Of a DNA stretch of 64,000 nucleotides, positions 1-64,000 are shown in pieces. Each line of letters begins with the position of its first letter. The first letter of the stretch is position 1. A program made the translations under genes and the position numbers. The notes under the pieces were generated by a model. The model was not told the DNA's origin, did no database searches, and saw only the letters and a program-made list of their open reading frames with translations. This DNA is from Urbifossiella limnaea. Its GTDB lineage: Bacteria; Planctomycetota; Planctomycetia; Gemmatales; Gemmataceae. The DNA is taken from the NCBI RefSeq assembly GCF_007747215.1, contig NZ_CP036273.1, forward strand, positions 3,518,322-3,582,321, written 5' to 3'.

Positions 1-1
1 G

Positions 2-1348
2 CGCGGGCCGACCCGGCCGAAGGGCGGACGCCGCAACGCCCCGCCCGAGGAGTGGGTGTGCCTGCTCCGGGACAAGGTGCCGGCGTACATCTCGTGGGAG
101 CAGTACGAGGAGACCCGGCGTCGGTCGTCGGCGAACGATCGCGGGGGTGGGTCGAAGCAGGCCACGGGTCGGGCGCCGACGCTCCTCAACGGGATCGTGC
201 GGTGCGGCCGGTGCGGCCGGGCGATGGGGGCGCGGAACGCGCGGGCGTCGGCCAACCCGCGGTACGCCTGCGACTGGGAGTTCCGGGAGTACGGCGGGCC
301 GCGGTGCCAGAGCCTGGTGGCCGCGTACCCGGACCGGCTGGTCGAGTCGGTCCTCAAGGCGGTCGAGCCGGCGTCGCTGGAGCTGAGCCTGCGGGCGACC
401 GAGCGGGCCGAGCAGGACCGGGAGCGGCTGCACGCCCACTGGAAGCAGCGGCTGGAGCGGGCCGGGTACGAGGCGGACCGGGCGCGGCGGCAGTACGACG
501 CGGTGGACCCGGAGAACCGGCTGGTGGCCCGGGCGCTGGAGCGGCAGTGGGAGGCAAAGCTGGTCGAGCAGCAACGGCTGGCGGAGGACTACGCCCGGTT
601 CCAGGCCGAGCGGCCGCGGCACCTCAGCGCCGCCGACCGGGAGCGGATCGTGGCGCTGGCGGCCGACCTGCCGGGGCTGTGGCACAGCCGAACGACGACC
701 GGGGGCGACCGGCGGGCCGTCGTCCGGCTCCTGATCGAGCGTGTAGAGTTGGCGCGGCACGGCGAGACGGAACGGGCCGATGTGACGGTCCACTGGCGTG
801 GCGGGTTGGTGACGCGACACGAGATCCGCCAAGGGCTGCGGGCCTACCGAGCGCTCGGCGGGTTGGCGCAGCTCCGCGAGCGCATCCTGGAGCTGCGGGG
901 CGACGGTCATACCGCGGATGCAATCGCCGAGGTGCTCAACCGCGAGGGGCACCGGGTGGCGCGCGGTGACGGGTTCACCGGTGACCGGGTGCGTCAGTTG
1001 TTGGCCCGGTTCGGGCAGACGGGCGTCCCACCGGGAGTGCGGGACGCGAGCGACCTGCCGGGGGTCGACGAGTGCTGGCTGCCGGAGTTGGCGAAGCGTC
1101 TGGGTGTGAAGCCGATCGTGGTGCACCGGTGGCGGTGGTCGGGGTGGCTACACGCGCGACAGTTGCGGGGCGAGAATGGGAGGTGGATCGTGTGGGCCGA
1201 CGCGGCGGAACTCAAGCGACTCCGCCGACTGCGTGCGTTCGAGATCAAGCACCACGGCCGGCGGACGCCCTCGCCAGATCTGACCGTACCGGCGAGGCGA
1301 CCGGGTCCGAGGGGTGCGACAACGCATTCGCAGAGTGGAGGGAACTGA
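2..1348 (+). CDS. Large serine recombinase, C-terminal part (5' end outside window)
   Basis: The reading frame is already open at the left window edge, so the catalytic serine domain lies upstream and is not visible. The visible 448 codons fit the C-terminal half of a large serine recombinase. They show a zinc-ribbon with a CGRCG pair (nt ~204-218) and further cysteines near nt 268 and 304. A long Arg/Glu-rich coiled coil follows (nt ~390-620). After it comes a segment with a helix-turn-helix look that ends near the WRWSGW stretch (nt ~1130-1150). Such proteins excise or integrate phages and mobile islands. The gene ends 16 bp before the IS3 terminal repeat. Family assignment is by layout and motifs; the missing catalytic domain leaves some doubt. 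Confidence 0.75.
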   Translation, partial: RGPTRPKGGRRNAPPEEWVCLLRDKVPAYISWEQYEETRRRSSANDRGGGSKQATGRAPTLLNGIVRCGRCGRAMGARNARASANPRYACDWEFREYGGPRCQSLVAAYPDRLVESVLKAVEPASLELSLRATERAEQDRERLHAHWKQRLERAGYEADRARRQYDAVDPENRLVARALERQWEAKLVEQQRLAEDYARFQAERPRHLSAADRERIVALAADLPGLWHSRTTTGGDRRAVVRLLIERVELARHGETERADVTVHWRGGLVTRHEIRQGLRAYRALGGLAQLRERILELRGDGHTADAIAEVLNREGHRVARGDGFTGDRVRQLLARFGQTGVPPGVRDASDLPGVDECWLPELAKRLGVKPIVVHRWRWSGWLHARQLRGENGRWIVWADAAELKRLRRLRAFEIKHHGRRTPSPDLTVPARRPGPRGATTHSQSGGN

Positions 1349-1408
1349 CCCTCCCCAAGTTTCGTGGAGTCGAAGTTAACGGTGTATGCTCCGAGGAGGA
1401 GTACACCG

Positions 1409-1705
1409 ATGGCCCGACTGCGTGCGACGTACACCGCCGAGTTCAAGCTCCGCGCGGTAAAGATGATCACCGACCAGAAGCTCTCCGTCGCCGAGGCCGC
1501 ACGCCGCCTCGGGGTCAGCGAGAACGTCCTCCACGAGTGGCGGAAGGCCCACCGGGGTCGCGGCGACGCCGCCTTCCCGGGGCACGGCAACCCGTCCCCG
1601 GCCGACGAGGAGCTCCGCCAACTCCGCGCCGAGAACGCACGACTTCGTGCCGAGCGGGACTTGTTAAAAAAGGCCGCCGCGTACTTCGCCAACCCGCCGA
1701 CCTGA
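1409..1705 (+). CDS. IS3 transposase OrfA (helix-turn-helix protein)
   Basis: OrfA of the IS3 element, 98 aa from the ATG at 1409. A strong purine-rich ribosome site (GAGGAGGA, 1393-1400) precedes that ATG, so it is preferred over an in-frame start inside the terminal repeat. The N-terminal half is the HTH_Tnp_1 type (YTAEFKLRAVKMI, then AEAARRLGVSENVLHEW). The C-terminal half is a leucine-zipper-like coiled coil (EELRQLRAENARLRAERDLLKK). OrfA binds the element ends and is normally fused to OrfB by frameshifting to give the active transposase. Confidence 0.9.
   Translation: MARLRATYTAEFKLRAVKMITDQKLSVAEAARRLGVSENVLHEWRKAHRGRGDAAFPGHGNPSPADEELRQLRAENARLRAERDLLKKAAAYFANPPT
1666..1672 (+). promoter_or_regulatory. 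Programmed -1 ribosomal frameshift site A AAA AAG
   Basis: The heptamer AAAAAAG sits in the OrfA frame exactly as A AAA AAG, the classical IS3 slippery sequence. Slipping back one base joins OrfA (ending near LLKK) to the OrfB frame that continues as GRRVLRQPADLTFRF. I see this directly in the two overlapping frames; that it is used follows from IS3 biology. Confidence 0.85.
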
Positions 1706-2577
1706 CGTTCCGGTTCGTCGCCGACCACGCCGCCGAGTGGCCGGTCGGGTGGATGTGCGACGCCCTGGAGGTGTCGGCCAGCGGGTACTACGCCTGGGCG
1801 TCACGGGCCGACAGCGCGGCCGAGCAGCGGCGGCGGGAGCTGGTCGCGGCGATCCGGGAGGTCCACGCCGAGGTGAGGGAGCGGTACGGCAGCCCGCGCA
1901 TGACCGCCGAGTTGAACGCCCGGGGTCAGGCGTGCTCGGAGAACACCGTGGCCAAGCTCATGACGGCCCACGAAATCCGGGCGAGAACGCCGCGTCGGTT
2001 CGTGCGGACGACGGACTCGGGGCACGCCCACCCGGTCGCCGACAACCGACTCGACCGGGACTTCACGCCGGCCCGCCCGAACGCCGCCTGGTCGGCCGAC
2101 ATCACCTACGTCCCGACCCGCGAGGGGTGGGTGTACCTGGCCGTCGTCGAGGACCTGTTCAGCCGGATGATCGTGGGGTGGAGCATGGCGGCGACGATGG
2201 AGAGCCGGCTGGTCGTGGACGCCCTGGAGTTGGCGTTGGCCCGCCGCCGTCCCGGGGTCGGGCTGCTCGCGCACTCGGACCGCGGGAGCCAGTACGCGAG
2301 CGAGCACTACCAACGCGTCCTCACCGGGGCCGGGATCGTGTGCAGCATGAGCGGGGTGGGGCAGTGTTGGGATAACGCCCCGGTCGAGAGCTTCTTCGGC
2401 CGGCTGAAGTGCGAGGTCGGGATCGCGCCGGGCACGATGTTCGCCACCCGGGAGGACGCCCAGGCCGTGATCCTCGAGTACCTGGAAGTGTTCTACAACC
2501 GCGTCCGCCGCCACTCCTCCCTGGGGTCCGTGTCCCCCGAGGAGTTCGAGCGGACGTACCACCAGACCCACCGTTAA
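1669..2577 (+). CDS. IS3 transposase OrfB, DDE catalytic subunit
   Basis: Catalytic part of the IS3 transposase, reached from OrfA by -1 frameshifting at 1666-1672. An HTH_21-like region (EVRERYGSPRMTAELNA) comes first. The rve integrase core then carries the DDE residues: Asp in WSADITYV, Asp in AHSDRGSQY, and Glu in NAPVESFFGRLK. The C-terminus has the usual YNRVRRHSSLG motif. No start codon of its own is needed if frameshifting is used. The frame is intact to its TAA inside the right terminal repeat, so the element may still be mobile. Confidence 0.92.
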   Translation, partial: KGRRVLRQPADLTFRFVADHAAEWPVGWMCDALEVSASGYYAWASRADSAAEQRRRELVAAIREVHAEVRERYGSPRMTAELNARGQACSENTVAKLMTAHEIRARTPRRFVRTTDSGHAHPVADNRLDRDFTPARPNAAWSADITYVPTREGWVYLAVVEDLFSRMIVGWSMAATMESRLVVDALELALARRRPGVGLLAHSDRGSQYASEHYQRVLTGAGIVCSMSGVGQCWDNAPVESFFGRLKCEVGIAPGTMFATREDAQAVILEYLEVFYNRVRRHSSLGSVSPEEFERTYHQTHR

Positions 2578-2588
2578 CTTCGACTCCA

Positions 2589-3376
2589 TTTTTCTTCGGG
2601 AAGATCAGTTCGGCGAGGCCGTCGGCACGTCCTTCGTGAAGGCCCAGCCCACCGCCAGGGCCGAGCGGCGAGTTGCGTTGCAGGCATTGCTGGCGTGTCC
2701 CACCGGGTCCATCGGCTGCCTCGGCGACGACGACGTGAAGGCCGTGACGGACGACTTCCCGCACGTCATTGAGGAGCCGGTGTACTACTGCGGGTACTAC
2801 TCCCCGAAGTCATACGGCGGCAACAGCTACTTCGTCCGGCACGCCGCAGGCAACTGGCTGATCGACGCCCCGAAGTTCGTCGCCCCGCTGGTGCGGCGGC
2901 TGGAGGCGCTGGGCGGGGTCGCCCACTTCTTCCTGACGCACCGGGACGACGTGGCCGACGCCGACCGCTTCGCCGCCCACTTCCACGCCCACCGGGTCAT
3001 CCACCGGGCCGAGTTGTCCTCGCAGCCGGGTGCGGAAGTCGTCCTCGACGGCGGCGGGCCGTGGGCGTTGGCCCCCGGCTTCCTCGCCATCCCGACGCCG
3101 GGCCACACGGAGGGCCACTGCGCCTTGCTGGTCCAGGACCGCTTCCTGTTCACCGGCGACCACCTGGATTGGGACCGGGACAAACAGCGCCTTGCGGCCT
3201 CCGAGAACTACTGCTGGTACTCGTGGCCGCAGCAGGCGGATTCCATGCGGCGGCTGGCGGATTACCGCTTCGAGTGGGTGCTGCCCGGCCACGGCCAGCG
3301 GGTGCGTTTACCTGCCGACGAGATGCGGGCCGAAGTCCTGCGGCTGGCCGACGAGATGCGGAGCGGGGAAGTCTGA
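2589..3376 (+). pseudogene. Ferredoxin-like/metallo-beta-lactamase-fold hydrolase, 5' end removed by IS3
   Basis: The frame is open from the IS3 right end through 3376. The first codons (FGEAVGTSFVKAQPTARAER and ACPTGSIG) look like the second half of a ferredoxin-type domain that precedes an MBL-fold domain in related proteins. Its first cysteines would lie before the insertion and are gone. The hydrolase domain keeps a THRDDVADAD metal motif, PTPGHTEGH, TGDHLDWD and the C-terminal PGHGQRV. A GTG at 2636 could allow a 246-aa product without the Fe-S part. The missing 5' end does not appear upstream of the IS, so I call it broken. Substrate unknown. Confidence 0.75.
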
Positions 3377-3448
3377 AGGCGTGCGTCGTGGCGGAGGGAA
3401 GGGCGGTCGATACGGCCCCGGCGGTCGGTGTTCGGCCCCGCCAAGCGA

Positions 3449-3479
3449 AAACCCCACCCGATCCGATCGGGTGGGGTTT
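3449..3479. terminator. Strong hairpin terminator after the MBL-fold gene
   Basis: A 14-bp perfect stem (AAACCCCACCCGAT paired with ATCGGGTGGGGTTT) has a 3-base loop, CCG. It lies about 70 bp after the stop of the MBL-fold frame. The A-run on one side and T-run on the other would let it work in both directions. Confidence 0.75.
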
Positions 3480-3599
3480 CGTGGTGTCTTGCTCGGTCAC
3501 TTTGGGGCGGGGATTTTACACCGCCGCTTACACCAACTTTTACACTGGGGATTTGCACCAAACTCGTCGTCGCAAACCCTTATCCCCAAGACACTTACA

Positions 3600-3643
3600 A
3601 GTCGGGCTGACAGGATTCGAACCTGCGACCTCTTGGTCCCGAA
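3600..3643. repeat. Left attachment site (attL): 44-bp copy of the tRNA-Pro 3' half
   Basis: These 44 bases are identical to 62775-62818, which is the 3' half of the intact tRNA-Pro (minus strand) from the anticodon loop to the discriminator base. After base 3643 the sequence departs from the tRNA, so this is not a working tRNA gene. A tRNA 3'-end duplicate lying 59 kb from an intact tRNA with an adjacent tyrosine integrase is the usual signature of an integrated island. Confidence 0.88.
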
Positions 3644-3760
3644 GCATTCAGCAGAACAGCCGTCAGATTGGCAAAGAAGCCGTGTTCCACAAGCACTTTA
3701 CATCCCCTCTGATGGGATGGCAAGCACAGGCGAAGGAGGGCAGGGAAGGGCGGCTTGAGA

Positions 3761-3806
3761 CGGTACGGAGGGGGTTATTCGGTACATCGACGGTACAGAA
3801 CGGTAC
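3761..3806. repeat. Cluster of four CGGTAC motifs near attL
   Basis: CGGTAC occurs at 3761, 3780, 3791 and 3801, with spacings of 19, 11 and 10 bp, in noncoding DNA about 120-160 bp inside the left attachment site. The same hexamer occurs near the other end in the palindrome at 62684-62700. Such repeats could be arm-type sites for the integrase or its directionality factor. This is inference; the motif is short. Confidence 0.4.
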
Positions 3807-3886
3807 GCCACACCGCCCGACTTCATGGCCCCCACGCGTGCTGGGTGTGGCGGGTGTGATCAATGTGACGGGTGCGGGGGCCGGGC

Positions 3887-4300
3887 TCACGGCTGGAACC
3901 ACGGGTCGTCGCGGACCGACTTCAGGCACTCGTCCAGCGTCAGCCCGGCGAACAGCTGGTGCCACTTCCCGGTGTGCCGCAGGTACGCCAGGTTGAACCG
4001 CCCCACGGTGGTGTGCTCCAGCCGGGCGAAGTTCACCTCGAACGTAGGCGACGCGGCGTCGGGGAACGGGCAGGCGTAGGTGGCCACGAAGTAGAAGTAC
4101 CGGCCGTGCCACTTCGTCGAGAGCCCGGTCACGTAGTTGAACTTCGGGTTCTGCGGCGGCGGCTGCACGTACTTCGGCGTCAGGGCCGTCCCGATCAGCT
4201 CGTTCGCCTTCCGCTCGACCTCGGCCTTGAGGGCGTCCGACGCCCTGGCCCGCGGGTCGAGGCCCGGGGAGTACACCCAGGTCTTCTTCTGCTTCGCCAC
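3887..4300 (-). CDS. Conserved 137-aa protein of unknown function (copy 1)
   Basis: 137 aa from a GTG at 4300 with GGAG eight bases upstream. No known domain is recognised. It is aromatic-rich and has no signal peptide or membrane segment. Landmarks are KWHGRYFYF, TYACPFPDA, FARLEHTT, HTGKWHQL and a C-terminal DECLKSVRDDPWFQP. A second gene of exactly the same length at 36878-37291 shares this whole pattern (KWYRNYFYF, TYACPSP, FARMEP, YTGKEWV, DECLDAIRDDPWFVP). The two are clear paralogs or repeated imports. It is transcribed divergently from the DUF1016 pseudogene. Function unknown. Confidence 0.8.
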   Translation of the reverse strand: MAKQKKTWVYSPGLDPRARASDALKAEVERKANELIGTALTPKYVQPPPQNPKFNYVTGLSTKWHGRYFYFVATYACPFPDAASPTFEVNFARLEHTTVGRFNLAYLRHTGKWHQLFAGLTLDECLKSVRDDPWFQP

Positions 4301-4436
4301 GGCTTATCTCCGTGATCCGGGTGCGCGGGCCTCTGTCCCCAGCCTACCACCGGCGATCCCGCGGTTCACGCCGCCGTCGGTAGAATGGCGACCGGCTGCA
4401 CTGCGGCTCGCTCTCCGTCGTCGCCCGGAACCGTTG

Positions 4437-5584
4437 ATGCCCCGCAAGCCCGCCAAGCCTGCCGCCGAGGCCGACTACCCCGACCTGCTCGCCCGCGTCT
4501 CGGCGGTGCTGGAGCAGGGCCGGCGGTCGGCCGCCCGCACCGTCAACGCCGTCCTCGCGGCGAGCTACTGGCAGGTCGGCCGGCACGTCGTCGAGCGCGA
4601 GCAGGGCGGCCGGCGGAAGGCCGGGTACGGGGAGGAACTCCTCAAGCGGCTGACCGCCGACCTGGTGGCCCGGTTCGGCCGCGGGTTCTCCCGCCGGAAC
4701 CTGGAGCAAATGCGGGCGTTCTACCTGGGCTGGCAGTTCGGCCAGACGCCGTCCGGCAAGTCCCAGGTGCGGGTCCGCTGCGAGCTGCCTGAATCACCCC
4801 CGGCCGGAAAAGCGCAGACGGTGTCTGCGGAATTGGCCCCGGGCACCTCCCCGGTGCCCGCGGTCCCGCTCGACCCGGCGGCCACGCTGCTGGACGCGTT
4901 CCCGCTGCCGTGGTCCCACTACGTCCGGCTGATGGCCGTCCGGGACGACTTCGCCCGGTGGTTCTACGAGGACGAGGCGATCAAGGGCGGGTGGTCGGTC
5001 CGCCAGCTCGACCGGCAGGTCTCGACGCTCCTGTTCGAGCGGACCGGGGCGGCCAAGAACAAGGCCGCCGTGCTGGCCCGGGGACGGGCGGGCGACCCGG
5101 CGGACGTGGTCACCCCGGCCGAGGCGATCCGCGACCCGTACGTGCTGGAGTTCCTCGACCTCAAGGACGAGTACGCCGAGAGCGACCTGTAGGAGGCGAT
5201 CGTCCGCCACCTGGAGGCGTTCCTGCTGGAGCTGGGGACCGGGTTCACGTTCGTCGCCCGGCAGAAGCGGGTCCGGGTCGGGGACTCGTGGTACAAGATC
5301 GACCTGCTGCTGTTCCACCGGGTACTCCGGTGCCTGGTGGTGATCGACCTGAAGCTCGGGGCGTTCACCCACGCCGACGCCGGGCAGATGAACCTGTACC
5401 TGAACTACGCGAGGGAGCACCTGGTCGTGGCCGGGGAGGCCGACCCGGTCGGGCTGATCCTGTGCAGCGACAAGGACGACGCGGTGGTCCACTACGCGAT
5501 GGGCGGGATCAACGCCCGGGTGTTCGCGTCCACCTACAGGACGGTGCTCCCGGACGAGGCCACCCTGCGGCGGGAGATCCTGGC
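4437..5584 (+). pseudogene. DUF1016/YhcG-type PD-(D/E)XK nuclease, broken by an amber codon and an IS21 element
   Basis: The frame starts at ATG 4437 with the DUF1016 N-terminal domain (ASYWQVGRHVVEREQGG, then FSRRNLEQMRAFYLGWQ). It runs to an in-frame TAG at 5190 (codon 252) in ESDL*EAIVRHLEAFLLELG, where relatives have Glu or Gln. The same frame continues with the nuclease core (YKIDLLLFH, LVVIDLKLGAF, GQMNLYLNYA) to REILA. There the IS21 end (5585) replaces the last residues. Two independent lesions make it a pseudogene. DUF1016 proteins often travel with restriction or defence loci. Confidence 0.85.
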
Positions 5585-5665
5585 TGTCGATCGCGGTTTG
5601 AAACAGGGCCACTTTCGCGGTCGGAGGCGGGCCAGTCGGAGTTGCCGGGCGGAGCGAGCGGACGG

Positions 5666-6475
5666 TCATTTCGCGGCGGGCTTGTCGGGGCGGTGGACGC
5701 GGTAGGACTGGCCCTTCAGCTTCACGATGGTCGCGCCGTCGACGACGCGGTCCAGCAACGCCATCGCCAGCGGCGCGTCGCCGAGGTATTCGGCCCAGTC
5801 GCCGAAGTCGATGTTGGTGATCAGGGCGGTGGAACGCTGCTGGCTGCGGGCGTCGATGATCTTGTACCACAGGCTCGCCGCCTGCGGGCAGAGGCTGCGT
5901 TCGATGCGGTCGAAGCCGAACTCGTCGATGATCAACAGCGGGAAGCGGGCGTAGAAGCGGACGCGGTCGTGGATGGTCTGATCGGCCATCGCGGCGGTGA
6001 GGTCTTCGAGGAGGTCGCCGCTGGTGGTGTAGTACACCGCCTGTTCGAGCAGGCACGCGGCCAGGCCGATGCTCTGGATGAGCCGACTCTTCCCCAGGCC
6101 GGACTGCCCGACGAAGACGACGTTCTGGTTGCGGCGGATGAAGTCGCCCTGGGCCAGGGCCTCGATCTGCACGCGGGGGATGGCGGGGTTGAAGGTCCAG
6201 TCGAAGGTGGACAGCGGCAGGGCTTCGCGGAAGCGGGCCTGCTGGACGAGTCGCTCGATGCGACGCTCGCGGCGGAGTCCGGCCTGGTCGGCGAGCAAGC
6301 GGTGCAGGAAGTCGAGGTGCGCGAGGCCGGCATCCTGCGCCTGCTGCAAGGCCGCGTCGAGTTGCTCGGCGGTCACGGGGATGCGCAGGGTCGCGAAGTC
6401 GGCGAGGATCTGGTCACGCCGGCCCGGGGTCGCGGCCGGCGTCGTGTTCGGGGCGGTCTTCGGGCGGGGTGTCAT
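5666..6475 (-). CDS. istB: IS21 helper ATPase IstB
   Basis: 269 aa from the ATG at 6475. A longer frame upstream is only the shadow of istA. IstB is the AAA+ ATPase that helps the IstA transposase choose and activate targets. Walker A is GQSGLGKS (residues 123-130), Walker B is PLLIIDEFGFD, and the C-terminus has the conserved SQQRSTALITNIDFGDWAEY sensor region. It overlaps the 3' end of istA by 62 bp, the usual IS21 arrangement. Intact. Confidence 0.95.
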   Translation of the reverse strand: MTPRPKTAPNTTPAATPGRRDQILADFATLRIPVTAEQLDAALQQAQDAGLAHLDFLHRLLADQAGLRRERRIERLVQQARFREALPLSTFDWTFNPAIPRVQIEALAQGDFIRRNQNVVFVGQSGLGKSRLIQSIGLAACLLEQAVYYTTSGDLLEDLTAAMADQTIHDRVRFYARFPLLIIDEFGFDRIERSLCPQAASLWYKIIDARSQQRSTALITNIDFGDWAEYLGDAPLAMALLDRVVDGATIVKLKGQSYRVHRPDKPAAK

Positions 6476-7994
6476 CGCCGGGTTCCTCGGGCTCGTCGGA
6501 CGCGAGCAGGTGTTGATAGTCGCGGGTGGACCGCGGCCCGATGACATCGTCGCGCAGGGTGGGATCGAGCGAATCGCGGTGGAGTTCGGCGAGTTCGTCG
6601 AGCCGGGGCCGGGGTCGAGCCCGGGCGGCGAGGATGCGGCGGACGGCGGCGAGCGAGAAGGCGCCGAAGCGGACGGCGCGGTCGAGGGCGGCACGCACGT
6701 CGTCCCGCGTGTACTGCGCGGCCAGGGCGAGCAGGTGCTGGGCCTGCAACTTGCCCTGGATCTGCCGGGCGAGCAGGCCGTCGAGGAACGCGGTGCCGAC
6801 CGGGCCGAGGTCCGCGAAGCGTTGTCGCAACAGCCGCGTCCGCTCCTCGGGATCGCCGGTCGGATGATGGCTCTTGATCGACTGCCGCACGCCGCTGCGT
6901 GTGGCCGGCACCAGGGGGTGGCGGGCGACCTCCTCCAGACCGACCGAGTAGACGATGACCTCGCCGTCGGCGATGCGGACCGGCAGGACCTGGCCGATGA
7001 ACGACCACGGCACCGAGTAGTGGTTCAATCGGTGCGTGAGGAAGCCCTCGACGTTGACGTGGCGATAGACCACGAGAGCGGTGTCGAAGTCGCGGGTGGG
7101 GAGCGGCAGCAGGTGCGGCCGTTCGCGCTCGTGGCGGTCGCGTGGCGTCTCCCGGAAGTCGCGAATCGTGTGAACATCGGCGACCGTCGCCAGCCACCGG
7201 GCCGTCACCTCGTTGAGGTGATCGAGCGAGTCGAAGGTGCGGCCGTTGAGCAGGTTGACCTCGACGTAGTGGAACTTCCTCTCGACCTTCCCCTTGGTCT
7301 GGGGCCGTCGCACGCGGCACGCCCGGGGTCGGAAGCCGTAGTGGGTGGCGAAGGCCAGGAACTTCGGGTTGTACAGCGGCCCCTCGGCGTCGTGCCGCAA
7401 CACCACCGCCTTGAAGTTGTCGTACAGGCACGTCCGCGCCACGCCGCCCAGGTGGCGGAAGGCGTTGACGTGCTCGCGGAGCGTGGTCGGCAGGTCCGTC
7501 GACTCGACGAAGCGGAGGTACTGGCGGCGGGAGTAGCCGAGCAGGTAGCTGAACAGGTAGACGCGGCGGCGGCCTTCGCGGGTGAAGTCGAGGTCGTAGA
7601 CGCCGTGGTCCATCTGGGCCTGGTCGCCCGGTCCCGTCTCGAAGCGCGGCACGGGTGGCGGCGTGGCCCGCGGACGGAGTCGCTTCACCCGCAGGCGGAC
7701 GATCGTGTACCCGCCCGCGAAGCCGCGTGCCCGCAACTCCTGCAGGGCGCGTTCCACGGTCAGGTTCGGGTAGCGGTCGAGCAGTTCCTTCAGGATCGGC
7801 TCGTACGCGTCGAGGCGACTGCCGCGACGCGGCGGCGGATCGCCGGGACCGGTCGAGCCCGTGCGGGCGGCTTCGATCCGGGCCAGCACGCGATCGACGG
7901 TGCCGCGTGAGATCCCCAGCGAACGCGCGATCGACCGCGCCGACGCGCCCTGCTGATGCCGCTGCACGATCTCCAGCCGCGTGGCCTCGTTCAT
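6414..7994 (-). CDS. istA: IS21 transposase IstA
   Basis: 526 aa. An N-terminal helix-turn-helix (QQGASARSIARSLGISRGTV) is followed by the rve DDE core: Asp in QAQMDHGVYD, Asp in CLYDNFKAVV, and Glu in TKGKVERKFHY. A beta-barrel-like C-terminal region follows. The ATG overlaps the stop of the ParB-like gene as ATGA, so translation is probably coupled. No break is visible. Together with IstB it should move the element. Confidence 0.95.
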   Translation of the reverse strand: MNEATRLEIVQRHQQGASARSIARSLGISRGTVDRVLARIEAARTGSTGPGDPPPRRGSRLDAYEPILKELLDRYPNLTVERALQELRARGFAGGYTIVRLRVKRLRPRATPPPVPRFETGPGDQAQMDHGVYDLDFTREGRRRVYLFSYLLGYSRRQYLRFVESTDLPTTLREHVNAFRHLGGVARTCLYDNFKAVVLRHDAEGPLYNPKFLAFATHYGFRPRACRVRRPQTKGKVERKFHYVEVNLLNGRTFDSLDHLNEVTARWLATVADVHTIRDFRETPRDRHERERPHLLPLPTRDFDTALVVYRHVNVEGFLTHRLNHYSVPWSFIGQVLPVRIADGEVIVYSVGLEEVARHPLVPATRSGVRQSIKSHHPTGDPEERTRLLRQRFADLGPVGTAFLDGLLARQIQGKLQAQHLLALAAQYTRDDVRAALDRAVRFGAFSLAAVRRILAARARPRPRLDELAELHRDSLDPTLRDDVIGPRSTRDYQHLLASDEPEEPGDDTPPEDRPEHDAGRDPGPA

Positions 7995-8908
7995 GGCCGC
8001 CTCCCTTCCCGCAGCACTGCCGGACCGAGCACCCGTTCCGCCACGCGGCTCGCCTGATCCCCCAGTTGCACCAGCACCGGCTCCACGATCCGACGATCGC
8101 GGTCGGCCAGTTCGCGTTCGCCCGGCGAGACGAGCCACTGCTCCAGACGGGTCAGCACGTCCGCGGCCTGGGTCAGGTGCTTGACGAGCCAGTTGCCGGC
8201 CCGGCTCAGCCGCGGGTCGCGCAGCGCCGTCGGCACGCCGTTCACCTGCCGCAACGCCTCCCGCGGCTTCGCCAGCACGAACGCCGCCTGCTCCGGACTC
8301 GCGCCGCGAAGCAGGTCGATCACGCCGCCGACTTCCTGCGCCGTCAGCGACGCACGGCGGGTCAACGCCAGCACCGCCTCCTGGTTGCCCGCGGGCAACC
8401 GCACCAGCTGCCGCGCCAGCGCCGGGCCGAGCAGCCCCAGCCGCAGGTCCTCCACCACCGCTTCGCTCAGCCGCTCCAGCAACGCCAGCCGCCGGCACAC
8501 CCAGCTCTTGTGCTGACCCAGCAGGTGCGCCGCTTCGACCTGCGTCAACCCGTCGTCGCGGACGAGCCCCTGCACGACCCACGCTTCCTCCAGCTCCCGC
8601 GCCGCACGCTGGCCGCGGTTCAGGCCCAGGATCGCCGCCTTCGCCAGCGGCTCGTCCAGCTCCACCACCCGCACGCTCAGACTCGTCGATCCCGCCACCT
8701 GCCGCGCCGCCGCCAGGCGCTTGAAGCCGTCGAGCAACTCCAGGCCGTCGCCGCGGACGCACGCCACGACCGGCGACAACTGCCCCCAGCGACGCAGCGA
8801 ACCGGCCATCGCCTCTTCCGCGAGCGGATCGGCCAGGCGGTAGCGGCGGTAGCGTTGACCCAGTCGGTCGAGCGGCACCGGCCGCACCACGCCGTGCTCC
8901 CAGTCCAT
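7991..8908 (-). CDS. ParB/Spo0J-like nuclease-domain protein carried by the IS21 element
   Basis: 305 aa. The N-terminal third matches the ParB N-terminal domain (VPLDRLGQRYRRYRLADP, then GQLSPVVACVRGDGLELLDG and FKRLAAARQV). A KorB-type helix-turn-helix follows (LTQVEAAHLLGQHKSWVCRRLALL). A helical C-terminus lacks any obvious ParB dimer domain. Its stop overlaps the istA start, so it belongs to the IS21 operon. No parA lies nearby, which argues against chromosome or plasmid partition. A role in element regulation or target choice is possible but unproven. Confidence 0.85.
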   Translation of the reverse strand: MDWEHGVVRPVPLDRLGQRYRRYRLADPLAEEAMAGSLRRWGQLSPVVACVRGDGLELLDGFKRLAAARQVAGSTSLSVRVVELDEPLAKAAILGLNRGQRAARELEEAWVVQGLVRDDGLTQVEAAHLLGQHKSWVCRRLALLERLSEAVVEDLRLGLLGPALARQLVRLPAGNQEAVLALTRRASLTAQEVGGVIDLLRGASPEQAAFVLAKPREALRQVNGVPTALRDPRLSRAGNWLVKHLTQAADVLTRLEQWLVSPGERELADRDRRIVEPVLVQLGDQASRVAERVLGPAVLREGRRP

Positions 8909-9050
8909 GCGCGGACCCTCCCCGAACGACCCCGCCCGAAGAACGGAAGCGGACGGACGGAAGGGTCTTCCGACGCGTCCGCTCCTTCCTCCGTGGGGTC
9001 GTGGGACTGTAGACGCGCTGTGAAGCCGACTCCAGGGCCAAAGACGTGAC

Positions 9051-9593
9051 TCACGACGTGTCCGGCGAGTGCCAACGCCCCGTCACTCGACGCGGCCGCC
9101 CACGCCGGCGACGCCAGCGCCAGCGCGATTCCCGATCCAGGACGCGACGTAACGCCAGCCGGCACGCCACACTGCAGAAGCGACGGCTCGAACCCTCGGA
9201 CCGGACCGCGAACTCCACGTGGCACCCCGGCCGATGACACGAGCACGCCGCGAAATCTTCGGGGATTTCCGCCGGGCGCTGGCCCTCGCACGCCGCCGTG
9301 GTCGCCGTCGCAACAACGGCAGGTTCCATCGCCGCCGCTCGCTCCTGTCGTCGCAGACGATACCGAACGTGCTGCGCCCGCCGCCGCTCCCGACCCGACT
9401 CGCTCACCCGATACCGACGACTGGCCCGCCACCGCCGCCACTGCTGCGCCGACCGCGCACACGCCTCGCGGCAGTACCGCGACTGCGGACGCGACGGCAC
9501 AAACGCCTGCTCGCACCCCTTGAGCAGGCACCGGCGAACCCGAGAACGACGCCCCGGCTCTGGCCGAAGCGGTGTCGAACAGTGAAATGACAC
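9051..9593 (-). CDS. Double zinc-ribbon protein at the end of the IS21 element
   Basis: 180 aa with two similar zinc-finger-like units: CLLKGCEQAFVPSRPQ...YCREAC in the first third and CHRPGCHVEFAVRSEG...FCSVAC in the last half. Each has the form C-x4-C-x13-16-C-x3-C. The rest is Arg-rich, suggesting DNA or RNA binding. The GTG used here starts at the very terminus of the element, so the true start could lie a little inside. It is 140 bp upstream of the ParB-like gene and co-directional. Function unknown; probably an accessory factor of the transposon. Confidence 0.65.
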   Translation of the reverse strand: MSFHCSTPLRPEPGRRSRVRRCLLKGCEQAFVPSRPQSRYCREACARSAQQWRRWRASRRYRVSESGRERRRAQHVRYRLRRQERAAAMEPAVVATATTAACEGQRPAEIPEDFAACSCHRPGCHVEFAVRSEGSSRRFCSVACRLALRRVLDRESRWRWRRRRGRPRRVTGRWHSPDTS

Positions 9594-9912
9594 GGGCCTT
9601 CAGGGAGGCTTGTCCCCGACGGTCAAGTCTCGGAGCCAGGTTGACGCCTGGCTCCGAGGCGACTTCTTGCGGGTGGATCCAGTTCACATCACGAAGTGCT
9701 TCCAGACTACCACACCGCCCGGCCCACCCGTCCCCGCGAACGACACGCCCACTCCCGCGCCCTGGCTCGGGCCACACCGCGATCAGCCGCGCGCGCCCTG
9801 GCCCGGGCCACACCGCGAAAATGGCCCGGTCTTAAGCCGCTGCCGACAATCCTGGCCACCAAGCACGCCCTGGAGACCCGGGGGGCCGGCGGTTCGTGAC
9901 GGGGGGTGTCCG
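9593..9912. other. Noncoding stretch with a hairpin and a 26-bp direct repeat
   Basis: No convincing gene lies here. A perfect 12-bp hairpin (CTCGGAGCCAGG at 9629-9640, loop TTGACG, partner at 9647-9658) sits near the IS21 end. Two 26-bp copies of GCGCCCTGGC(T/C)CGGGCCAC... lie at 9757-9782 and 9793-9818, differing at one base. The last bases form the leader of the next gene. Confidence 0.6.
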
Positions 9913-11778
9913 ATGGCGTGGGGCAAAACCGACTACGAGGCCCTGACCGCCCGCGAGGCGTTCGGGAAGCTGACCCTCGACGACCTCCGGCCGCTGGCCG
10001 AGCTGGTCGCCGCCGACCCGCCGACGAAGAAGAGCGACATCGTCCCGCTCCTGGCCCGGGTGATGACGAACGAGGCCCGGGTCCGCGAGCTGTACGACGG
10101 CCTCGACCCGCTGTCGCGGGACGCCGTCCGGGTGGCCGCGGCCGACGCCAACGGGCGGCTCGACCGGGAGAAATTCCGGGCGTGGTTCGGCGAGCCGCCG
10201 CGGTTCGACGAGCCCGGCCCGGCTCCCCGGGGCCGGGCGTACGGGTACGGACGGTCGCAGCGACCGCCGACCCCGCTGCGGCTGTTCTTCCCCCGGTTCG
10301 ACTACCTGCCGACGGACACCCGGGACATCCTCCGCGGGTTCGTCCCGCCGCCCGACGCGTTCGCCGTCCCGACCGTCGACGCCCCACCGGCGACCCACAT
10401 CCTGTACGAGCAGGTCTGGCACGACCGGGGCAGCGTCAAGGAGGAGAAGGAGGAGCCGGTCCGGGTGCGGGAGACGGCGTCCGAGGCGGAGGCCGACGTC
10501 CGGGCGGTGCTCCGGCTCGTCGACGCCGGCAGGCTCCGGGTGACGGACAAGAAGCTGATCCCGACCGAGGCCGCCCGGCAGGCGGTGGCCGGGGTACTGG
10601 CCGGCGGCGACTTCTACGCCCCGGACGACGCCTCCGAGTCCAGGTACGACCCGGCCGCGGACATCTCGATCAAGGCGTTCGCCTGGCCGGTGCTGGTGCA
10701 GGCCGGCGGGCTGGCCGAGAAGAGCGGGGACGCTCTGAAACTCACCGCGGCCGGAAAGAAGGCCCTGACCGCCCCGCCCGCGGACGTGCTGCGCAAGCTC
10801 TGGGCGGCCTGGCTGAAGACCCGGCAGTTCGACGAGTTCGCCCGGGTGGACGCGATCAAGGGGCAGGGCCGGGCACGGATGAGTGCCGCCGCCGGGAGGC
10901 GGAAGCTGGTGGCCGACGCCCTGGCCGCCTGCCCGGCCGGGCGGTGGTTCACCGTGGAGGACTTCTTCCGGCTCTTGCGGGCGACGGGGCGGGAGTTCGT
11001 GGTCGCCAACGCGGCCCACGCGCTGTACATCGCCGAGCACTACTACGGGAACCTGGGGTACGACGACGAGCACGCCTGGGAGCAGCTTCAGGGGCGGTTC
11101 GTGCTGGCCTTCCTGTTCGAGTCCGCCGCCACCCTCGGAGTGGTCGACGTGGCCTACGTTCCGCCGCAGGGGGTACGGCACGACTTCCACGGCCGGTGGG
11201 GGGCGGACGAGTTCGAGTGCCTGTCCCGGTACGACGGGCTCTTGTGCCTGCGGGTCAACCCGCTCGGGGCGTGGCTGCTTGGGACCACCGACGCATACCG
11301 TCCGGCGGCCCCGGCCCGGACCGGGGTGCTGCGGGTGCTGGCCAACCGGGACGTGGTCGCCGCCGGCCCGCTCCCGGCGGCCGACCGGCTGACCCTGGGG
11401 CGGTTTGCCGACCCGGCGTCCGAGGGGGTGTGGAAGCTGTCGGCCGAGAAGATCCTCGGGGTGGTCGAGAAGGGCGGGAGCGTGGACGAGCTGGAGCAGT
11501 TCCTGGCGTCGCGGGCGGCGGGGGAAGTGCCCCGCACGGTCACCACCTTTCTGGCCGACCTGCGGGCCAAGGCCGGCCGGCTGGTCGACGCCGGGCCGGC
11601 CCGGCTGATTGCGTGTGCCGACGAACACATAGCGGCCGAGCTGGCGTCCGACCGGCGATTGAAGGGGATGTGCCTTCGGGCCGGGGACAGGTTCGTGGTG
11701 GTCCGTGAGTCCGATCTGGACGCGGTACGGAAGGTGGCCTGGCGGCTCGGTTTCGTCTGGCCGGTCCCGCCCGGGTGA
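9913..11778 (+). CDS. XPB/Ssl2-like helicase-associated domain protein
   Basis: 621 aa from ATG 9913 (MAWGKTDYEAL). The last ~100 residues match the Helicase_C_3/XPB-Ssl2-like associated domain (ARLIACADEHIAAELASD, RLKGMCLRAGD, ESDLDAVRKVAWRLG). The long N-terminal part has helical winged-helix-like segments. No Walker A or DExH motif is seen, so this is not itself a helicase. It lies just upstream of a helicase-like gene cluster. Relatives occur in actinobacteria and planctomycetes with unclear function; a DNA repair or replication partner role is a guess. Confidence 0.7.
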   Translation: MAWGKTDYEALTAREAFGKLTLDDLRPLAELVAADPPTKKSDIVPLLARVMTNEARVRELYDGLDPLSRDAVRVAAADANGRLDREKFRAWFGEPPRFDEPGPAPRGRAYGYGRSQRPPTPLRLFFPRFDYLPTDTRDILRGFVPPPDAFAVPTVDAPPATHILYEQVWHDRGSVKEEKEEPVRVRETASEAEADVRAVLRLVDAGRLRVTDKKLIPTEAARQAVAGVLAGGDFYAPDDASESRYDPAADISIKAFAWPVLVQAGGLAEKSGDALKLTAAGKKALTAPPADVLRKLWAAWLKTRQFDEFARVDAIKGQGRARMSAAAGRRKLVADALAACPAGRWFTVEDFFRLLRATGREFVVANAAHALYIAEHYYGNLGYDDEHAWEQLQGRFVLAFLFESAATLGVVDVAYVPPQGVRHDFHGRWGADEFECLSRYDGLLCLRVNPLGAWLLGTTDAYRPAAPARTGVLRVLANRDVVAAGPLPAADRLTLGRFADPASEGVWKLSAEKILGVVEKGGSVDELEQFLASRAAGEVPRTVTTFLADLRAKAGRLVDAGPARLIACADEHIAAELASDRRLKGMCLRAGDRFVVVRESDLDAVRKVAWRLGFVWPVPPG

Positions 11779-11892
11779 GGGCCTGGGGTGGAACCCGGAT
11801 GCCGGCTTTGCAGCGTGCCGTTCCCCTCGTCTGGCTGTCAACCGTCAGCGATTAGTCGCTGCAATTCTTCCCAGTTCACAAGCGACTCGAAG

Positions 11893-12423
11893 CCCCTGCC
11901 GCGGAACCGCGACCGGATCGCCGGAGAGCTGCGCGGGATGGTGGAGAAGTGGAAGGCCGCCGGCCGGCCGCCGGACGAGGCGGCCCGGCACCCGTCGTTC
12001 CCCGAGTGGGCCAGGGAGGTGGGCGGGATCTTGATGGTGAGCGGGTTCGAGGGGTTCCTGGCGAACCGGGTGACGCGGCTGTCGGAGGACGATCCGGTCC
12101 GACGGGGGTTGGCGCTCCTGGGGGCGGCGTACCCGGCCGCGTGGGACCGGACCGACGACTGGGCCGCCCGGGTGGCCAAACTCGGGCTCACGAAGGTGTG
12201 GATCCCGGTCGCGGACCAGGACACGGCCGACGGGCGGGTCCGGGGGACGGGCGTCGTGCTGTCGAACCACGCGGGGGAGACCGTCGTGGCCGAGACCGAG
12301 GACGCGCTCATCACGCTCCAGTTGCAGAAGGCCCGCCGCCGATTCGAGGGCGGCGAGCCGCAGACCCGGTATCGGTTCGACGTCGTCGACCGGCGTCCGA
12401 TCCCGGTCGACGCGGACGAGTAG
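11893..12423 (+). pseudogene. C-terminal fragment of a helicase/primase-like protein
   Basis: The open frame starts abruptly in LPRNRDRIAGELRGMVEKW and continues through HPSFPEWAREVGGILMVSG, FLANR and DDPVRRGLALLGAAYP to an Asp/Glu end at 12423. The HPxFxxWAxxVGGIL pattern resembles the tail of large plasmid or phage helicase-primase proteins. No start with a ribosome site and no ATPase motifs precede it. The bases before 11893 look noncoding. I therefore read it as a 5'-truncated remnant. An in-frame ATG at 11788 could make a 211-aa product. Confidence 0.5.
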
Positions 12424-12575
12424 AAGGACTCGGCCGGGGGCGGATTTTCTGCCCCCGGCTTGTCGGGCAATCACAGAACGCACAGGGCGTACTCCGGTCG
12501 CCGCGGGCGGGCCGGAAGGGGTAACGAGCAGACGAGTGCGAATCCGCAATGAAGCAGGGGCGAAAACGCCTCTGA

Positions 12576-12598
12576 GGGCCTCCCCCCAAGGGAGGCCC
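12576..12598. terminator. Hairpin in the gap before the helicase-amidoligase gene
   Basis: A 9-bp perfect stem (GGGCCTCCC with GGGAGGCCC) has a CCCAA loop. No T-run follows, so it may be a terminator or an mRNA stability hairpin. The rest of 12424-12676 shows no gene. Confidence 0.45.
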
Positions 12599-13496
12599 GA
12601 CGTGCCGAAAAGCCAGGACACCCATCTCAGGTTGGCGTTCCGAGCTTGCAGAGTAGGGGTGTCTGAAGGAATGTACATGCCGGTCCAAGCTGACCAGAGG
12701 TTAGCGTCTCCATCGACTGCCAGTGGATCTCGACGAGGTCCGACCATCACCCCCGAAGCGGTCGAGGCGACACTGTCTCGGATGCCGCTGCGAGATTACC
12801 AGAAAGATGCCGTCCGGGCGTACTTCGCCGGCATCCGGGACCGCAACAAAGTCAAAGTGGTCGAGTTGCCCACCGGCACCGGCAAGACCTGGGTCGGCGT
12901 CGCTGTCGCCGCCTGTCTGATGGAGGCCGGGCAGACGGTCCTTTGGGTGTGCAAGAGCCGGCGGCTGTTGCGGCAGGCCGCCGGCGAGTTCGCCCGCTAC
13001 TTCCCCGAGTACGCCGGCCGGGTCCGGTGGCTCGACAGCAAGCGGTGTCCTGGGCGGCTGCTTCGCGGCGGCCTGGTGTTCACGACGTTGCAGTCCTGGC
13101 ACCGCCGGCGGCACCGGCTCCCGGACACGATCTCCCCCGCCGCGAACCCGGCGGTGGTCTGGGACGAGGTCCACTGGGCGTTCCACAAGTCGATCGGGCG
13201 GTCCTTCCGCGAGGTGTACCGGAGGCAGGTGCCGATCCTCGGCCTGAGTGCGACGCCAATGGCGTCGAACTGGGCCGAAGTGATCTACCGGAAGACGCCC
13301 GAGGACTTTTTCGGGACGGTGCTGGCCACCCCCGAGTTCGAGCATGTGGAAACCGGGGTGGTCTGGACCCCGGACGTGCGGCGCGATGAGTTCACCTCCG
13401 ATTCGCTCCGGGTGCTGGCGGCCGACGGCGGCCGGAACGCTCTGGTCGTGGGCAAGGTGGTCGAACTACTGACGACCGGCCGGGCCAAGAGCATCC

Positions 13497-14560
13497 TAAG
13501 CAGTTGGCCCCGATTGCGTACCATGTTTCATGATCCGCGTTCACCTCACCGTTGCGACGCAGTCCGAGTTGCAGGCTCTCCGGCGGGACCCCCTCCCGCC
13601 CCGGGTACGGGATCGGCTGGAGATGGTCCTGCTGTCCGACGCCGGGTGGTCCCCGCCCCGGATCGCCCGGCACCTCGGGTGTGACCCGCAGACCGCCCGG
13701 GCCGTGATCCACGGGTTCAACGCCCGGGGGGTGCCGGCCCTCTACCCCGGCAAGCCCGGGCCGGCCCCCAACTACGCCCGCCGGGATCAGGTGGCCGCCC
13801 GGCTGACCGACCTGCTCGGCCAGGACCGGACGTGGACGGCGGCCCAACTGGCCGACGCCCTCCGCCCCAACGGGATCCGGCTCCGTGCCCGTCAGGTCCG
13901 TCGGTACCTCGCCCGACTGCGGGCCGGGTACCGGCGGACGGCCTCGACCCTGGAGCACAAGCAGAACCGGCCCAAGGTCGCCCGGGCGGCGGCCGTCCTG
14001 GGCGGCCTGCAACGGAAGGCCCGGGAGGGCCGGCTGGTCCTGGACTATCTCGACCAGTGCGGGTTCGCCCCGTCGCTGCCCGGTGGGTACTCGTGGTGCC
14101 TGCCGGGCCAGCGGAAGCGGGTCCGGTACGAGTACCCCCAAGGTCGGCGGGTCAACGTCCTGGCCACCTACGAGCCGCTCGGCCCGGCCCCCCGCTTGGA
14201 TGCCGTGCCGTTCGAGCGGACGCTCACGTCGGACGACCTCGTGGCCTACCTGCGGGGGAGGCCCGCGGTCGGGCGACCCCGGGTGGTGGTTCTGGACAAC
14301 GCCCCGATCCACACCAGCAAGGTGGTCAAGGCCGCCCGGCCCGAGCTGGCGAAGTCGGGGGTCTACCTGTACTACCTGCCGGCGTACAGCCCCGAGTTGA
14401 ACCGGATCGAGGCCGTGTTCAAGCAGGTCAAGCACCACGAGATCCCGACCCGCAGTTACGCCACCCGGTCCGATCTGCGGGCGGCCGTCGAGCAGGGCTT
14501 CAACTCATATGCCCAAAAGCTCCGCCCAGAACCTGGGAAACAACTACGGCCGGCTGCTTA
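13497..14560 (+). mobile_element. IS630-family element inserted in the helicase-amidoligase gene
   Basis: The element is flanked by TA on both sides (13497-13498 and 14559-14560), the target duplication typical of IS630/Tc1-type transposition. The ends share TAAGCAG-NN-GGCC in inverted orientation. It holds one transposase gene whose stop codon uses the flanking TA plus the next host G. Precise removal restores the host frame, which suggests a fairly recent insertion. Confidence 0.9.
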
Positions 14561-14561
14561 G
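13530..14561 (+). CDS. IS630-family transposase
   Basis: 343 aa, intact. Two N-terminal helix-turn-helix units come first (PPRIARHLGCDPQTARAVIHGF, then the WTAAQLADALRPNGIRL region). The DDE core follows: the first Asp in LVLDYLDQCGFAPS, the second in RVVVLDNAPIHTS, and Glu in YSPELNRIEAVFKQVK. This is the single-protein IS630 form, not the frameshifted one. It starts 33 bp inside the left end. Confidence 0.93.
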   Translation: MIRVHLTVATQSELQALRRDPLPPRVRDRLEMVLLSDAGWSPPRIARHLGCDPQTARAVIHGFNARGVPALYPGKPGPAPNYARRDQVAARLTDLLGQDRTWTAAQLADALRPNGIRLRARQVRRYLARLRAGYRRTASTLEHKQNRPKVARAAAVLGGLQRKAREGRLVLDYLDQCGFAPSLPGGYSWCLPGQRKRVRYEYPQGRRVNVLATYEPLGPAPRLDAVPFERTLTSDDLVAYLRGRPAVGRPRVVVLDNAPIHTSKVVKAARPELAKSGVYLYYLPAYSPELNRIEAVFKQVKHHEIPTRSYATRSDLRAAVEQGFNSYAQKLRPEPGKQLRPAA

Positions 14562-16076
14562 TGTTCGCCGCCAACATCCCCCTCGCCCAGGAACTCGCCC
14601 GGCGGCTGTCCGAGTCGGGTGTGCCGGCCAGGGCCGTCCACTCGCAACAGTCCGTCCGCGAGCAGGAAGAGGCCGAGCGGCTGTTCAGGACCGACGCGGT
14701 GAACGTCCTGGTGAACGTGGACCAACTGACCGAGGGCTTCGACCACCCGCCGGTCGACGCCGTGCTGCTCACCCGCCCCACCCGCAGCCTCCGGCGGTGG
14801 GTTCAGATGGTCGGCCGGGGTGCCCGAATGGCCCCGGGCAAGGACACCTTCCTGGTGGTGGACTTCGCCGACAACATCACCCGGTTCGGCGGCGAGGTGG
14901 TGCGGGCCGGCACGGTCTACCCGTCGCTGGCTCGGGAAGCGAGGCCGCGTACGTACCACCCCCCGGCCCGCCACACCGAGCCGCCCGACGTCCCGAAGTT
15001 CGAGAACTACGTGATCCCCGGGTTCGGGACGATCACGATCGCGCTGGGGCAGACGTTCGGGTTCGAGATCGAGCTGACGGCGCGGGATGACGTCCCCGAC
15101 GTCGGACCCGAATGGCGGCGGGTCGCCCGGAGCCTGATCGACCACCTGGGCCGACACGTCACCGCCCCGGTCCACCCGGAGCCGCTGACCGGCAAGGGCG
15201 GGCCGCTCACCGCCTGGCGGGTCACGTACGACGGCTCGGCGGGCTGGGAGGTCGTCAGCCCAATTCTCGTGGACGCGGGCGGGGTCGACGAACTTCAGCG
15301 GGCGTGTCGGGCGATCACCGAACTGGTTGAGGGGAGCGGCGGCGAGGTGCGCGTCAACCACCGCACCGGGCTGCACCTGGCGCTGGCGACCCGGCTGGAC
15401 ACGGACGACCGGCACCGCGGGTTCGTGAAGCTCGTCCAGCGGCTAGAACCCGGGCTGTTCACTCTCGTCGCCCCGTCGCGGCTCTACCCCTTCGACCTGC
15501 ACGGGGGCGGGTATTCTCGCCGTGCGGGGAACGAATTCTGCCTGCCGCTCCGCGGCCTCGGCGAGCCCGACCAGCTCGACCTGGGCGGGTTCGTGCGGGC
15601 CTACCGGAATCGCTACCACACCGTCAACCTGACCAAGGCCCGGGGCGGCGTGCCGCTGCTCGAAGTGCGTATGCACCACGGCACCCACGACTTCAACAAG
15701 ATCGCACTCTGGCTGTCGCTGTGGATGCAGTTGTTCAACGCCGCCCACTACAAGTGGGGCGGCCCCGCCCGGCCGGGGCTCGTGTTTCCCGGGCGCAACC
15801 GCCGGATCGCACTGGCCGACGTTCAACAGGAGGACATCGTCGCCCTCCTGAAGGCCGAGGGCGTCCTGCTCACCCCCGAGTTCGAACGCCTGCTGCGGGA
15901 CAGGCGGACAGAGTTACGACCGGCCTGGGAGAAGGTGATGTGGAACCGGGTCGGGCGGTGGAAGGCGGACGGCTGGTACGACTGACACGGGTCGGTCTCG
16001 CACAAGTCAACGGCCTCTGTTGACCCGATAGGGTGGGACGCGATACGGTGTTCGGCTCGGACCCAGATACGAAGAA

Positions 16077-16116
16077 CGCCGGCCGAGCTGTTTTTGCGGA
16101 CAGCGCTCGGCCGGCG
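16077..16116. promoter_or_regulatory. 12-bp inverted repeat upstream of the replication-like gene
   Basis: CGCCGGCCGAGC at 16077-16088 is exactly repeated in inverted form at 16105-16116, with a T-rich 16-base loop. It ends 16 bp before the GTG of the next gene and just before that gene's ribosome site. It may be an operator or an attenuating hairpin for the gene at 16133. Confidence 0.55.
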
Positions 16117-16132
16117 TCCAGGAGAAAACGAC

Positions 16133-16876
16133 GTGAGTGTACGCGCTTCCAAGAGGGCGGTCAAGAACGGTACGGCCGACGAGCCCAGCCCGACGACGAC
16201 GGGGGATCAGTTTTCAAAACCACTTTTAGGATCAAGACCCACGCCCGCTCGTGGGGAGGGCGTACGGGGTCGCGCCCCGGCGTCGAAGCGGTTGGCCGGC
16301 TGCCTGCCGGCGTTGCTCGCCGGCACCCCGAACGGCAGCGCCACCGGTGCGCCGCGGTTCCTATCGCCGCGTGAGGAGCCCACGTTCAACTCGCTCACCC
16401 AGGGGGAGGACGAGGACGAGTCGGACGGCGAGTACCTCGACCCGGGCTCACCCCCCGACTTCGTCGGGAGCAAGTACCAGCGGACCGCCGGCGACGGCCA
16501 GCCCGGCACGTTCGGCCCCGACTGGGTCGCGCGCGTCACCGGGTCGAACAAGGCCGAGTACCTGGTCCTCGCCCAGATCGCGTACTGGTTCGCCGCGACC
16601 AAGAAGGGCAAGTTGAAGGTGACAGTGTTCTGGCAGGACCGGTGGTGGCTGTACAAGTTCTACAGGCAGCTGGCCGCGGACGTCCGGGTGCTGACCCCGT
16701 CCGAGGTCCGCTGGGGGGTCCGGTCGCTCGTGAAGAAGGGAATCCTAATCACGCACTACAACCCGGGGCGGCGGAAGCCCAAGCTGTACCGGATCGACCC
16801 GGGGGTGGTCGGCGAGCTGGACGAGGCGGCCGAGCGGCGTATCGAGGCGGCCGGGCGGAAGCAGGAGGATTGGTGA
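16133..16876 (+). CDS. Winged-helix protein, possible replication initiator
   Basis: 247 aa from GTG 16133, which has AGGAGA seven bases upstream. The first ~120 residues are low-complexity and acidic (EDEDESDGEYLDPG). The C-terminal half looks like a winged helix: AEYLVLAQIAYWF, FWQDRWWLYKFYRQL, TPSEVRWGVRSLVKKGILIT, RRKPKLYRIDP. This is the layout of plasmid or phage replication-initiation proteins, but I do not recognise a named family. Its stop overlaps the start of a small repeat-encoding gene (TGATG), and a tandem-repeat array follows. That context favours a replication role. Confidence 0.6.
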   Translation: MSVRASKRAVKNGTADEPSPTTTGDQFSKPLLGSRPTPARGEGVRGRAPASKRLAGCLPALLAGTPNGSATGAPRFLSPREEPTFNSLTQGEDEDESDGEYLDPGSPPDFVGSKYQRTAGDGQPGTFGPDWVARVTGSNKAEYLVLAQIAYWFAATKKGKLKVTVFWQDRWWLYKFYRQLAADVRVLTPSEVRWGVRSLVKKGILITHYNPGRRKPKLYRIDPGVVGELDEAAERRIEAAGRKQEDW

Positions 16877-17007
16877 TGGTGGCGCTGAATCGTGACTGGG
16901 CGAAATCGCACTGTGAGGGCGGTGTGATACGCCAGGGGGGTGGCGTCGTACGCCAGGGGGGTGGCGTACGACGTCAGGGGGGTGGCGTACGACGCCAGTC
17001 CATCTAA
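16876..17007 (+). CDS. Small 43-aa protein of four GGGVxRQ repeats
   Basis: The ATG overlaps the preceding stop (TGATG), and GGAGGAT lies just upstream, so translational coupling is likely. After a short lead (MVALNRDWAKSHCEG) the protein is a repeated heptapeptide: GGVIRQ, GGGVVRQ, GGGVRRQ, GGGVRRQ, then SI. No function is known. The repeat may exist for the DNA rather than the protein (see the repeat entry). Alternatively it is a real basic peptide that binds nucleic acid. Confidence 0.45.
   Translation: MVALNRDWAKSHCEGGVIRQGGGVVRQGGGVRRQGGGVRRQSI
16919..17001. repeat. Four tandem 21-bp repeats, iteron-like
   Basis: The unit is close to GGCGTACGACGCCAGGGGGGT, repeated four times with alternation of CGTACG and TACGAC cores. 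Copies carry short palindromes (GGCGT...ACGCC). The 21-bp unit is close to two DNA turns, the spacing of iterons at plasmid origins. It lies directly after a winged-helix gene and before a 340-bp gene-poor stretch. An origin is inferred, not shown. Confidence 0.5.
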
Positions 17008-17348
17008 GAGAGATTACCCAGAAGGCTACCACCAGAGATCACCATTCAGAGACAAGAATTGACTGGGCTCCGGCTCCGCCGGGAGCGAGGCCCTTTTCTT
17101 GTTTTGTCGGAGACGATGGTCATGACCGACGCGACCGGGTCCGCACCGACCGACGACTCCGTCTCCGATCAGGCTCTCGGGCTCGACACCCGGCCGTGCC
17201 CCGACCCGGACTCGTGTCCGACGGCGGGAAGCAGAACCTGGTGACGTGCGACTTCATCACCGACGGGCGGGTGCTGCGAGCGGGCGAGTGATGACCCATT
17301 GTGTGACGCGATCCGAGTTAATCCAAAAACCACTTTTGAGGTATCTTT
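17008..17348. other. Gene-poor stretch after the repeats
   Basis: No solid gene is seen. Two short frames (17116-17244 and about 17215-17291, ending LVTCDFITDGRVLRAGE) overlap in different frames and could be one frameshifted small gene. AAAACCACTTTT at 17323-17336 repeats a string also found near 16215. GAGG at 17337-17340 is the ribosome site of the next gene. Confidence 0.5.
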
Positions 17349-18041
17349 ATGCCGGCGACGACGATCAAGCATCCGGGGGCAACCCCCGCGTTCCTGGCGC
17401 GGGTGTACCAGTTCGAGCGCGACCGGCTGACGCGGATCATCCCTGCCGCCGGGAACGGGTACGTCCTCCCGGCCGTCTGGTCGCCCGACCACAGCGTCTG
17501 GCGGAAGCTCCGCTCGGCCGCCGGTGCCCGCGGGCTCGACCCCGCCCGGTACGTCCGGTGGTGTCTGGACGCCCCGCAGGTGGGCTACCCGCCGAAGGTG
17601 CCCGAGCCCAACCGCCTCCTGGAAGCCCGGCGGCTCGACCTCTACGAGGGCACGCTGCCGACGGTCCGGCTGGAGATCGCGGGTCAGTTCAGGCGGGAGA
17701 AGGAGACCGCCCGCCGGAACCTCACCGTCCGCCAGCAGGCGCATGGTCAGAAGCCCGAGTTCGCCCAGATCAACGTCGTCGCCGACGGCGGCCACCTCGA
17801 CCTCAGCCCGCTGTTCTGCTACGTGCTGGCCCGCGACATCGGCACCAACAAGCTGTTGCGCATCGCCCGGCGGCTGGAGGGGGACGCCCTCTTCCAGTTC
17901 GGCCGCGACGCGGAGGAGAACGCGGCCGTGTACGGGGTCGACGGGCACCTGCCCGACGGGTTCACAACGCGGGCCGCCGAGTTCTACGCGAGCCTGATCG
18001 ACGCGTTCGCGGCGCGGCACGACCGGGGGGTGCGGACGTGA
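17349..18041 (+). CDS. Unknown 230-aa protein of the replication-like module
   Basis: 230 aa from ATG 17349 with GAGG eight bases upstream. Soluble, no signal peptide. Features include FLARVYQFERDRLTRIIPA, PARYVRWCLDAPQVGYPPK, a long helix with RREKETARRNLTVRQQ, and LDLSPLFCYVLARDIG. No family is recognised. Its stop overlaps the GTG of the next gene (GTGA), so the two are co-translated. They may act together, perhaps in replication or maintenance of the island. Confidence 0.7.
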   Translation: MPATTIKHPGATPAFLARVYQFERDRLTRIIPAAGNGYVLPAVWSPDHSVWRKLRSAAGARGLDPARYVRWCLDAPQVGYPPKVPEPNRLLEARRLDLYEGTLPTVRLEIAGQFRREKETARRNLTVRQQAHGQKPEFAQINVVADGGHLDLSPLFCYVLARDIGTNKLLRIARRLEGDALFQFGRDAEENAAVYGVDGHLPDGFTTRAAEFYASLIDAFAARHDRGVRT

Positions 18042-18937
18042 TTACTCGGTGCAACAGCCTTCGCCCCGACGGCGACGCCACCCCGGCTCAAGTCCAGTTC
18101 GAGGACAGCCGGGTGGCGATGGTGCTGGAGTCGTTCGGGTTGAGCAACAAGAAGTGGGAACTGCTGGACGCACACGAGCGGGAGTGCAACACCCGAACGC
18201 TGACCTTCGCCGGGTTCCGGCGGCGGTTCTCGACCTTCCCGGTCGTCCTCGACGCCCGGCACGTCGGCCGCCTCAGCGATCGGGTCGAGCTGGCGGATCT
18301 GTTCCGCCGGCCCGACAGGCTTTTCCTGACCGACCTGTACGCGGAGGCGCTGGCCCGGCACGGGGACGAGGCCGGCGGCCGGCCGGTCGGGCTGGTGGTC
18401 CCGTTCGGCGGCTACCGCGGCGGCGTGGTGATCCACAACGGGGCGGTCGACACCGGCGGGGTCCGGTTGCAGTACCCGATCCCGGGGGACGCCCCGCCGC
18501 ACCGTCTGACGGCCGAGCCGTTCCACCAGCTCCTCGCGTACCTCGCCGCCGGCGGGTGGTGCCCGGACGGCCCCGGCGGCGACGACCTCCCGACCGCCCG
18601 GCCCGACCCGGCCGGGGTGACGGCGGTCGTCTCGCCGTGGATGGCCCAGCGGCTCGGCACCGGGCCGGCGTTCGCCCTGTACGTCTGGCTGGCCGGGCTG
18701 ATGGGCTCCGCGTCCGCCCGGCACCGCGACTTCATCCGCCGCGGGAAGAACGGGGTGCGGTACTTGGCGGCGACCCGCGAGGAACTGACCGTGGCGAGCG
18801 GGCTGCCCCCGGACGCCGTCAAGCGCGGGCTTGCCCAGCTCCGGGAGCTGGGGCTGATCCTCACGCGCCGGGGGGACGGGCGGACGTTCGTTGTCCTGGT
18901 TCCGCCCGACGAGGCCGACGGCGAAGGCGGCGGCTGA
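18038..18937 (+). CDS. Unknown 299-aa protein with C-terminal winged helix
   Basis: 299 aa from GTG 18038, coupled to the preceding gene. The C-terminal ~90 residues form a helical and winged-helix-like unit (WMAQRLGTGPAFALYVWLAG, REELTVASGLPPDAVKRGLA, LRELGLILTRRGDGRTFVVL). The N-terminal part is mixed alpha/beta without a known motif. The fold pattern is like replication initiators or transcription regulators. I cannot name the family. Confidence 0.65.
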   Translation: MITRCNSLRPDGDATPAQVQFEDSRVAMVLESFGLSNKKWELLDAHERECNTRTLTFAGFRRRFSTFPVVLDARHVGRLSDRVELADLFRRPDRLFLTDLYAEALARHGDEAGGRPVGLVVPFGGYRGGVVIHNGAVDTGGVRLQYPIPGDAPPHRLTAEPFHQLLAYLAAGGWCPDGPGGDDLPTARPDPAGVTAVVSPWMAQRLGTGPAFALYVWLAGLMGSASARHRDFIRRGKNGVRYLAATREELTVASGLPPDAVKRGLAQLRELGLILTRRGDGRTFVVLVPPDEADGEGGG

Positions 18938-19121
18938 CTGCTCCGAGGGCGTGTTCGGCGCGGCGGACGGGGCCGGCCCCTCGCTCCGGCCCTTGGTCGG
19001 GGTGGGATCGCCACGACGCGAGGGTCAGGGACGCAGGCAAGGTGTACCCGCGGGCCGGCCGCGGGCATAAGACGCCGGGGACGAGCCCGCAGTGGGACTC
19101 GGTGCTTATCCCGGTGGACCC

Positions 19122-19817
19122 GTGCCGACCAACAAGCCCGCGAGCCCGGACCAGGTGGCGACGGCCGTCGCCGCCCTCCGGTCGTTCTGGGAGACCGGGC
19201 GGGCGAGCTGGGGCCGGGTCGGAGCGACGGATGACGAGGCCCCGGCGGTTACGAAGAAACGGGCCGCACGAAGGCGGAAGCAAGTCGGCTACGTCCACGG
19301 GAACAAGACCGAGCTGCTCAAGCGGGCGGCGGCCGACGAGGGGATGAACCACGACACCCTGGCCAAGGCGTGGAAGGCGTCGCGGCTCTACACCAGTGAG
19401 CAGGTCGAGGAGCTGTGCGGGCTGGTCGAGCGGCACGCGGCGCGGTTCGGCCCGACCCACCTGACCCGGGTGATGGCGGTCGCCGACGCGAAGAAGCGGG
19501 ACGCCCTGACCCGGAAGGCGGTCCGCGGGCGGTGGGGGGTGACCCGGCTGGAGCGGGCGGTCCAGGCGGTCAACGGCCGGCGGGAGCACGTGGGCAACCG
19601 GCCGCAGATCCCGGACGCCCGGCCCGAGCTGCTGCACGCGCTCATCGCCCTGTGCGAGAAGTGGCGGCGGTTCGGCGCCGCGGCCGGGGCGAAGCTGTCG
19701 GACGAGTTGAAGGTCGTGGTCGGGCGGGCGGCGAAGGCCGTCGAGCGGGTCCAGGCGGTCGCCGCTGCCGAACTCGCACCCGCCGGCCCGACTGGCCCGG
19801 CGACAACCAGGACGTGA
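19122..19817 (+). CDS. Unknown basic helical protein, DUF1016-N-like middle region
   Basis: 231 aa from GTG 19122; GTG 19092 is possible and would add ten residues. The protein is Arg/Lys-rich and helical. The stretch YTSEQVEELCGLVERHAARFG...LTRVMAVADAKKRDALTRKAVRGRWGVTRLERAV is laid out like the DUF1016 N-terminal domain, here without the nuclease part. It could act as a DNA-binding or toxin-regulating protein. Function is not established. The gene converges with the minus-strand pair at 19845-20706. Confidence 0.6.
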   Translation: MPTNKPASPDQVATAVAALRSFWETGRASWGRVGATDDEAPAVTKKRAARRRKQVGYVHGNKTELLKRAAADEGMNHDTLAKAWKASRLYTSEQVEELCGLVERHAARFGPTHLTRVMAVADAKKRDALTRKAVRGRWGVTRLERAVQAVNGRREHVGNRPQIPDARPELLHALIALCEKWRRFGAAAGAKLSDELKVVVGRAAKAVERVQAVAAAELAPAGPTGPATTRT

Positions 19818-19844
19818 CGCACGTCGCTCCGGGGCTGGTAGGGT

Positions 19845-20402
19845 CTACGCAGCGGCCCCGCTCGGCTCGAACAGCTTGAGTTTCCCCCTCGGGGTCATCC
19901 CCCGGGACTTCTTCCCCGCGAGCAGCTGCCACGCCTTCACCGCCGCGACCAGCCGCTTCTGGGCGGCCGTTAGCAGCCGCTCCCGGGCCTCCCGCACCCC
20001 CGGGTGGTCGGCCGTCTGGGCGGCGACCCGGGTGGCCCGGTCGTGGCTGAGCCGGGCGACCACCACGGCCGACGCCAGCACCCGGTCCAGGGCCGACGGG
20101 GCGTCGCCCAGCAGCTCGGCCTTCATCGCCGCCGCCTCGTCCCGGGCCGCCCGCTCGGCCACGGGGTCGCCGAACCCGACCGCCGCCACCCACGCGGCCT
20201 CGGCCTTGGCCGCCAGGTCGTCCAGCGCCCGCACCTCGGGCCTCAGCGCCGGGAACTTCTCCAGCCAGCGGGCGATGCTGTCGACCGCCTCGGGGTGCCC
20301 GTGGCTCGCGTGGATGGTCAGGAGCTTGATCATCTCCCGGGCGTGGTGCGGGCAGGTGGCGATCGACCACTTACGCGTTCCGCCCTTCGGCTTCCTTGCC
20401 AC
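19845..20402 (-). CDS. Unknown helical protein, partner of the GW-type gene
   Basis: 185 aa, almost entirely alpha-helical and Ala-rich. It has a possible zinc or DNA contact near the N-terminus (WSIATCPHHAREMIKLL) and a basic C-terminus (GKKSRGMTPRGKLKLFEP). It overlaps the upstream gene at 20371-20706 by 32 bp, so the two are co-translated. No domain is recognised. Pairs of this kind recur on planctomycete mobile DNA, which is the only functional hint. Confidence 0.65.
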   Translation of the reverse strand: MARKPKGGTRKWSIATCPHHAREMIKLLTIHASHGHPEAVDSIARWLEKFPALRPEVRALDDLAAKAEAAWVAAVGFGDPVAERAARDEAAAMKAELLGDAPSALDRVLASAVVVARLSHDRATRVAAQTADHPGVREARERLLTAAQKRLVAAVKAWQLLAGKKSRGMTPRGKLKLFEPSGAAA

Positions 20403-20706
20403 GTCGCTTCCTCCATTCCCCGCGGCGGCGTTCGTGCCCGGTCAGCACCAGCCAGGCCGCGGACAGTGCCTCGGCCGCCGCGGTCAGCTCGGCGGCCAGG
20501 CGGTCGGCCTCGGCCGTGGCCGCCCGCTCCTCCCGGATGACCTTCCACGCCGCCTGTCGGGCCTGCCGCCGCTGCTCGACCACGGCGGCGGCGAGGTGGC
20601 CGGCCGTCCGGCGGCCGAAGTACAGCTTCCTGACCCCCGCCGGGGTGCGGACGCTCAGGTAGAAGTACCCGGTCCCCGAGCCCCGCTTCTTGCGGTCCCA
20701 GCCCAC
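20371..20706 (-). CDS. Small GW-type protein common on Gemmataceae mobile DNA
   Basis: 111 aa from the GTG at 20706, chosen because relatives begin M-G-W (here VGWDRKKRGSGTGYFYLSVR). A short beta-rich head with KLYFGRRTAGHLAA is followed by a long helix (QRRQARQAAWKVIREERAA...) and a basic tail (ERRRGEWRKRRGKEAEG). The head resembles families that begin GWERGxYYxRSR, which I know from Gemmata-type genomes. Function unknown. It is the first gene of a two-gene unit with 19845-20402. Confidence 0.65.
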   Translation of the reverse strand: MGWDRKKRGSGTGYFYLSVRTPAGVRKLYFGRRTAGHLAAAVVEQRRQARQAAWKVIREERAATAEADRLAAELTAAAEALSAAWLVLTGHERRRGEWRKRRGKEAEGRNA

Positions 20707-20883
20707 GGCGTCCCCCCGGGTTGCACTACAGTAACGCAACCCCCGCATTATCCGCGATGACCGCGGTGGTGGGCCAGAGCAACGGGCCGGTGAGGGCGCG
20801 GAAGACCGGCTTCGCCTCGGGCATCATGCCCGGCCGGCGGGGTGTGTCGTGCCCGCCAGGTCATCGTCCCGAGCGAGGCCGCC

Positions 20884-21280
20884 GTGCCCACCGTCCGAGT
20901 CGCTGTGGTCCAGGCCGGGTCGGTCCTGTTCGACACCGCCCGCACGCTGGAGAAGCTCGCCGCCCTCACCGCCGACGCGGCCGGCCGTGGGGCGCGGCTG
21001 GTGGTGTTCCCGGAGGCGTTCGTCGGCGGCTACCCGAAGGGGCTCGGGTTCGGCGCCCGGATAGGCTCCCGCTCGCCCGAGGGCCGCGAGGAGTTCCGCC
21101 GGTAATTCGACGCCGCGGTCGAGGTGCCCGGCCCGGCCACCGCCGCCATCGGGGCGGTCGCCCGGGAGCTCGGCGTCCACCTGGTCGTCGGGGCGGTCGA
21201 GCGGGCCGGCACGACGCTCTACTGCACCGCCCTGTTCTTCGGCCCGGACGGGTCGCCGCTGATGGACCTGACGAGCGGGC
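20884..21280 (+). pseudogene. Nitrilase/carbon-nitrogen hydrolase fragment with internal stop
   Basis: From GTG 20884 the frame reads like a nitrilase N-terminus: RVAVVQAGSVLFDTARTLEK, then RGARLVVFPEAFVGGYPKG with the catalytic Glu in PEAF. A TAA at 21103 (codon 74, where relatives have Tyr) breaks it. The same frame continues with FDAAVEVPGPATAAIGAVA...ERAGTTLYCTALFFGPDG. It then leaves the family near 21280, before the catalytic Lys and Cys. It is thus both stopped and 3'-truncated, and is not functional. Confidence 0.85.
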
Positions 21281-21469
21281 GTCCCACCTACGCCGGCGCG
21301 TGCTCCAGGGGTTCCGTCCCGGCGAGACCGGCCCCGCCGCCGGCCGGGCCACTGGCGCAAGTCGTTTGCCGGTCCGTCGCTACTCCTTGGCGGCTCGGCC
21401 GACGCGCTTGACGGCAGGTTTCCCTCTCCCTATCTCGTTCCGTTTCCTGTCCAGCGGAGGTGGGCGGCG

Positions 21470-21709
21470 ATGACGTTTGCGGAGACGGTTGCGGAGTTGT
21501 GGGCCAAGCACCCGAAGGCGGATCTGAGCCCGTCGGTGAAGCGCGGCACGGCCTTCACACGGGCCGCACGGATCGACTTCAAGCCGGACAAGGGCGGGGT
21601 GCACTCCGGGAAGGACGCGGACGGGACCGAGGTGCTGGTGTACTTCAACGACACCGCGAACGTGATCAGCTGCACCGAGATCGAGTCCGACCTCGGCCCC
21701 GGCGAGTAG
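21470..21709 (+). CDS. Small 79-aa protein of unknown function
   Basis: 79 aa from ATG 21470 with GCGGAGG upstream at good spacing. Soluble, mixed charge (MTFAETVAELWAKHPKADL, AARIDFKPDKGGVHS, VLVYFNDTANVISCTEIESD). No family is recognised. The clean ribosome site and codon use like the neighbours support expression. Confidence 0.6.
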   Translation: MTFAETVAELWAKHPKADLSPSVKRGTAFTRAARIDFKPDKGGVHSGKDADGTEVLVYFNDTANVISCTEIESDLGPGE

Positions 21710-21850
21710 TTCCCGCGGTTCGCTCACGCCATCGCCGCCCGGTCGGAGGAGACCCTCCGCCGACCGGCAGCGGTCGCTAACAGGCGAGTCACCCGTCTGG
21801 CGGGAGGCGCGGGTTGCTAGTATCCGCCCGGACCCCGCCCCGAGGCCGCC

Positions 21851-22012
21851 ATGTTCCGCTACCCGCTCGAAACAATCGTCCTGGTCTTCGTCCTCTTCTG
21901 GATTCTCGGGGCGTTTATCGTCCCGTTCGGCGGCCCCTTCATCCACCTCATCCTCCTCCTCGTCCTGGTGGTGATCGTGCTCCGCGTGCTCGGTGGCCGC
22001 CGGCGAGGCTGA
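21851..22012 (+). CDS. Small two-helix membrane protein, lmo0937-like
   Basis: 53 aa from ATG 21851. Two hydrophobic helices (ETIVLVFVLFWILGAFIVP and IHLILLLVLVVIVLRVLGG) are joined by FGGPF and end in GGRRRG. This is the layout of the lmo0937 family of small membrane proteins, whose role is unknown. The preceding ribosome site is weak, so expression is uncertain. Confidence 0.6.
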   Translation: MFRYPLETIVLVFVLFWILGAFIVPFGGPFIHLILLLVLVVIVLRVLGGRRRG

Positions 22013-22076
22013 CCCGGTCGCCCGCCTTGACGATACCCCTCACGACTACCGACATGACGGTCCCGGAGTCCGCTGC

Positions 22077-22274
22077 ATGACGCCGTTCGTTCGTCCCGAC
22101 CGCTGCTGCCCGAAGTGCCAGCACAAGGGCTATCTGTTCCGGGCCAGACGGACGGTCGAGGCTGTGGACGGCAAGTTCGTCGAGACCAAGTACCGGTGCC
22201 GGGGGTGCCCGCATCAGTGGTGGGAGCGGGTTCCGGCACCGTCCGAGCAGAAGCCGACGGACGAGGCGGCGTGA
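22077..22274 (+). CDS. Small zinc-ribbon protein
   Basis: 65 aa from ATG 22077. Two Cys pairs (CCPKCQHKG and CRGCPHQWW, about 30 residues apart) flank a basic middle (LFRARRTVEAVDGKF), a rubredoxin-like zinc ribbon. Probably cytoplasmic and nucleic-acid or protein binding. Function is not known. Confidence 0.6.
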   Translation: MTPFVRPDRCCPKCQHKGYLFRARRTVEAVDGKFVETKYRCRGCPHQWWERVPAPSEQKPTDEAA

Positions 22275-22476
22275 CATCGGGGTCATCGACCACTCCGGGA
22301 AGGCGACGACCTGCCACTACGGGGCGGTGGCCGCGAAGGAGCCGCGGGATGCCGAGGTCGAGGACGCCTGTCGCCTACTCGGCCGGCGGTTCGCCGAGTG
22401 GGTGGAGGTGGTGGCCGACGGGCGGAAGGACCAGCACCCGCTGAACAAGCCCGAGTCGCGGACGCTGCCGGGGTGA
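22273..22476 (+). pseudogene. C-terminal fragment, probably of a flavodoxin-like oxidoreductase
   Basis: The frame has no proper start and reads DIGVIDHSGKATTCHYGAVA, KEPRDAEVEDACRLLGRRFA, EWVEVVADGRKDQHPLN to a TGA at 22474. The ending resembles the tail of NADPH-dependent flavin oxidoreductases. The 5' part is missing upstream, where another gene lies. Assignment is tentative. Confidence 0.35.
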
Positions 22477-22503
22477 CGGCCGGCGGGGTGTGGAGGACCG
22501 ACC

Positions 22504-23046
22504 ATGCGTGCGGCGACTGCGAGCTTACTTCTCACGCTGTATGTGGCGTCGCACGCGCGCGGCATACCACCTGCCGCGTCCGACGACCCACCTGCCCGGT
22601 TCACCGTCACCACCCGGAAGGCGGACGACACGGTGGCGGTCGGCGGCGACCGGGAGCGCACCACGCTCGACGTAAAGAGCCCGTCGGGGATCAGCCGGGC
22701 GGTGGTCGAGCGGACGGGCGACGCCTGGCCGAAGGCCGTCGTCGTGCGGCTACACCTGAAGGGGCTGGAGAACCTGAAGGTGTCGGCCGGGGCGGTCGCG
22801 GTCGGGGCCGCCGCGGGGGTCCGGGACGGCAAGGTCGAGGCCCGGCAGTGGGTGCCGGACAAGGACGAGACGCCGCTCGCCCCGGCCGACCCCCGCCGGC
22901 TGGCGATCCGGGTGCTCGGCAAGGACGGGAAGACGGCCGCCGGCGTCCCGCTCGACGGCGGGCAGTTCGAGGTCACGCTCCCGGCCGCGTTCCTCCGCGA
23001 CAACCCGAAGTCGTTGTTGATCGAGTGGATCGACTTCTACCGCTGA
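22504..23046 (+). CDS. Secreted protein of planctomycete type
   Basis: 180 aa with a signal peptide (residues 1-19, LLLTLYVASHARG). The mature part is beta-rich: FTVTTRKADDTVAVGG, SPSGISRAVVERTGDAWPKA, VVRLHLKGLENLKVSAG, and the tail LPAAFLRDNPKSLLIEWIDFYR. I know this as a recurrent planctomycete secreted protein with no assigned role. It ends 17 bp before the decayed aquaporin end. Confidence 0.75.
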   Translation: MRAATASLLLTLYVASHARGIPPAASDDPPARFTVTTRKADDTVAVGGDRERTTLDVKSPSGISRAVVERTGDAWPKAVVVRLHLKGLENLKVSAGAVAVGAAAGVRDGKVEARQWVPDKDETPLAPADPRRLAIRVLGKDGKTAAGVPLDGGQFEVTLPAAFLRDNPKSLLIEWIDFYR

Positions 23047-23062
23047 CCCTGGTCGAGTCGTG

Positions 23063-23185
23063 GGCGATCCCCGGGTGGACGACGGACCCGGTCAGGGCAT
23101 CGGTGACGATCGCCCCGGTCCCGGCGAACACCAGCACGACGGTGCCGATCGACTCGGCGGCGAGGCGGCGACGGAGGGCGATCAT
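23063..23185 (-). pseudogene. Aquaporin (MIP family), N-terminal fragment
   Basis: The first ~41 codons read like the first membrane helix of an aquaglyceroporin (LRRRLAAESIGTVVLVFAG, then TGAIVTDALTGS). The frame then leaves the family at VVHPGIA and runs into a sequence belonging to the neighbour. The five remaining helices and both NPA loops are missing. Aquaglyceroporins occur in some arsenic operons, where they pass arsenite. Here it is the last, severed gene of the ars operon. Confidence 0.7.
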
Positions 23186-23191
23186 CGGGTG

Positions 23192-24166
23192 TTACGGCTG
23201 CCGCGGTGAGTGCGGAACGTCTCGGGTCGCGTCGGCGGGCGACACGACGGTCCGCGGTGCCAGACGGCACACCGCTTCGGGATCGCCCAGTTCGATCTGG
23301 ACAGTCGCGTGAGCGATCCCGAAACGGTGCGCGAGTTCCCCGGCGAGTCGGTCGAGGAACGCGTCGCCGGGGTGACCCCGCGGGGTGACCAGGTGTACGG
23401 TTAACGCGACCTCGGTGGTGCTCATGCCCCAGACGTGGAGGTCGTGGACGTCACGCACCTCGGGGAGGCCGCGGAGGAAGGCCGACACTTCGCCCGGGGC
23501 GATGCCGGCCGGGACGGCGTGCAGCGACAGCAACACCGACTCTTTGAGCAGGCCCCAGGTGCCGGCAAGGATCACCAGGCCGATGACCAGCCCGATCGCC
23601 GGGTCGAGCCACGCCCACCCGGTCCACCACATGCCGACCCCGGCCAGCACCACGCCGACCGAGACCCCGGCGTCCGCGACCATGTGCAGGTACGCACCCC
23701 GCACGTTCAGGTCGGCCTGCCGACCCCTCATCAGCATCAGGGCCGTCGCCCCGTTGATCAGCACGCCCGCCGCCGCGACGCCGATCATGGTCGGCCCGCC
23801 GACCGCGACCGGCTCGCCGAGCCGGCAGACCGCCTCCCACACGATGCCGCCCACGGCGACGAGCAGCAGCATGGCGTTGCCGAGGGCGGCGAGGATTGTC
23901 GAGCCCCGCAGCCCGTAGGTGAGCCGCTCCGACGGCCTGCGCCTCGCCAGCACGAGAGCGACCCAGGACAGCACCAGCCCGATCACGTCGCCGAAGTTGT
24001 GCCCGGCGTCGGCCAGCAGGGCCAGCGAGTTGGCGTACAGCCCGGCCGCGACCTCGACCGCCACGAACCCGAGGTTGAGGGCGACGGCGACGAGGAACAC
24101 CCGGCCCGTCGCGTCCGCGGCGGGGTGGCCGTGCGCTCGACCGTGGTCGTGTGGGGGTGCGTTCAT
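23192..24166 (-). CDS. Cation diffusion facilitator (CDF) transporter
   Basis: 324 aa from ATG 24166. A His-rich N-terminus (PPHDHGRAHGHP) precedes six membrane helices. The CDF metal site is present in helix II (LLADAGHNFGDV, the HxxxD form) and helix V (AYLHMVADAGVSVGV). The C-terminal metal-binding domain includes DVHDLHVWGMST. It exports a divalent metal such as Zn, Co or Cd in exchange for protons. The start overlaps the arsA stop (ATGA), so it is part of the ars operon. That pairing is unusual, because ArsA normally works with ArsB or Acr3. Confidence 0.92.
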   Translation of the reverse strand: MNAPPHDHGRAHGHPAADATGRVFLVAVALNLGFVAVEVAAGLYANSLALLADAGHNFGDVIGLVLSWVALVLARRRPSERLTYGLRGSTILAALGNAMLLLVAVGGIVWEAVCRLGEPVAVGGPTMIGVAAAGVLINGATALMLMRGRQADLNVRGAYLHMVADAGVSVGVVLAGVGMWWTGWAWLDPAIGLVIGLVILAGTWGLLKESVLLSLHAVPAGIAPGEVSAFLRGLPEVRDVHDLHVWGMSTTEVALTVHLVTPRGHPGDAFLDRLAGELAHRFGIAHATVQIELGDPEAVCRLAPRTVVSPADATRDVPHSPRQP

Positions 24167-25935
24167 TCCGGGACGAGTTCCTCCGCCGCGGCCGGGGCCG
24201 TCAGGGCCAGCAGCGGTCCCCGCCCGACGGGCGGCTCGACCTGCCACGGGATCAACGCGGCCCGGCGGGTGTGTTCGGTGACGACCTCCCGCACGTACCG
24301 GGCCTCGTGCGCCCGCCGCGACACCAGCACCGGGTCGGTCACCGCGAGCGGCGTCAGGCACTGGTTGACGACCCACGCGAACGGGGCGATGCCGGCCCGC
24401 TTCAGGTCGGCCTGGAGCTTCGCCGCCTCGTGGACCGGGGTGGCTTCGGGCAGGGTGACGATCAGCACCCGCGTGAAGTCCGGGTCGCGGAGCCGGGGGA
24501 GCAGGTGCTCGACGGCCTCGGGCATCCCGCTCGCCTGCCGGGTCACCTCGCGGTGGTACGCCAGGGCCGAGTCGAGCAGCAGGATCGTGTGGCCGGTCGG
24601 GGCCGTGTCGAGGACCACGAAGCCGCCCGCGCCCCCGGCCACCGCTGCCGCGAACGCCCGGAACACCGCGATCTCCTCGGTGCACGGGGACCGCAGGTCT
24701 TCCTCCAGCATGGCCCGGCCCTTCGCGTCCAGATCCTTGCCCGCGGTGGCCATGCCCTCGGCCGCGTACGCCGCCGTCTCGGCCCGCGGGTCGATCCGCG
24801 ACACGGTCAGGTTCGGCACCTCGCCGTTCAGGGCCGCGGCCACGTGGGCGGCCGGGTCGGTCGTGCTCAGCCGTACCGGGAGCCCGCGGTCGGCCAAGGC
24901 GACGGCCACCGCCGCGGCGACCGTCGTCTTCCCGACGCCGCCCTTGCCCATCGTCATGATGACGCCGTGCCCGTGGCGGGCCAGGTCGTCGATCAAAGAC
25001 CCCAGCGGCGGCACGTCCGAGGCCGGCGTCGCGGGGGCGGTGGCGGGCCGCGGCGAAGTTGAACCCATTGCCCGCACGGCGTCGATCCCGACCAGCCCGT
25101 TCGGGGCGAGCGGGATCACCGTCCGCGGCAGGTGCGTCAGGCCCGTCGGCATGCGCGACACGGCCTCCTCCGCACGCCGCTCCATCGCCCGTGCGACGGG
25201 GTCGGCCGTCTCGACCGCCCGGAACACGCCGTTGACGACGAGGTGCTGGTTGCGGACGCCAAGGGCCGCCAGTTCGCCCGCGGTCCGCTCTGCTTCCCGC
25301 AACGCCGCCACATCCGGGCGCGCGACGAGGACGAGGGTGGTCGCCGCCGGATCGCCGAGGGCCTTGACTGTATCGGCGTAGAGCTTCTGCTGGGCCTGGA
25401 GCCCCGCGAGCGGCCCCAGGCACGAGGTTCCGGTCGTGTTGGCCGACAGGAAGCCGTCCCACGCGGACGGGAGCGACAGCAGCCGCAGCGTGTGGCCGGT
25501 CGGGGCCGTGTCGAACAGGACGTGGTCGAAGTCGCCGGTTGTGGCGGTGCCGCCGAGGAGCCGGGCGAACTCGTCGAACGCGGCGATCTCCAGCGTGCAG
25601 GAGCCGGAGAATTGCTCCTCCATGCTCGCCACCGCGGCATCGGGGAGCACCCCGCGGTACGGGGCCACCATGGCCTCCCGGTAGGCCTTCGCGGACGCCT
25701 CCGGGTCGATGTTCATCGCCTTCAGGTTGGAGACGCCCGGCACGGCGGTCGGCGTGTTGCCGAGTCGCACGCCGAGCACCTCGTCGAGGTTCGACGCCGG
25801 GTCGGTGCTGATGAGCAGCACCCGCTTCCCGGCGTCGGCCAGTTTCACCGCCGCGGCGCACGCGACGGAGGTCTTCCCGACCCCGCCCTTGCCGGTGAAG
25901 AACAGGACGCGGGTCGGGGGCTTCAGGAACTCCAT
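24163..25935 (-). CDS. arsA: Arsenite-stimulated ATPase ArsA
   Basis: 590 aa with two fused nucleotide-binding halves. P-loops GKGGVGKT are at residues 15-22 and 330-337; the DTAPTGHT signature is at 142-149 and again in the second half. Metal-site cysteines are present at C113, C172 and C418, matching the classical C113/C172/C422. ArsA powers arsenite efflux through ArsB, receiving metal from ArsD, which lies just upstream. No arsB or acr3 is in the window. Length and motifs are complete, so it should be active. Confidence 0.96.
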   Translation of the reverse strand: MEFLKPPTRVLFFTGKGGVGKTSVACAAAVKLADAGKRVLLISTDPASNLDEVLGVRLGNTPTAVPGVSNLKAMNIDPEASAKAYREAMVAPYRGVLPDAAVASMEEQFSGSCTLEIAAFDEFARLLGGTATTGDFDHVLFDTAPTGHTLRLLSLPSAWDGFLSANTTGTSCLGPLAGLQAQQKLYADTVKALGDPAATTLVLVARPDVAALREAERTAGELAALGVRNQHLVVNGVFRAVETADPVARAMERRAEEAVSRMPTGLTHLPRTVIPLAPNGLVGIDAVRAMGSTSPRPATAPATPASDVPPLGSLIDDLARHGHGVIMTMGKGGVGKTTVAAAVAVALADRGLPVRLSTTDPAAHVAAALNGEVPNLTVSRIDPRAETAAYAAEGMATAGKDLDAKGRAMLEEDLRSPCTEEIAVFRAFAAAVAGGAGGFVVLDTAPTGHTILLLDSALAYHREVTRQASGMPEAVEHLLPRLRDPDFTRVLIVTLPEATPVHEAAKLQADLKRAGIAPFAWVVNQCLTPLAVTDPVLVSRRAHEARYVREVVTEHTRRAALIPWQVEPPVGRGPLLALTAPAAAEELVPE

Positions 25936-25965
25936 GTCGCTACCTTCGGGTGCGGGTGGGTCGGG

Positions 25966-26337
25966 TCAGCAGCAGCCGGTGGAACCGCAGCACGAGCCGC
26001 CGGTCGGCTCGGCCACGGTCAGCGGCTTCGACTGCGACACGCCGCACCACGCGGCGAGCATCTCGCGGGCGGGGTAGACGCCCTTGCAGACGATGTGGCC
26101 GTCCACGCGGACCAGCGGGAGGGCGTGCTCGTGGTTCTCGCGGATGGCGTCCGTCACGTCCGGGTGGGCGACGAACGCCTGGGGCTGCTGGGCCAGGTTG
26201 TACCGCTCGACGGCGACGCCCTGGTCCTTGAGCCAGGCGAGGTCGGCGGCGAACCTCGGCAGCACCGGGTCGACCGTCGGGCCGCAGATCCCGGTCGAGC
26301 AGCACATCGGCTTGTCGAACACTTGCAGGGTGGCCAC
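25966..26337 (-). CDS. arsD: Arsenic metallochaperone ArsD
   Basis: 123 aa with the ArsD pattern: C12, C13 and C18 in DKPMCCSTGIC, a thioredoxin-like core (VDPVLPRFAADLAWL, LPLVRVDGHIVCKG), and vicinal Cys pairs at the C-terminus (SCCGSTGCC). It passes As(III) or Sb(III) to ArsA, the next gene 30 bp downstream. Many ArsD proteins also weakly repress the operon. Intact. Confidence 0.95.
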   Translation of the reverse strand: MATLQVFDKPMCCSTGICGPTVDPVLPRFAADLAWLKDQGVAVERYNLAQQPQAFVAHPDVTDAIRENHEHALPLVRVDGHIVCKGVYPAREMLAAWCGVSQSKPLTVAEPTGGSCCGSTGCC

Positions 26338-26377
26338 GGGTGTATCCTCCTGTCACGGGGGTGTGCGGAAACGGGAC

Positions 26378-27235
26378 TCAGGACTTCACCGCGAACACGC
26401 GGACGCTCGCGGCGTACTCGTTCACGTCGAAGCGGGTCAGCAGTTGTGCCAGGCCCGGATGCAAATCGGGAGCCGCCTCCCCGGCCGCCCCGCAGCACGA
26501 GCCGGACGAGTTCGGGGCCGGCGAGCAGCAGCCCTCACCGCCCTCCACCTTCGCGTAGGCGTTCAGGTCCTTCCCGGCGTCGATCACCCGGACGCCCTCG
26601 AACCCGGCCTCGCGGAGCATCCGCTCGTAGTCCGCGACCGGGATCGCTCCGGCGACGCAGCCGACGTACGCGGCCACGCTCCCCGCCACCTCGTCCGGCA
26701 GCGGCCTCTTGAGGGCAATGTCGGACACCGCGACCCGGCCGCCGGGCTTCAGCACCCGGAACATCTCGCGGAACACGGCCGGCTTGTCCGGGGCCAGGTT
26801 GATCACGCAGTTCGAGATGATCACGTCGGCCGAGCCGTCGGCGAGCGGCATCGACTCCATCCGGGCGAGGTGGAACTCCGCGTTCGTGACGCCCGCCTTG
26901 ATGGCGTTGAGGGTCGCCCGGCCGATCATCTCCGGCGTCATGTCGACGCCGACCGCCGTGCCGGTCGGCCCGACCTTCTTCGCGGCGAGGAGCACGTCGA
27001 TGCCGCCGCCGCAGCCCAGGTCCACGACCACCTCGCCGGGCCGGAGGTTGGCCGTCGCGGTCGGGTTGCCGCACGACAGGCCCATGTTGGCCTCGGCGGG
27101 CAGCGCCGCGAGTTCGTCGGGGGTGTAGCCGAATGCCGCGGCGACCGCCGCCACCCCGGCATGGGCGTTCAACAGCCCGCTCGCGGCCACCGCCGCGTAC
27201 TTCGCCCGCACCTTCTCCACCACGGACTCGGACAT
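26378..27235 (-). CDS. arsM: Arsenite S-adenosylmethionine methyltransferase ArsM
   Basis: 285 aa. The SAM-binding motif I is [20 protein letters not shown] (residues 70-89). Arsenic-binding cysteines are likely C55 (MGLSCGNP), C143 (ISNCVINL) and C193 (YVGCVAGA). Extra CC pairs near 236-248 are common in ArsM tails. It methylates arsenite to mono- and dimethyl forms. It lies between arsR and arsD in the operon, with an ArsR-like operator just upstream of its start. Confidence 0.95.
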
Positions 27236-27253
27236 GACGGTCTCCTATTGTTT

Positions 27254-27269
27254 ATCGTCGATGGACGAT
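27254..27269. promoter_or_regulatory. ArsR-type operator upstream of arsM
   Basis: ATCGTCGATGGACGAT is an inverted repeat (ATCGTC-4-GACGAT). It lies between arsR and arsM, 19 bp before the arsM ATG. It closely matches the site at 27661-27676. Two like sites at two ars gene starts suggest ArsR control at both. Confidence 0.7.
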
Positions 27270-27291
27270 GATTCGGCCCAAAAAAGGCGGC

Positions 27292-27648
27292 TCACAGCCC
27301 GCCGACGAGCTCCTTGAGCCGTGCCAGCCCGTCCGCGTTGACGCAGTAGCACACCTTCGGCCCGTCGATCTCGCCCTGCACCAGCCCGGCCTCCTTGAGG
27401 ATCTTCAGGTGCTGCGAGACGGTGGACTGGGCCAGCGGCATCTGATCGACCAGTTCGCCGCACACGCACGCCGTACGGGCGAGCAGGATGCGGAGGATGC
27501 GGACCCGGGCCGGGTGGGCGACCGCCCAGGCCAGTGCGGCCAACTGCGTGTCGGCCGCGGCGGAGTCGGGAACCGCACGGGCCGCGACCGCCGCCGGGAC
27601 GCAGCAATCGGGCTCGGGATCGGCGGCGGTCTTCCGGTGTGGCGGCAT
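27292..27648 (-). CDS. arsR: ArsR-family arsenic-responsive repressor
   Basis: 118 aa. The winged helix has the ArsR recognition region ([20 protein letters not shown], residues 71-90). Metal-sensing thiols are available in CVCGELVD (C61, C63, on the DNA-reading helix), with further pairs C15/C16 and C100/C102. The CVCGEL pattern fits an arsenite sensor. It is the first gene of the operon, and its own promoter region holds the operator at 27661-27676. Confidence 0.95.
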
Positions 27649-27660
27649 AGGAGCTCTTTT

Positions 27661-27676
27661 ATCGTCTATCTACGAT
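27661..27676. promoter_or_regulatory. ArsR-type operator upstream of arsR
   Basis: ATCGTCTATCTACGAT (ATCGT-6-ACGAT) lies 13 bp before the arsR ATG and also close to the divergent gene at 27685. It shares the ATCGTC-N4-(G/T)ACGAT plan with the site before arsM. Autoregulation of arsR is the expected outcome. Confidence 0.7.
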
Positions 27677-27684
27677 GAACTATA

Positions 27685-28628
27685 GTGCCCACGCATCGAG
27701 ATGTCAATCGAGTAGACCATCGGGGGGTGGTACGACCACTCCCGACCATCGGCCCGACGGTGAAGGTGCTCGCCGCTCCCCACTTCGACGGCCGCTTGGC
27801 GTGCGAGCTGGTGTACGCCAACCTGGAGCGTCGGTGGCGGGCCAGAACGCGGACGGACGGCAGACGCCCCTCAAGCGAGAAGTGGCGGTGGCAGCGGATA
27901 CCGACTCTGAGCGAGGACAATCGGTCAGCAGAAGTCAGCCTGGAGAAGTTGCTGATAAGCACCGCGGATGACACTTGGGCCAACGCCATCCCGACGGCGA
28001 GGGGCCTGTTCGACGACGGCGGCCGAAAGGCCAACGTCGATCTGGCCCACAGGTCCGGGGCGACGATCGCGTTCGTCGAGCTGAAATGGGCGTCGAACCA
28101 CCCGGCCTACGCCGCCTTCGAGATCGTCGGGTACGCGATGGCGTGGGCTCAAGCCCGCTTCCGAGCCGAAGAGATGGGGTACGTCACCGACGGCACGTTG
28201 CGTCCGGTCCTGGCAACAAACGCGGCCCGCTGGTGCGTGCTCGCCCCGGCCAGCTTCTACGCCGGCTGGGACGCCGAGCAACTCGCTAGATTCGCCGCGT
28301 CGCTCGACCAAGGGATGAACAGTTTCTTCACCGAGCGACTGAACTCGACTTGTGCCAATTCTCAGGGGCTCTTTTGCTGATTTATCGCGAAAACAAGGGG
28401 TTTTTGGGTTTTCATAAGACGCCGCGCCGACCCCGGCCTGTCCAAAAAATCCCTCGGATGCTCGCATCCTCAAGGAATTCCAGCGTTCCAGGTGCCTGAG
28501 AATTGGCACAAGTCGAGCTGAAGGTCGATGCTCACTTCCGGTTTCTCACGCTGCCCGACGGCATCGACCCGATGGCACCGAAACCTGCCGACGTGCAAGC
28601 GATCGCCGCCTCACTGGCGATCGACTGA
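27685..28628 (+). pseudogene. PD-(D/E)XK-like protein gene interrupted by a MITE
   Basis: The intact frame begins at GTG 27685 (or GTG 27760). A likely nuclease-type core (NVDLAHRSGATIAFVELKW, with D-x(n)-E-x-K) is followed by NHPAYAAFEIVGYAMAWAQA. A 174-bp inverted-repeat element enters after FTERL. Its removal with one CTGAA copy restores a frame that goes on as KVDAHFRFLTLPDGIDPMAP to a TGA at 28626. As it stands, translation stops early at 28380 after 231 aa. Divergent from arsR. Function unknown; ELK-type cores of this form also occur in non-nuclease proteins. Confidence 0.75.
28344..28517. mobile_element. 174-bp MITE with 23-bp terminal inverted repeats
   Basis: Perfect 23-bp inverted repeats (28344-28366 and 28495-28517, beginning CTCGACTTGTGCC) enclose 128 bp with no gene. 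CTGAA is duplicated directly outside both ends (28339-28343 and 28518-28522). The insert interrupts the reading frame of the nuclease-like gene. This is a non-autonomous element that must be moved by a transposase elsewhere; none of the IS elements in this window shares its ends. Confidence 0.88.
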
Positions 28629-28766
28629 CGGCCGCCCCCTGACCGCAGGGGGAACGTGCTTGACCGGGGCCGGCTGCGGACAGACACTGGTCCGGAACCG
28701 GCACCGCCCGGACCTCGTCGGGCGGGAGCGATCCGTTCCCAGCGATTCGCACAACAAAGAGATGCG

Positions 28767-29306
28767 ATGTTCATCCTGAAAGCCGTCACCCTCAAAGTGA
28801 CCCTGTTGGCCGTGTTCGTGACGACCGCGACGGCGGACGAGCCGCCCAAGGGGGCCGCTCCGCTCGACCTGAGCGGGAAGACGGTGCAGCGGCTGGAGGT
28901 CAGCCAGTCCCAGATCGGGTTCACCAGCACCAAGGTGTTCTACACGCTCGCCGACCGTCGGGTGGTGGTGGTGATCGACATCGACAACGGCAAGAAGGGG
29001 TTTCCCGTAAGCGGCAAAGTCTGCCAGTTCGCCAAGGAGGCGACCCCGGAGGGCATGGCCAAATGGTTGAACAATCAGCACTCGGACGGATTGTTCCCGG
29101 ACGTGCCCGAGCCGGCGGCGACGGTCAAGCTGCCGGCGGACGCGTGCCGGGCACTGGAAAGCAAATTGCTCGGTCAGAAGACGGTCAACGGCACCACCTA
29201 CAACGAGTACCGCGTCGAGATCAAGTTCGCCGAGACCAAGGTGAACGACCAAGTTCGGCTTCAGGAGTTTAAGGACTCTGTGAAAGTGTACGTCGTGGCG
29301 AAATAG
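28767..29306 (+). CDS. Secreted protein of unknown function, 179 aa
   Basis: 179 aa from ATG 28767 with AAAGAG upstream. A signal peptide covers about residues 1-23 (VTLLAVFVTTATA). The mature part is beta-rich with charged loops (SQIGFTSTKVFYTLADRRVV, DGLFPDVPEPAATVKLPADA, VEIKFAETKVNDQVRL). No domain is recognised. It converges with the CIA30 gene 32 bp downstream. Confidence 0.7.
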   Translation: MFILKAVTLKVTLLAVFVTTATADEPPKGAAPLDLSGKTVQRLEVSQSQIGFTSTKVFYTLADRRVVVVIDIDNGKKGFPVSGKVCQFAKEATPEGMAKWLNNQHSDGLFPDVPEPAATVKLPADACRALESKLLGQKTVNGTTYNEYRVEIKFAETKVNDQVRLQEFKDSVKVYVVAK

Positions 29307-29338
29307 CCCGTGTACCGTCCACTCTTCGTCGGTTGGGC

Positions 29339-29923
29339 TCACCGACCCGCCCGCTCCACCTTGACCCATTCGACTTCCAGCTTGAACGCCCCGGCCTTCT
29401 TGTCGCCGAGCAGGAAGCCCAAGGCGGCCACCTCGTCCGGCTTCACCGCCCCGGCGTCCTTGACCACCCGGCCGAACGAACTCGCCTCGAAGGTGTCCAG
29501 TGGCACCTTCACCTCGATCCACTCGTCCTTCTTGGTTGGGACCGCGGCCCGGTACGAGAACGCCGTCAGCGGTTTGTTCAGATAGAGGTTCATCGAATAC
29601 ACCCGGCCGTCGCCCCGAACGCGGGCGACCAGCGTGTCACCTTTCGCAAGACCGAGATTTTGGGCCTTCGTCCGCACCGAGGCGAAACCGCCGTTGTTCT
29701 CCAGCGACAGTATGCCGGAGAACTCCAGCGTCTTCTTGTCGGTGATCTTGAACGTGCCCTCGGAGACCCCGCCCATCACCCCGTCGTTGACCGCCTGCCA
29801 CTGTTTCGCGGCGTCGGCCCCGGCGAACTCGAACAGGACTCGCGGTTGGTCGTCGGCCATGAGGACCGCCCCGGACAGCAGTAGCGTGACACTGGTAACC
29901 AAGAAGCAGTTGCGGCCGGTCAT
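29339..29923 (-). CDS. CIA30-family secreted protein
   Basis: 194 aa from ATG 29923. A signal peptide is at the N-terminus (NCFLVTSVTLLLSGAVLMA). The CIA30/NDUFAF1-like beta-sandwich is clear: WQAVNDGVMGGVSEGTFKIT, ILSLENNGGFASVRT, VRGDGRVYSMNLYL, and WIEVKVPLDTFEASSFGRVV. In mitochondria the family helps assemble complex I. In bacteria the role is unknown and the fold is carbohydrate-binding-like. The export signal suggests a role outside the cytoplasm. Confidence 0.88.
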   Translation of the reverse strand: MTGRNCFLVTSVTLLLSGAVLMADDQPRVLFEFAGADAAKQWQAVNDGVMGGVSEGTFKITDKKTLEFSGILSLENNGGFASVRTKAQNLGLAKGDTLVARVRGDGRVYSMNLYLNKPLTAFSYRAAVPTKKDEWIEVKVPLDTFEASSFGRVVKDAGAVKPDEVAALGFLLGDKKAGAFKLEVEWVKVERAGR

Positions 29924-30023
29924 CACACCGTCCCCCGTTCCCACGCGGTCCTCACCCGGCTCATTGATAGGCGGCCGGTGCGGGGGCTTCTCGGTCGCCC
30001 ATGGATCGCCGGGGCGGGTGGAG

Positions 30024-30860
30024 TCACTTGCCGAGGAGCAGTTCGGCCGCTTCTTTCACCCACCCGCTGTGCCAGTCGTGCTTGCGGTCCGGGCCGTCGC
30101 GGTACTCGTGGGCGATCTTCAGCTTGTTCATGAGGGCGTGGGCCTGCACGTGCTCGGCCCGGAAGTTGCCGTAACCCAGCAGCACCAGCCGCTTCTCGTT
30201 CTGGAGCTTGTCGGCGTTGGTTTCCAGCAGCTTGCTCACCCGGTAGCCCTCGAAGTTGTCCGGCGTGCCGAAGATGTCGCCGCTCCCGTACTTGCCGGGC
30301 CTGTCCATCATGAGCGGGGCGTCCCACGCGGCGGCCCGGCCGAACACGTCCGGGTTCCGCAGCAGCAGCGACCACGCCCCCCAGCCCGACTTGCTGAACC
30401 CGAGCAGCAGTCGCCCGTCGGCCTTGGTTCGAACCGGGTAGGTCTTGTCCACGAACGGGACCACGACCTTGAGCAGGTAGCTCTCCTGCCGGACCTCGGG
30501 TTTGGTCGGGTGGTCGGCGTACCACGGCAGGTGCGAAAAGGTCGGGGCCACGAACACGGCCGACAACTTGTTGTGCAGGTCGAGCTTCTGGATCTCCTTC
30601 AGCCCGTCGCCGTAGCGGCTCTCGGTGCCGGCCTCGACCGGCAGCAGATACACCACCGGATACGTCTTGCCCTTCTCTACCTCGCCGGGCAGGAGCACCC
30701 GGAGTTGCGTCGTCTTGGCCTGATAGAGGGAGCGGACCTCGTGGACGAGGACGCCGCCATCGTCCTTCTTCGCCTCCGAGATCGTGACGTTTTCGTCGGC
30801 CCGAACGGACGGGGCGACGAGCACCGACAGCAGCAAGCCGACGCCGTTCACTCGGTTCAC
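30024..30860 (-). CDS. Secreted esterase-like alpha/beta hydrolase
   Basis: 278 aa with a signal peptide (GLLLSVLVAPSVRA). It resembles the esterase D/feruloyl-esterase group: YPVVYLLPVEAG for the oxyanion region, the nucleophile elbow LLLGFSKSGWGAW with its Ser, and a late His in GPDRKHDWHSGW. Probably releases an ester or peptide outside the cytoplasm. Substrate not known. It is 100 bp from the CIA30 gene and co-directional. Confidence 0.85.
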   Translation of the reverse strand: MNRVNGVGLLLSVLVAPSVRADENVTISEAKKDDGGVLVHEVRSLYQAKTTQLRVLLPGEVEKGKTYPVVYLLPVEAGTESRYGDGLKEIQKLDLHNKLSAVFVAPTFSHLPWYADHPTKPEVRQESYLLKVVVPFVDKTYPVRTKADGRLLLGFSKSGWGAWSLLLRNPDVFGRAAAWDAPLMMDRPGKYGSGDIFGTPDNFEGYRVSKLLETNADKLQNEKRLVLLGYGNFRAEHVQAHALMNKLKIAHEYRDGPDRKHDWHSGWVKEAAELLLGK

Positions 30861-31056
30861 GGGTTGTCCTCCTCGGGCACGGCGACGAAGCCTTCACCCG
30901 CCCGCACGCCGAGGCGAACACGCCCGTCGCGGTCACGACCTCAGCCGTACAGCCATTGGTATACTGCCGCACCCGCGAGTTTGGTCGCCGCCCACTACAA
31001 CGACGTGAGCACCCGCATTCACCCCGAATCGGGTCACGTCCGCGAGGGGGAAACCC

Positions 31057-32616
31057 GTGTTCCGCCACGCCCTTCTCATTCTGATTGCCCTCGGTCTCGC
31101 CCCGTCGGCCGCGGCGGCCGACCTTCGCGTGCCGGAGGACCACAAGACCATTCAGGCCGCGATCAACGCCTCGCGAGCGGGGGACACCGTCACGGTGGCA
31201 GCGGGCACGTACGCCGAACGTGTCCGCCTGACGCCGGGGGTCGCCTTGCGGAGCCGCGGGGACGACGCCAAGGGGGTGGACGGCCTGAAGCGGGCCGAGG
31301 CGACGGTCATCGACGGCGGCAAGGAGGGGAAACTGCCCGGCGTGGTGATGGCCGAGGGCAGTACCCTCGACGGCTTCACGGTCACCAACGTCGGGGCCTA
31401 CGACGAGGCGACCTGGAAGAAGCACTTCGACTCGAAGGGCGAGGAACTGGGCGACGAGGAGGGCTCGGTGCGGGCGGAAGGGACGACCCCGGCCGTCAGC
31501 ATTCACGGCGTCAGTTGCACCGTCACCCACTGCCTGGTTCACCACAACGGCGATGTCGGGATCGGCATCCTCGGCAAAGAGAAGGTGACGACCGCACCGC
31601 TCATCGCCGACAACGTCGTGTTCCGCAACATGGGCGGCGGGATCGGCATTGCCGAGGGGGCCGAGCCGGTCGTTCGGGGCAACACCTGCCGGGAGAACCT
31701 GCGGGCCGGGATCGGGTGTCGGAAGGCGGACCCGATCGTCATCGGCAACCTGTGTTCGGGCAACGTCCGGGCAGGGATCGGGTGCCGCGAGGGGGCGAAA
31801 CCCGTGCTGCGGGGCAACACCTGTTCCAAGAACCGCCGGGCCGGGATCGGCATCCGGATGGAGGGGACGGCCCCGGTCGTCGAGGCGAACACGTGCGACG
31901 AGAACGAGATGGCCGGCATCGGCTGCCGGGACGGGGCCGATCCCGTCATCCGGAAGAACGTGTGCCGGAAGAACAAGCTGGCCGGCATCGGCTGCCGGGA
32001 CGGGGCCAAACCGCTCATCGTCGGCAACGAGTGCAAGGACAACGAGGCCGCGGGGATCGGCCTCCAGGGGAGGGCCGACGCCGTCATCCGGAAGAACACG
32101 TGCGGCGGGAACAAACTGGTCGCGATCGGCGTCACGGAGGGGTCGCAGGCGGTGATCACGGACAACGAGTTGTCCCGCACGGGCGGCCAGCCGCCGCTGG
32201 TCGCCGTGAAAGACGGGTCCACGGCCACGATCACCAACAACCGAATCACGGGCGGTGGGGTCGCGGCCGTTCTGGTCCAGGGCAAGGCCACCATCAGCGG
32301 GAACACGTTCACCGGGGGCGGCAAGGGCCAGGGGAACGCCGTCTGGATCTGGGAGGGCTCGACCGCGACCGTGTCCGACAACGCCTTCGACGGCTACCGC
32401 ACCCCCGTCTCGGCCACCAAGGCAACGGTTTCCATCACCGACAACGCGATACACAACTTTCAAGGGACGGCGATCATCGTCAAGGACGGACGGAAGCCGC
32501 CCCACGTGACCGGCAACACGGCCAGGTCCGACGACCCGCAGGCGAAGGTGGCGGACGTTCAGGGGACGGCCGGGCTGGTCGAGGGCAACACGGTGGTGAC
32601 GGGCGAGAAGAAGTAA
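31057..32616 (+). CDS. Secreted right-handed parallel beta-helix protein
   Basis: 519 aa. A signal peptide (LLILIALGLAPSAAAA) is followed by a pectin-lyase-type beta-helix beginning with DHKTIQAAINASRAGDTVTV. Residues ~190-380 hold about eight repeats of 23 aa with the pattern PVIxxNxCxxNxxAGIGxRxGA. One Cys per repeat would form a Cys ladder inside the helix. Such proteins bind or cleave polysaccharides; no catalytic residues are obvious. The gene is intact. Confidence 0.9.
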   Translation: MFRHALLILIALGLAPSAAAADLRVPEDHKTIQAAINASRAGDTVTVAAGTYAERVRLTPGVALRSRGDDAKGVDGLKRAEATVIDGGKEGKLPGVVMAEGSTLDGFTVTNVGAYDEATWKKHFDSKGEELGDEEGSVRAEGTTPAVSIHGVSCTVTHCLVHHNGDVGIGILGKEKVTTAPLIADNVVFRNMGGGIGIAEGAEPVVRGNTCRENLRAGIGCRKADPIVIGNLCSGNVRAGIGCREGAKPVLRGNTCSKNRRAGIGIRMEGTAPVVEANTCDENEMAGIGCRDGADPVIRKNVCRKNKLAGIGCRDGAKPLIVGNECKDNEAAGIGLQGRADAVIRKNTCGGNKLVAIGVTEGSQAVITDNELSRTGGQPPLVAVKDGSTATITNNRITGGGVAAVLVQGKATISGNTFTGGGKGQGNAVWIWEGSTATVSDNAFDGYRTPVSATKATVSITDNAIHNFQGTAIIVKDGRKPPHVTGNTARSDDPQAKVADVQGTAGLVEGNTVVTGEKK

Positions 32617-32685
32617 CCCGTCCGGAGCGGAGTGGCCACTGGCTTTCGGCGGGGGCACAAGCGGTCGGCTCGGCATCCGGTGCGG

Positions 32686-33192
32686 TCACGAACACGAACC
32701 GGCGACCAGTGCCGCGAACGCCGCCCGCGGCGTGCCGTACTTCTTGCCCTCGCCGGCCGCCGCCGACAGGAGCAGGTCGTTGAGCCGCACCCCGACTTCC
32801 GGCACCGACAGGTCGCCGTCGGCCAACAGCAGCTCGGCGTACGCGACCAGTTCGTTCATCGACCCCGTCACGGAACGGTCGAGGGCCTTGGCGAACCGCA
32901 CCGATTCCGCGGCGAGATCGCGGCCCACGCCCGCGAGCCGGCCGGCTCCGTCGAGGATTCCCTCAACGGCACCCGCGACCCGTTCGGCCAACTGGGTTCT
33001 CGTCTCCCCGGCCACTTCGACGAGCACCACCGAGTAGAGCGACCGCGTGTTGCTCAGCAGCAGGTACGCCTTCGTTCCCGCCGCGAACGCCCGGACCGAC
33101 CAGTCGAGGAGCGGGTTCGCGTGCGACGCCGAGGCCGCCGGCGGGCCGCCCCCGAGGCGGGCGTTCAGCGTCTGCGGGAGCCGGAGGAGCAT
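32686..33192 (-). CDS. DUF6933-like protein
   Basis: 168 aa. The order MLLRLPQTLNARL, LLSNTRSLYSVVL, and the final RSVTGSMNELVAYAELLL matches the DUF6933 layout, a cytoplasmic family of unknown role. It follows the tspO gene by 6 bp, so the two form a small operon. Confidence 0.7.
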   Translation of the reverse strand: MLLRLPQTLNARLGGGPPAASASHANPLLDWSVRAFAAGTKAYLLLSNTRSLYSVVLVEVAGETRTQLAERVAGAVEGILDGAGRLAGVGRDLAAESVRFAKALDRSVTGSMNELVAYAELLLADGDLSVPEVGVRLNDLLLSAAAGEGKKYGTPRAAFAALVAGSCS

Positions 33193-33198
33193 GTCGCC

Positions 33199-33594
33199 TC
33201 ACCAGTTCCAGAGGGTGATCGAGAGTTGCAGCACGGTGGCGGTGCCCACCCAGACGAGGTACGGCACCTGCGCCACGGCGACCCAGCGGTAATGCGGCCA
33301 CACCGCGACCATGCAGCACACAATGGAAACAAGCACCACGAGGATGTCGGCCGCGGCCAGAGGCAGGTTCCGCAGCCCGAACTGGATCGGGGTGAAGATC
33401 ACGTTGGCGACCAAGTTGACCGCGAACGGCACCGCCACCGACCGCGGGATCTTCCGCCGCACCGCCTGCACGAACACGGACCCGAAGGTGACCGCGATGA
33501 CCGGGTACAGGAGCGACCAGATCAGCCCGATGGTGCCCCCGTCGGGGGTCCACCTCGGTTTCGCCAACGCGTTGTACCACTCCGCCCAGGTCAT
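33199..33594 (-). CDS. TspO/MBR-family membrane protein
   Basis: 131 aa from ATG 33594, with five predicted membrane helices. The N-terminus WYNALAKPRWTPDGGTIGLI is the TspO signature, and WSLLYPVIAV and the aromatic WPHYRWVAVAQVPYLVWVG region also fit. TspO binds porphyrins and is linked to oxidative-stress and tetrapyrrole control. It is first in a two-gene operon with the DUF6933 gene. Confidence 0.9.
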   Translation of the reverse strand: MTWAEWYNALAKPRWTPDGGTIGLIWSLLYPVIAVTFGSVFVQAVRRKIPRSVAVPFAVNLVANVIFTPIQFGLRNLPLAAADILVVLVSIVCCMVAVWPHYRWVAVAQVPYLVWVGTATVLQLSITLWNW

Positions 33595-33733
33595 GGCCGG
33601 TCCCCGCCCGAGGTCGGTTCCGCACGTCATCCTCTCACACCCCGACCGCACCCGCCCGCCGCGAGAGCGGGTAAAATGGGCATCAATCCGCAGCGTGGTT
33701 CGGGGTGAAGGGCATGGAGCCGAAGATACTGAG

Positions 33734-34793
33734 TAGAGGGGCGCCGCAATAGCCGGGTAAGGGGTGGGGTTCTAACCTGGCTGAGCTCACGGCTCCGACC
33801 CCACACCAACACTCGCCCATGATCGCACGTCTCGACCGCCTCCGGAAGAACCCGGCCGTCTTCCGGTCCCTCACCGGGGTCACCCCGGACGTGTTCGACG
33901 CCCTCCTCGCCGACGTCCTCCCGGCCCTGGCCGACGCCGACTTCGCCCGCCACGACCGACCCGACCGGAGCCGCGCCGTCGGCGGCGGCCGCACCACCGG
34001 GCTCGAACACCCCGACCGCATCCTGCTCGCCGTCGTCTGGCTCCGGGTGTACCCGACCTACGCCGTCCTCGGGTACCTGTTCGGGGTTTCCGAGTCGGCC
34101 GCCCGCCGCCTCGCCGGGTGGTCCGTCCCGGTCCTCGCCGCGGCCGGGAAGGACACCATGCGAATGCCCGACCCGGGCAAGCACCACCGCCGCGACCTCC
34201 CGGCCGTGCTCCGGCACACCCCCGGGCTGGCCGTCCTGGTGGACACGTTCGAGCAGCCGACGCACCGGCCGAAGCGGCGGCAGCGGGCCGACTACTCGGG
34301 GAAGAAGAAGCGGCACACGGTCAAGAGTCAGGTCGGGGTGGACGAGGAGACCGGGCGGGTCGTCCACGTCCCGCCGAGCGTGCCGGGGCCGACGGCCGAC
34401 CTCAAGCTGTTGGGGCGGTCGCGGCTCCTGGGGCGGCTGCCGAAGGGGGTCGGGTTGATCGGGGACAAGGCGTACATCGGGGCGGGCGAGTTGCGGCCCG
34501 GGGTGGTGTGTACGACCCCGCGGCGGAAGCCGCGGGGGAAGCCGCGGCCGGCGGCGGACGTGCGGTACAACCGGGCGGTGTCCCGGCGCCGGATCGTGGT
34601 CGAGCACACGATCCGGCGGCTGCGGGTGTTCCAGTCGCTGACCCAGGTGAACCGGCACGGGCGGAAGAGGCACGAGGTCCGGGTGCGGGCGGTGGCCGGG
34701 CTGGTCAACCGGATGATCGACGCCCGGCCGGCGGACTGACCCGTTCTCGGGGAGGGGGACGGTCGTGACCGCCACTATTACGGCGCGCCTCTA
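33734..34793 (+). mobile_element. IS5-type insertion sequence, about 1060 bp
   Basis: Imperfect inverted repeats begin TAGAGG(G/C)GCGCCG(C/T)AATAG at 33734 and in reverse at 34793. The outer TA is probably the 2-bp target duplication. One transposase gene fills the interior. It inserted between tspO and the SprT-like gene, leaving only about 14 bp before the start of the latter and displacing its upstream region. Confidence 0.82.
33819..34739 (+). CDS. IS5-family DDE transposase (DDE_Tnp_4 type)
   Basis: 306 aa. An N-terminal helix-turn-helix region (RLRKNPAVFRSLTGVTPDVF; YAVLGYLFGVSESAARRL) precedes the DDE core: Asp in LAVLVDTFEQPTHRP, Asp in GLIGDKAYIG, and Glu in SRRRIVVEHTIRRLRVFQ. KKKRHTVKSQVGVDEETG is also typical. 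The frame is intact. Confidence 0.92.
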   Translation: MIARLDRLRKNPAVFRSLTGVTPDVFDALLADVLPALADADFARHDRPDRSRAVGGGRTTGLEHPDRILLAVVWLRVYPTYAVLGYLFGVSESAARRLAGWSVPVLAAAGKDTMRMPDPGKHHRRDLPAVLRHTPGLAVLVDTFEQPTHRPKRRQRADYSGKKKRHTVKSQVGVDEETGRVVHVPPSVPGPTADLKLLGRSRLLGRLPKGVGLIGDKAYIGAGELRPGVVCTTPRRKPRGKPRPAADVRYNRAVSRRRIVVEHTIRRLRVFQSLTQVNRHGRKRHEVRVRAVAGLVNRMIDARPAD

Positions 34794-34807
34794 GTGAGAC
34801 CGCCGCC

Positions 34808-35407
34808 GTGCTGTTCGCCGAACACCGACTGGCCGGGTGGACGTTCGGGCTGGCCGCCTCGAAGCGGCGGCTGGGCGTGTGCAAGTACCGCCGGAAGCGG
34901 ATCGAGATCAGCGAGTACCACGCCCGGCACAACCCGGACGCGACCGTCCTCGACACCCTCTTGCACGAGATCGCCCACGCCCTCGCCGGCCCGGCGGCCA
35001 AGCACGGCCCGGTGTGGCAGGCGGTCGCCGCCCGCCTCGGGGCGACCCCGCGGGCGTGCGACGACTCGCCCGACACGGTGGTGGAGCCCGGCGACTGGCG
35101 GACCACCTGCCCGTCCTGCAACCGGACCCACCATCGGTACAAACGCCCCCGCTCGTTGTCCGGCTACCGCTGCAAGTGTCCGGCACGAACTCCACTCGTG
35201 TTCGCCTACGCCGGAGACCCAGCCCGCGAGCCCACGGTGCCCACTGTGACGGAACCGGCCCCCACCCGGTGGAAAGCGAACTGTGCCGGCTGCGGCACCA
35301 CTCACAAGCGTGCGAGACGGCCGAAGACTGGTGTGTGGCGGTGCCGCTGCCCCGCCCGGAGCGAGTTGGAGTGGGTGTTCGGGCCGGGCGGTCCGAACGC
35401 CGGGTAG
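34808..35407 (+). CDS. SprT-like zinc metalloprotease-domain protein
   Basis: 199 aa from GTG 34808. The SprT-like domain has the zinc motif LLHEIAHALAG (HExxH) and a third His in AKHGPVWQAVAARL. Two C-terminal zinc-ribbon-like units follow (CPSCNRTHHRYKR...CKCPAR and CAGCGTTHKRARR...CRCPAR). SprT/Spartan proteins cleave DNA-protein crosslinks, but bacterial members are poorly known. The IS5 element lies 14 bp upstream, so its promoter is probably changed or supplied by the IS. Confidence 0.85.
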   Translation: MLFAEHRLAGWTFGLAASKRRLGVCKYRRKRIEISEYHARHNPDATVLDTLLHEIAHALAGPAAKHGPVWQAVAARLGATPRACDDSPDTVVEPGDWRTTCPSCNRTHHRYKRPRSLSGYRCKCPARTPLVFAYAGDPAREPTVPTVTEPAPTRWKANCAGCGTTHKRARRPKTGVWRCRCPARSELEWVFGPGGPNAG

Positions 35408-35458
35408 CAAAGCACGGGTGGTTTCGGGCGACTGACGGCAGGTCCGGGTTCGTGGCGA

Positions 35459-35749
35459 TCAGTGCCAGAAGCAGCCCATCGGGTCCTCGGCGAGGTAGGC
35501 CAACGCCCGGTCGAGCGGCAGGACGATCGGGCCGAAATCGCCGATGTCGTCCCACCGCTCGCGGTGGCTCCACCACTTCACCTCGACCGCGTCCCCGGCT
35601 CCGGTCGGGCGGAACCGGGCCACGGGCCGGCCGGACGACTCGCGGAACAGGGAGTACCCGCCGCCGACTTTGCGGACGACGACCCCGCCGCCCTTCTCCG
35701 CGATGTAGGCTTCGATCCGGGTCAGGTGCAGGTCAACCGACCCGTCCAT
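35459..35749 (-). CDS. Small conserved 96-aa protein
   Basis: 96 aa from ATG 35749. Beta-rich: VVVRKVGGGYSLFRESSGRP, VARFRPTGAGDAVEVKWWSH, and a helical end (LPLDRALAYLAEDPMGCFW). No named domain, but the pattern is of a recurrent planctomycete family. Its start overlaps the stop of the upstream gene (TGATG), so the two are co-translated. Confidence 0.7.
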   Translation of the reverse strand: MDGSVDLHLTRIEAYIAEKGGGVVVRKVGGGYSLFRESSGRPVARFRPTGAGDAVEVKWWSHRERWDDIGDFGPIVLPLDRALAYLAEDPMGCFWH

Positions 35750-36354
35750 CACTCGTCCCCGAAGGCTCCACCGTCGTCCACCGACTCGGTCAAGTCGGCG
35801 AGGCTTCGGTCGGTGGCGGCTTGGTACTGCTCCGCGACCTCGCCGACAAACCCGGGGTCGCACCGCAACAGCAGGGCGTACGTGTACCCCTCGTCCCTCC
35901 CCAGGTCGGGGTACTCGGCGTAGGCCAACTCGGCGACCTCGTCAGCGTTGTCCGCCAGCCACCGCCGGACCTCGCCCAGCTCCTGGTCCCGGCGGGTCAG
36001 TTTCTGCTGGTACGGATTGTTGTTGTAGACGACGCACACGTCGTCACCGCCCAGCACGCCGTCCAGGACGCGGACGCCACGGCGCGTCTCGAAGTCCTGC
36101 TCACACGCCACACGCGCTGCCTCCCGGACCATCTCGGGGAAGAGGGCGTCGAGGGCCGAGCCTGCCTCCACCTCGGGGGCCGTCACGACCGGGCCGTCGT
36201 CGTACACCGCCAAGACGGCGGCGTACCGGGCCGCGATCAGGGCCGCCCACTTCTCCTCGAACGGCCGCCACGCCGCGTCCGACCGCTTGCGCCGCGCCCG
36301 GTCGATCCGCTCGATCGAGTCCCGCACCTCGTCGTCCTGCTCGTCCCCGGACAT
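35749..36354 (-). CDS. Unknown 201-aa protein, operon partner of the 96-aa protein
   Basis: 201 aa from ATG 36354 (MSGDEQDDEVRDSIERIDRA). It is acidic and helical, with AWRPFEEKWAALIAARYAAV, FPEMVREAARVACEQDFETR and VCVVYNNNPYQQKLTRRDQE. No domain is recognised. It overlaps the next gene by one base. Cytoplasmic; function unknown. Confidence 0.65.
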   Translation of the reverse strand: MSGDEQDDEVRDSIERIDRARRKRSDAAWRPFEEKWAALIAARYAAVLAVYDDGPVVTAPEVEAGSALDALFPEMVREAARVACEQDFETRRGVRVLDGVLGGDDVCVVYNNNPYQQKLTRRDQELGEVRRWLADNADEVAELAYAEYPDLGRDEGYTYALLLRCDPGFVGEVAEQYQAATDRSLADLTESVDDGGAFGDE

Positions 36355-36402
36355 GGTCCCCTCCTCTGGTTGGTGACACGGGGGCGTTCCAGCCGCCCCC
36401 AA

Positions 36403-36877
36403 GTGCCAGGCGAGAGCCGACGGGCCGGCCAGTCACGTTTTCGGGTTTTTCGTCCTTGCGACCGGGGCCGCCTCCTTCACTTCGGCGAGTGAAGCCTCCC
36501 CCACCGCCCTGGCAGGATGGCGGGATGCCGGCAACCGCATCCTGCCATGACGAAACCCCAGGATTACCAGTGTTTCGTTGATGTGCTGGCAGGATGGTGG
36601 GATGAAATCCGAGAAAAGAATCCTTATAGGGGACTGCTCTTGTCGCGTGGGGGGCGGCGGGGAATTACTCCCCGGAAACGGGCCGCATCCTGCCAGCGAG
36701 AGGTCGGTCATCGTGTCCCGGGTGACGCGGTTTGTAGGTTTGGAGACACGCGCGACAGCGTCCGTACTGATCGCAGTGGAGTTCACCGGCCGAATAGGAG
36801 TCGTTCGCCGGAATGGCGTCGGCGTGCAAGGCGGATCTGGAAGGGGAAACTGGGGGTGAACGGAAGGAGCGGAAGCG
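36403..36877. repeat. Gene-poor stretch with four GGCAGGATGC-type motifs
   Basis: GGCAGGATGG occurs at 36511 and 36588, each followed by (C/T)GGGATG. The inverse GCATCCTGCC occurs at 36537-36546 and 36685-36694. Together they make two loose inverted pairs over 180 bp. This could be a regulator-binding array or a remnant of a small repeat element. No gene is supported here. Confidence 0.5.
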
Positions 36878-37291
36878 ATGGCGACGCCGAGAGAACCGTG
36901 GAACATCCGACCGGCCCGGACGCGGGCCGCCGTACCCGCCGCCCTCAAGACCGAGGTGGAAGCGAAATCCACGCATCTGGTCGAGACCGTGTTGAAGCCC
37001 CGGCACGTCCTGCCGCCCCCGACAGACGGGCCGCTCAACTCCATCACCGACATCGGGGCGAAGTGGTACAGGAACTACTTCTACTTCTTCTCGACCTACG
37101 CCTGCCCGAGCCCGACCGCCCTCGCCCCCGCGTTCGAGGCGATGTTCGCCCGGATGGAACCGCTCGGGAACGGCACGTTCGCCCTGTACGCCATGCGGTA
37201 CACGGGCAAGGAATGGGTCGGGGTGCTCGACGCCCTGTCGGTGGACGAGTGCCTGGACGCCATCCGGGACGACCCGTGGTTCGTGCCATAG
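36878..37291 (+). CDS. Conserved 137-aa protein of unknown function (copy 2)
   Basis: 137 aa from ATG 36878 with AAGGAG upstream. It is a full-length relative of the gene at 3887-4300. Shared landmarks include AKWYRNYFYFFSTYACP, FARMEPLG, RYTGKEWV and DECLDAIRDDPWFVP. The N-terminal 35 residues differ most. No membrane or signal segments. Function unknown. Confidence 0.8.
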   Translation: MATPREPWNIRPARTRAAVPAALKTEVEAKSTHLVETVLKPRHVLPPPTDGPLNSITDIGAKWYRNYFYFFSTYACPSPTALAPAFEAMFARMEPLGNGTFALYAMRYTGKEWVGVLDALSVDECLDAIRDDPWFVP

Positions 37292-37367
37292 CGGATCGAC
37301 GGCACCGCGGTCGCGGCAACCCGGCGTGCCGACACCGACACGCTCTCCCGGCGTGCGGGCCGACGCG

Positions 37368-39953
37368 CTACCGCGACGTGGCCTCGGCCCGGAAGGTCTT
37401 CCGAGCCCGCAGCAGCCTGAGATTCACCATGTCCGCGACGTAGATGTGGTCGTCCGTGACCCCGACGCTATTCGGGAAGGCCAGCGGGATGCCCCGCGTC
37501 GGAACCAGATCCCCGGGCAGTCCGCCCGTCGAGTCGCGGTTCCCGTAGGTGCCGAAGTGGAGGATCTCGGTGCCCGCGTTGTCGACGACCGCCACGCGCT
37601 GAGCGACGTTCGTGGGGTAGTAGAGCCGGCCGTAGGCGTCCACGTCGAACCGGGGGGTACGGGTGATGCAGTCCGTATCGAACGCGCCGTACGGCACGTC
37701 GTAAGAGACGGTCGGGCCGATCGGAGCTATGGGGAACAAGTTGCCGCTCTCCAGCGTGCCGGTCGGCGCGAACTTGTGGATGCGGCCCACGGCACCCGCG
37801 AACCGATCGCCCTCGAACCCGGGCAACCCGGCCGGCGGCTTCCGGTCGACGTACCCGACGTAGAGGTTCCCCCGGGGGTCGAACCGTACCCCGCCGGCGG
37901 CGTCGGGCAGCCTGGCGACAGTCGTCGCCCCCCACGGCACCTTCGCCCCGGTCCCGGCGAACACCCGCAGGCCGTCCTTCGGGTCGCCGACGACCGCCAG
38001 GTTGCCGTTCGGGGCGACCGCGATCCCCTTGTCGCCGTTGCCGGTGAAGCACCACTCGTGGTGAAAGGCGGGGGTGAGGCGGTTGCTCCCCGTGTCCCCG
38101 AGGTTCGCCGGCGGGTAATCGGGTTTGTCGAGGTGGAAGCGGGCCACCTTGCCGACCGAGTAGGAGGAACTCCCGTCGGCGAGAGTGCGGGCGTAGACGT
38201 GCCGGTTCCGCGGGTCGATGGCGATGCTCGCCGTCCTGAGCGGCACCTTCACGAAGCGGGGGGACTTCCAGTCCCCGACCTTCCAGACGCCGGCGTGGTC
38301 GTCCAGCAGGTAGACCTCGTCGGTCTTCTGGTCCACTTCCATCCGGTCGAACCCCAGGCACCGCTGCGCCCCCTCGACCCGGTAGAAGTCCTTGAGCAGG
38401 GTGAGATCCTTCCCGTCGTCCCGGTAGATGCGGACGGGCATCTCGGTGTACGCGACCCAGACGTTCACGGCCGTGTCGGTGTCGCACACGACGAGGTGGG
38501 AGCACTTGTGGTGGTCGGTGTACCCCGTCTCGGACACGGGGATGGTGGCCGCCGGCTTGTCGTCCTTCCGCCAGTCGGTGAACTTGAGCAACGCCACCCG
38601 CCCGCGGCCCGCGTGCTCGTCGCCGAAGCGGGTGGTGAGGTAGAGCGCACCCGTCTTCGCGCTCACGGCAACGGCATCCGGGCGTTCGACGGGGATTGCG
38701 CGGACGACCTTCCCCGTCGGGTCCAGAACGACGAGCCGCTTGTTGAGCCGGTCGCACACGAACACGTTCCCGGCCGTGTCCGCGGCGACGCCGTGCAGGG
38801 CGGCGTAGCTGTGCGTGCCGCCGAGTGCCGCCCGGCGGTCCTTCACGACCGTAGGAATGGTCCTCGGGTCCAGTGAGAAGATCACCCGGGCGGTCCGCGT
38901 TTCCCGATCGACTTTCCACACCTGCCCGTCCCGCCAGGTGCCGTCCGCCTTGATCTCCTGGATCGAACCGTATCTCGTCGTCGCGGCGTAGACGCCGCTC
39001 AGGTAGAAGTGCTTCCCGTCTGGGGTCGGGCAAGTGAAGACCGGCCCGAGCAGGGCGTTGACGACGTGGCTGTCGGGCGTCACCGGCCCCAGCCCGAGCG
39101 GCGGGCTGGTCACCAGCGGCCCCGGCATTCGTTCGCCGGCGGCCTCGGGGATGGTGCCGTCCGCGTTGACCGTCAGGAGCTCGAACGTGGCCCTGCCGGG
39201 GCCGGTGTGCCAGAAGCTGAGGCGCGTCGGGTCGGGGGTCGGGATCAACCGGGCCATCCCGCCCGTTGCGGTGTCGAGGATCGTCGTCGTCAGCGACGGG
39301 TCCGTCAGCCGGGTGAACTTGGGCGTGTAGGTGCCGTCGGGTCTGACGTTGATGCCCCACCCCGTCACGGCCGCGACGGCCTTGCCGGCGGGCGGCGGGA
39401 AGACGGTCCGCAGGTAGTTCCCGGCGGCGTCGTACCGGCGCACGGCGGGCGGCCCCAGGTTGCTGGAGTGCCCCAGCACGTACACCGTGCCGTCCGGCTT
39501 CCGTTCGAGGCCGTTGATGCCGAACGGGCTGTGGTCGTTGTGGCCGCTCTCCTCGGAGTAGTACGCGTACGGGTCGCCGCCCACGATCTGCTCCAGGGCC
39601 ACCCCCATCCCCGCGCGGACGCGAACGACCACGGCCTCGGGCCGGCGGACGCGGACCTGGTAGTCGTCTTTGCCGTCCCACTCCAACGACTGCGCCCGGG
39701 AGCCGGCTGCCAACGGCGGTGGGGCCTTCGGACCGAGCACCCCGGCGGCCAGGTGTCGGACGACGGCGGACGTCGCCGGGTCGACGAGGGCGACCTCGAC
39801 GTCGGTGAGCGCGTCGAGCTCGAAGGTCACCCGCCACGCCCCGGTCTGCTCGTCGGCGTGGAGTGCCGGCGGCTTGATCCACCGCGGCGGGTCGGCTCCC
39901 GGTGCCGACCCGGACGCCAGTACGACCAGACCGGCAGCGATGAGGGCGCGCAT
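37368..39953 (-). CDS. Large secreted beta-propeller (NHL-like) protein
   Basis: 861 aa from ATG 39953, which has GGGAGA upstream. A signal peptide covers residues 1-20 (LIAAGLVVLASGSAPGA). A FlgD-like or Ig-like N-terminal region (WRVTFELDALTDVEVALVDP) is followed by many blades with NHL-type strings: HGVAADTAGNVFVCDRLNKR, GIAVAPNGNLAVVGDPKDGL, GGVRFDPRGNLYVGY, and FPNSVGVTDDHIYVADMVN. It may bind or sense extracellular sugars or act as a scaffold. No catalytic motif is evident. Confidence 0.88.
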   Translation of the reverse strand: MRALIAAGLVVLASGSAPGADPPRWIKPPALHADEQTGAWRVTFELDALTDVEVALVDPATSAVVRHLAAGVLGPKAPPPLAAGSRAQSLEWDGKDDYQVRVRRPEAVVVRVRAGMGVALEQIVGGDPYAYYSEESGHNDHSPFGINGLERKPDGTVYVLGHSSNLGPPAVRRYDAAGNYLRTVFPPPAGKAVAAVTGWGINVRPDGTYTPKFTRLTDPSLTTTILDTATGGMARLIPTPDPTRLSFWHTGPGRATFELLTVNADGTIPEAAGERMPGPLVTSPPLGLGPVTPDSHVVNALLGPVFTCPTPDGKHFYLSGVYAATTRYGSIQEIKADGTWRDGQVWKVDRETRTARVIFSLDPRTIPTVVKDRRAALGGTHSYAALHGVAADTAGNVFVCDRLNKRLVVLDPTGKVVRAIPVERPDAVAVSAKTGALYLTTRFGDEHAGRGRVALLKFTDWRKDDKPAATIPVSETGYTDHHKCSHLVVCDTDTAVNVWVAYTEMPVRIYRDDGKDLTLLKDFYRVEGAQRCLGFDRMEVDQKTDEVYLLDDHAGVWKVGDWKSPRFVKVPLRTASIAIDPRNRHVYARTLADGSSSYSVGKVARFHLDKPDYPPANLGDTGSNRLTPAFHHEWCFTGNGDKGIAVAPNGNLAVVGDPKDGLRVFAGTGAKVPWGATTVARLPDAAGGVRFDPRGNLYVGYVDRKPPAGLPGFEGDRFAGAVGRIHKFAPTGTLESGNLFPIAPIGPTVSYDVPYGAFDTDCITRTPRFDVDAYGRLYYPTNVAQRVAVVDNAGTEILHFGTYGNRDSTGGLPGDLVPTRGIPLAFPNSVGVTDDHIYVADMVNLRLLRARKTFRAEATSR

Positions 39954-40082
39954 CGGATCTCCCGCTCCAGCGACCACTGGGAACCGCCGGGAACCGCCCC
40001 CACCTTTGGGTACGCCGGGGCCGGCGGTTGGCAACGAGGCGGCCCGATCGACCGGACCGGCCACGGGCTCCGACCGCCCGGT

Positions 40083-40382
40083 TCAGTTCCAGCGGATCGG
40101 CTTCCCGCTAAGCCACGTGATGAACACGCCGACGACCAGCAGCGCGACCGGGGCGAGGAGCGGGACCGCCACGGCCGCCACCAACCCGACGGCCACCCAC
40201 CGCCCCCAGTCGGCGTCAACGGCGAACAGAAAGTACAGGCTGCCCGCCAGGGCGGCGGCGAGCAGGAGCGTGAGGGGAATCAGCCGGCCGTTCCCGTACC
40301 CGCGGACGGCTCCGCGTCCCGCAAAGTAGAGGAGGATGCCGTTCGCAATAGCCAGTGGCGTATAGAGAACGTAGGCGATCAT
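40083..40382 (-). CDS. Small membrane protein, three helices
   Basis: 99 aa from ATG 40382, with three hydrophobic segments (IAYVLYTPLAIANGILLYFA, LIPLTLLLAAALAGSLYFLF, VAVGLVAAVAVPLLAPVALL...). No family recognised. It is separated by 129 bp from the large beta-propeller gene on the same strand. Confidence 0.6.
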   Translation of the reverse strand: MIAYVLYTPLAIANGILLYFAGRGAVRGYGNGRLIPLTLLLAAALAGSLYFLFAVDADWGRWVAVGLVAAVAVPLLAPVALLVVGVFITWLSGKPIRWN

Positions 40383-40553
40383 GCAGCTACTCGTGACCCG
40401 TGAGTGGTGTGGCGGCGACGACGGAGAGATTCTCACGCTCGGCGAGATCCTATGCTCAAGGGGTGATCCTCTGCAACTCCGCCGTGCCGGATCGCGGAGC
40501 CCGGACCGAGGTGATCTACGCGAGAGTGCGAGCCGCGAGGCCGGGAGGCCGCG

Positions 40554-40727
40554 ATGGGCGAGAAATGGGACCGGAGCGGGAAACGTGTCCGCCCCAAGAC
40601 CGCCGTGCGGGGGAAGCGATACCTGTGCGCGACGTGCCGCAAGCGCAGTCCGACGGCGGTCACGACCCCGGCCCCGTGGTACTGCCCGAACTGCCTCCGC
40701 GCGGACGAGTCCACGTCAGCGGAATGA
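40554..40727 (+). CDS. Small zinc-ribbon protein, 57 aa
   Basis: 57 aa from ATG 40554 with GGGAGG six bases upstream. A basic N-terminus (EKWDRSGKRVRPKTAVRGKR) is followed by a zinc ribbon of two Cys pairs (LCATCRKR and YCPNCLRA). Probably binds nucleic acid. Function unknown. Confidence 0.65.
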   Translation: MGEKWDRSGKRVRPKTAVRGKRYLCATCRKRSPTAVTTPAPWYCPNCLRADESTSAE

Positions 40728-40845
40728 CGGGTGGCGGCCAGCGGGGGTGGGCCGCACGGCGTCGCCGTACGCCGGTCGGCCGGGAGAGCGCAGCAACCAC
40801 AAGATCCGTCCCGAGGTTCCCGTTAACGATTGCGCGGGTGGGAGG

Positions 40846-41568
40846 CTACCGGCCGAGAGCCTTTCTCACCTCGGCCGCGACCTGCCCGGCGAGGGCGGTG
40901 TACCCGTCGGGGGTGAAGTGGACGTTGTTCGGGAGCTGCCCCTCCCCCTTGCGCCCGCGGACGAACGCGTCCAGGTCGTTCACCGCGACCCCGTGCCGGG
41001 CCATCACCTCCCGGGCCGCCGCGTTGTACGCCCGGTCCGCGTCCGCCCGCCGGGCGGGTTCCTTCTCCGGGACCGGGGTGGTCGTGGCGAAGATCAGCTT
41101 CGCGCCGGTCTTCTTCATCCGCCCGACCAGCGCGTCCAGGTTCTTCCGGTACTCCTCCACCGGCACCTGAACCTTCCCCTTGTCCGGGCTGGTGTTCTGC
41201 CCCTTGTCGTCCACGAACTTCAGGTCGTGCAGCCCGAAGTTGAAGTGGATCACGTCCCACCGGCCGTCCCCCAGCCACCCGTCCAGTTGAGCGACCCCGC
41301 GGGTGGTCGGGCCGCAGTTGGTCGGCGGGCGGTGGACGTTCGCTACGGCTTTCAACTTCTCCCGCACGGGTAGGGTGTATCCGATCGAGATGGAGTCCCC
41401 GATCAAGAGCACGCGGGGGAGGCCGGGCACGTCCACGACCGGGGCGAGGGCCGGCTGCGGGGCCTTCTTCGGCGGGGTCTTGGGGGCGTCCTTCTTCCCG
41501 TCCTGGCCGGCGGAAAGGCCGGCGGCCAGGACGAAGGCGACGGCGATCGAGTACAGCCAGGCGGGCAT
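40846..41568 (-). CDS. Secreted SGNH/GDSL-type hydrolase
   Basis: 240 aa from ATG 41568 with a signal peptide (LYSIAVAFVLAAGLSAG). Block I is VLLIGDSISIGY with the catalytic Ser, the Gly/Asn blocks are RGVAQLDGW and NFGLHDLKF, and block V is NNVHFTPDGYTALA with the catalytic Asp and His. These enzymes remove acyl or acetyl groups, often from polysaccharides. It is divergent from the DUF1501 gene. Confidence 0.9.
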   Translation of the reverse strand: MPAWLYSIAVAFVLAAGLSAGQDGKKDAPKTPPKKAPQPALAPVVDVPGLPRVLLIGDSISIGYTLPVREKLKAVANVHRPPTNCGPTTRGVAQLDGWLGDGRWDVIHFNFGLHDLKFVDDKGQNTSPDKGKVQVPVEEYRKNLDALVGRMKKTGAKLIFATTTPVPEKEPARRADADRAYNAAAREVMARHGVAVNDLDAFVRGRKGEGQLPNNVHFTPDGYTALAGQVAAEVRKALGR

Positions 41569-41787
41569 CACGCCTCCGGGTCGGGGTTGGGGGCGGTCCG
41601 ATTGTACACCGTCGCGGTCCGCTGCACTAACCTCCTGCCGAGGGCCGGAGGGCTGTTGCAACCTCCCGGGAATCGGGTAGAGTTTCCTCGCCTGCCTCCG
41701 CACCTGCCGACCCGGGCGGTGCCCCGCCGGTTACGCGTGCCCGCCCCCACATTCGAAGGGCGACTGCCGTGCCAGAAGGGCGTTCCC

Positions 41788-43179
41788 ATGCTTCGCGTCA
41801 CGGGTGAGACCGCACCCCTCTGCGACGGCTTCACCCGCCGGGAACTGCTACGCATCGGTGCCGTCGGCCTCGGCGGCCTGTCGTTACCGCGGCTGCTCCG
41901 ATGCCGGGCCGCGGCGGCAGCGACGGGTTCTCGGCCGCGGGCGAAGTCCGTCATCGTCCTGTTCAACGGCGGCGGCATCCCGCACCACGAGACGTGGGAC
42001 CCGAAGCCGGACGCGCCCGCCGAAATCCGGGGGGCGTTCGGCGTGATTCCCACCCGCACCCCAGGGCTGCGCGTCGGCGAGCTGATGCCACGGACGGCCG
42101 GGCTGACGGACAAGATCGCGGTCGTCCGCACCATGGTCACGGGCGACAACGCCCACTCGACCAGCGGCTACCAGATGCTCACCGGCCTCCCGCACGTCCC
42201 CCTGAACCGGGAGAACGCCACCCCCGGCAAGCCGAACGACTGGCCGCCGTACAACGCCGTGGTGCGTGCCCTCCGGCCCGCCGTCGACGGGCTGCCGTCG
42301 TCCGTCGTCCTCCCCCGCCGGCTGGCGAACTTCGACGGCCTGTACCCGTGGCCCGGGACCGACGCCGGGGCACTGGGCCGCAAGTACGAGGCGTGGTCCC
42401 TGGACTGCGACCCGTCGGACCCGACGTTTACCACCCCGGGGTGCGAACCGTCCGCCGACCTGCCCGCGTCCCGGGTCGATCACCGCCGGGCGTTGCTGGG
42501 GCGGCTCGACCGGCACCTCGCCGATCACCCCGGGACCGCCGACCACGACCGCTACCGGCAGCAGGCCATCGACCTGATCGCGGGGCGGCGGGGGCGGGAG
42601 GCGTTCGACCTGACGCGGGAGCCGGTCACCGTCCGGGACCGCTACGGGCGGACGAAGCACGGGCAGAGCGTGCTGCTCGCCCGCCGGCTGGTCGAGGCCG
42701 GGGTGTCGCTGGTCCAGGTGAACTGGGCGTCGCCGGACAAGAAGCTGCCCAACGGCGGCGGGTGGGACACCCACGAGAAGCACAACGAGAGCCTCAAGGG
42801 GTGGCTGATGCCGGCCATGGACCGGACGTACTCGGCCCTGATCGAGGACCTGGACCAGCGCGGCCTGCTGGACGAGACGCTCGTCTGCTGGGTGGCCGAG
42901 TTCGGGCACACCCCGAGGTTCAACGCGAAGGGCGGGCGGGACCACTGGGGGCGGGTGTTTTCCATCGCCCTAGCCGGCGGCGGGGTGAGGGGCGGGGTGG
43001 TCGTCGGCAGGACGGACCGGCACGCGGGCGAGCCGACCGACGACGCCGTGCGGCCGGCCGACTACCTCGCCACGATCTTCCACTGCCTCGGCTTCGACCC
43101 GGACGCGACGATCCACGACATCGAGGGGCGGCCGTTGCCCGTGTCCCGCGGGCGGGTGATCGAGTCGGTGCTGCGCTAA
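41788..43179 (+). CDS. DUF1501 protein with twin-arginine signal
   Basis: 463 aa from ATG 41788. The N-terminus has a twin-arginine motif (FTRRELLRIGAVGLGGLSLP), so it is exported folded. The DUF1501 core includes VIVLFNGGGIPHHETWDPKP, DNAHSTSGYQMLTG, GWDTHEKHN, FGHTPRFNAKGGRDHWGRVF and a C-terminal SRGRVIESVL. DUF1501 is sulfatase/phosphatase-fold-related and abundant in planctomycetes, usually beside a DUF1549/DUF1553 cytochrome-like gene. That partner is missing here. Confidence 0.93.
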   Translation: MLRVTGETAPLCDGFTRRELLRIGAVGLGGLSLPRLLRCRAAAAATGSRPRAKSVIVLFNGGGIPHHETWDPKPDAPAEIRGAFGVIPTRTPGLRVGELMPRTAGLTDKIAVVRTMVTGDNAHSTSGYQMLTGLPHVPLNRENATPGKPNDWPPYNAVVRALRPAVDGLPSSVVLPRRLANFDGLYPWPGTDAGALGRKYEAWSLDCDPSDPTFTTPGCEPSADLPASRVDHRRALLGRLDRHLADHPGTADHDRYRQQAIDLIAGRRGREAFDLTREPVTVRDRYGRTKHGQSVLLARRLVEAGVSLVQVNWASPDKKLPNGGGWDTHEKHNESLKGWLMPAMDRTYSALIEDLDQRGLLDETLVCWVAEFGHTPRFNAKGGRDHWGRVFSIALAGGGVRGGVVVGRTDRHAGEPTDDAVRPADYLATIFHCLGFDPDATIHDIEGRPLPVSRGRVIESVLR

Positions 43180-43191
43180 GGGCGCGGTGAC

Positions 43192-43409
43192 CCCCCGAGC
43201 TGGTCGCGTGGGCCGACGTCGTCTTCGTCATGGAGCCGGCCCACCGGGCGAAGCTCGCCCGCTCGTTCCCGGCCGCCCTCCGCGGCAAGCGGGTCGTGTG
43301 CCTCGACGTCCCCGACGACTACGGGTACATGGCCCTCGAAATGGTGCGGCTCCTCCGGGACCGCGTCGCCCGTGCCGTCCCCGCCCCGGCGGTCGATCTG
43401 TCGGCCTGA
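43192..43409 (+). pseudogene. Low-molecular-weight tyrosine phosphatase-like C-terminal fragment
   Basis: The frame begins without a good start and reads ELVAWADVVFVMEPAHRAKL, RSFPAALRGKRVVCLDVPDD, YGYMALEMVRLLRDRV to a TGA at 43407. The WADxVFVMEPAHRxKL stretch is the middle part of protein-tyrosine-phosphatase-like genes. The catalytic N-terminal loop is missing. It begins right after the DUF1501 gene. Confidence 0.6.
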
Positions 43410-43615
43410 CAGGATGTGCGGGCGTGCGGCCTCGCAAACGGCCTCGCAACCCCACCCGGAGGCCGTGGACGCGTGCCGCCGGGCGGGGGTGGCCGCGAAG
43501 GAACCGTCCCCCGAACCGCACGGTCGCCGCCGTACGAACGGATACTCCGGTCGGGCCGTGGCCGTCGTTGCGACCGCCGCCCCCGAGTACGCCCCGCCTA
43601 CTCGCGTCCTTGATC

Positions 43616-43835
43616 TCAACCCCCGAAGTCTCGCCGCTGGAAGGTCATGAACCGGCGGTCCTTCTTGTACGGCGACTCGCCCAAGCGGACCACCTTCGCC
43701 TTGGCCAGCTTGTAGCGGTAGTTGTTCGTGATCGGGTCCGCGACCCGGTGGGCCAAAGCGTTGAACGGGTTCGGCGGGAACAGGAAGTAGGTGAACAGCA
43801 CGCCCGGCGGCACGGCGGCGTGACCATGCAATCGC
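43616..43835 (-). pseudogene. C-terminal fragment of an unidentified large protein
   Basis: A coherent protein-like tail (AAVPPGVLFTYFLFPPNPFN, ALAHRVADPITNNYRYKLAK, AKVVRLGESPYKKDRRFM) ends at 43616. Upstream the frame runs into basic nonsense. The pattern recalls the tail of a molybdopterin oxidoreductase, but this is a weak guess. The fragment lies after the end of the redox operon. Confidence 0.4.
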
Positions 43836-43967
43836 CTCGATCTCTCCCTTGCCGACGCGGATGCCGGTGTTCGCCGTGTACCACCTGTACGACGACGCCG
43901 GTGGGCCGTGCCGATTCCTGCGGCTCGATGCGACGGTCGAAGTGAATGTGAAGTAGGTTGATTCGAT

Positions 43968-44573
43968 TTACGGACGCCTGACGCCCGCAAGGTCGGCTTC
44001 GAGCGCGCTGATCCGCTGCCGCAGTTGCTCGATCACCGGAGCAACTTGCCGCTGAGAGACCCGCTGGTGGATGTGCTGCGGGCAGTTCACGTCCCACGCC
44101 TCGACGGTGAACACGATCGCCCGTTCCACCCGGCCCGGATACGTCGGGTCGCTCAGCTTCGCCAGCAGTTCGGAATCGCCCTCCACCACCGTCGCGGTGC
44201 CCCAGACCTTCACCCGCCGACTGTTGGCGTAGTCCATCAGGAACAGGAACGCCTGCGGGTTCTCGGACAGGTTCCCCACCGAGATGTATTGGCGGTTGCC
44301 GCCGAAGTCGGCGAACGCCAGGGTGCGGTCGTCGATCACCTTCAGGAAGCCCGGCGGGCCGCCGCGGTACTGGATGTACGGCTGCCCGGCGGCGTTCGCC
44401 GTGCCCAGGTAGAACATGTCCAGGTCGGCGAGGAACTCGGTCAAGTCGGAAGTGACGGTCGTTTGCCACCCGCCGGACTGTTCCATCCTGGCGTAGCTTT
44501 TCCGTGATCCCTTCCGGGACTGGATCGCTTTCACGGCGGGGGTGAAGGCGATGTCGCTGGGGAAGTGGCTCAT
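43968..44573 (-). CDS. Pyridoxamine-phosphate-oxidase-like FMN-binding protein
   Basis: 201 aa. A split-barrel flavin-binding domain: SDIAFTPAVKAIQSRKGSRK, FLADLDMFYLGTANAAGQPY, GPPGFLKVIDDRTLAFADF, RQYISVGNLSENPQAFLFLM. The C-terminus has HIHQRVSQRQVAPVIEQLRQR. This group reduces or binds small redox compounds using FMN or F420. It is the last gene of a five-gene minus-strand operon headed by an AhpD-like gene. Confidence 0.88.
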   Translation of the reverse strand: MSHFPSDIAFTPAVKAIQSRKGSRKSYARMEQSGGWQTTVTSDLTEFLADLDMFYLGTANAAGQPYIQYRGGPPGFLKVIDDRTLAFADFGGNRQYISVGNLSENPQAFLFLMDYANSRRVKVWGTATVVEGDSELLAKLSDPTYPGRVERAIVFTVEAWDVNCPQHIHQRVSQRQVAPVIEQLRQRISALEADLAGVRRP

Positions 44574-44656
44574 CGGATGGCCTCGGTCGGGTGCATCAGG
44601 GCGTAATGTGGAACGAGGGGCCGCCGTCGGACGATGCCGACGGCGGTTCGAGGGTG

Positions 44657-45592
44657 TTACTTGAGGTGCTTGCCGAGGAACTCCCGCATCAGCCCGGCGA
44701 TCTCGTCGCCGTTCGTTTCCAGGGCGAAGTGACCGGCGTCGAGCAGGTGGTAGTCAAGCGTCTTCAGGTCCTTCTTGTACGGCTCGGCCCCGGCGGCGGG
44801 GAAGATCTGGTCGTGCTTGCCCCAGGCGATCAGCACCGGCGGCTGGTGCGTGCGGAGGTACTCCTGCCACTGCGGGTACAGCGGCGGGTTGCTGCCGTAG
44901 CTCAGGAACAGGTCCAGCTGGATGTCGTCGTTCCCCTTACGGTCGAGCAGGTACTGGTCCGTCGTCCAGGCGTCGGGCGAGATCAGTTCCGGATTTTTGA
45001 CCCCGTGGGTGTACTGCCACTTGGTCGCGGCGAGTTTCGTGAAGCCCCGGAGTGCCTCCCGCTTGTCCTTGCTGGTCGGCTCCTTCCAGTACGCCTTGAT
45101 CGGCTTCCAGAAGTCGTTGTCCAGGCCCTCGTCGTAGGCGTTGCCGTTCTGCACCACGATGGCCGTGACCCGCTCCGGGTGTTTCACGGCGAGTCGGTAG
45201 CCGACGGGCGCCCCGTAGTCCTGCACGTACAGGGCGTACTTCTTCAGTTCGAGCTTGTCGGTGAACTGCTCGACGACCTCGGCCAGGTGGTCGAAGGTGT
45301 ACGCGAACTTGTCGCGGGCCGGCATCGAACTGTGCCCGAAGCCGGGGTAGTCCGGGGCGATCACGCGGTACTTGTCGGCCAGTCGCGGGATGAGGTGGCG
45401 GAACATCTGCGAGCTGGTCGGGAAGCCGTGCAGCAGCAGCACGACGGGGGCGTCCTTCGGGCCGGCCTCGCGGTAGAAGATGTCGAGGTCGCCGACCTTC
45501 ACCGTCTTGTGGTGCGTCTTCGGCGGCTCGGCCGCGCCGACCGGGGAGAGCGTGACGGCCAGGCCGGTCAGGAGCAGTGCGGTGCGAAACAC
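44657..45592 (-). CDS. Secreted alpha/beta hydrolase, haloalkane-dehalogenase-like
   Basis: 311 aa from GTG 45592. A signal peptide ([17 protein letters not shown]) precedes an alpha/beta hydrolase: oxyanion-region [20 protein letters not shown], then [11 protein letters not shown]. The nucleophile elbow is [11 protein letters not shown] with Asp in place of Ser, as in dehalogenases. The C-terminal His is in [12 protein letters not shown]. Asp nucleophiles are typical of haloalkane dehalogenases and epoxide hydrolases. It is the fourth gene of the operon. Confidence 0.85.
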
Positions 45593-45633
45593 GAGTCGTA
45601 CTCCGAATGGGTGGTTGGGATCGAGTCCTGGGT

Positions 45634-46122
45634 TTACTTCACGTCCGGGATGCCGGGGTGGTCCGCCGGGCGCGGGCCGGGCGCGGGCCAGAAGAACGTC
45701 CGCTCGTCCTCGCGGATCGCCACGTCGTTGATGCTCGCCTCGCGGCGACGCATCAGCCCGCGGTCGTCGAACTCCCACAGCTCGTTGCCGTAGCTGCGGA
45801 ACCAGTGGCCCGCCGCGTCGTGCCACTCGTACCGGAACCGCACCGCGATGCGGTCGGCGGTGAACGCCCACAGCGCCTTTACCAGCCGGTACTCGAGTTC
45901 GCGCGCCCACTTGCCGGCGAGGAACGCCCGGATCTCGTCGCGGCCGACGAGGAAGCGGTCGCGGTTCCGCCACACCGAGTCCTCGGAGTAGGCGAGCGCC
46001 ACCCGATGCGGGTCGCGGGAGTTCCAGGCGTCCTCGGCGAGGCGGACTTTCATCGCCGCGGTTTCAAGGGTGAACGGCGGGGCGATCACCACCGGCGGAG
46101 GAGTGTGCAGGGTCTGGGTCAT
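45634..46122 (-). CDS. DUF1348/NTF2-like protein
   Basis: 162 aa from ATG 46122. An SnoaL/NTF2-type cone fold of the DUF1348 group: [56 protein letters not shown] and a final [19 protein letters not shown]. Such proteins are small-molecule isomerases or binding proteins. No enzyme activity can be read. It is 41 bp from the hydrolase gene downstream. Confidence 0.88.
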
Positions 46123-46187
46123 GGCAAGAGCACTCGGTGCGGTGGAGGGAAGGCGGCCGGGAACAACCCCGGCCGTCTGGCGCGGGG

Positions 46188-46583
46188 TTAGTCGTGGGCC
46201 TTGAGAGTGCCGTCGGCCCAGTGCTTGTCGGCGGCGGCCCGCCGCTCGGCCTCGTTCTCGTTCCACTGCGGCAGGGTGTCGCCACCGGCCCCGCGGTAGA
46301 ACAGGGCCAGCTTGCCGTCGGCGGTGACCTTGAAGTTGGTCGGGTCGACGCCGAACAGCTTGCCCTCGCTGGCGGCCGTGGCGCAGTACCCGCCGTACAG
46401 CGGCACGTACTTCGCCGGGTTCGCGTCGAACGTCCCCTTATTCGCTTCGGTCGCGAAGTAGTAGACGCTGCCGTCGTGCGTGCTGGCGAACAGCGGGTCG
46501 CCGGGGGTCGGCCGGCCGGCGAAGTAGGCGACCGCGTCGTACCCGTTCACGGCCACTTGCAGTTGTTGGACTTTCGCGGACAT
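46188..46583 (-). CDS. YHS-domain protein
   Basis: 131 aa from ATG 46583. The YHS-type metal or haem-associated domain is seen in [40 protein letters not shown] and [21 protein letters not shown] proteins often act with copper or redox systems. It lies 65 bp from the DUF1348 gene and is second in the operon. Confidence 0.87.
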
Positions 46584-46705
46584 GTCGGACTCCTGGGCGG
46601 ACGGAACCGGCCGCCACGTGGCCGCCGATCCCGTCATGGATTGGGGTCGCACTGGAACCGCAGTGCGTCGGGTTGGGAACTGGGGATGAGGGACCGATGC
46701 CGTGA

Positions 46706-47293
46706 CTACCGCGTCGGGTCACAGCCTGGGATGGTGGCGCAGGCGTCGTGGTGGTCGACAAGCGGCTCGGCCTTGGGGAAGTCGATGTCGGTGTCGGCGA
46801 CGTGGTTGAAGTAGTTGGTGAACACGTTCAGCGCGACGTGGGCGACGACCTCGGCGATGGCCCCGTCGTCGTACCCGGCCTCGCGGACCGTCTGGAGGTC
46901 GGCCCCCGACACCCGCCCCTTGGTGTCCACGACCACACGAGCGAACCGGATGAGGGCGTCGGCCTTCGGGTCCACGGCGGTGCCGTGGCGGCTGTCGCGG
47001 ATCTGGTCGGCGGTCAGCCCGGTCATTTTCCCGATGGCGGTGTGGGCGGCCAGGCAGTAGTCGCACCCGTTCGCCTGGGCGACGGCGAGGGCGATCTGCT
47101 CGCGGGTCTTGGCCGGCAAGGCCCCCTGGGCGAGCGCGCCGCTCAGTTGCAGGTAGCCGTTGAGCGCCGCCGGGGCGTTGGCCATCGCCCGCGTCATGTT
47201 CGGGACGAGGCCGAGCTTGCCCTTCACGGCGTCGAGCAGTTCCTTGGCCTTGCCGGTGGCGGACTCGGGAGCGATCTGGTTCAGGCGGGACAT
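46706..47293 (-). CDS. AhpD-like carboxymuconolactone decarboxylase-family peroxidase
   Basis: 195 aa from ATG 47293. The active site is C77-D-Y-C80 with His84 (ANGCDYCLAAHT), the alkylhydroperoxidase D signature. Other family strings are KLGLVPNMTRAMANAPAALN and REQIALAVAQ. It is likely a peroxidase or thiol-redox partner. It is the first gene of the operon and faces the sigma-54 regulator at 47509 across a 215-bp region. Confidence 0.92.
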   Translation of the reverse strand: MSRLNQIAPESATGKAKELLDAVKGKLGLVPNMTRAMANAPAALNGYLQLSGALAQGALPAKTREQIALAVAQANGCDYCLAAHTAIGKMTGLTADQIRDSRHGTAVDPKADALIRFARVVVDTKGRVSGADLQTVREAGYDDGAIAEVVAHVALNVFTNYFNHVADTDIDFPKAEPLVDHHDACATIPGCDPTR

Positions 47294-47361
47294 GGTCGTG
47301 ATCCTTTCGAGGTTGGGTGGCGATCGCTCAGGGAGTTCTGGGCGGTTGAAGCAGTAACAAA

Positions 47362-47376
47362 TCAGGTTCCGTGCCA
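47362..47376 (-). promoter_or_regulatory. Candidate sigma-54 promoter of the redox operon
   Basis: Read on the minus strand, TGGCACGGAACCTGA has a perfect -24 box (TGGCAC) and GA where -12 needs GC, with the correct 10-bp spacing. The transcript would start about 50-60 bp before the AhpD-like gene. The neighbouring regulator is sigma-54 dependent, which supports the idea. The imperfect -12 box keeps confidence low. Confidence 0.35.
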
Positions 47377-47422
47377 ATCCGGAATCGAAGTCGCAAAGCA
47401 TTGCTCCACATTGCTTTACAGT

Positions 47423-47499
47423 CATCTAACCAGATGTGATACAGCCACGAATTTTCGTGAATTGACGAGATTTCGTAACGGAAGCACGGTTTTTCGTAA
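47423..47499. promoter_or_regulatory. Repeat-rich control region between regulator and operon
   Basis: CATCT-AACC-AGATG is an inverted repeat at 47423-47436, and CACGAA-TT-TTCGTG is another at 47446-47459. TTTCGT(G/A)A recurs at 47453, 47471 and 47492, about two helical turns apart. These are good candidates for upstream activator sites of the adjacent regulator. Confidence 0.5.
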
Positions 47500-47508
47500 G
47501 TCAACCGC

Positions 47509-49119
47509 ATGGACCTGCCACTCACCTCGTCCCTCTTCACCGACCCGAAGCGACTGCTGTTGGACCTGGCGAAAGAGCACCACCTGTCCGAACTCTTGCG
47601 ACTCCTGGTCGGCCGTCTGGCGGACTCGCCGCGGGTGGCGCTGGCTCGGGTGTGGCTCGTCCGGCCGGGCGACATCTGTGACGCCTGCCCGATGAGGGGT
47701 GAGTGCCCGAACCGCGTCCGTTGCCTGCACCTGGTGGCGAGCGCAGGTGGCTCGAAGACCGCACCGGCCGAAGAGTGGACCCGGCTGGACGGCGCGTTCC
47801 GCCGGTTCCCGCTCGGGGTTCGCAAGGTCGGGCGCATCGGGGCGAGTGGGGAGTCCATCGAGGCGCCCGACCTGTCGGCCGGCACCCCAGACTGGATCGC
47901 CCGCCCGGAGTGGCTCCGGGCCGAAGGGATCAGCGGCTTCGGCGGGCAACCGCTCGTCCACCGCGGCGAGACGCTCGGCGTCCTGGCCGTGTTCGCCCGC
48001 GGCCCCATCGGCCCCGACTGCATGGACTGGCTGCGGACGATCGCCGACCACACCGCCGCCGCCATCGCCACGGCCCGGGCGTTCGAAGAGATCGAGGCGT
48101 TGAAGAAGCGGCTGGAGTTGGAGAACGAGTACCTGCGGGAGGAGGTCACCCGGAGCGGCGCGTTCGGCGAACTCGTCGGCCAGAGTCCGGCCCTGGAGGC
48201 GGTGTCCCGCCAGATCGATCTGGTGGCACCGACCGACTCGGCCGTCCTCGTCCTGGGTGAAAGTGGGACCGGAAAGGAACTGGTCGCCCGCGAACTCCAT
48301 CGTCGCAGTCGGCGGGCGGGCAAGCCGCTCATCAAGGTGAACTGCGCCGCGATCCCCCGCGAACTGTACGAGAGCGAGTTCTTCGGCCACCTGAAGGGGT
48401 CGTTCACCGGGGCGACGCGGGACCGTGTCGGGCGGTTCGAGCTGGCCGACGGCGGCACCCTATTCCTCGACGAAATCGGCGAGATCCCGCTCGACCTGCA
48501 AGCGAAGCTACTCCGAGTGCTACAAGAGGGGGAACTCGAACGCATCGGCGAGGAGAAGACTCGGAAAGTCGATGTGCGGGTTGTCGCGGCGACCAACCGC
48601 GACCTGAAGGCGGAGGCCGAGGCGGGGCGGTTCCGGCAGGACCTCTACTACCGCCTGAGCGTGTTCCCGGTCGAACTGCCGCCGTTGCGGAAGCGGTCCG
48701 AAGACATCCCCCTGTTGGCCGAGCACTTCCTGGCACTGCTGTGCCGAAAACTCGGGCGGCCGAAACCACGCCTGACGCTGGCGAACGTCCAGGCACTTCA
48801 GAAGTACTCCTGGCCTGGAAACGTGCGAGAACTCCAGCACGTGATCGAGCGGGCGGTCATCACCGCCGAGGGCGGACGCCTGACCATCGAATTGCCAACC
48901 GCATCGCCCCCGGCCGGTCGAGTCTCGCCGACGCCGGCACCCGCGACGAGCAGGATCTTGACCGACGCCGAGTTGCGGCAGGTGGAGGCGGACAACATCC
49001 GGGCGGCGCTGAAGCAGACCCAGGGGAAGGTGTCTGGTCCGGGCGGGGCGGCGGAACTGCTCGGCCTGAAACCCACCACGCTGGCGTCGCGGATCAAGTC
49101 CCTCGGCATCACGGGGTGA
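47509..49119 (+). CDS. GAF-domain sigma-54-dependent transcription activator
   Basis: 536 aa. An N-terminal GAF sensor holds clustered cysteines (C57, C60, C66, C72 in CDACPMRGECPNRVRCLHL), suggesting metal, Fe-S or redox sensing. The AAA+ domain has Walker A GESGTGKE (250-257), the sigma-54 contact loop GSFTGA (298-303, variant of GAFTGA) and Walker B TLFLDEIGE. A Fis-type HTH ends the protein (PGGAAELLGLKPTTLASRIK). It is NorR/FhlA-like in layout and likely activates the divergent operon. Confidence 0.92.
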   Translation: MDLPLTSSLFTDPKRLLLDLAKEHHLSELLRLLVGRLADSPRVALARVWLVRPGDICDACPMRGECPNRVRCLHLVASAGGSKTAPAEEWTRLDGAFRRFPLGVRKVGRIGASGESIEAPDLSAGTPDWIARPEWLRAEGISGFGGQPLVHRGETLGVLAVFARGPIGPDCMDWLRTIADHTAAAIATARAFEEIEALKKRLELENEYLREEVTRSGAFGELVGQSPALEAVSRQIDLVAPTDSAVLVLGESGTGKELVARELHRRSRRAGKPLIKVNCAAIPRELYESEFFGHLKGSFTGATRDRVGRFELADGGTLFLDEIGEIPLDLQAKLLRVLQEGELERIGEEKTRKVDVRVVAATNRDLKAEAEAGRFRQDLYYRLSVFPVELPPLRKRSEDIPLLAEHFLALLCRKLGRPKPRLTLANVQALQKYSWPGNVRELQHVIERAVITAEGGRLTIELPTASPPAGRVSPTPAPATSRILTDAELRQVEADNIRAALKQTQGKVSGPGGAAELLGLKPTTLASRIKSLGITG

Positions 49120-49269
49120 TCGGCGCAATGAAAGCGAGCGGAGAACGGGTCAAGAAGCCGGTCCGGTTCGACGACCGCCATGCGGTCGCACAGAGTGTGA
49201 TCGGCTCGACGCGAATGACCAGGAAATCCAGATTGCGTCTCTTTGGTGGAGAGTCCGCCGCCGCTCCCA

Positions 49270-49458
49270 TCACCACGACGCGACCTGGATGAGCAGTACC
49301 TTCTTCCCGCGGAAGTCGGACAGCGACACCGACTTGCCGTCCGCGGTGGAGGGCAGGGTGAAGTCCGGGTGTCGGGTGCCGACCGCCGGGGCGTAACCCG
49401 CGGCGAGGCCCGTGCCGCCGGCCGACAGGACCGCGGCGACCGTCAGGATGGAGCGAGT
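49270..49458 (-). pseudogene. N-terminal fragment of a redoxin (AhpC/TSA) gene
   Basis: A minus-strand frame reads SILTVAAVLSAGGTGLAAGY (signal-like), then TRHPDFTLPSTADGKSVSLS and DFRGKKVLLIQVASW, and hits TGA at 49270-49272. This is the start of a redoxin domain. The stop falls where the active-site Cys after W is expected, but the sequence that follows is not redoxin-like and holds no CxxC. No start codon is obvious. A truncated gene is the simplest reading. Confidence 0.55.
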
Positions 49459-49579
49459 CGCGGCCGACCTCCGGGAGAAATGGGGGCGAGGGGGACAGGC
49501 GGGCCGCGCGTCGTGGTATAACGTCCGACGCCGGGGGCGTCCCGGCTATTCGTCGCCCCGCCGCAACCGGAGGTTCTTC

Positions 49580-50158
49580 GTGACACGAGTTCTCGCGCTC
49601 GCGGTCGTGCTGGGGGTCGCGCTCGCCGCGCCCGCGGCCGACCCTGCCCCGGAAAAGACCGGGATCAAGGTCGGGGAGAAGGCCCCGGCGTTCAAGCTCA
49701 AGGACCAGGCCGGCACCGAGCGGGACCTGGCCGCGCTCCTGAAGGACGGGCCGGTCGCGCTCGTGTTCTACCGCTCCGCGGGCTGGTGACCGTACTGCCA
49801 GAAGCAACTGGTTCAGTTGCAAAAAGACCTGGCGACGATCGAGGCCGCGGGCGTCAAGGTGGTCGGCGTCAGCTACGACGCGGTGGCGGTGCTGAAGGGG
49901 TTCGCGGACAAGCAGAAGATCACGTTCCCGCTGCTCTCCGACCCGGACAGCAAGACGATCGCGGCCTACGCCCTGAGGAACAAGGAGACGGCCGGGAAGA
50001 AGTTCGGGAAGGCCGATCTGGACGGCGTCCCGTACCCCGGCACCATCCTGGTCGGGACGGACGGCGTGGTGAAGGCCAAGCTGTTCGTGGACGGCTACCG
50101 GGAGCGGCACGGGACGGCCGAACTCGTCAAGGCCGCGGAGGGGCTGAAGAAGAAGTAG
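49580..50158 (+). CDS. Secreted peroxiredoxin-like protein with probable selenocysteine at residue 70
   Basis: GTG 49580 follows GGAGG at ideal spacing. Signal peptide ~1-20 (VLALAVVLGVALAAPAA). The redoxin domain begins KVGEKAPAFKLKDQAGTERD and reaches FYRSAGW, then an in-frame TGA (49787, codon 70), and continues without break: PYCQKQLVQLQKDL, VVGVSYDAVAVLKGF, FPLLSDPDSKTIAAYALRN, PYPGTILVGTDGVV. The TGA replaces the first Cys of W-C-P-Y-C, leaving C73. The full length of 192 residues fits the family. A stem-loop of SECIS type follows at 49797-49833. If TGA is only a mutation, this is a pseudogene. A nitroreductase follows 57 bp on. Confidence 0.65.
49797..49833 (+). promoter_or_regulatory. 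Candidate bacterial SECIS hairpin
   Basis: Downstream of the TGA at 49787, GCCAG (49797-49801) pairs with CUGGC (49829-49833). Above an internal loop, GCAACUG (49804-49810) pairs perfectly with CAGUUGC (49814-49820), leaving the apex GUU. The apical G is 22 nt after the TGA. Bacterial SECIS elements have a GU in a small apical loop about 16-37 nt after the UGA, so the fit is good. It lies inside coding sequence, as expected in bacteria. Confidence 0.6.
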
Positions 50159-50215
50159 CCGTGACGCGACCGGGCGGCGCGCCCGGGCCGCCCGGCCCGC
50201 TCAAGTGACAACGCG

Positions 50216-50884
50216 ATGTCGCAACCGATCCTCGACCCGCTCGCGGACTACCGCGAGTACCCGCCCGACGAGATGGCCCGCCGCGCCGCCTCGTTCCACG
50301 CCGACCTGCGCCGGCGGCGGACGGTGCGGGACTTCTCCGACCGCGCGGTGCCCCGCGAGGTCATCGAGGACTGCCTCCGCGCCGCCGGCACCGCCCCGAG
50401 CGGGGCGAACCTGCAGCCGTGGCACTTCGTCGTTGTCGCCGACCCGGTGTTGAAGGGCCGCATCCGGGCTGCGGCCGAAGACGAGGAGCGCGCGTTCTAC
50501 CACCGGCGGGCACCGCAAGAATGGCTCGCCGCACTCGCCCCGCTCGGGACCGACGCGAACAAGCCGTTCCTGGAGACCGCCCCGTACCTGATCGCGGTGT
50601 TCGCTCAGAGTCACGGCCGGCTCGACGACGGCCGGCCGGTGAAGCACTACTACGCGGCGGAGTCGGTCGGCATCTCCACCGGGCTCCTGATCGCGGCCCT
50701 GCACCACGCCGGCCTCTCCACCCTCACGCACACGCCGAGCCCGATGGGGTTCCTGAACGAATTGCTCGACCGGCCGGCGAACGAGCGGCCGTTCCTGCTG
50801 CTCGTCGTCGGGTACCCGGCCGAAGGTGCGACGGTGCCGCGGATCACGAAAAAACGGCTGGACGAGATCGCCACGTTCCGGTGA
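50216..50884 (+). CDS. Nitroreductase-family flavoprotein, iodotyrosine-deiodinase-like
   Basis: 222 aa. FMN-binding nitroreductase pattern: [40 protein letters not shown], and a C-terminal LITHTP-type [39 protein letters not shown] and [14 protein letters not shown] match the deiodinase/BluB-like branch. It uses NAD(P)H or flavin to reduce nitro or halogenated aromatics. It is 57 bp after the Prx-like gene, probably one transcript. A broken close relative lies at 52947. Confidence 0.92.
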
Positions 50885-50995
50885 CTCGCGGCGCACGCGG
50901 CGGCGAGAGCGAGTGGACGGACGCGGACGATGTGCAGAACTCCGGGAACGACGACCCGGCCGCCGGCCCGTGCGGCCGACGACCGTGCGAGTGGA

Positions 50996-51907
50996 CTACC
51001 ACTTCCGCCTGGCCTCGACGATGACACCGGCGGACCGGCACGTCCAGTACACGGTGGTCCCGAATGGCTGGACGGTCACGTCGATCGGGTCCGGGTCGCC
51101 CTCGTCGATGACGGTGATCGCCCCGGTGCTCAGGTCCAGCTTCGACACCTTGTTCCGCCCGCCGTTCGCGCCGTTCACGCCCGGCGTCGGTACCTCGGTG
51201 AAGTACAGGTTGCCGAGGTAGTCGGTGGCGATCCCGTAGGGCTTGTCCAGGTCGCGGGCGATCACCTCGGCGGTGCCGCCGGACAGCTTCACGATCACCC
51301 CGGCCGAGGTGCAGGTCCAGTACACGTTCCCGAACAGGTCCACGGCCACGTCGGTCGGTTGGGGGTCGCCGGCGTCCAGCAGGAACTCCTGCCCGATCCC
51401 TTCGAGGAAGGCGTACACCGCGTTCCGCCCGCCGTTCGCCCCGTTCACGCCGGGCGTCGGCACCTCGGTGAAGAACACCGCGAAGCCGAGCGGGTACGCG
51501 GCCATCCCGGACGGGTTGTCCAGCCCGCTCGCCACGAGTTGGGCGTCGCCGCGTCCCCGTTCCAGGCTGAGGATGACCCCGGCGCTCTTGCAGGTCCAGT
51601 ACACGTCGTCGAAGAAGTTGACCGCCAGGTTCGTCGGCTCCGGCTCGCCGGTGGTCAGGTTGCGGACCTTGCCGTTCTTCGGGTTCAGGACGTTGACGGT
51701 GTTCTTCCCGCCGGCCCCGCCGCCGACGCCGGGGGTGGGCAACTCGGTGAAGTACACCTGCCCGCTCAGGTTCACGGCCACCCCGGTCGGCCTCTTCAGG
51801 TTCTTGGCGACCACCTTGGTCTTGTACTCGTCGGCGGCCGCGGCCCCGGAGAGGCCGAGTGCGGCGACCGCGAACAGCACCATGCGGACCGTGCGAATCG
51901 TCACCAT
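50996..51907 (-). CDS. Secreted beta-propeller with repeated TEVPTPGV motif
   Basis: 303 aa from ATG 51907 with GAGGAG upstream. A signal peptide (VRMVLFAVAALGLSGAAAA) is followed by six blades that alternate two types. One reads (V/L)(Y/F)FTE(V/L)PTPGV and then (N/G)GANGGRN; the other reads VYWTC(K/T/R)SAGVI. Each type occurs three times. No catalytic residues are evident. It may bind a cell-surface or extracellular ligand. Confidence 0.8.
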   Translation of the reverse strand: MVTIRTVRMVLFAVAALGLSGAAAADEYKTKVVAKNLKRPTGVAVNLSGQVYFTELPTPGVGGGAGGKNTVNVLNPKNGKVRNLTTGEPEPTNLAVNFFDDVYWTCKSAGVILSLERGRGDAQLVASGLDNPSGMAAYPLGFAVFFTEVPTPGVNGANGGRNAVYAFLEGIGQEFLLDAGDPQPTDVAVDLFGNVYWTCTSAGVIVKLSGGTAEVIARDLDKPYGIATDYLGNLYFTEVPTPGVNGANGGRNKVSKLDLSTGAITVIDEGDPDPIDVTVQPFGTTVYWTCRSAGVIVEARRKW

Positions 51908-51995
51908 GCGAACTCCTCGTGAGGGGTGACCGACACGCATCCGGCGTGTGAGGTCGCGGAGTTCGTCGGCGCGGGGCGTCCGATCTTACACGGCG

Positions 51996-52253
51996 TCAGG
52001 AATCTTTTTCGAGACGGGCCGCGATCACCGCCCGGAGGTGGTCCTTTGTCTCGTCGGGCAGGGCGGCGCGGATACCCGCGCGGGGGTCGGCGACGAACTC
52101 GGCGGCAGCCTCGTCCACCGCCCCGAGCTGCCGCCGGAACCGCCGGCACGCCCCGCACACCAGGGTGTGGAACCCCAGCCCGGCCCGGCGGTGGAGCGGC
52201 AGGTCGGCGTCGAGCTCCCACGAGATCAGCTCGGCGGCCCGGCGGCACGTCAT
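51996..52253 (-). CDS. Probable anti-sigma factor, zinc-finger type
   Basis: 85 aa, with the start overlapping the sigma gene stop (ATGA). It has a ZAS-like zinc site: C3 in MTCRRAAEL, His29 in LGFHTLV, and C33/C36 in CGACRRF. No membrane helix, so it would be a soluble anti-sigma. Its position directly after the sigma factor supports the pairing. Confidence 0.75.
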   Translation of the reverse strand: MTCRRAAELISWELDADLPLHRRAGLGFHTLVCGACRRFRRQLGAVDEAAAEFVADPRAGIRAALPDETKDHLRAVIAARLEKDS

Positions 52254-52858
52254 CACGACCGACCCTCCGAAGGCGTTCCGGCGTCCTCTCCCAACCAGTT
52301 GACCGACAGGCAGCGCCACAGCCGTAACCGGGCGCGGTGGAGCATCACCCACAGGTTGTTCGCCGACGCCCCGACCGCGTCGCACACGTCCTCGGCCGCC
52401 GCCTCGTCGATGTGGCGGAGGACGAAGGCGTGGCGGACCCGCGGCGGGAGCTTCTCCAGACAGGCGGCGAGGGTGTCCCGGAAGTCGGCCCCGGTCATCC
52501 CCCGGCCCGGATCGTCCGCGGACCACTCGTCCGGCTTGGCCTTCCACTTCCCGCCGCGGGTGAACTGGGCGTCCGCCCACTTGTCCGGCGGCGGTTCTCG
52601 CGTCGCTCGGCGGCGTACTTCCGCCCGGAGCCAGTCGATCGCCTTCCGCTTCAGGATGGCGGTTAGCCAACTCCGCTCGGAACACCGGCCGCGGAACGAG
52701 TGCCGGGCGGTCAGCGCGGCGAGGAGCGCGTCCTGAACCAACTCTTCAGCCGCGTCGCGGTCACGCACGCGTACCAGGGCGAACCGATAGAGGTAATCGC
52801 CGTGCGCGTCCACCCAGGTCGCGGGATCGAGTGTTGGTGCGGCAGCGGATCGGTCCAT
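52253..52858 (-). CDS. ECF-type RNA polymerase sigma factor
   Basis: 201 aa. Region 2 is seen in LYRFALVRVRDRDAAEELVQ and SERSWLTAILKRKAIDWLRA. Region 4 is LPPRVRHAFVLRHIDEAAAE followed by DVCDAVGASANNLWVMLHRA. The ~50-residue linker (KWADAQFTRGGKWKAKPDEW) suits the ECF groups typical of planctomycetes. It is co-transcribed with the anti-sigma gene. Confidence 0.92.
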   Translation of the reverse strand: MDRSAAAPTLDPATWVDAHGDYLYRFALVRVRDRDAAEELVQDALLAALTARHSFRGRCSERSWLTAILKRKAIDWLRAEVRRRATREPPPDKWADAQFTRGGKWKAKPDEWSADDPGRGMTGADFRDTLAACLEKLPPRVRHAFVLRHIDEAAAEDVCDAVGASANNLWVMLHRARLRLWRCLSVNWLGEDAGTPSEGRS

Positions 52859-52946
52859 TCAGGATTCCCGACGGGCGACGGATCGCAGAGTCAGCTTAGT
52901 CGCAGTGGGGTGGTAGACCTTTCACCGATTCTTCCGACGCGCGCGA

Positions 52947-53642
52947 ATGCGGACCGTCCGCCAGTTCGCCGACCGGCCGGTTCCGCGGGCGGTCATCGAG
53001 GCGTGCATTCGCACCGCGGGCACCGCCCCGAGCGGGGCCAACCTCCAGCCGTGGCACTTCGTGGTCGTGTCGGGCCCGGACCTGAAGGCCCGCATCCGCG
53101 GGGCGGCCGAGGAGGAGGAGCGAGAGTTCTACGCCCGCCGCGCCCCGCAAGTGTGGCTCGACGCGCTCGCCCCGATCGGCACCGATGCCCACACGCCGTT
53201 CCTGGAGACCGCCCCGTACTTGATCGTCGTCTTCGCCCAACCCCAGGATGACGGAAGACGGGGTAACGGTGCCAGGATCACCAAGAAGCGTCTCGACGAG
53301 TTCTCCCTCGGGATGCCCCTCCTGTTCTGGGCCACCGCGACGTGGTGGATCCCGATCCTGTTCGCGCTGGGCGTGTGGCGGCACCTGACCCGCCACTTCC
53401 CGCTGACCTACGACCACGGGTACTGGGCGGCGGTGTTCCCGCTCGGCATGTACACCGTCTGCACCCGGACGATGATCGACGCCCTCCGCCTGCCGTACCT
53501 GGAGCCGATCCCAGACGCCTTCGTCTGGGTCGCCCTGGTCGCGTGGTCGGCCACGTTTCTCGGGCTGGTGCACCGACTCGTGGTCCCGCCCGCGGGGTCT
53601 TTGAGCGATCCTGCGCCGCCCGGTGCGGGTGTGGCGGCGTGA
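52947..53642 (+). pseudogene. Chimeric remnant: nitroreductase joined to a TDT/TehA-type transporter tail
   Basis: Residues 1-97 match the nitroreductase at 50216 ([50 protein letters not shown]). The middle of that domain is deleted, and its C-terminal [11 protein letters not shown] resumes at once. Then comes the C-terminal membrane part of a TDT-family (TehA/SLAC1-like) transporter: [40 protein letters not shown]. Both parts are incomplete, so the continuous 231-aa frame is probably an accident of deletion rather than a working fusion. Confidence 0.75.
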
Positions 53643-53774
53643 TGGTCTCGCAGGTTTGGTGTGAAGCGGCGAATCCAGGTTCTCCCGCGGGAAAGACTCC
53701 GCGACGTGACCGGCCGCGTGGGGTACACGTGCGAGTTCAAGCCGCGGTGGCGGGCGGCAGGATGGCGGCCGCGA

Positions 53775-55244
53775 TTACTTCCCCTCGCTCCGCCACCGAC
53801 GGTTCAGTTCGATGTTACGGCGGAGTTCGGCGTTTTCCTTCTTGGCTCCGCCGAGGTAGACGCGCATGTCCGAGTCGTACATCGCCAGCGGCTCGGGCTC
53901 GCGGCCGCGGTCTCCGGTCCGTTGCTCCCAGTCGGCCAGCCGCTTCCGCATCTGCTCCAGGGTCGTCGCGTGCCGCGGGTCGGCGGCGAGGTTGTTCACC
54001 TCGAAGCGGTCGGCGGTCAGGTCGTAGAGTTCCTCGCGCGGCCGGGTGGGGGCGAACAGGAGCCGCTCGGTGAGGGCGTCGAGTCGGCCGGCGGCGTGGA
54101 GTTCGCGAAGCCGCTGCACGACGGCCTTGTCGTCCTTGTACCGGCACGGCTGCAGGTGGGGCCGGTCGTTCATGTAGTTGCGGATGTACTTGAAGCGACC
54201 GGTGCGCACACTGCGGATGCGCTCCATCGTTTCGTCACACCGGTCGCGGGCGCCGAACACCGCCTCGCGCGCCGTGTACCCGGCGGCGAACAGGTCGCGC
54301 CCTTGCATCCACGCCGGCACCGGAATGCCGGCCAGCGCGAGCGACGTGGCGGTCATGTCGATATGCTCGACCAGGTCGTCGCGGACTGCCCCGCGCGGGA
54401 TACCCGGCCCGCGGACGACGAACGGGACGTGAATCCCCTCGTCGTACAGGAACTGCTTGCCGCGGGCGTGGCTGATGCCGTGGTCGGTCATGAAGAACAC
54501 GACCGTGTCGGCCAGCAGGTTCTCCTTCTCCAGCCGGGCGATCACGTCGCCGACCTGCTTGTCGGTGAACCGGCAGCAGTCGAGGTAGTCGGCCCAGTCC
54601 TGGAGCAGGACCGGGTCGCGCGGGTAGTACGGCGGGAGGACGACAGCCGCCGGGTCGGTGTTCGACCCGAGTTCGCGCCGGGCCCGGGCCTGCCAGGTCG
54701 GGGTCGGCCCCTGCCCGCGGAACTTCCCGCCGTGGAGCTGCACCTGCATGAAGAACGGCTGACCCGGCTGCCGCCCGGCCCAGTCGTTCCCGTCGTACAT
54801 CGCCGGGTCCCACTCGAAGTTGTAGTCGGTCTTCGCCAGCCGGTTGCCGGTGACGTTGTGCCCGCCGTTGCAGGTGTAATACCCCGCCCTCCGGAACAGC
54901 ACCGGCACCGGCACCACTTCTCCGGGGAGGCGGATCTTCATCTCGCCGCGGCCGCTCCGGTGGTGGTGCGCGCCGATCGTCGTCTGGTAGCACCCGGTGA
55001 TGAGGGCCGACCGGCACGGCGAACACACCGGGGCGGTCACGAACGCCTTGGCGAACTTCGTTCCCTCGGCGGCGAGCCGGTCGACGTGCGGGGTACGGAC
55101 GAGCGTCTCGCCGTAGCACGAGAAGTTGGCGGACATGTCGTCCACGACGATCCAGACGATGTTCGGCCGCTTCGCCGCGTCGGCCCGGGCGGAGTTGCTG
55201 TGGAACAGGACGGCCAGCGCGGCCAGTGCGACGAGTCGGAGCAT
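53775..55244 (-). CDS. Secreted sulfatase (formylglycine-type), first of pair
   Basis: 489 aa from ATG 55244; ATG 55259 is an alternative. A signal peptide (LRLVALAALAVLFHSNSARA) precedes a type-I sulfatase: PNIVWIVVDDMSANFSCYGE, then C74-S-P-C-R in VCSPCRSALITG, where C74 becomes formylglycine. The core also has FFMTDHGISHARGKQFLYDE. It hydrolyses sulfate esters, probably of sulfated polysaccharides. It is 30 bp downstream of a second sulfatase. Confidence 0.94.
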   Translation of the reverse strand: MLRLVALAALAVLFHSNSARADAAKRPNIVWIVVDDMSANFSCYGETLVRTPHVDRLAAEGTKFAKAFVTAPVCSPCRSALITGCYQTTIGAHHHRSGRGEMKIRLPGEVVPVPVLFRRAGYYTCNGGHNVTGNRLAKTDYNFEWDPAMYDGNDWAGRQPGQPFFMQVQLHGGKFRGQGPTPTWQARARRELGSNTDPAAVVLPPYYPRDPVLLQDWADYLDCCRFTDKQVGDVIARLEKENLLADTVVFFMTDHGISHARGKQFLYDEGIHVPFVVRGPGIPRGAVRDDLVEHIDMTATSLALAGIPVPAWMQGRDLFAAGYTAREAVFGARDRCDETMERIRSVRTGRFKYIRNYMNDRPHLQPCRYKDDKAVVQRLRELHAAGRLDALTERLLFAPTRPREELYDLTADRFEVNNLAADPRHATTLEQMRKRLADWEQRTGDRGREPEPLAMYDSDMRVYLGGAKKENAELRRNIELNRRWRSEGK

Positions 55245-55274
55245 CGCGGCACCCTGCATGGGGAGGGGTGAGGG

Positions 55275-56672
55275 CTAAATCTTTTTCTTCTTCGGGGCAT
55301 CGCGGGCCGGGTCGTAGTCCGGGTTTGGGGTCGGCACCTGCGCGGCCACGCTCTGCCGCCACGCCGTCAGCCGTTCACGCAATCGCGTGGTGAGGGCAGG
55401 GTCGCGGGCGGACAGGTCTGTGCGCTCGCCGACGTCGTCCTTCAAGTTGTAGAGTTCGAGCTTGCCCGTCTCGAAGAACTCGACCAGCCGCCAGTCGCCG
55501 AACCGGGCGGCCGAGTACGGGGTCGCCCCGCCGGGGTGGTAGTGCGGGTAGTGCCAGTAGAGCGCGTCGCGGGCCGGCGGCGACCCGCCGCGCAGGTGCG
55601 ACACGAAGCTCACGCCGTCCACTGGGTGCTCGGCCGGCACCCGCAGCCCGCACGCCTCGGCCAGCGTCGGGTACAGGTCGCAGGTGATGACCGGCGCGTC
55701 GCTGGTCGTGCCGGGCCGCGTCACGCCGGGCCAGTAGACGATCAACGGCACCCGCACCCCGCCCTCGTACGCCGACCCCTTCCCGGCCCGGAACGGCGGG
55801 TTGGTGGTGATCGGCATGAGCCCGCCGTTGTCCGACGTGAACACCACGATGGTCCGGCCGTCGAGCTTCAGGTCGGCGAGCGCCTTGCGGACAGTGCCGA
55901 CGCTGTCGTCCACGCCCTCGAACAGGGCGGCGTACGTCGGGTTCGCCTTCACCCCCATCGCCTCGGCCTTCCTGGTGTACTTGGCGATTACATCTGGCTT
56001 GCCGCCGATCGGAGTGTGAACGGCGTAGTGCGGGAGGTAGACGAAGAACGGCCGGTCCTTGTTCGCGGTGATGAACTTGACCGCCTCGGCCGCGAGCCGG
56101 TCGGGGAGGAACTCGCCGGCCTTTCCGGGCGGGAGCGTCGGGATCCGCTCCGGGGCGAAGTACCCCGGCGGGCTCCCTTTGTCGGTGCCGCCGATGTTCA
56201 CGTCGAACCCGTGCTGCTCGGGGTACGAACCCGGCCCCCCGAGGTGCCACTTGCCCACGCTCGCGCTCACGTACCCGGCGGCGCGGAACGCTTCCGCGAG
56301 CGAGTGCGTTGCGAGCGGGAGCTGCATCGTCCAGTCCGGTACCCGGAGCTTCGCGAACGGTCGCCGGTGACCGGCGATCCAGTCGGTGACCCTGAGTCGG
56401 GCTGGGTACTGGCCGGTGAGGAGCGAAGCCCGGGTCGGGGAGCAGACGGTGCAAGCCGAGTAGCCGTTCGTGAACCGCACGCCGTCGGCGGCGAGCTTGT
56501 CGATGTTCGGCGTCTCGTGGAACCGGTTGCCGTAGCACCCGGGGTCGGCCCAGCCGAGGTCGTCGATGAGGAAGACGACGACGTTGAGCCGGTCGGCCGC
56601 GGCGGTGGCGGCAGAGGCCGGTGTCGCCGACGCGAGAGTCAGGGCGGCGGCGAGGGTGAGTGAGCGAGTCAC
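55275..56672 (-). CDS. Secreted sulfatase (formylglycine-type), second of pair
   Basis: 465 aa with a signal peptide (LTLAAALTLASATPASA). Sulfatase motifs are LNVVVFLIDDLGWADPGCYG, C77-S-P-T-R in TVCSPTRASLLTGQ, GKWHLGGPGSYPEQHGFDV and IVVFTSDNGG. C77 is the formylglycine site. It is closer to aryl- and N-acetylgalactosamine-sulfatases than its neighbour. The Lys-rich end (KKKKI) is notable. It is followed by the other sulfatase in the same operon. Confidence 0.95.
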   Translation of the reverse strand: MTRSLTLAAALTLASATPASAATAAADRLNVVVFLIDDLGWADPGCYGNRFHETPNIDKLAADGVRFTNGYSACTVCSPTRASLLTGQYPARLRVTDWIAGHRRPFAKLRVPDWTMQLPLATHSLAEAFRAAGYVSASVGKWHLGGPGSYPEQHGFDVNIGGTDKGSPPGYFAPERIPTLPPGKAGEFLPDRLAAEAVKFITANKDRPFFVYLPHYAVHTPIGGKPDVIAKYTRKAEAMGVKANPTYAALFEGVDDSVGTVRKALADLKLDGRTIVVFTSDNGGLMPITTNPPFRAGKGSAYEGGVRVPLIVYWPGVTRPGTTSDAPVITCDLYPTLAEACGLRVPAEHPVDGVSFVSHLRGGSPPARDALYWHYPHYHPGGATPYSAARFGDWRLVEFFETGKLELYNLKDDVGERTDLSARDPALTTRLRERLTAWRQSVAAQVPTPNPDYDPARDAPKKKKI

Positions 56673-56810
56673 GGGCGGTCCTCCGGGACGGGGAACTCGT
56701 TACCCGCCGTTCTACGCCGACCGAGCCGACACGCCTCGAACGACGCCGCCGGCCGAGCCCCCGGCCAGTTGTAGACCATCCCCGACCTCGCTCCGCGCCG
56801 GACCGTTCCG

Positions 56811-57190
56811 CTACTTCTTCTTCGCTTCCGCGGGCGGCGTAAGGCCGTCGGCCGGCTGGCTCCAGAGGCGGTACGGGTCGTCGAGGCGGCGTTGCTCAGC
56901 CAGTAGGAGGGCTTCCATCTCCGCGAGTTTGTCCGCGAACCGCGGATCGCCGGCCAGGTTCACCTGGTTCTTCTCCGGCGTGTTTCGGGTCAGGGCGATG
57001 ACCCGCGGGTCGTGGTGTTCGGCGAGCAACTCGTGCGGGTTGTCCGCCAAGTTGAACAGTTGCGTCTCGCCCACCCTGCCGTCGAGCACGTCGTACTTGA
57101 TGAGCTTCCAGACGCCCTTCTTCACGCACCGCATCCCCGGCTTGGTGCCGCCGCTGTACGTGCCGTAAAGCACATCGCGCACCGTCTCGC
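56811..57190 (-). pseudogene. C-terminal fragment of a third sulfatase
   Basis: The frame reads RDVLYGTYSGGTKPGMRCVK, KGVWKLIKYDVLDGRVGETQ, LFNLADNPHELLAEHHDPRV and ends in EAKKK. This is a typical sulfatase tail. The N-terminal two thirds with the CxPxR site are missing, replaced by an unrelated sequence at ~57190. It is upstream of and co-directional with the two intact sulfatases. Confidence 0.8.
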
Positions 57191-57237
57191 ACCTGATCGG
57201 GATCTTCGACGAACCGCCCGAACTGCGGTGGGACACG

Positions 57238-57674
57238 ATGAGCAACGAGTTCTCGGCGGAAGGCCGGATCGACGGCGACGACGTGTGGGTCACGCTGTCG
57301 AGAGAACCGTTCGATGACGAGGAGCCCGAGCACGTGATCGACCCCGACGGCGGGATCAGAAAAAGAAGCCGCCACCGGCGTGACGCTCACACCGTCGGGT
57401 CCGCCCGCGACGGGAAGGCTGTTGTCGGGGGTGGGCGGTGGGTGCTGTATCAGGGGGAGGACGGTTCGACCGGGGCCGGCTCTACGTCGGTCCCGTCCAG
57501 GCGTCCAAGAGCCTTGAGAGTGATGCGAGGAGGTGGACGAGCGGCGAGCGCAGGGTACGGATCGAGCTGCCTCCGAGCATCGAGACGAATTACTGGCATC
57601 CATCCGCATCAGCTCTCGACGACTCCTCACATCCCGTACCACCCGTACCACCCAATCAGCACAGGTGGCGGAAC
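57238..57674 (+). other. Uncertain gene remnant before the IS4 element
   Basis: A frame from ATG 57238 begins in a plausible acidic protein stretch (FSAEGRIDGDDVWVTLSREP, FDDEEPEHVIDPDGG), then becomes low-quality until the IS end at 57675. The first 40 codons may be the tail of a gene whose head is lost. I see nothing else in this interval. Confidence 0.3.
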
Positions 57675-59173
57675 CCAGGCCATTCACGGTGACGCATCCC
57701 GGTCGTAAGCCGTCCGCTGGCAGGGACTTGGCCAAGCCAGGGAGAGGGCGCGCCCATGCTGTTCGGTGGGGTCTTCGAGCGGTTCCTAGAGGAGAGCCCG
57801 CTCAGCGTGATGTCCCGGGCGACCATCGAGCACGCCCTCTCGGCCTCGGCCCTCGACGCGCTGTTCGACCGGACCGCCGAGCGCGGGTACACCCGGGAGT
57901 TGCTGTTCTCCACGACGGTCGATCTGATGACCCTGGTGGTCGGCGGCAAGGCCCTCCACGTCCAGGCCGCCTACCGGCACCTGCGGGACCGCGTCCCGGT
58001 CACCCTCAAGTGCGTCTACGACAAGCTCCGGAACATCGAGACGGGCGTGTCCGCGGGGCTGGTCGCGCACGTGTCGGGCCGGTGCGAGGGGCTGATCACC
58101 GCGCTGGGCGGGGGGTGCAAGAGCCTGCTGCCGGGCTACCGGGTGCGGGTCCTCGACGGCAACCACCTGGCCGCCACCCAGCGGCGGCTGGGCGTCACCC
58201 GGGGGCACACCGCCGGCCCCTTGCCCGGGCAGAGTTTGGTCGTGCTCGACCCGGCCCTGATGCTGGTCACCGACATCGTCCCGTGCGAGGACGCCCACAC
58301 CCAGGAGCGGGCGCTGATCGACCAGATTGTGCCGCTGGTGCGGGAGCGGGACGTGTGGGTCGCGGACCGCAACTTCTGCACGGCGGAGTTCCTGTGTGAG
58401 GTGGCCGCCCGGCGGGCCTACGTCGTCATCCGACGCCACGGGAACCTGAGCGTCGAGGCCGAAGCCGGGTACGGGGCCGAGGTCGCGACGGACCGGGGCT
58501 GGGTGGGCGAGCGGCGGGTCTGGGTCTGCTGGGGTGGGGCGCGGTTGGTGCGCCTGCGGCAGGTGCGGGTGCGGCTGCGGGCGCCGACCGCGGACGGGGA
58601 CGCGGAGGTGGAGATCCTGACCAACCTGCCGGCGAAGGTGCCGGCCAAGAAGGTGGCCGAGATCTACCTCAAGCGGTGGAAGATCGAGGGGGCCTTCCAC
58701 GAGTTGACAGTCGCCTTGAACTGTGAGGTGAACACCCTGGGGTACCCCAGGGCCGCGCTGTTCGGGTTCTGCGTGGCGGTGGCCGCGTACAACGTGCTGG
58801 CCGTACTGAAGGCGGCCCTGCGGGCGGTGCATGGTGAGAAGAAGGTGCAGGAGGAGGTGTCGGGGTATTACCTGGCGCTGGAGTGGGCGATGGTGTACGC
58901 GGGGATGATGATCGCCCTGCCCGCGTCGGAATGGGAGGCGTTCGGTCCGATGCCCAGCCCGGAGTTGGCCGGCCACCTCCGCGAGTGGGCGGGCAAGGTC
59001 GACCTTGGGAGGATCAAGAAAGCGCCGCCCCGGAAGCCGACGAGGACGGCGACCCGACGGATCAAGGACAAGAGCCCACATGTTTCCACGGCCCGGTTGC
59101 TCGACGAGGGGAAGAAGACCCGTCAGGCGAAAGTCAGCCGGAATCCGTGAGTCTCACACCGTGAATGGCCTGG
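57675..59173 (+). mobile_element. IS4-type insertion sequence, about 1.5 kb
   Basis: CCAGGCCATTCACGGTG at 57675-57691 is matched by its exact inverse at 59157-59173. Whether the outermost bases belong to the element or to a palindromic target cannot be told. One intact transposase lies inside. The right side cuts the primase gene that ends (minus strand) at this junction. Confidence 0.8.
57756..59150 (+). CDS. IS4-family DDE transposase
   Basis: 464 aa. The core has Asp in RVRVLDGNHLAATQ, Asp in DVWVADRNFCTAEF, and the YREK-like signature in YLKRWKIEGAFHELTVALNC with the catalytic Glu. A basic tail (PPRKPTRTATRRIKDK) may bind DNA. The frame is intact. Confidence 0.92.
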   Translation: MLFGGVFERFLEESPLSVMSRATIEHALSASALDALFDRTAERGYTRELLFSTTVDLMTLVVGGKALHVQAAYRHLRDRVPVTLKCVYDKLRNIETGVSAGLVAHVSGRCEGLITALGGGCKSLLPGYRVRVLDGNHLAATQRRLGVTRGHTAGPLPGQSLVVLDPALMLVTDIVPCEDAHTQERALIDQIVPLVRERDVWVADRNFCTAEFLCEVAARRAYVVIRRHGNLSVEAEAGYGAEVATDRGWVGERRVWVCWGGARLVRLRQVRVRLRAPTADGDAEVEILTNLPAKVPAKKVAEIYLKRWKIEGAFHELTVALNCEVNTLGYPRAALFGFCVAVAAYNVLAVLKAALRAVHGEKKVQEEVSGYYLALEWAMVYAGMMIALPASEWEAFGPMPSPELAGHLREWAGKVDLGRIKKAPPRKPTRTATRRIKDKSPHVSTARLLDEGKKTRQAKVSRNP

Positions 59174-59811
59174 TCATTGTCAGGTATCGCGGCGAGCGCT
59201 TCCCACGCCGCCGGCCACGGCTCCCAGGTCGCCGCCGCGGCGTTCCAGTGTGCGGACCACTGGTCCGGGTGCCGGTGGTGTCGCCCGGGGAGCCGGACAG
59301 CGTTCCCGCCGCCGGTCCGCGACGGAAAAGTGTCGACGGGGACGTCGCCGCGGTCAGCGACGAACCGCTGAAGCCACCGGCCGAGCCGTGCGGCGTCCAT
59401 GGGCTGGACCGAGAGCCAGAGGTGGAGGCTGCCGGCGGTGTGGCCCCGGACGAGTACGGCCACGATGCCCATCGACATCAGCTCTGCGTGCTTCGCGCGG
59501 GCGTAGGCCTCGTTCGCCCGCACGGCCGCGGGATCGACCACGCCGTCAGCGGGATGGTGGTCAATGTCGATCACACCGAAGCGCGCGACCCCGTCGGCTG
59601 CCGGGTAGGCTCCGATGATTTGCACCCCGCGGACGTGGGCGCGGAGCCAGTCCTCGGTCAGCGGGTCGCCGACGGTGGTCCACTGATCCCCGAGGGCGCG
59701 GGTGAACCGACCGGCCGGCGGGAGACGGCGGTGCAGCGTGAGGACGTCCGGCGGGGGCGGCTGGCCAGTACGGTCGATGCCAGACGGAGGCGGTGGTGGG
59801 GTTTGGGTCAT
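59174..59811 (-). pseudogene. Archaeo-eukaryotic-type primase domain, 3' end removed by IS4
   Basis: From ATG 59811 the frame has the pattern of TOTE-like AEP primases: HVRGVQIIGAYPAADGVARF, the metal motif GVIDIDHH, GIVAVLVRGHTAGSLHLWLS and VDTFPSRTGGGNAVRLPGRH. It reaches EALAAIPDND and then runs into the IS4 end. Relatives are much longer, often with a helicase part. It was probably the island's own replication primase. It is now broken, about 210 residues. Confidence 0.7.
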
Positions 59812-59871
59812 ATGACTCGCTCACTGTGTCGGGCGTAATGGGGGTGTTCGTCCAATCGGAAAAGCGCGATA

Positions 59872-60180
59872 CTACACACCCTGGGCGTCCAGCTCGTGCT
59901 CGGCCTGCAGCACGGCCACCATCACGGCGGGGGGGGTGTTGGCCGCGGGAAGGGGGCAGCCGGAGGTCGCCAAGATGAACGCTTCGATCGCTGCGGCCGT
60001 GGTGTACCGGCGGCCGCCGATCTTCACGGTTTCGAGCTTGACCCGCGGCGACCCGACCCCGGTGAGCGCCCAGCGGGCGACCGCCGAGATGTGCGGCGGA
60101 GCCTGCGGGTTGACAGCGCGTGGGATTTGACGCCACGGGATGAGCGGATCGGTCAACTTAACGAACTTGAGCTGGTCCAC
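59872..60180 (-). CDS. DUF1580-like excisionase-type protein
   Basis: 102 aa from GTG 60180. It begins with a short helix-turn-helix like MerR/excisionase proteins (TDPLIPWRQIPRAVN, HISAVARWALTGVGSPRVKL, ETVKIGGRRYTTAAAIEAFI). DUF1580 proteins are frequent next to tyrosine integrases in planctomycetes. A role as directionality factor or regulator of the nearby integrase is inferred. Confidence 0.72.
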   Translation of the reverse strand: MDQLKFVKLTDPLIPWRQIPRAVNPQAPPHISAVARWALTGVGSPRVKLETVKIGGRRYTTAAAIEAFILATSGCPLPAANTPPAVMVAVLQAEHELDAQGV

Positions 60181-60275
60181 GAACGTATGCCTCCAACTGC
60201 TCGGCAGAAGCGCCGATCAAGATGGATCACACCAGACCGAGCGGGTCCGACCTATTCGGCGACTGTAAACGAATA

Positions 60276-60297
60276 GAGCCCGGCCGAAGCCGGGCTC
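60276..60297. terminator. GC hairpin with CGAA tetraloop
   Basis: A 9-bp perfect stem (GAGCCCGGC with GCCGGGCTC) closes a CGAA loop. It lies between the DUF1580 gene and the gene ending at 60358. No T-run follows on the plus strand. A terminator or transcript-stabilising hairpin is likely. Confidence 0.55.
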
Positions 60298-60357
60298 GTG
60301 GACGGGATGGGATCGGTGACTTGTCGGGGGTTGATTAGATTCTGTCTCGGCGCCCTG

Positions 60358-61347
60358 TCAGAAGTTCAGCTCCCAGGTGATGTGGATCCCGTCCCCCCCC
60401 TTTTTCCGGTGATTCACACCGAACTTGACACCCGATTTGTTCCTCATCTTCGCGTTTAACTGCGACGCCTGCTGCCGAAGGTTCTGGGTGTCAACGCCGG
60501 ACCCGAACGTGAGCCGTTTGGGCCAGCCGGCATTCTCGAACCCGTCGAGCAAGACCAGGGCGCCGTCACACTTGGCCACCTCGAGCTCGAGAACTGGCCG
60601 GTGGTGGAGGTACAGCTCCCCCTTGTCGCGGTCCCAGTACGGGATTGGGGTCCGACCCAGCGCCGCGAATCGGATGTCGCGCTCCACCGCTTCGCTGAGG
60701 TGGTACATCACCATCAGGCGGTCGAGGTTAGGGGCGAAGCCGGACGCCCGGCCCGCGTACGTCAACCCGATCGCCTCCCAGACCTTCTCCAGAGGGTCGC
60801 CGTTCCGGTGACCGGCTGCCGCCCTCGTCAGGAGACGGATGGTCGGGAGGCTTTCCTGCGGGGCTGTCGGCTCCCACGCGGCGACAGCATCGGCAGCTGT
60901 GAGCACATCATCGGGCAAGGGGAACGCCACGTAGTCGTAGATCGGGTCCCGGCTGCCGGGCTGTGGGGGCTGTCCGGTCAGTAGCCCAGTCACCGCCGCG
61001 GCACGGGCCGCGACGCGCTCACGGGCGGAGATGAGCCAGGTCATCAGTGCGAACCCCAACGCGTGCCATTCCTGGAAGCCGTTCTGCGGGTCGCAGTACG
61101 GACCCAAGTCCGCGGGGGGGCTGACTGGGGGCGCGGAGAGGGTGCGCAATCGCACGACGGTGTCACACCCACGGAGGTATTGCACCTCCCCGAGGACTTT
61201 CACAACCACCGGATCCTGAGGGACGGGTGGTGGGTACCGCCGGAGCTCTTCCGGGGGAACGTACTTGGCGTAGATCATCCCCATCCGGAAGTAGTCCCAC
61301 TGGAGCCAGCGGCGGTGGAGCAGCGAGCTGTCGGCGGTGTTGTTCAT
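60358..61347 (-). CDS. Unknown 329-aa island protein
   Basis: 329 aa from ATG 61347 with GAGAAG upstream. No known domain. Mostly helical, with a central WEAIGLTYAGRASGFAPNLD RLM segment and a C-terminal basic winged-helix-like part (QLNAKMRNKSGVKFGVNHRK). It lies between the integrase and DUF1580 genes and is probably part of the island's core. Function unknown. Confidence 0.65.
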   Translation of the reverse strand: MNNTADSSLLHRRWLQWDYFRMGMIYAKYVPPEELRRYPPPVPQDPVVVKVLGEVQYLRGCDTVVRLRTLSAPPVSPPADLGPYCDPQNGFQEWHALGFALMTWLISARERVAARAAAVTGLLTGQPPQPGSRDPIYDYVAFPLPDDVLTAADAVAAWEPTAPQESLPTIRLLTRAAAGHRNGDPLEKVWEAIGLTYAGRASGFAPNLDRLMVMYHLSEAVERDIRFAALGRTPIPYWDRDKGELYLHHRPVLELEVAKCDGALVLLDGFENAGWPKRLTFGSGVDTQNLRQQASQLNAKMRNKSGVKFGVNHRKKGGDGIHITWELNF

Positions 61348-61446
61348 ACACTTCTCGCTCGTTTGTCCCCTGGTCAGGGGTTAAGGGTCAAGATGGAGTA
61401 CAACGAATCGCCGGCGATGGACCGCTGAGCTTCCCGGTCGAAGCTG

Positions 61447-62661
61447 TCAGCCGGCCTCGGCCATCACGCGACGGGCGAGGTCGTGATCTCGTTCGGCGTA
61501 CACCTGCGTGACCCCGACCTCGCGGTGCCCGCCACACACCCGGCTGGCTTCCAGGCCGTACCCTCGGCGGAGTTCCGTGAGGCGCAGGTGCCGAAGTTGG
61601 TTCGGCGTCCACGGCCGCACCCCGGCCTGCTTGCAGGCTCGAACCACCGCCTGCCGGTAGGCATGGACCGTGTAGCGGTCGTTGTACACCCGACGTGTCT
61701 TGCTATTCGGTCCGCGCCGCAGTTTCTCGGACCGCGCCGGGCTAAAAACGAACTCCGTTCCGCCGGCCCCCAGGAATGGCGCCAGCGCCGCCTGCGCCAG
61801 TGGGCCGAGGTAGACGACCCGGGCGCGGTCGGGGTCGGCGTCGGGGTTGTGGTGTTCCGTCTTGTACCGCCCCGGCCGGTACTCCCAGACCGGGCCGCCG
61901 GTGTCGACCTCCTCGGCCCGCATCAGCACCACCTCCTGCGGCCGGCATCCGGTCAGCCGCTGAACGGTGGCCATCACCTTGACCACCGGCGGCAGGTGGG
62001 GGAGGGTCTTGTCGACGACCGCGGCGTCGACCGACCCCACCCGCGGCTTCTCCCGCGCCGCCGACCGGCCCCGCTTCAGGCCGTCGACGTGACCGAGGGC
62101 GCTGGCCACGGCCGGCGGGACGAGTTCCTGGGCGACGGCCCACCCGAACACGCGCTTGATGCGACCCACCTGCTTGTTCACGACCCGTCGCGACCACCCG
62201 ACCTGGATCACCTTGTCCTCGACCCGGGTTGTCCCCGTGGCCGGGTCGACGACCTTGACGCGGCGGGTGACGGGCTCGACGAGCATGGCCTCGCGGACGG
62301 CCTTGAGTTTCGCCGGGGTGAACTCGGCGGCCGGGGTGCGGCCGTACAGCCGGCGGAGGAGGGCGAGGGCCCGCTTCAGCGGGTACATCTCCCCGGTGGG
62401 TCGGTCGTCCTTCTGGTAGTAACCGGTCGCGAACCGGATGTACTGCGCGACCAGTTCGACGACGGTGAAGGGGTGCGGATCGGAGGTGGAGGTAGCTGCG
62501 GGGCGGGCCTTCTCGGCCAGAAACTCGGCGACGAGGCGGTGGTAGGCCTCGCGGCTCTCGGGTGAGTTAAAAAGGCCGAGGTAGTGGTCGCGACCGCGGA
62601 TGGTCACGACGGCGCAGGCGCGGGCCTTGTGGTAACGGTAGGTGGGGATGCGGACGGACAT
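61447..62661 (-). CDS. Tyrosine recombinase (island integrase)
   Basis: 404 aa from ATG 62661. A SAM-like N-terminal domain (PFTVVELVAQYIRFATGYYQ) precedes the catalytic domain. Catalytic residues: R240 in LTGCRPQEV, K267 in GRYKTEHH, R357 in NQLRHLRLTEL, H379 in GGHREV and Y388 in VTQVYAERD. The first position of the HxxR box is Asn354 instead of His, a noteworthy change. It lies 115 bp from tRNA-Pro. It should catalyse integration at the tRNA 3' end and excision with a helper. Confidence 0.93.
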   Translation of the reverse strand: MSVRIPTYRYHKARACAVVTIRGRDHYLGLFNSPESREAYHRLVAEFLAEKARPAATSTSDPHPFTVVELVAQYIRFATGYYQKDDRPTGEMYPLKRALALLRRLYGRTPAAEFTPAKLKAVREAMLVEPVTRRVKVVDPATGTTRVEDKVIQVGWSRRVVNKQVGRIKRVFGWAVAQELVPPAVASALGHVDGLKRGRSAAREKPRVGSVDAAVVDKTLPHLPPVVKVMATVQRLTGCRPQEVVLMRAEEVDTGGPVWEYRPGRYKTEHHNPDADPDRARVVYLGPLAQAALAPFLGAGGTEFVFSPARSEKLRRGPNSKTRRVYNDRYTVHAYRQAVVRACKQAGVRPWTPNQLRHLRLTELRRGYGLEASRVCGGHREVGVTQVYAERDHDLARRVMAEAG

Positions 62662-62683
62662 GGCGGACCCCGAGGCGGGTGAA

Positions 62684-62700
62684 TCCAGTACGGTACTGGA
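62684..62700. promoter_or_regulatory. 17-bp palindrome upstream of the integrase
   Basis: TCCAGTAC-G-GTACTGGA is a perfect 8-1-8 palindrome, 22 bp before the integrase ATG. It contains the CGGTAC hexamer that is clustered at the opposite island end (3761-3806). It may be an operator for the integrase or an arm-type recombinase site. Confidence 0.5.
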
Positions 62701-62774
62701 TCGGACCAGCTTTCGGGCCGCTCTCCCCGGAAGGGGGAGGTACGCGAAGTGCGTTCGGCCAAAGGACTTACTTC

Positions 62775-62818
62775 AGTCGGGCTGACAGGATTCGAACCTG
62801 CGACCTCTTGGTCCCGAA
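62775..62818. repeat. Right attachment site (attR) within tRNA-Pro
   Basis: These 44 bases repeat 3600-3643 exactly. They run from just past the tRNA 3' end to the anticodon loop. Integration keeps the tRNA whole on this side. Confidence 0.88.
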
Positions 62819-62850
62819 CCAAGCGCTCTACCAAGCTGAGCTACAGCCCG
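62777..62850 (-). tRNA. tRNA-Pro, anticodon CGG
   Basis: A complete 74-nt cloverleaf: acceptor CGGGCTG/CAGCCCG, D-stem GCTC/GAGC, anticodon stem CTTGG/CCAAG with loop TTCGGGA (anticodon CGG, reading CCG), T-stem GCAGG/CCTGT with TTCGAAT loop, discriminator A. CCA is not encoded. Its 3' half is the island target. Confidence 0.97.
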
Positions 62851-63020
62851 TCACCCGCGGCCGGGCCGGTGGGTGCGTGGGGGAATACTATCGATCCGCT
62901 CGGCGTTGTCAACGCCAGCCGACAAATCGCGTTGTATCTGGACCCACGGCCGGCACTTGAATCCCGTCCGTGCGGGGGTTAGCCTGAATTCCACACTCCA
63001 CGTCCGTCGCAGGGGTTCCG

Positions 63021-64000
63021 ATGGCACCCGTCCGCGCCTCCTTCGCCGCTCTGGTCGTGTTCGTTGCGGCCGTCGGCGACTCGCCCGCACAGCCGCCCAA
63101 GGCCGCCAACCTGCCCCAGAAAACCGGCCAGTACCTGGAGGTTGCCACCTTCAAGTCGCAGGGCGGTGTCCTCAAGGGCGAGGTTGCCAAGGCCAAGACC
63201 GCGTTCGAGGTGTTTGCCAAGTATCACGCCGAGTACGTCGCCAACCCCGTCACCCACACCGCCCCGCAAGACTTCCGCTCCGAACCGCCGCCGCCCAACG
63301 CGCCGCTCACTGTGGACGGACTCCTCAACGAAATCTACCGCCACCTCATCGTCCCCAGCCCGGTCGTGCCGCTCCACCCGACGCCCGGCCAGCCGAACCT
63401 CTCGACTGCCACGGCCCGCGACACCGAGATGATCGCCAAGGAGGCGGAGTACATCCGCGAGTTCGGCGCGGCCCTCGACAAGGCGCTCGGAGGTGTGGTG
63501 AAGCAGTCCAACGAGCGCGTCGTCCGCGTCGGCGCCGCCCGGATGCTCGCCGCCGCCTGCCGCTCGGGGGCCAGCGCCCACTGGCCGACCGTGACGGAAC
63601 TGCTCACCGCCCCGAACATGGACCCCGAGGTCCGGTACTACGCCCTCCAGGCCGCCGGCAACCTCCTCGCCGCCTACGACATCAACGACTACCGCTCCCG
63701 CCGCCACGCGGCCGACGCCAAGACCGTCGGCGCCCTTGTCACCGCGGTACAGAACTGCGTGTTGAAGCCGGAGGCGATCCTGCCGCTGATCGACGTTCCG
63801 GACGGGAAGGGCGCCGTCCGCAAGGTGCTGCCGCCCGACCAGGTGCCCGTACACCAGTTCATCCGCCGGCAGGCCGTCCGGGCGCTGGGGCAGGTCCGGT
63901 TCGCCGAGTTCGATTCGGAGAAGGGGAAAACCCTCTACCCCGCTCACACCCTGGCCCTCGTCGCGTTGAACAAGTTGACCGTGGAGACGTTCAGCGTCAG
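63021..64000 (+). CDS. Secreted HEAT-like repeat protein (3' end outside window)
   Basis: The frame from ATG 63021 (AGGGG upstream) stays open to the window edge, 326 codons. A signal peptide (FAALVVFVAAVGDSPA) precedes a stretch that starts NLPQKTGQYLEVATFKSQGG. HEAT-like helical pairs follow (NERVVRVGAARMLAAACR, DPEVRYYALQAAGNLLAAYD, FIRRQAVRALGQVRFAEFD). It lies outside the island on the chromosomal side. Function unknown. Confidence 0.75.
   Translation, partial: MAPVRASFAALVVFVAAVGDSPAQPPKAANLPQKTGQYLEVATFKSQGGVLKGEVAKAKTAFEVFAKYHAEYVANPVTHTAPQDFRSEPPPPNAPLTVDGLLNEIYRHLIVPSPVVPLHPTPGQPNLSTATARDTEMIAKEAEYIREFGAALDKALGGVVKQSNERVVRVGAARMLAAACRSGASAHWPTVTELLTAPNMDPEVRYYALQAAGNLLAAYDINDYRSRRHAADAKTVGALVTAVQNCVLKPEAILPLIDVPDGKGAVRKVLPPDQVPVHQFIRRQAVRALGQVRFAEFDSEKGKTLYPAHTLALVALNKLTVETFSV

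Follow-up and report, generated by a model that had tools for sequence, protein, structure and literature searches.

A candidate UxxC selenoprotein with a peroxiredoxin-like fold in Urbifossiella limnaea

A gene of Urbifossiella limnaea, located in a window of 64,000 nucleotides (the whole stretch of DNA that was analyzed, to which all coordinates refer), very probably encodes a UxxC selenoprotein in which an in-frame TGA is decoded as selenocysteine (Sec), giving a full-length product of 192 amino acids. The probability of this reading is put at about 0.9. The genome that carries the gene amounts to 7.8 Mb in a single contig; among named organisms, those most closely related to it are Gemmata and other members of Gemmataceae. 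The features of the locus are as follows.

49569 to 49573, plus strand: putative Shine-Dalgarno sequence GGAGG, 6 nt 5' of the GTG, as judged from the sequence
49580 to 50158, plus strand: candidate gene of a Prx-like selenoprotein with the AhpC-TSA fold; it starts with GTG, stops with TAG and encodes 192 aa including U70
49580 to 49639, plus strand: probable signal peptide (VTRVLALAVVLGVALAAPAA), judged by eye from the N-terminus
49787 to 49789, plus strand: TGA read as selenocysteine (U70), in the motif U-P-Y-C
49796 to 49798, plus strand: codon of the partner Cys C73, an invariant residue whose counterpart in peroxiredoxin alignments is the peroxidatic Cys
49797 to 49833, plus strand: whole hairpin, extended by a lower stem of 5 bp (RNAfold)
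49804 to 49820, plus strand: upper stem-loop of the bacterial SECIS (bSECIS), with 7 bp, a 3-nt apex of GUU and a spacing of 21 nt from the UGA
50036 to 50038, plus strand: codon of P153, at the site of Arg116 of AhpE and the cis-Pro site of thioredoxin-type oxidoreductases (alignments; PMC2757866)
50216 to 50884, plus strand: downstream gene of the nitroreductase family, which adjoins the ortholog in the sister species too

The TGA at codon 70 was found to be the sole in-frame interruption of the frame. With this codon read as U, the product matched the AhpC-TSA family PF00578 in a profile search (3.2e-32, residues 31-166), and the match to Redoxin PF08534 was weaker (9e-21). Comparison of orthologs revealed purifying selection both before and after the TGA, with most changes at third positions. 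The claim of the first-pass annotation that the frame is clean around a single TGA at codon 70 was therefore borne out. The GTG start of the ortholog from the sister species is likewise preceded by GGAGG. Judging from the N-terminus, the product is probably exported.

The complete machinery for Sec insertion was found in the genome. The tRNA-Sec has a UCA anticodon and scored 78 bits with the covariance model (gathering score, 47), and selA (543 bits, cut-off 268), selB (370 bits, cut-off 242; 640 aa) and selD (384 bits, cut-off 125) were all detected, so that the proposed genome check for these four genes returned every one of them. The machinery is seen at the level of sequence, whereas the insertion of Sec itself is inferred. 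G. obscuriglobus and I. pallida are known to possess the full set of Sec insertion genes (PMC4807772); Sec genes as such are therefore no novelty in this lineage, in which the first-pass annotation held that a secreted Sec-containing thiol peroxidase would be notable. When the genome was scanned with a SECIS model, one real site was obtained and no second selenoprotein was found in this way; the next full-length match to the model (22 bits) offered no usable frame and was discarded. The main matches among the formate dehydrogenase homologs of the same genome are without an in-frame TGA. In Gemmataceae, tRNA-Sec is common, while the Prx-like gene is patchy (6 of 95 genomes), and further selenoproteins are therefore probably present in the family. 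One genome among those with homologs (G460, contig C57) was observed to carry two tRNA-Sec genes approximately 8.5 kb apart.

This machinery bears on another reading of the codon, namely that UGA is translated as some other amino acid through reassignment or a suppressor tRNA. The in-frame UGA itself agrees with such a reading and nothing more does: the tRNA with the UCA anticodon that was detected in the genome is identified as tRNA-Sec by the covariance model, the site pairs always with Cys in homologs, and the covariation described below is SECIS-like. On the tRNA identity and the Cys-only alternation at the site, reassignment was rejected as extremely improbable.

The hairpin that follows the TGA was confirmed both in the sequence and by RNAfold. 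Its upper stem consists of the perfectly paired arms GCAACTG (49804-49810) and CAGTTGC (49814-49820) with GTT (49811-49813) at the apex, and its lower stem pairs 49797-49801 with 49829-49833, the predicted minimum free energy (MFE) being -14.3. The lower stem is absent from the two nearest orthologs. Published limits for bSECIS elements are a loop of 3-9 nt, a stem of 4-16 bp, a spacing of 16-37 nt, a G within the first two loop bases and an MFE of -7.5 or lower (PMC13188914); the GUU loop, 7 bp, 21 nt and -14.3 found here lie within these limits, as had been proposed for the spacing. In an Rfam search at the site no SECIS was found, and the sub-threshold matches there were attributed to chance.

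The hairpin had been put forward as an argument in its own right, and in this single gene it proved to be weak evidence. In a chance test based on synonymous recoding of the peptide, with codon usage taken from six genes of the window, a perfect 7-bp stem arose in 11.6% of the recodings, and an equal or lower free energy in 11.7%. The peptide at the hairpin site, QLVQLQ, is encoded by near-palindromic codons. The hairpin was therefore dropped as stand-alone proof, and the case for Sec must rest on comparison. What is remarkable instead is that the hairpin covaries across TGA-bearing homologs and that the TGA always stands opposite Cys.

Covariation was assessed in 37 TGA sequences and 27 Cys sequences, with 500 shuffles. 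In the TGA set, the 7-bp stem was 96.1% paired. At four of its pairs both partners were altered, in 28 cells altogether, and no shuffle out of 500 equaled the real stem in the percentage paired, the number of double-change cells or the covariation score. Pairing was lost when the partner strand was slid. The same columns in the Cys set were 65.1% paired, which is like shuffles. The apex in the TGA set was always GUN (35 GTG, 13 GTC and 5 GTT), whereas it was mixed in the Cys set. A TGC ortholog from Gemmataceae CJuql4 (L059:3130-3177; LR594584.1), whose genome contains tRNA-Sec, was observed to keep a complete 7-bp hairpin with a GTT apex. This hairpin is either a relic SECIS left after a change from Sec to Cys or a feature of a Cys gene pre-adapted to Sec, and the locus provides material for studying the decay or origin of SECIS elements.

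The homologs show the same pattern at the codon itself. The ortholog of the sister species is 83% identical; it shares the position of the TGA, the hairpin and the nitroreductase gene that follows. Five of the six Gemmataceae genomes with the gene have TGA and one, CJuql4, has Cys; in the wider phylum, orthologs of 39-48% identity also have TGA. Among 86 loci (the best 80 of 255 from a scan of named genomes, plus earlier loci), the site was TGA in 58, TGC in 21 and TGT in 7, with no other codon, in a sample biased both by this restriction to the best 80 and by the fact that one of the two search patterns can match Cys only; a few of these loci are second copies of one record, without which 53 TGA and 28 Cys forms remain. 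An alignment of homologs, as had been recommended, accordingly gave U or C only at this position. The hosts of the listed homologs belong to Planctomycetota, Acidobacteriota, Verrucomicrobiota, Gemmatimonadota, Chloroflexota, Myxococcota and Pseudomonadota. Of the 29 genomes with the TGA form, 25 yielded a tRNA-Sec, as against 4 of the 26 that have the Cys form only (Fisher p ~1e-7, which is only a guide since related genomes are not independent). The four TGA-bearing genomes in which tRNA-Sec was not detected are all metagenome-assembled, and their incompleteness probably accounts for the gap. The tree requires eight changes of U/C label, at least five of them on well-supported branches, indicating that Sec and Cys have been interchanged repeatedly. 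Locus L055 has the Cys form at the site. In two distant Planctomycetota genomes (L053, match 1501-1992; L054, match 1501-2019), the Sec Prx-like domain was observed to lie inside longer frames of 445 and 428 aa, respectively, the translations of which show a C-terminal extension.

These comparisons decide against a pseudogene, in which a Cys gene would have acquired the TGA by nonsense mutation or through an error in sequencing. A single change from TGC to TGA would suffice to produce such a gene, and a Cys ortholog does exist in CJuql4; but the same TGA recurs in independent genomes of many phyla with no other stop or residue at the site, constraint acts on both sides of it, the hairpin covaries, and the genome has the full Sec machinery. 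With the TGA conserved in other species, the pseudogene reading was rejected as having almost no likelihood. The earlier judgment that a random nonsense mutation was not to be expected is upheld by the same conservation and by the constrained frame. Sec decoding, in turn, is strongly supported by tRNA-Sec and selA, selB and selD, by the TGA kept in orthologs and by the covarying hairpin. Of the outcomes that the first-pass annotation had named as refuting it, those open to computation (a genome without tRNA-Sec or selB, or homologs with Cys throughout and no conserved hairpin) were not observed.

What does the Sec residue do? The first-pass annotation had placed the UGA at the catalytic Cys and taken the product for a thiol peroxidase. 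The first statement holds insofar as the TGA stands opposite a Cys of the homologs, but it is not at the peroxidatic Cys: when profiles are aligned with peroxiredoxins of solved structure, the Thr/Ser of TxxC is matched by U70 and the peroxidatic Cys by C73. In a profile alignment to ResA, U70-P-Y-C73 lies on C-E-P-C, U70 corresponding to the first Cys of WCxxC. In 33 aligned family members, the first position of the UxxC motif is U or C and the second is always C, and the Pro at the position of AhpE Arg116 is invariant. Peroxiredoxins use the C-terminal Cys, with Thr/Ser at the N-terminal place and Arg at the cis-Pro site, whereas thioredoxin-type enzymes have both Cys residues and the Pro (PMC2757866). 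Here, U70 occupies the Thr/Ser place of the peroxiredoxin motif PxxxT/SxxC, and P153 that of the active-site Arg, so the assignment as thiol peroxidase is doubtful. Given the active-site alignment and the replacement of Arg by Pro (roles according to PMC2757866), a thiol/selenol-disulfide oxidoreductase is favored over a peroxidase as the likelier activity.

The same selenoprotein might nevertheless work as a peroxidase, with U70 as a peroxidatic residue in the manner of GPx (N-terminal Sec, UxxT) and C73 resolving, an alternative held to be possible and clearly the less probable one. GPx does use the N-terminal position (PMC2757866). An AlphaFold2 model built with 33 family members (mean pLDDT 89.8; low confidence for residues 1-30) found BcpB, PrxQ and AhpE as the nearest solved folds in a structure search, with an rmsd of 1.7-2.9 for BcpB and AhpE; PrxQ/BCP and AhpE are peroxidases. 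None of the NCBIfam models scored above its own cut-off with the product, and the best of them was the thiol peroxidase model PRK09437 (64 bits, cut-off 140). Against these points stand the displacement of U70 from the peroxidatic position of Prx, the Pro in place of the Cys-activating Arg and the published description of the UxxC PF00578 group as thiol:disulfide oxidoreductases (PMC13188914).

For the oxidoreductase, the following mechanism is proposed. The bSECIS hairpin would recruit SelB carrying Sec-tRNA-Sec, which would insert Sec at U70 to yield the 192-aa protein. U70 would then attack a disulfide or another oxidized substrate, C73 would resolve the selenenylsulfide, and recycling of the enzyme might fall to a reductase of the membrane or periplasm. 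The protein would accordingly act as an exported thiol/selenol-disulfide oxidoreductase, its activity and location both being predictions.

The predicted protein fits a group of selenoproteins that has already been described. A UxxC selenoprotein of PF00578 in the Sargasso Sea data was reportedly described as a Prx-like protein. Such proteins are known as Prx-like 1 from the Global Ocean Sampling (PMC2398784) and have been named Prx-like thiol:disulfide oxidoreductase (PMC13188914, PMC9312934). They share with the present protein PF00578, UxxC, a bacterial SECIS right after the UGA and many Cys homologs, membership of the subfamily (published member, e.g., WP_010940744.1) being judged from fold and motif only; the present gene differs in its occurrence in a Gemmata-like planctomycete. 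In the papers searched, the gene is nowhere described for Gemmata. PrxU of Eubacterium acidaminophilum (TxxU) also combines the AhpC-TSA fold with Sec, but its Sec is at the peroxidatic C-terminal position rather than the N-terminal one, and the PrxU model NF040737 gave 21.5 against a cut-off of 270. SelL-related redox proteins (NF040769) have a similar Prx-like redox domain, with a weak match of 50 bits that lies below the cut-off of 120. The ResA/TlpA/CcmG thiol-disulfide oxidoreductases resemble the product in that WCxxC aligns with WUPYC, in the Pro at the cis-Pro site and in probable export, whereas the product is overall nearer to AhpC-TSA/BCP and has Sec instead of the first Cys.

More tentatively, the members with RSAxW-UxxC and Pro153 might constitute a distinct, widespread and exported lineage of Sec oxidoreductases that is not represented among the NCBIfam models, within which at least five exchanges between Sec and Cys would have taken place, together with the gain or loss of the SECIS, and which might be one reason why some Gemmataceae keep the Sec machinery; this proposal is a speculative one that we consider rather unlikely as a whole. 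Gene finders without Sec rules stop at codon 69 or treat the gene as defective, and the protein can therefore readily escape notice in genomes of Planctomycetota, Acidobacteria and Pseudohongiella-like bacteria. The clean Sec/Cys series (56 + 28 rows, at least five switches) offers a means of asking what advantage Sec confers on an oxidoreductase of the UxxC type.

Other genes of the neighborhood were also noted. Just upstream of the selenoprotein gene, a carboxymuconolactone decarboxylase (AhpD-like) gene (46706-47425, minus strand) is divergent from the gene of a sigma-54 activator with a GAF domain (47509-49119, plus strand). Further downstream, a single frame at 52947-53642 (plus strand) joins an N-terminal part of a nitroreductase to a C-terminal piece of a SLAC1-family channel, and is either a remnant or a fusion.
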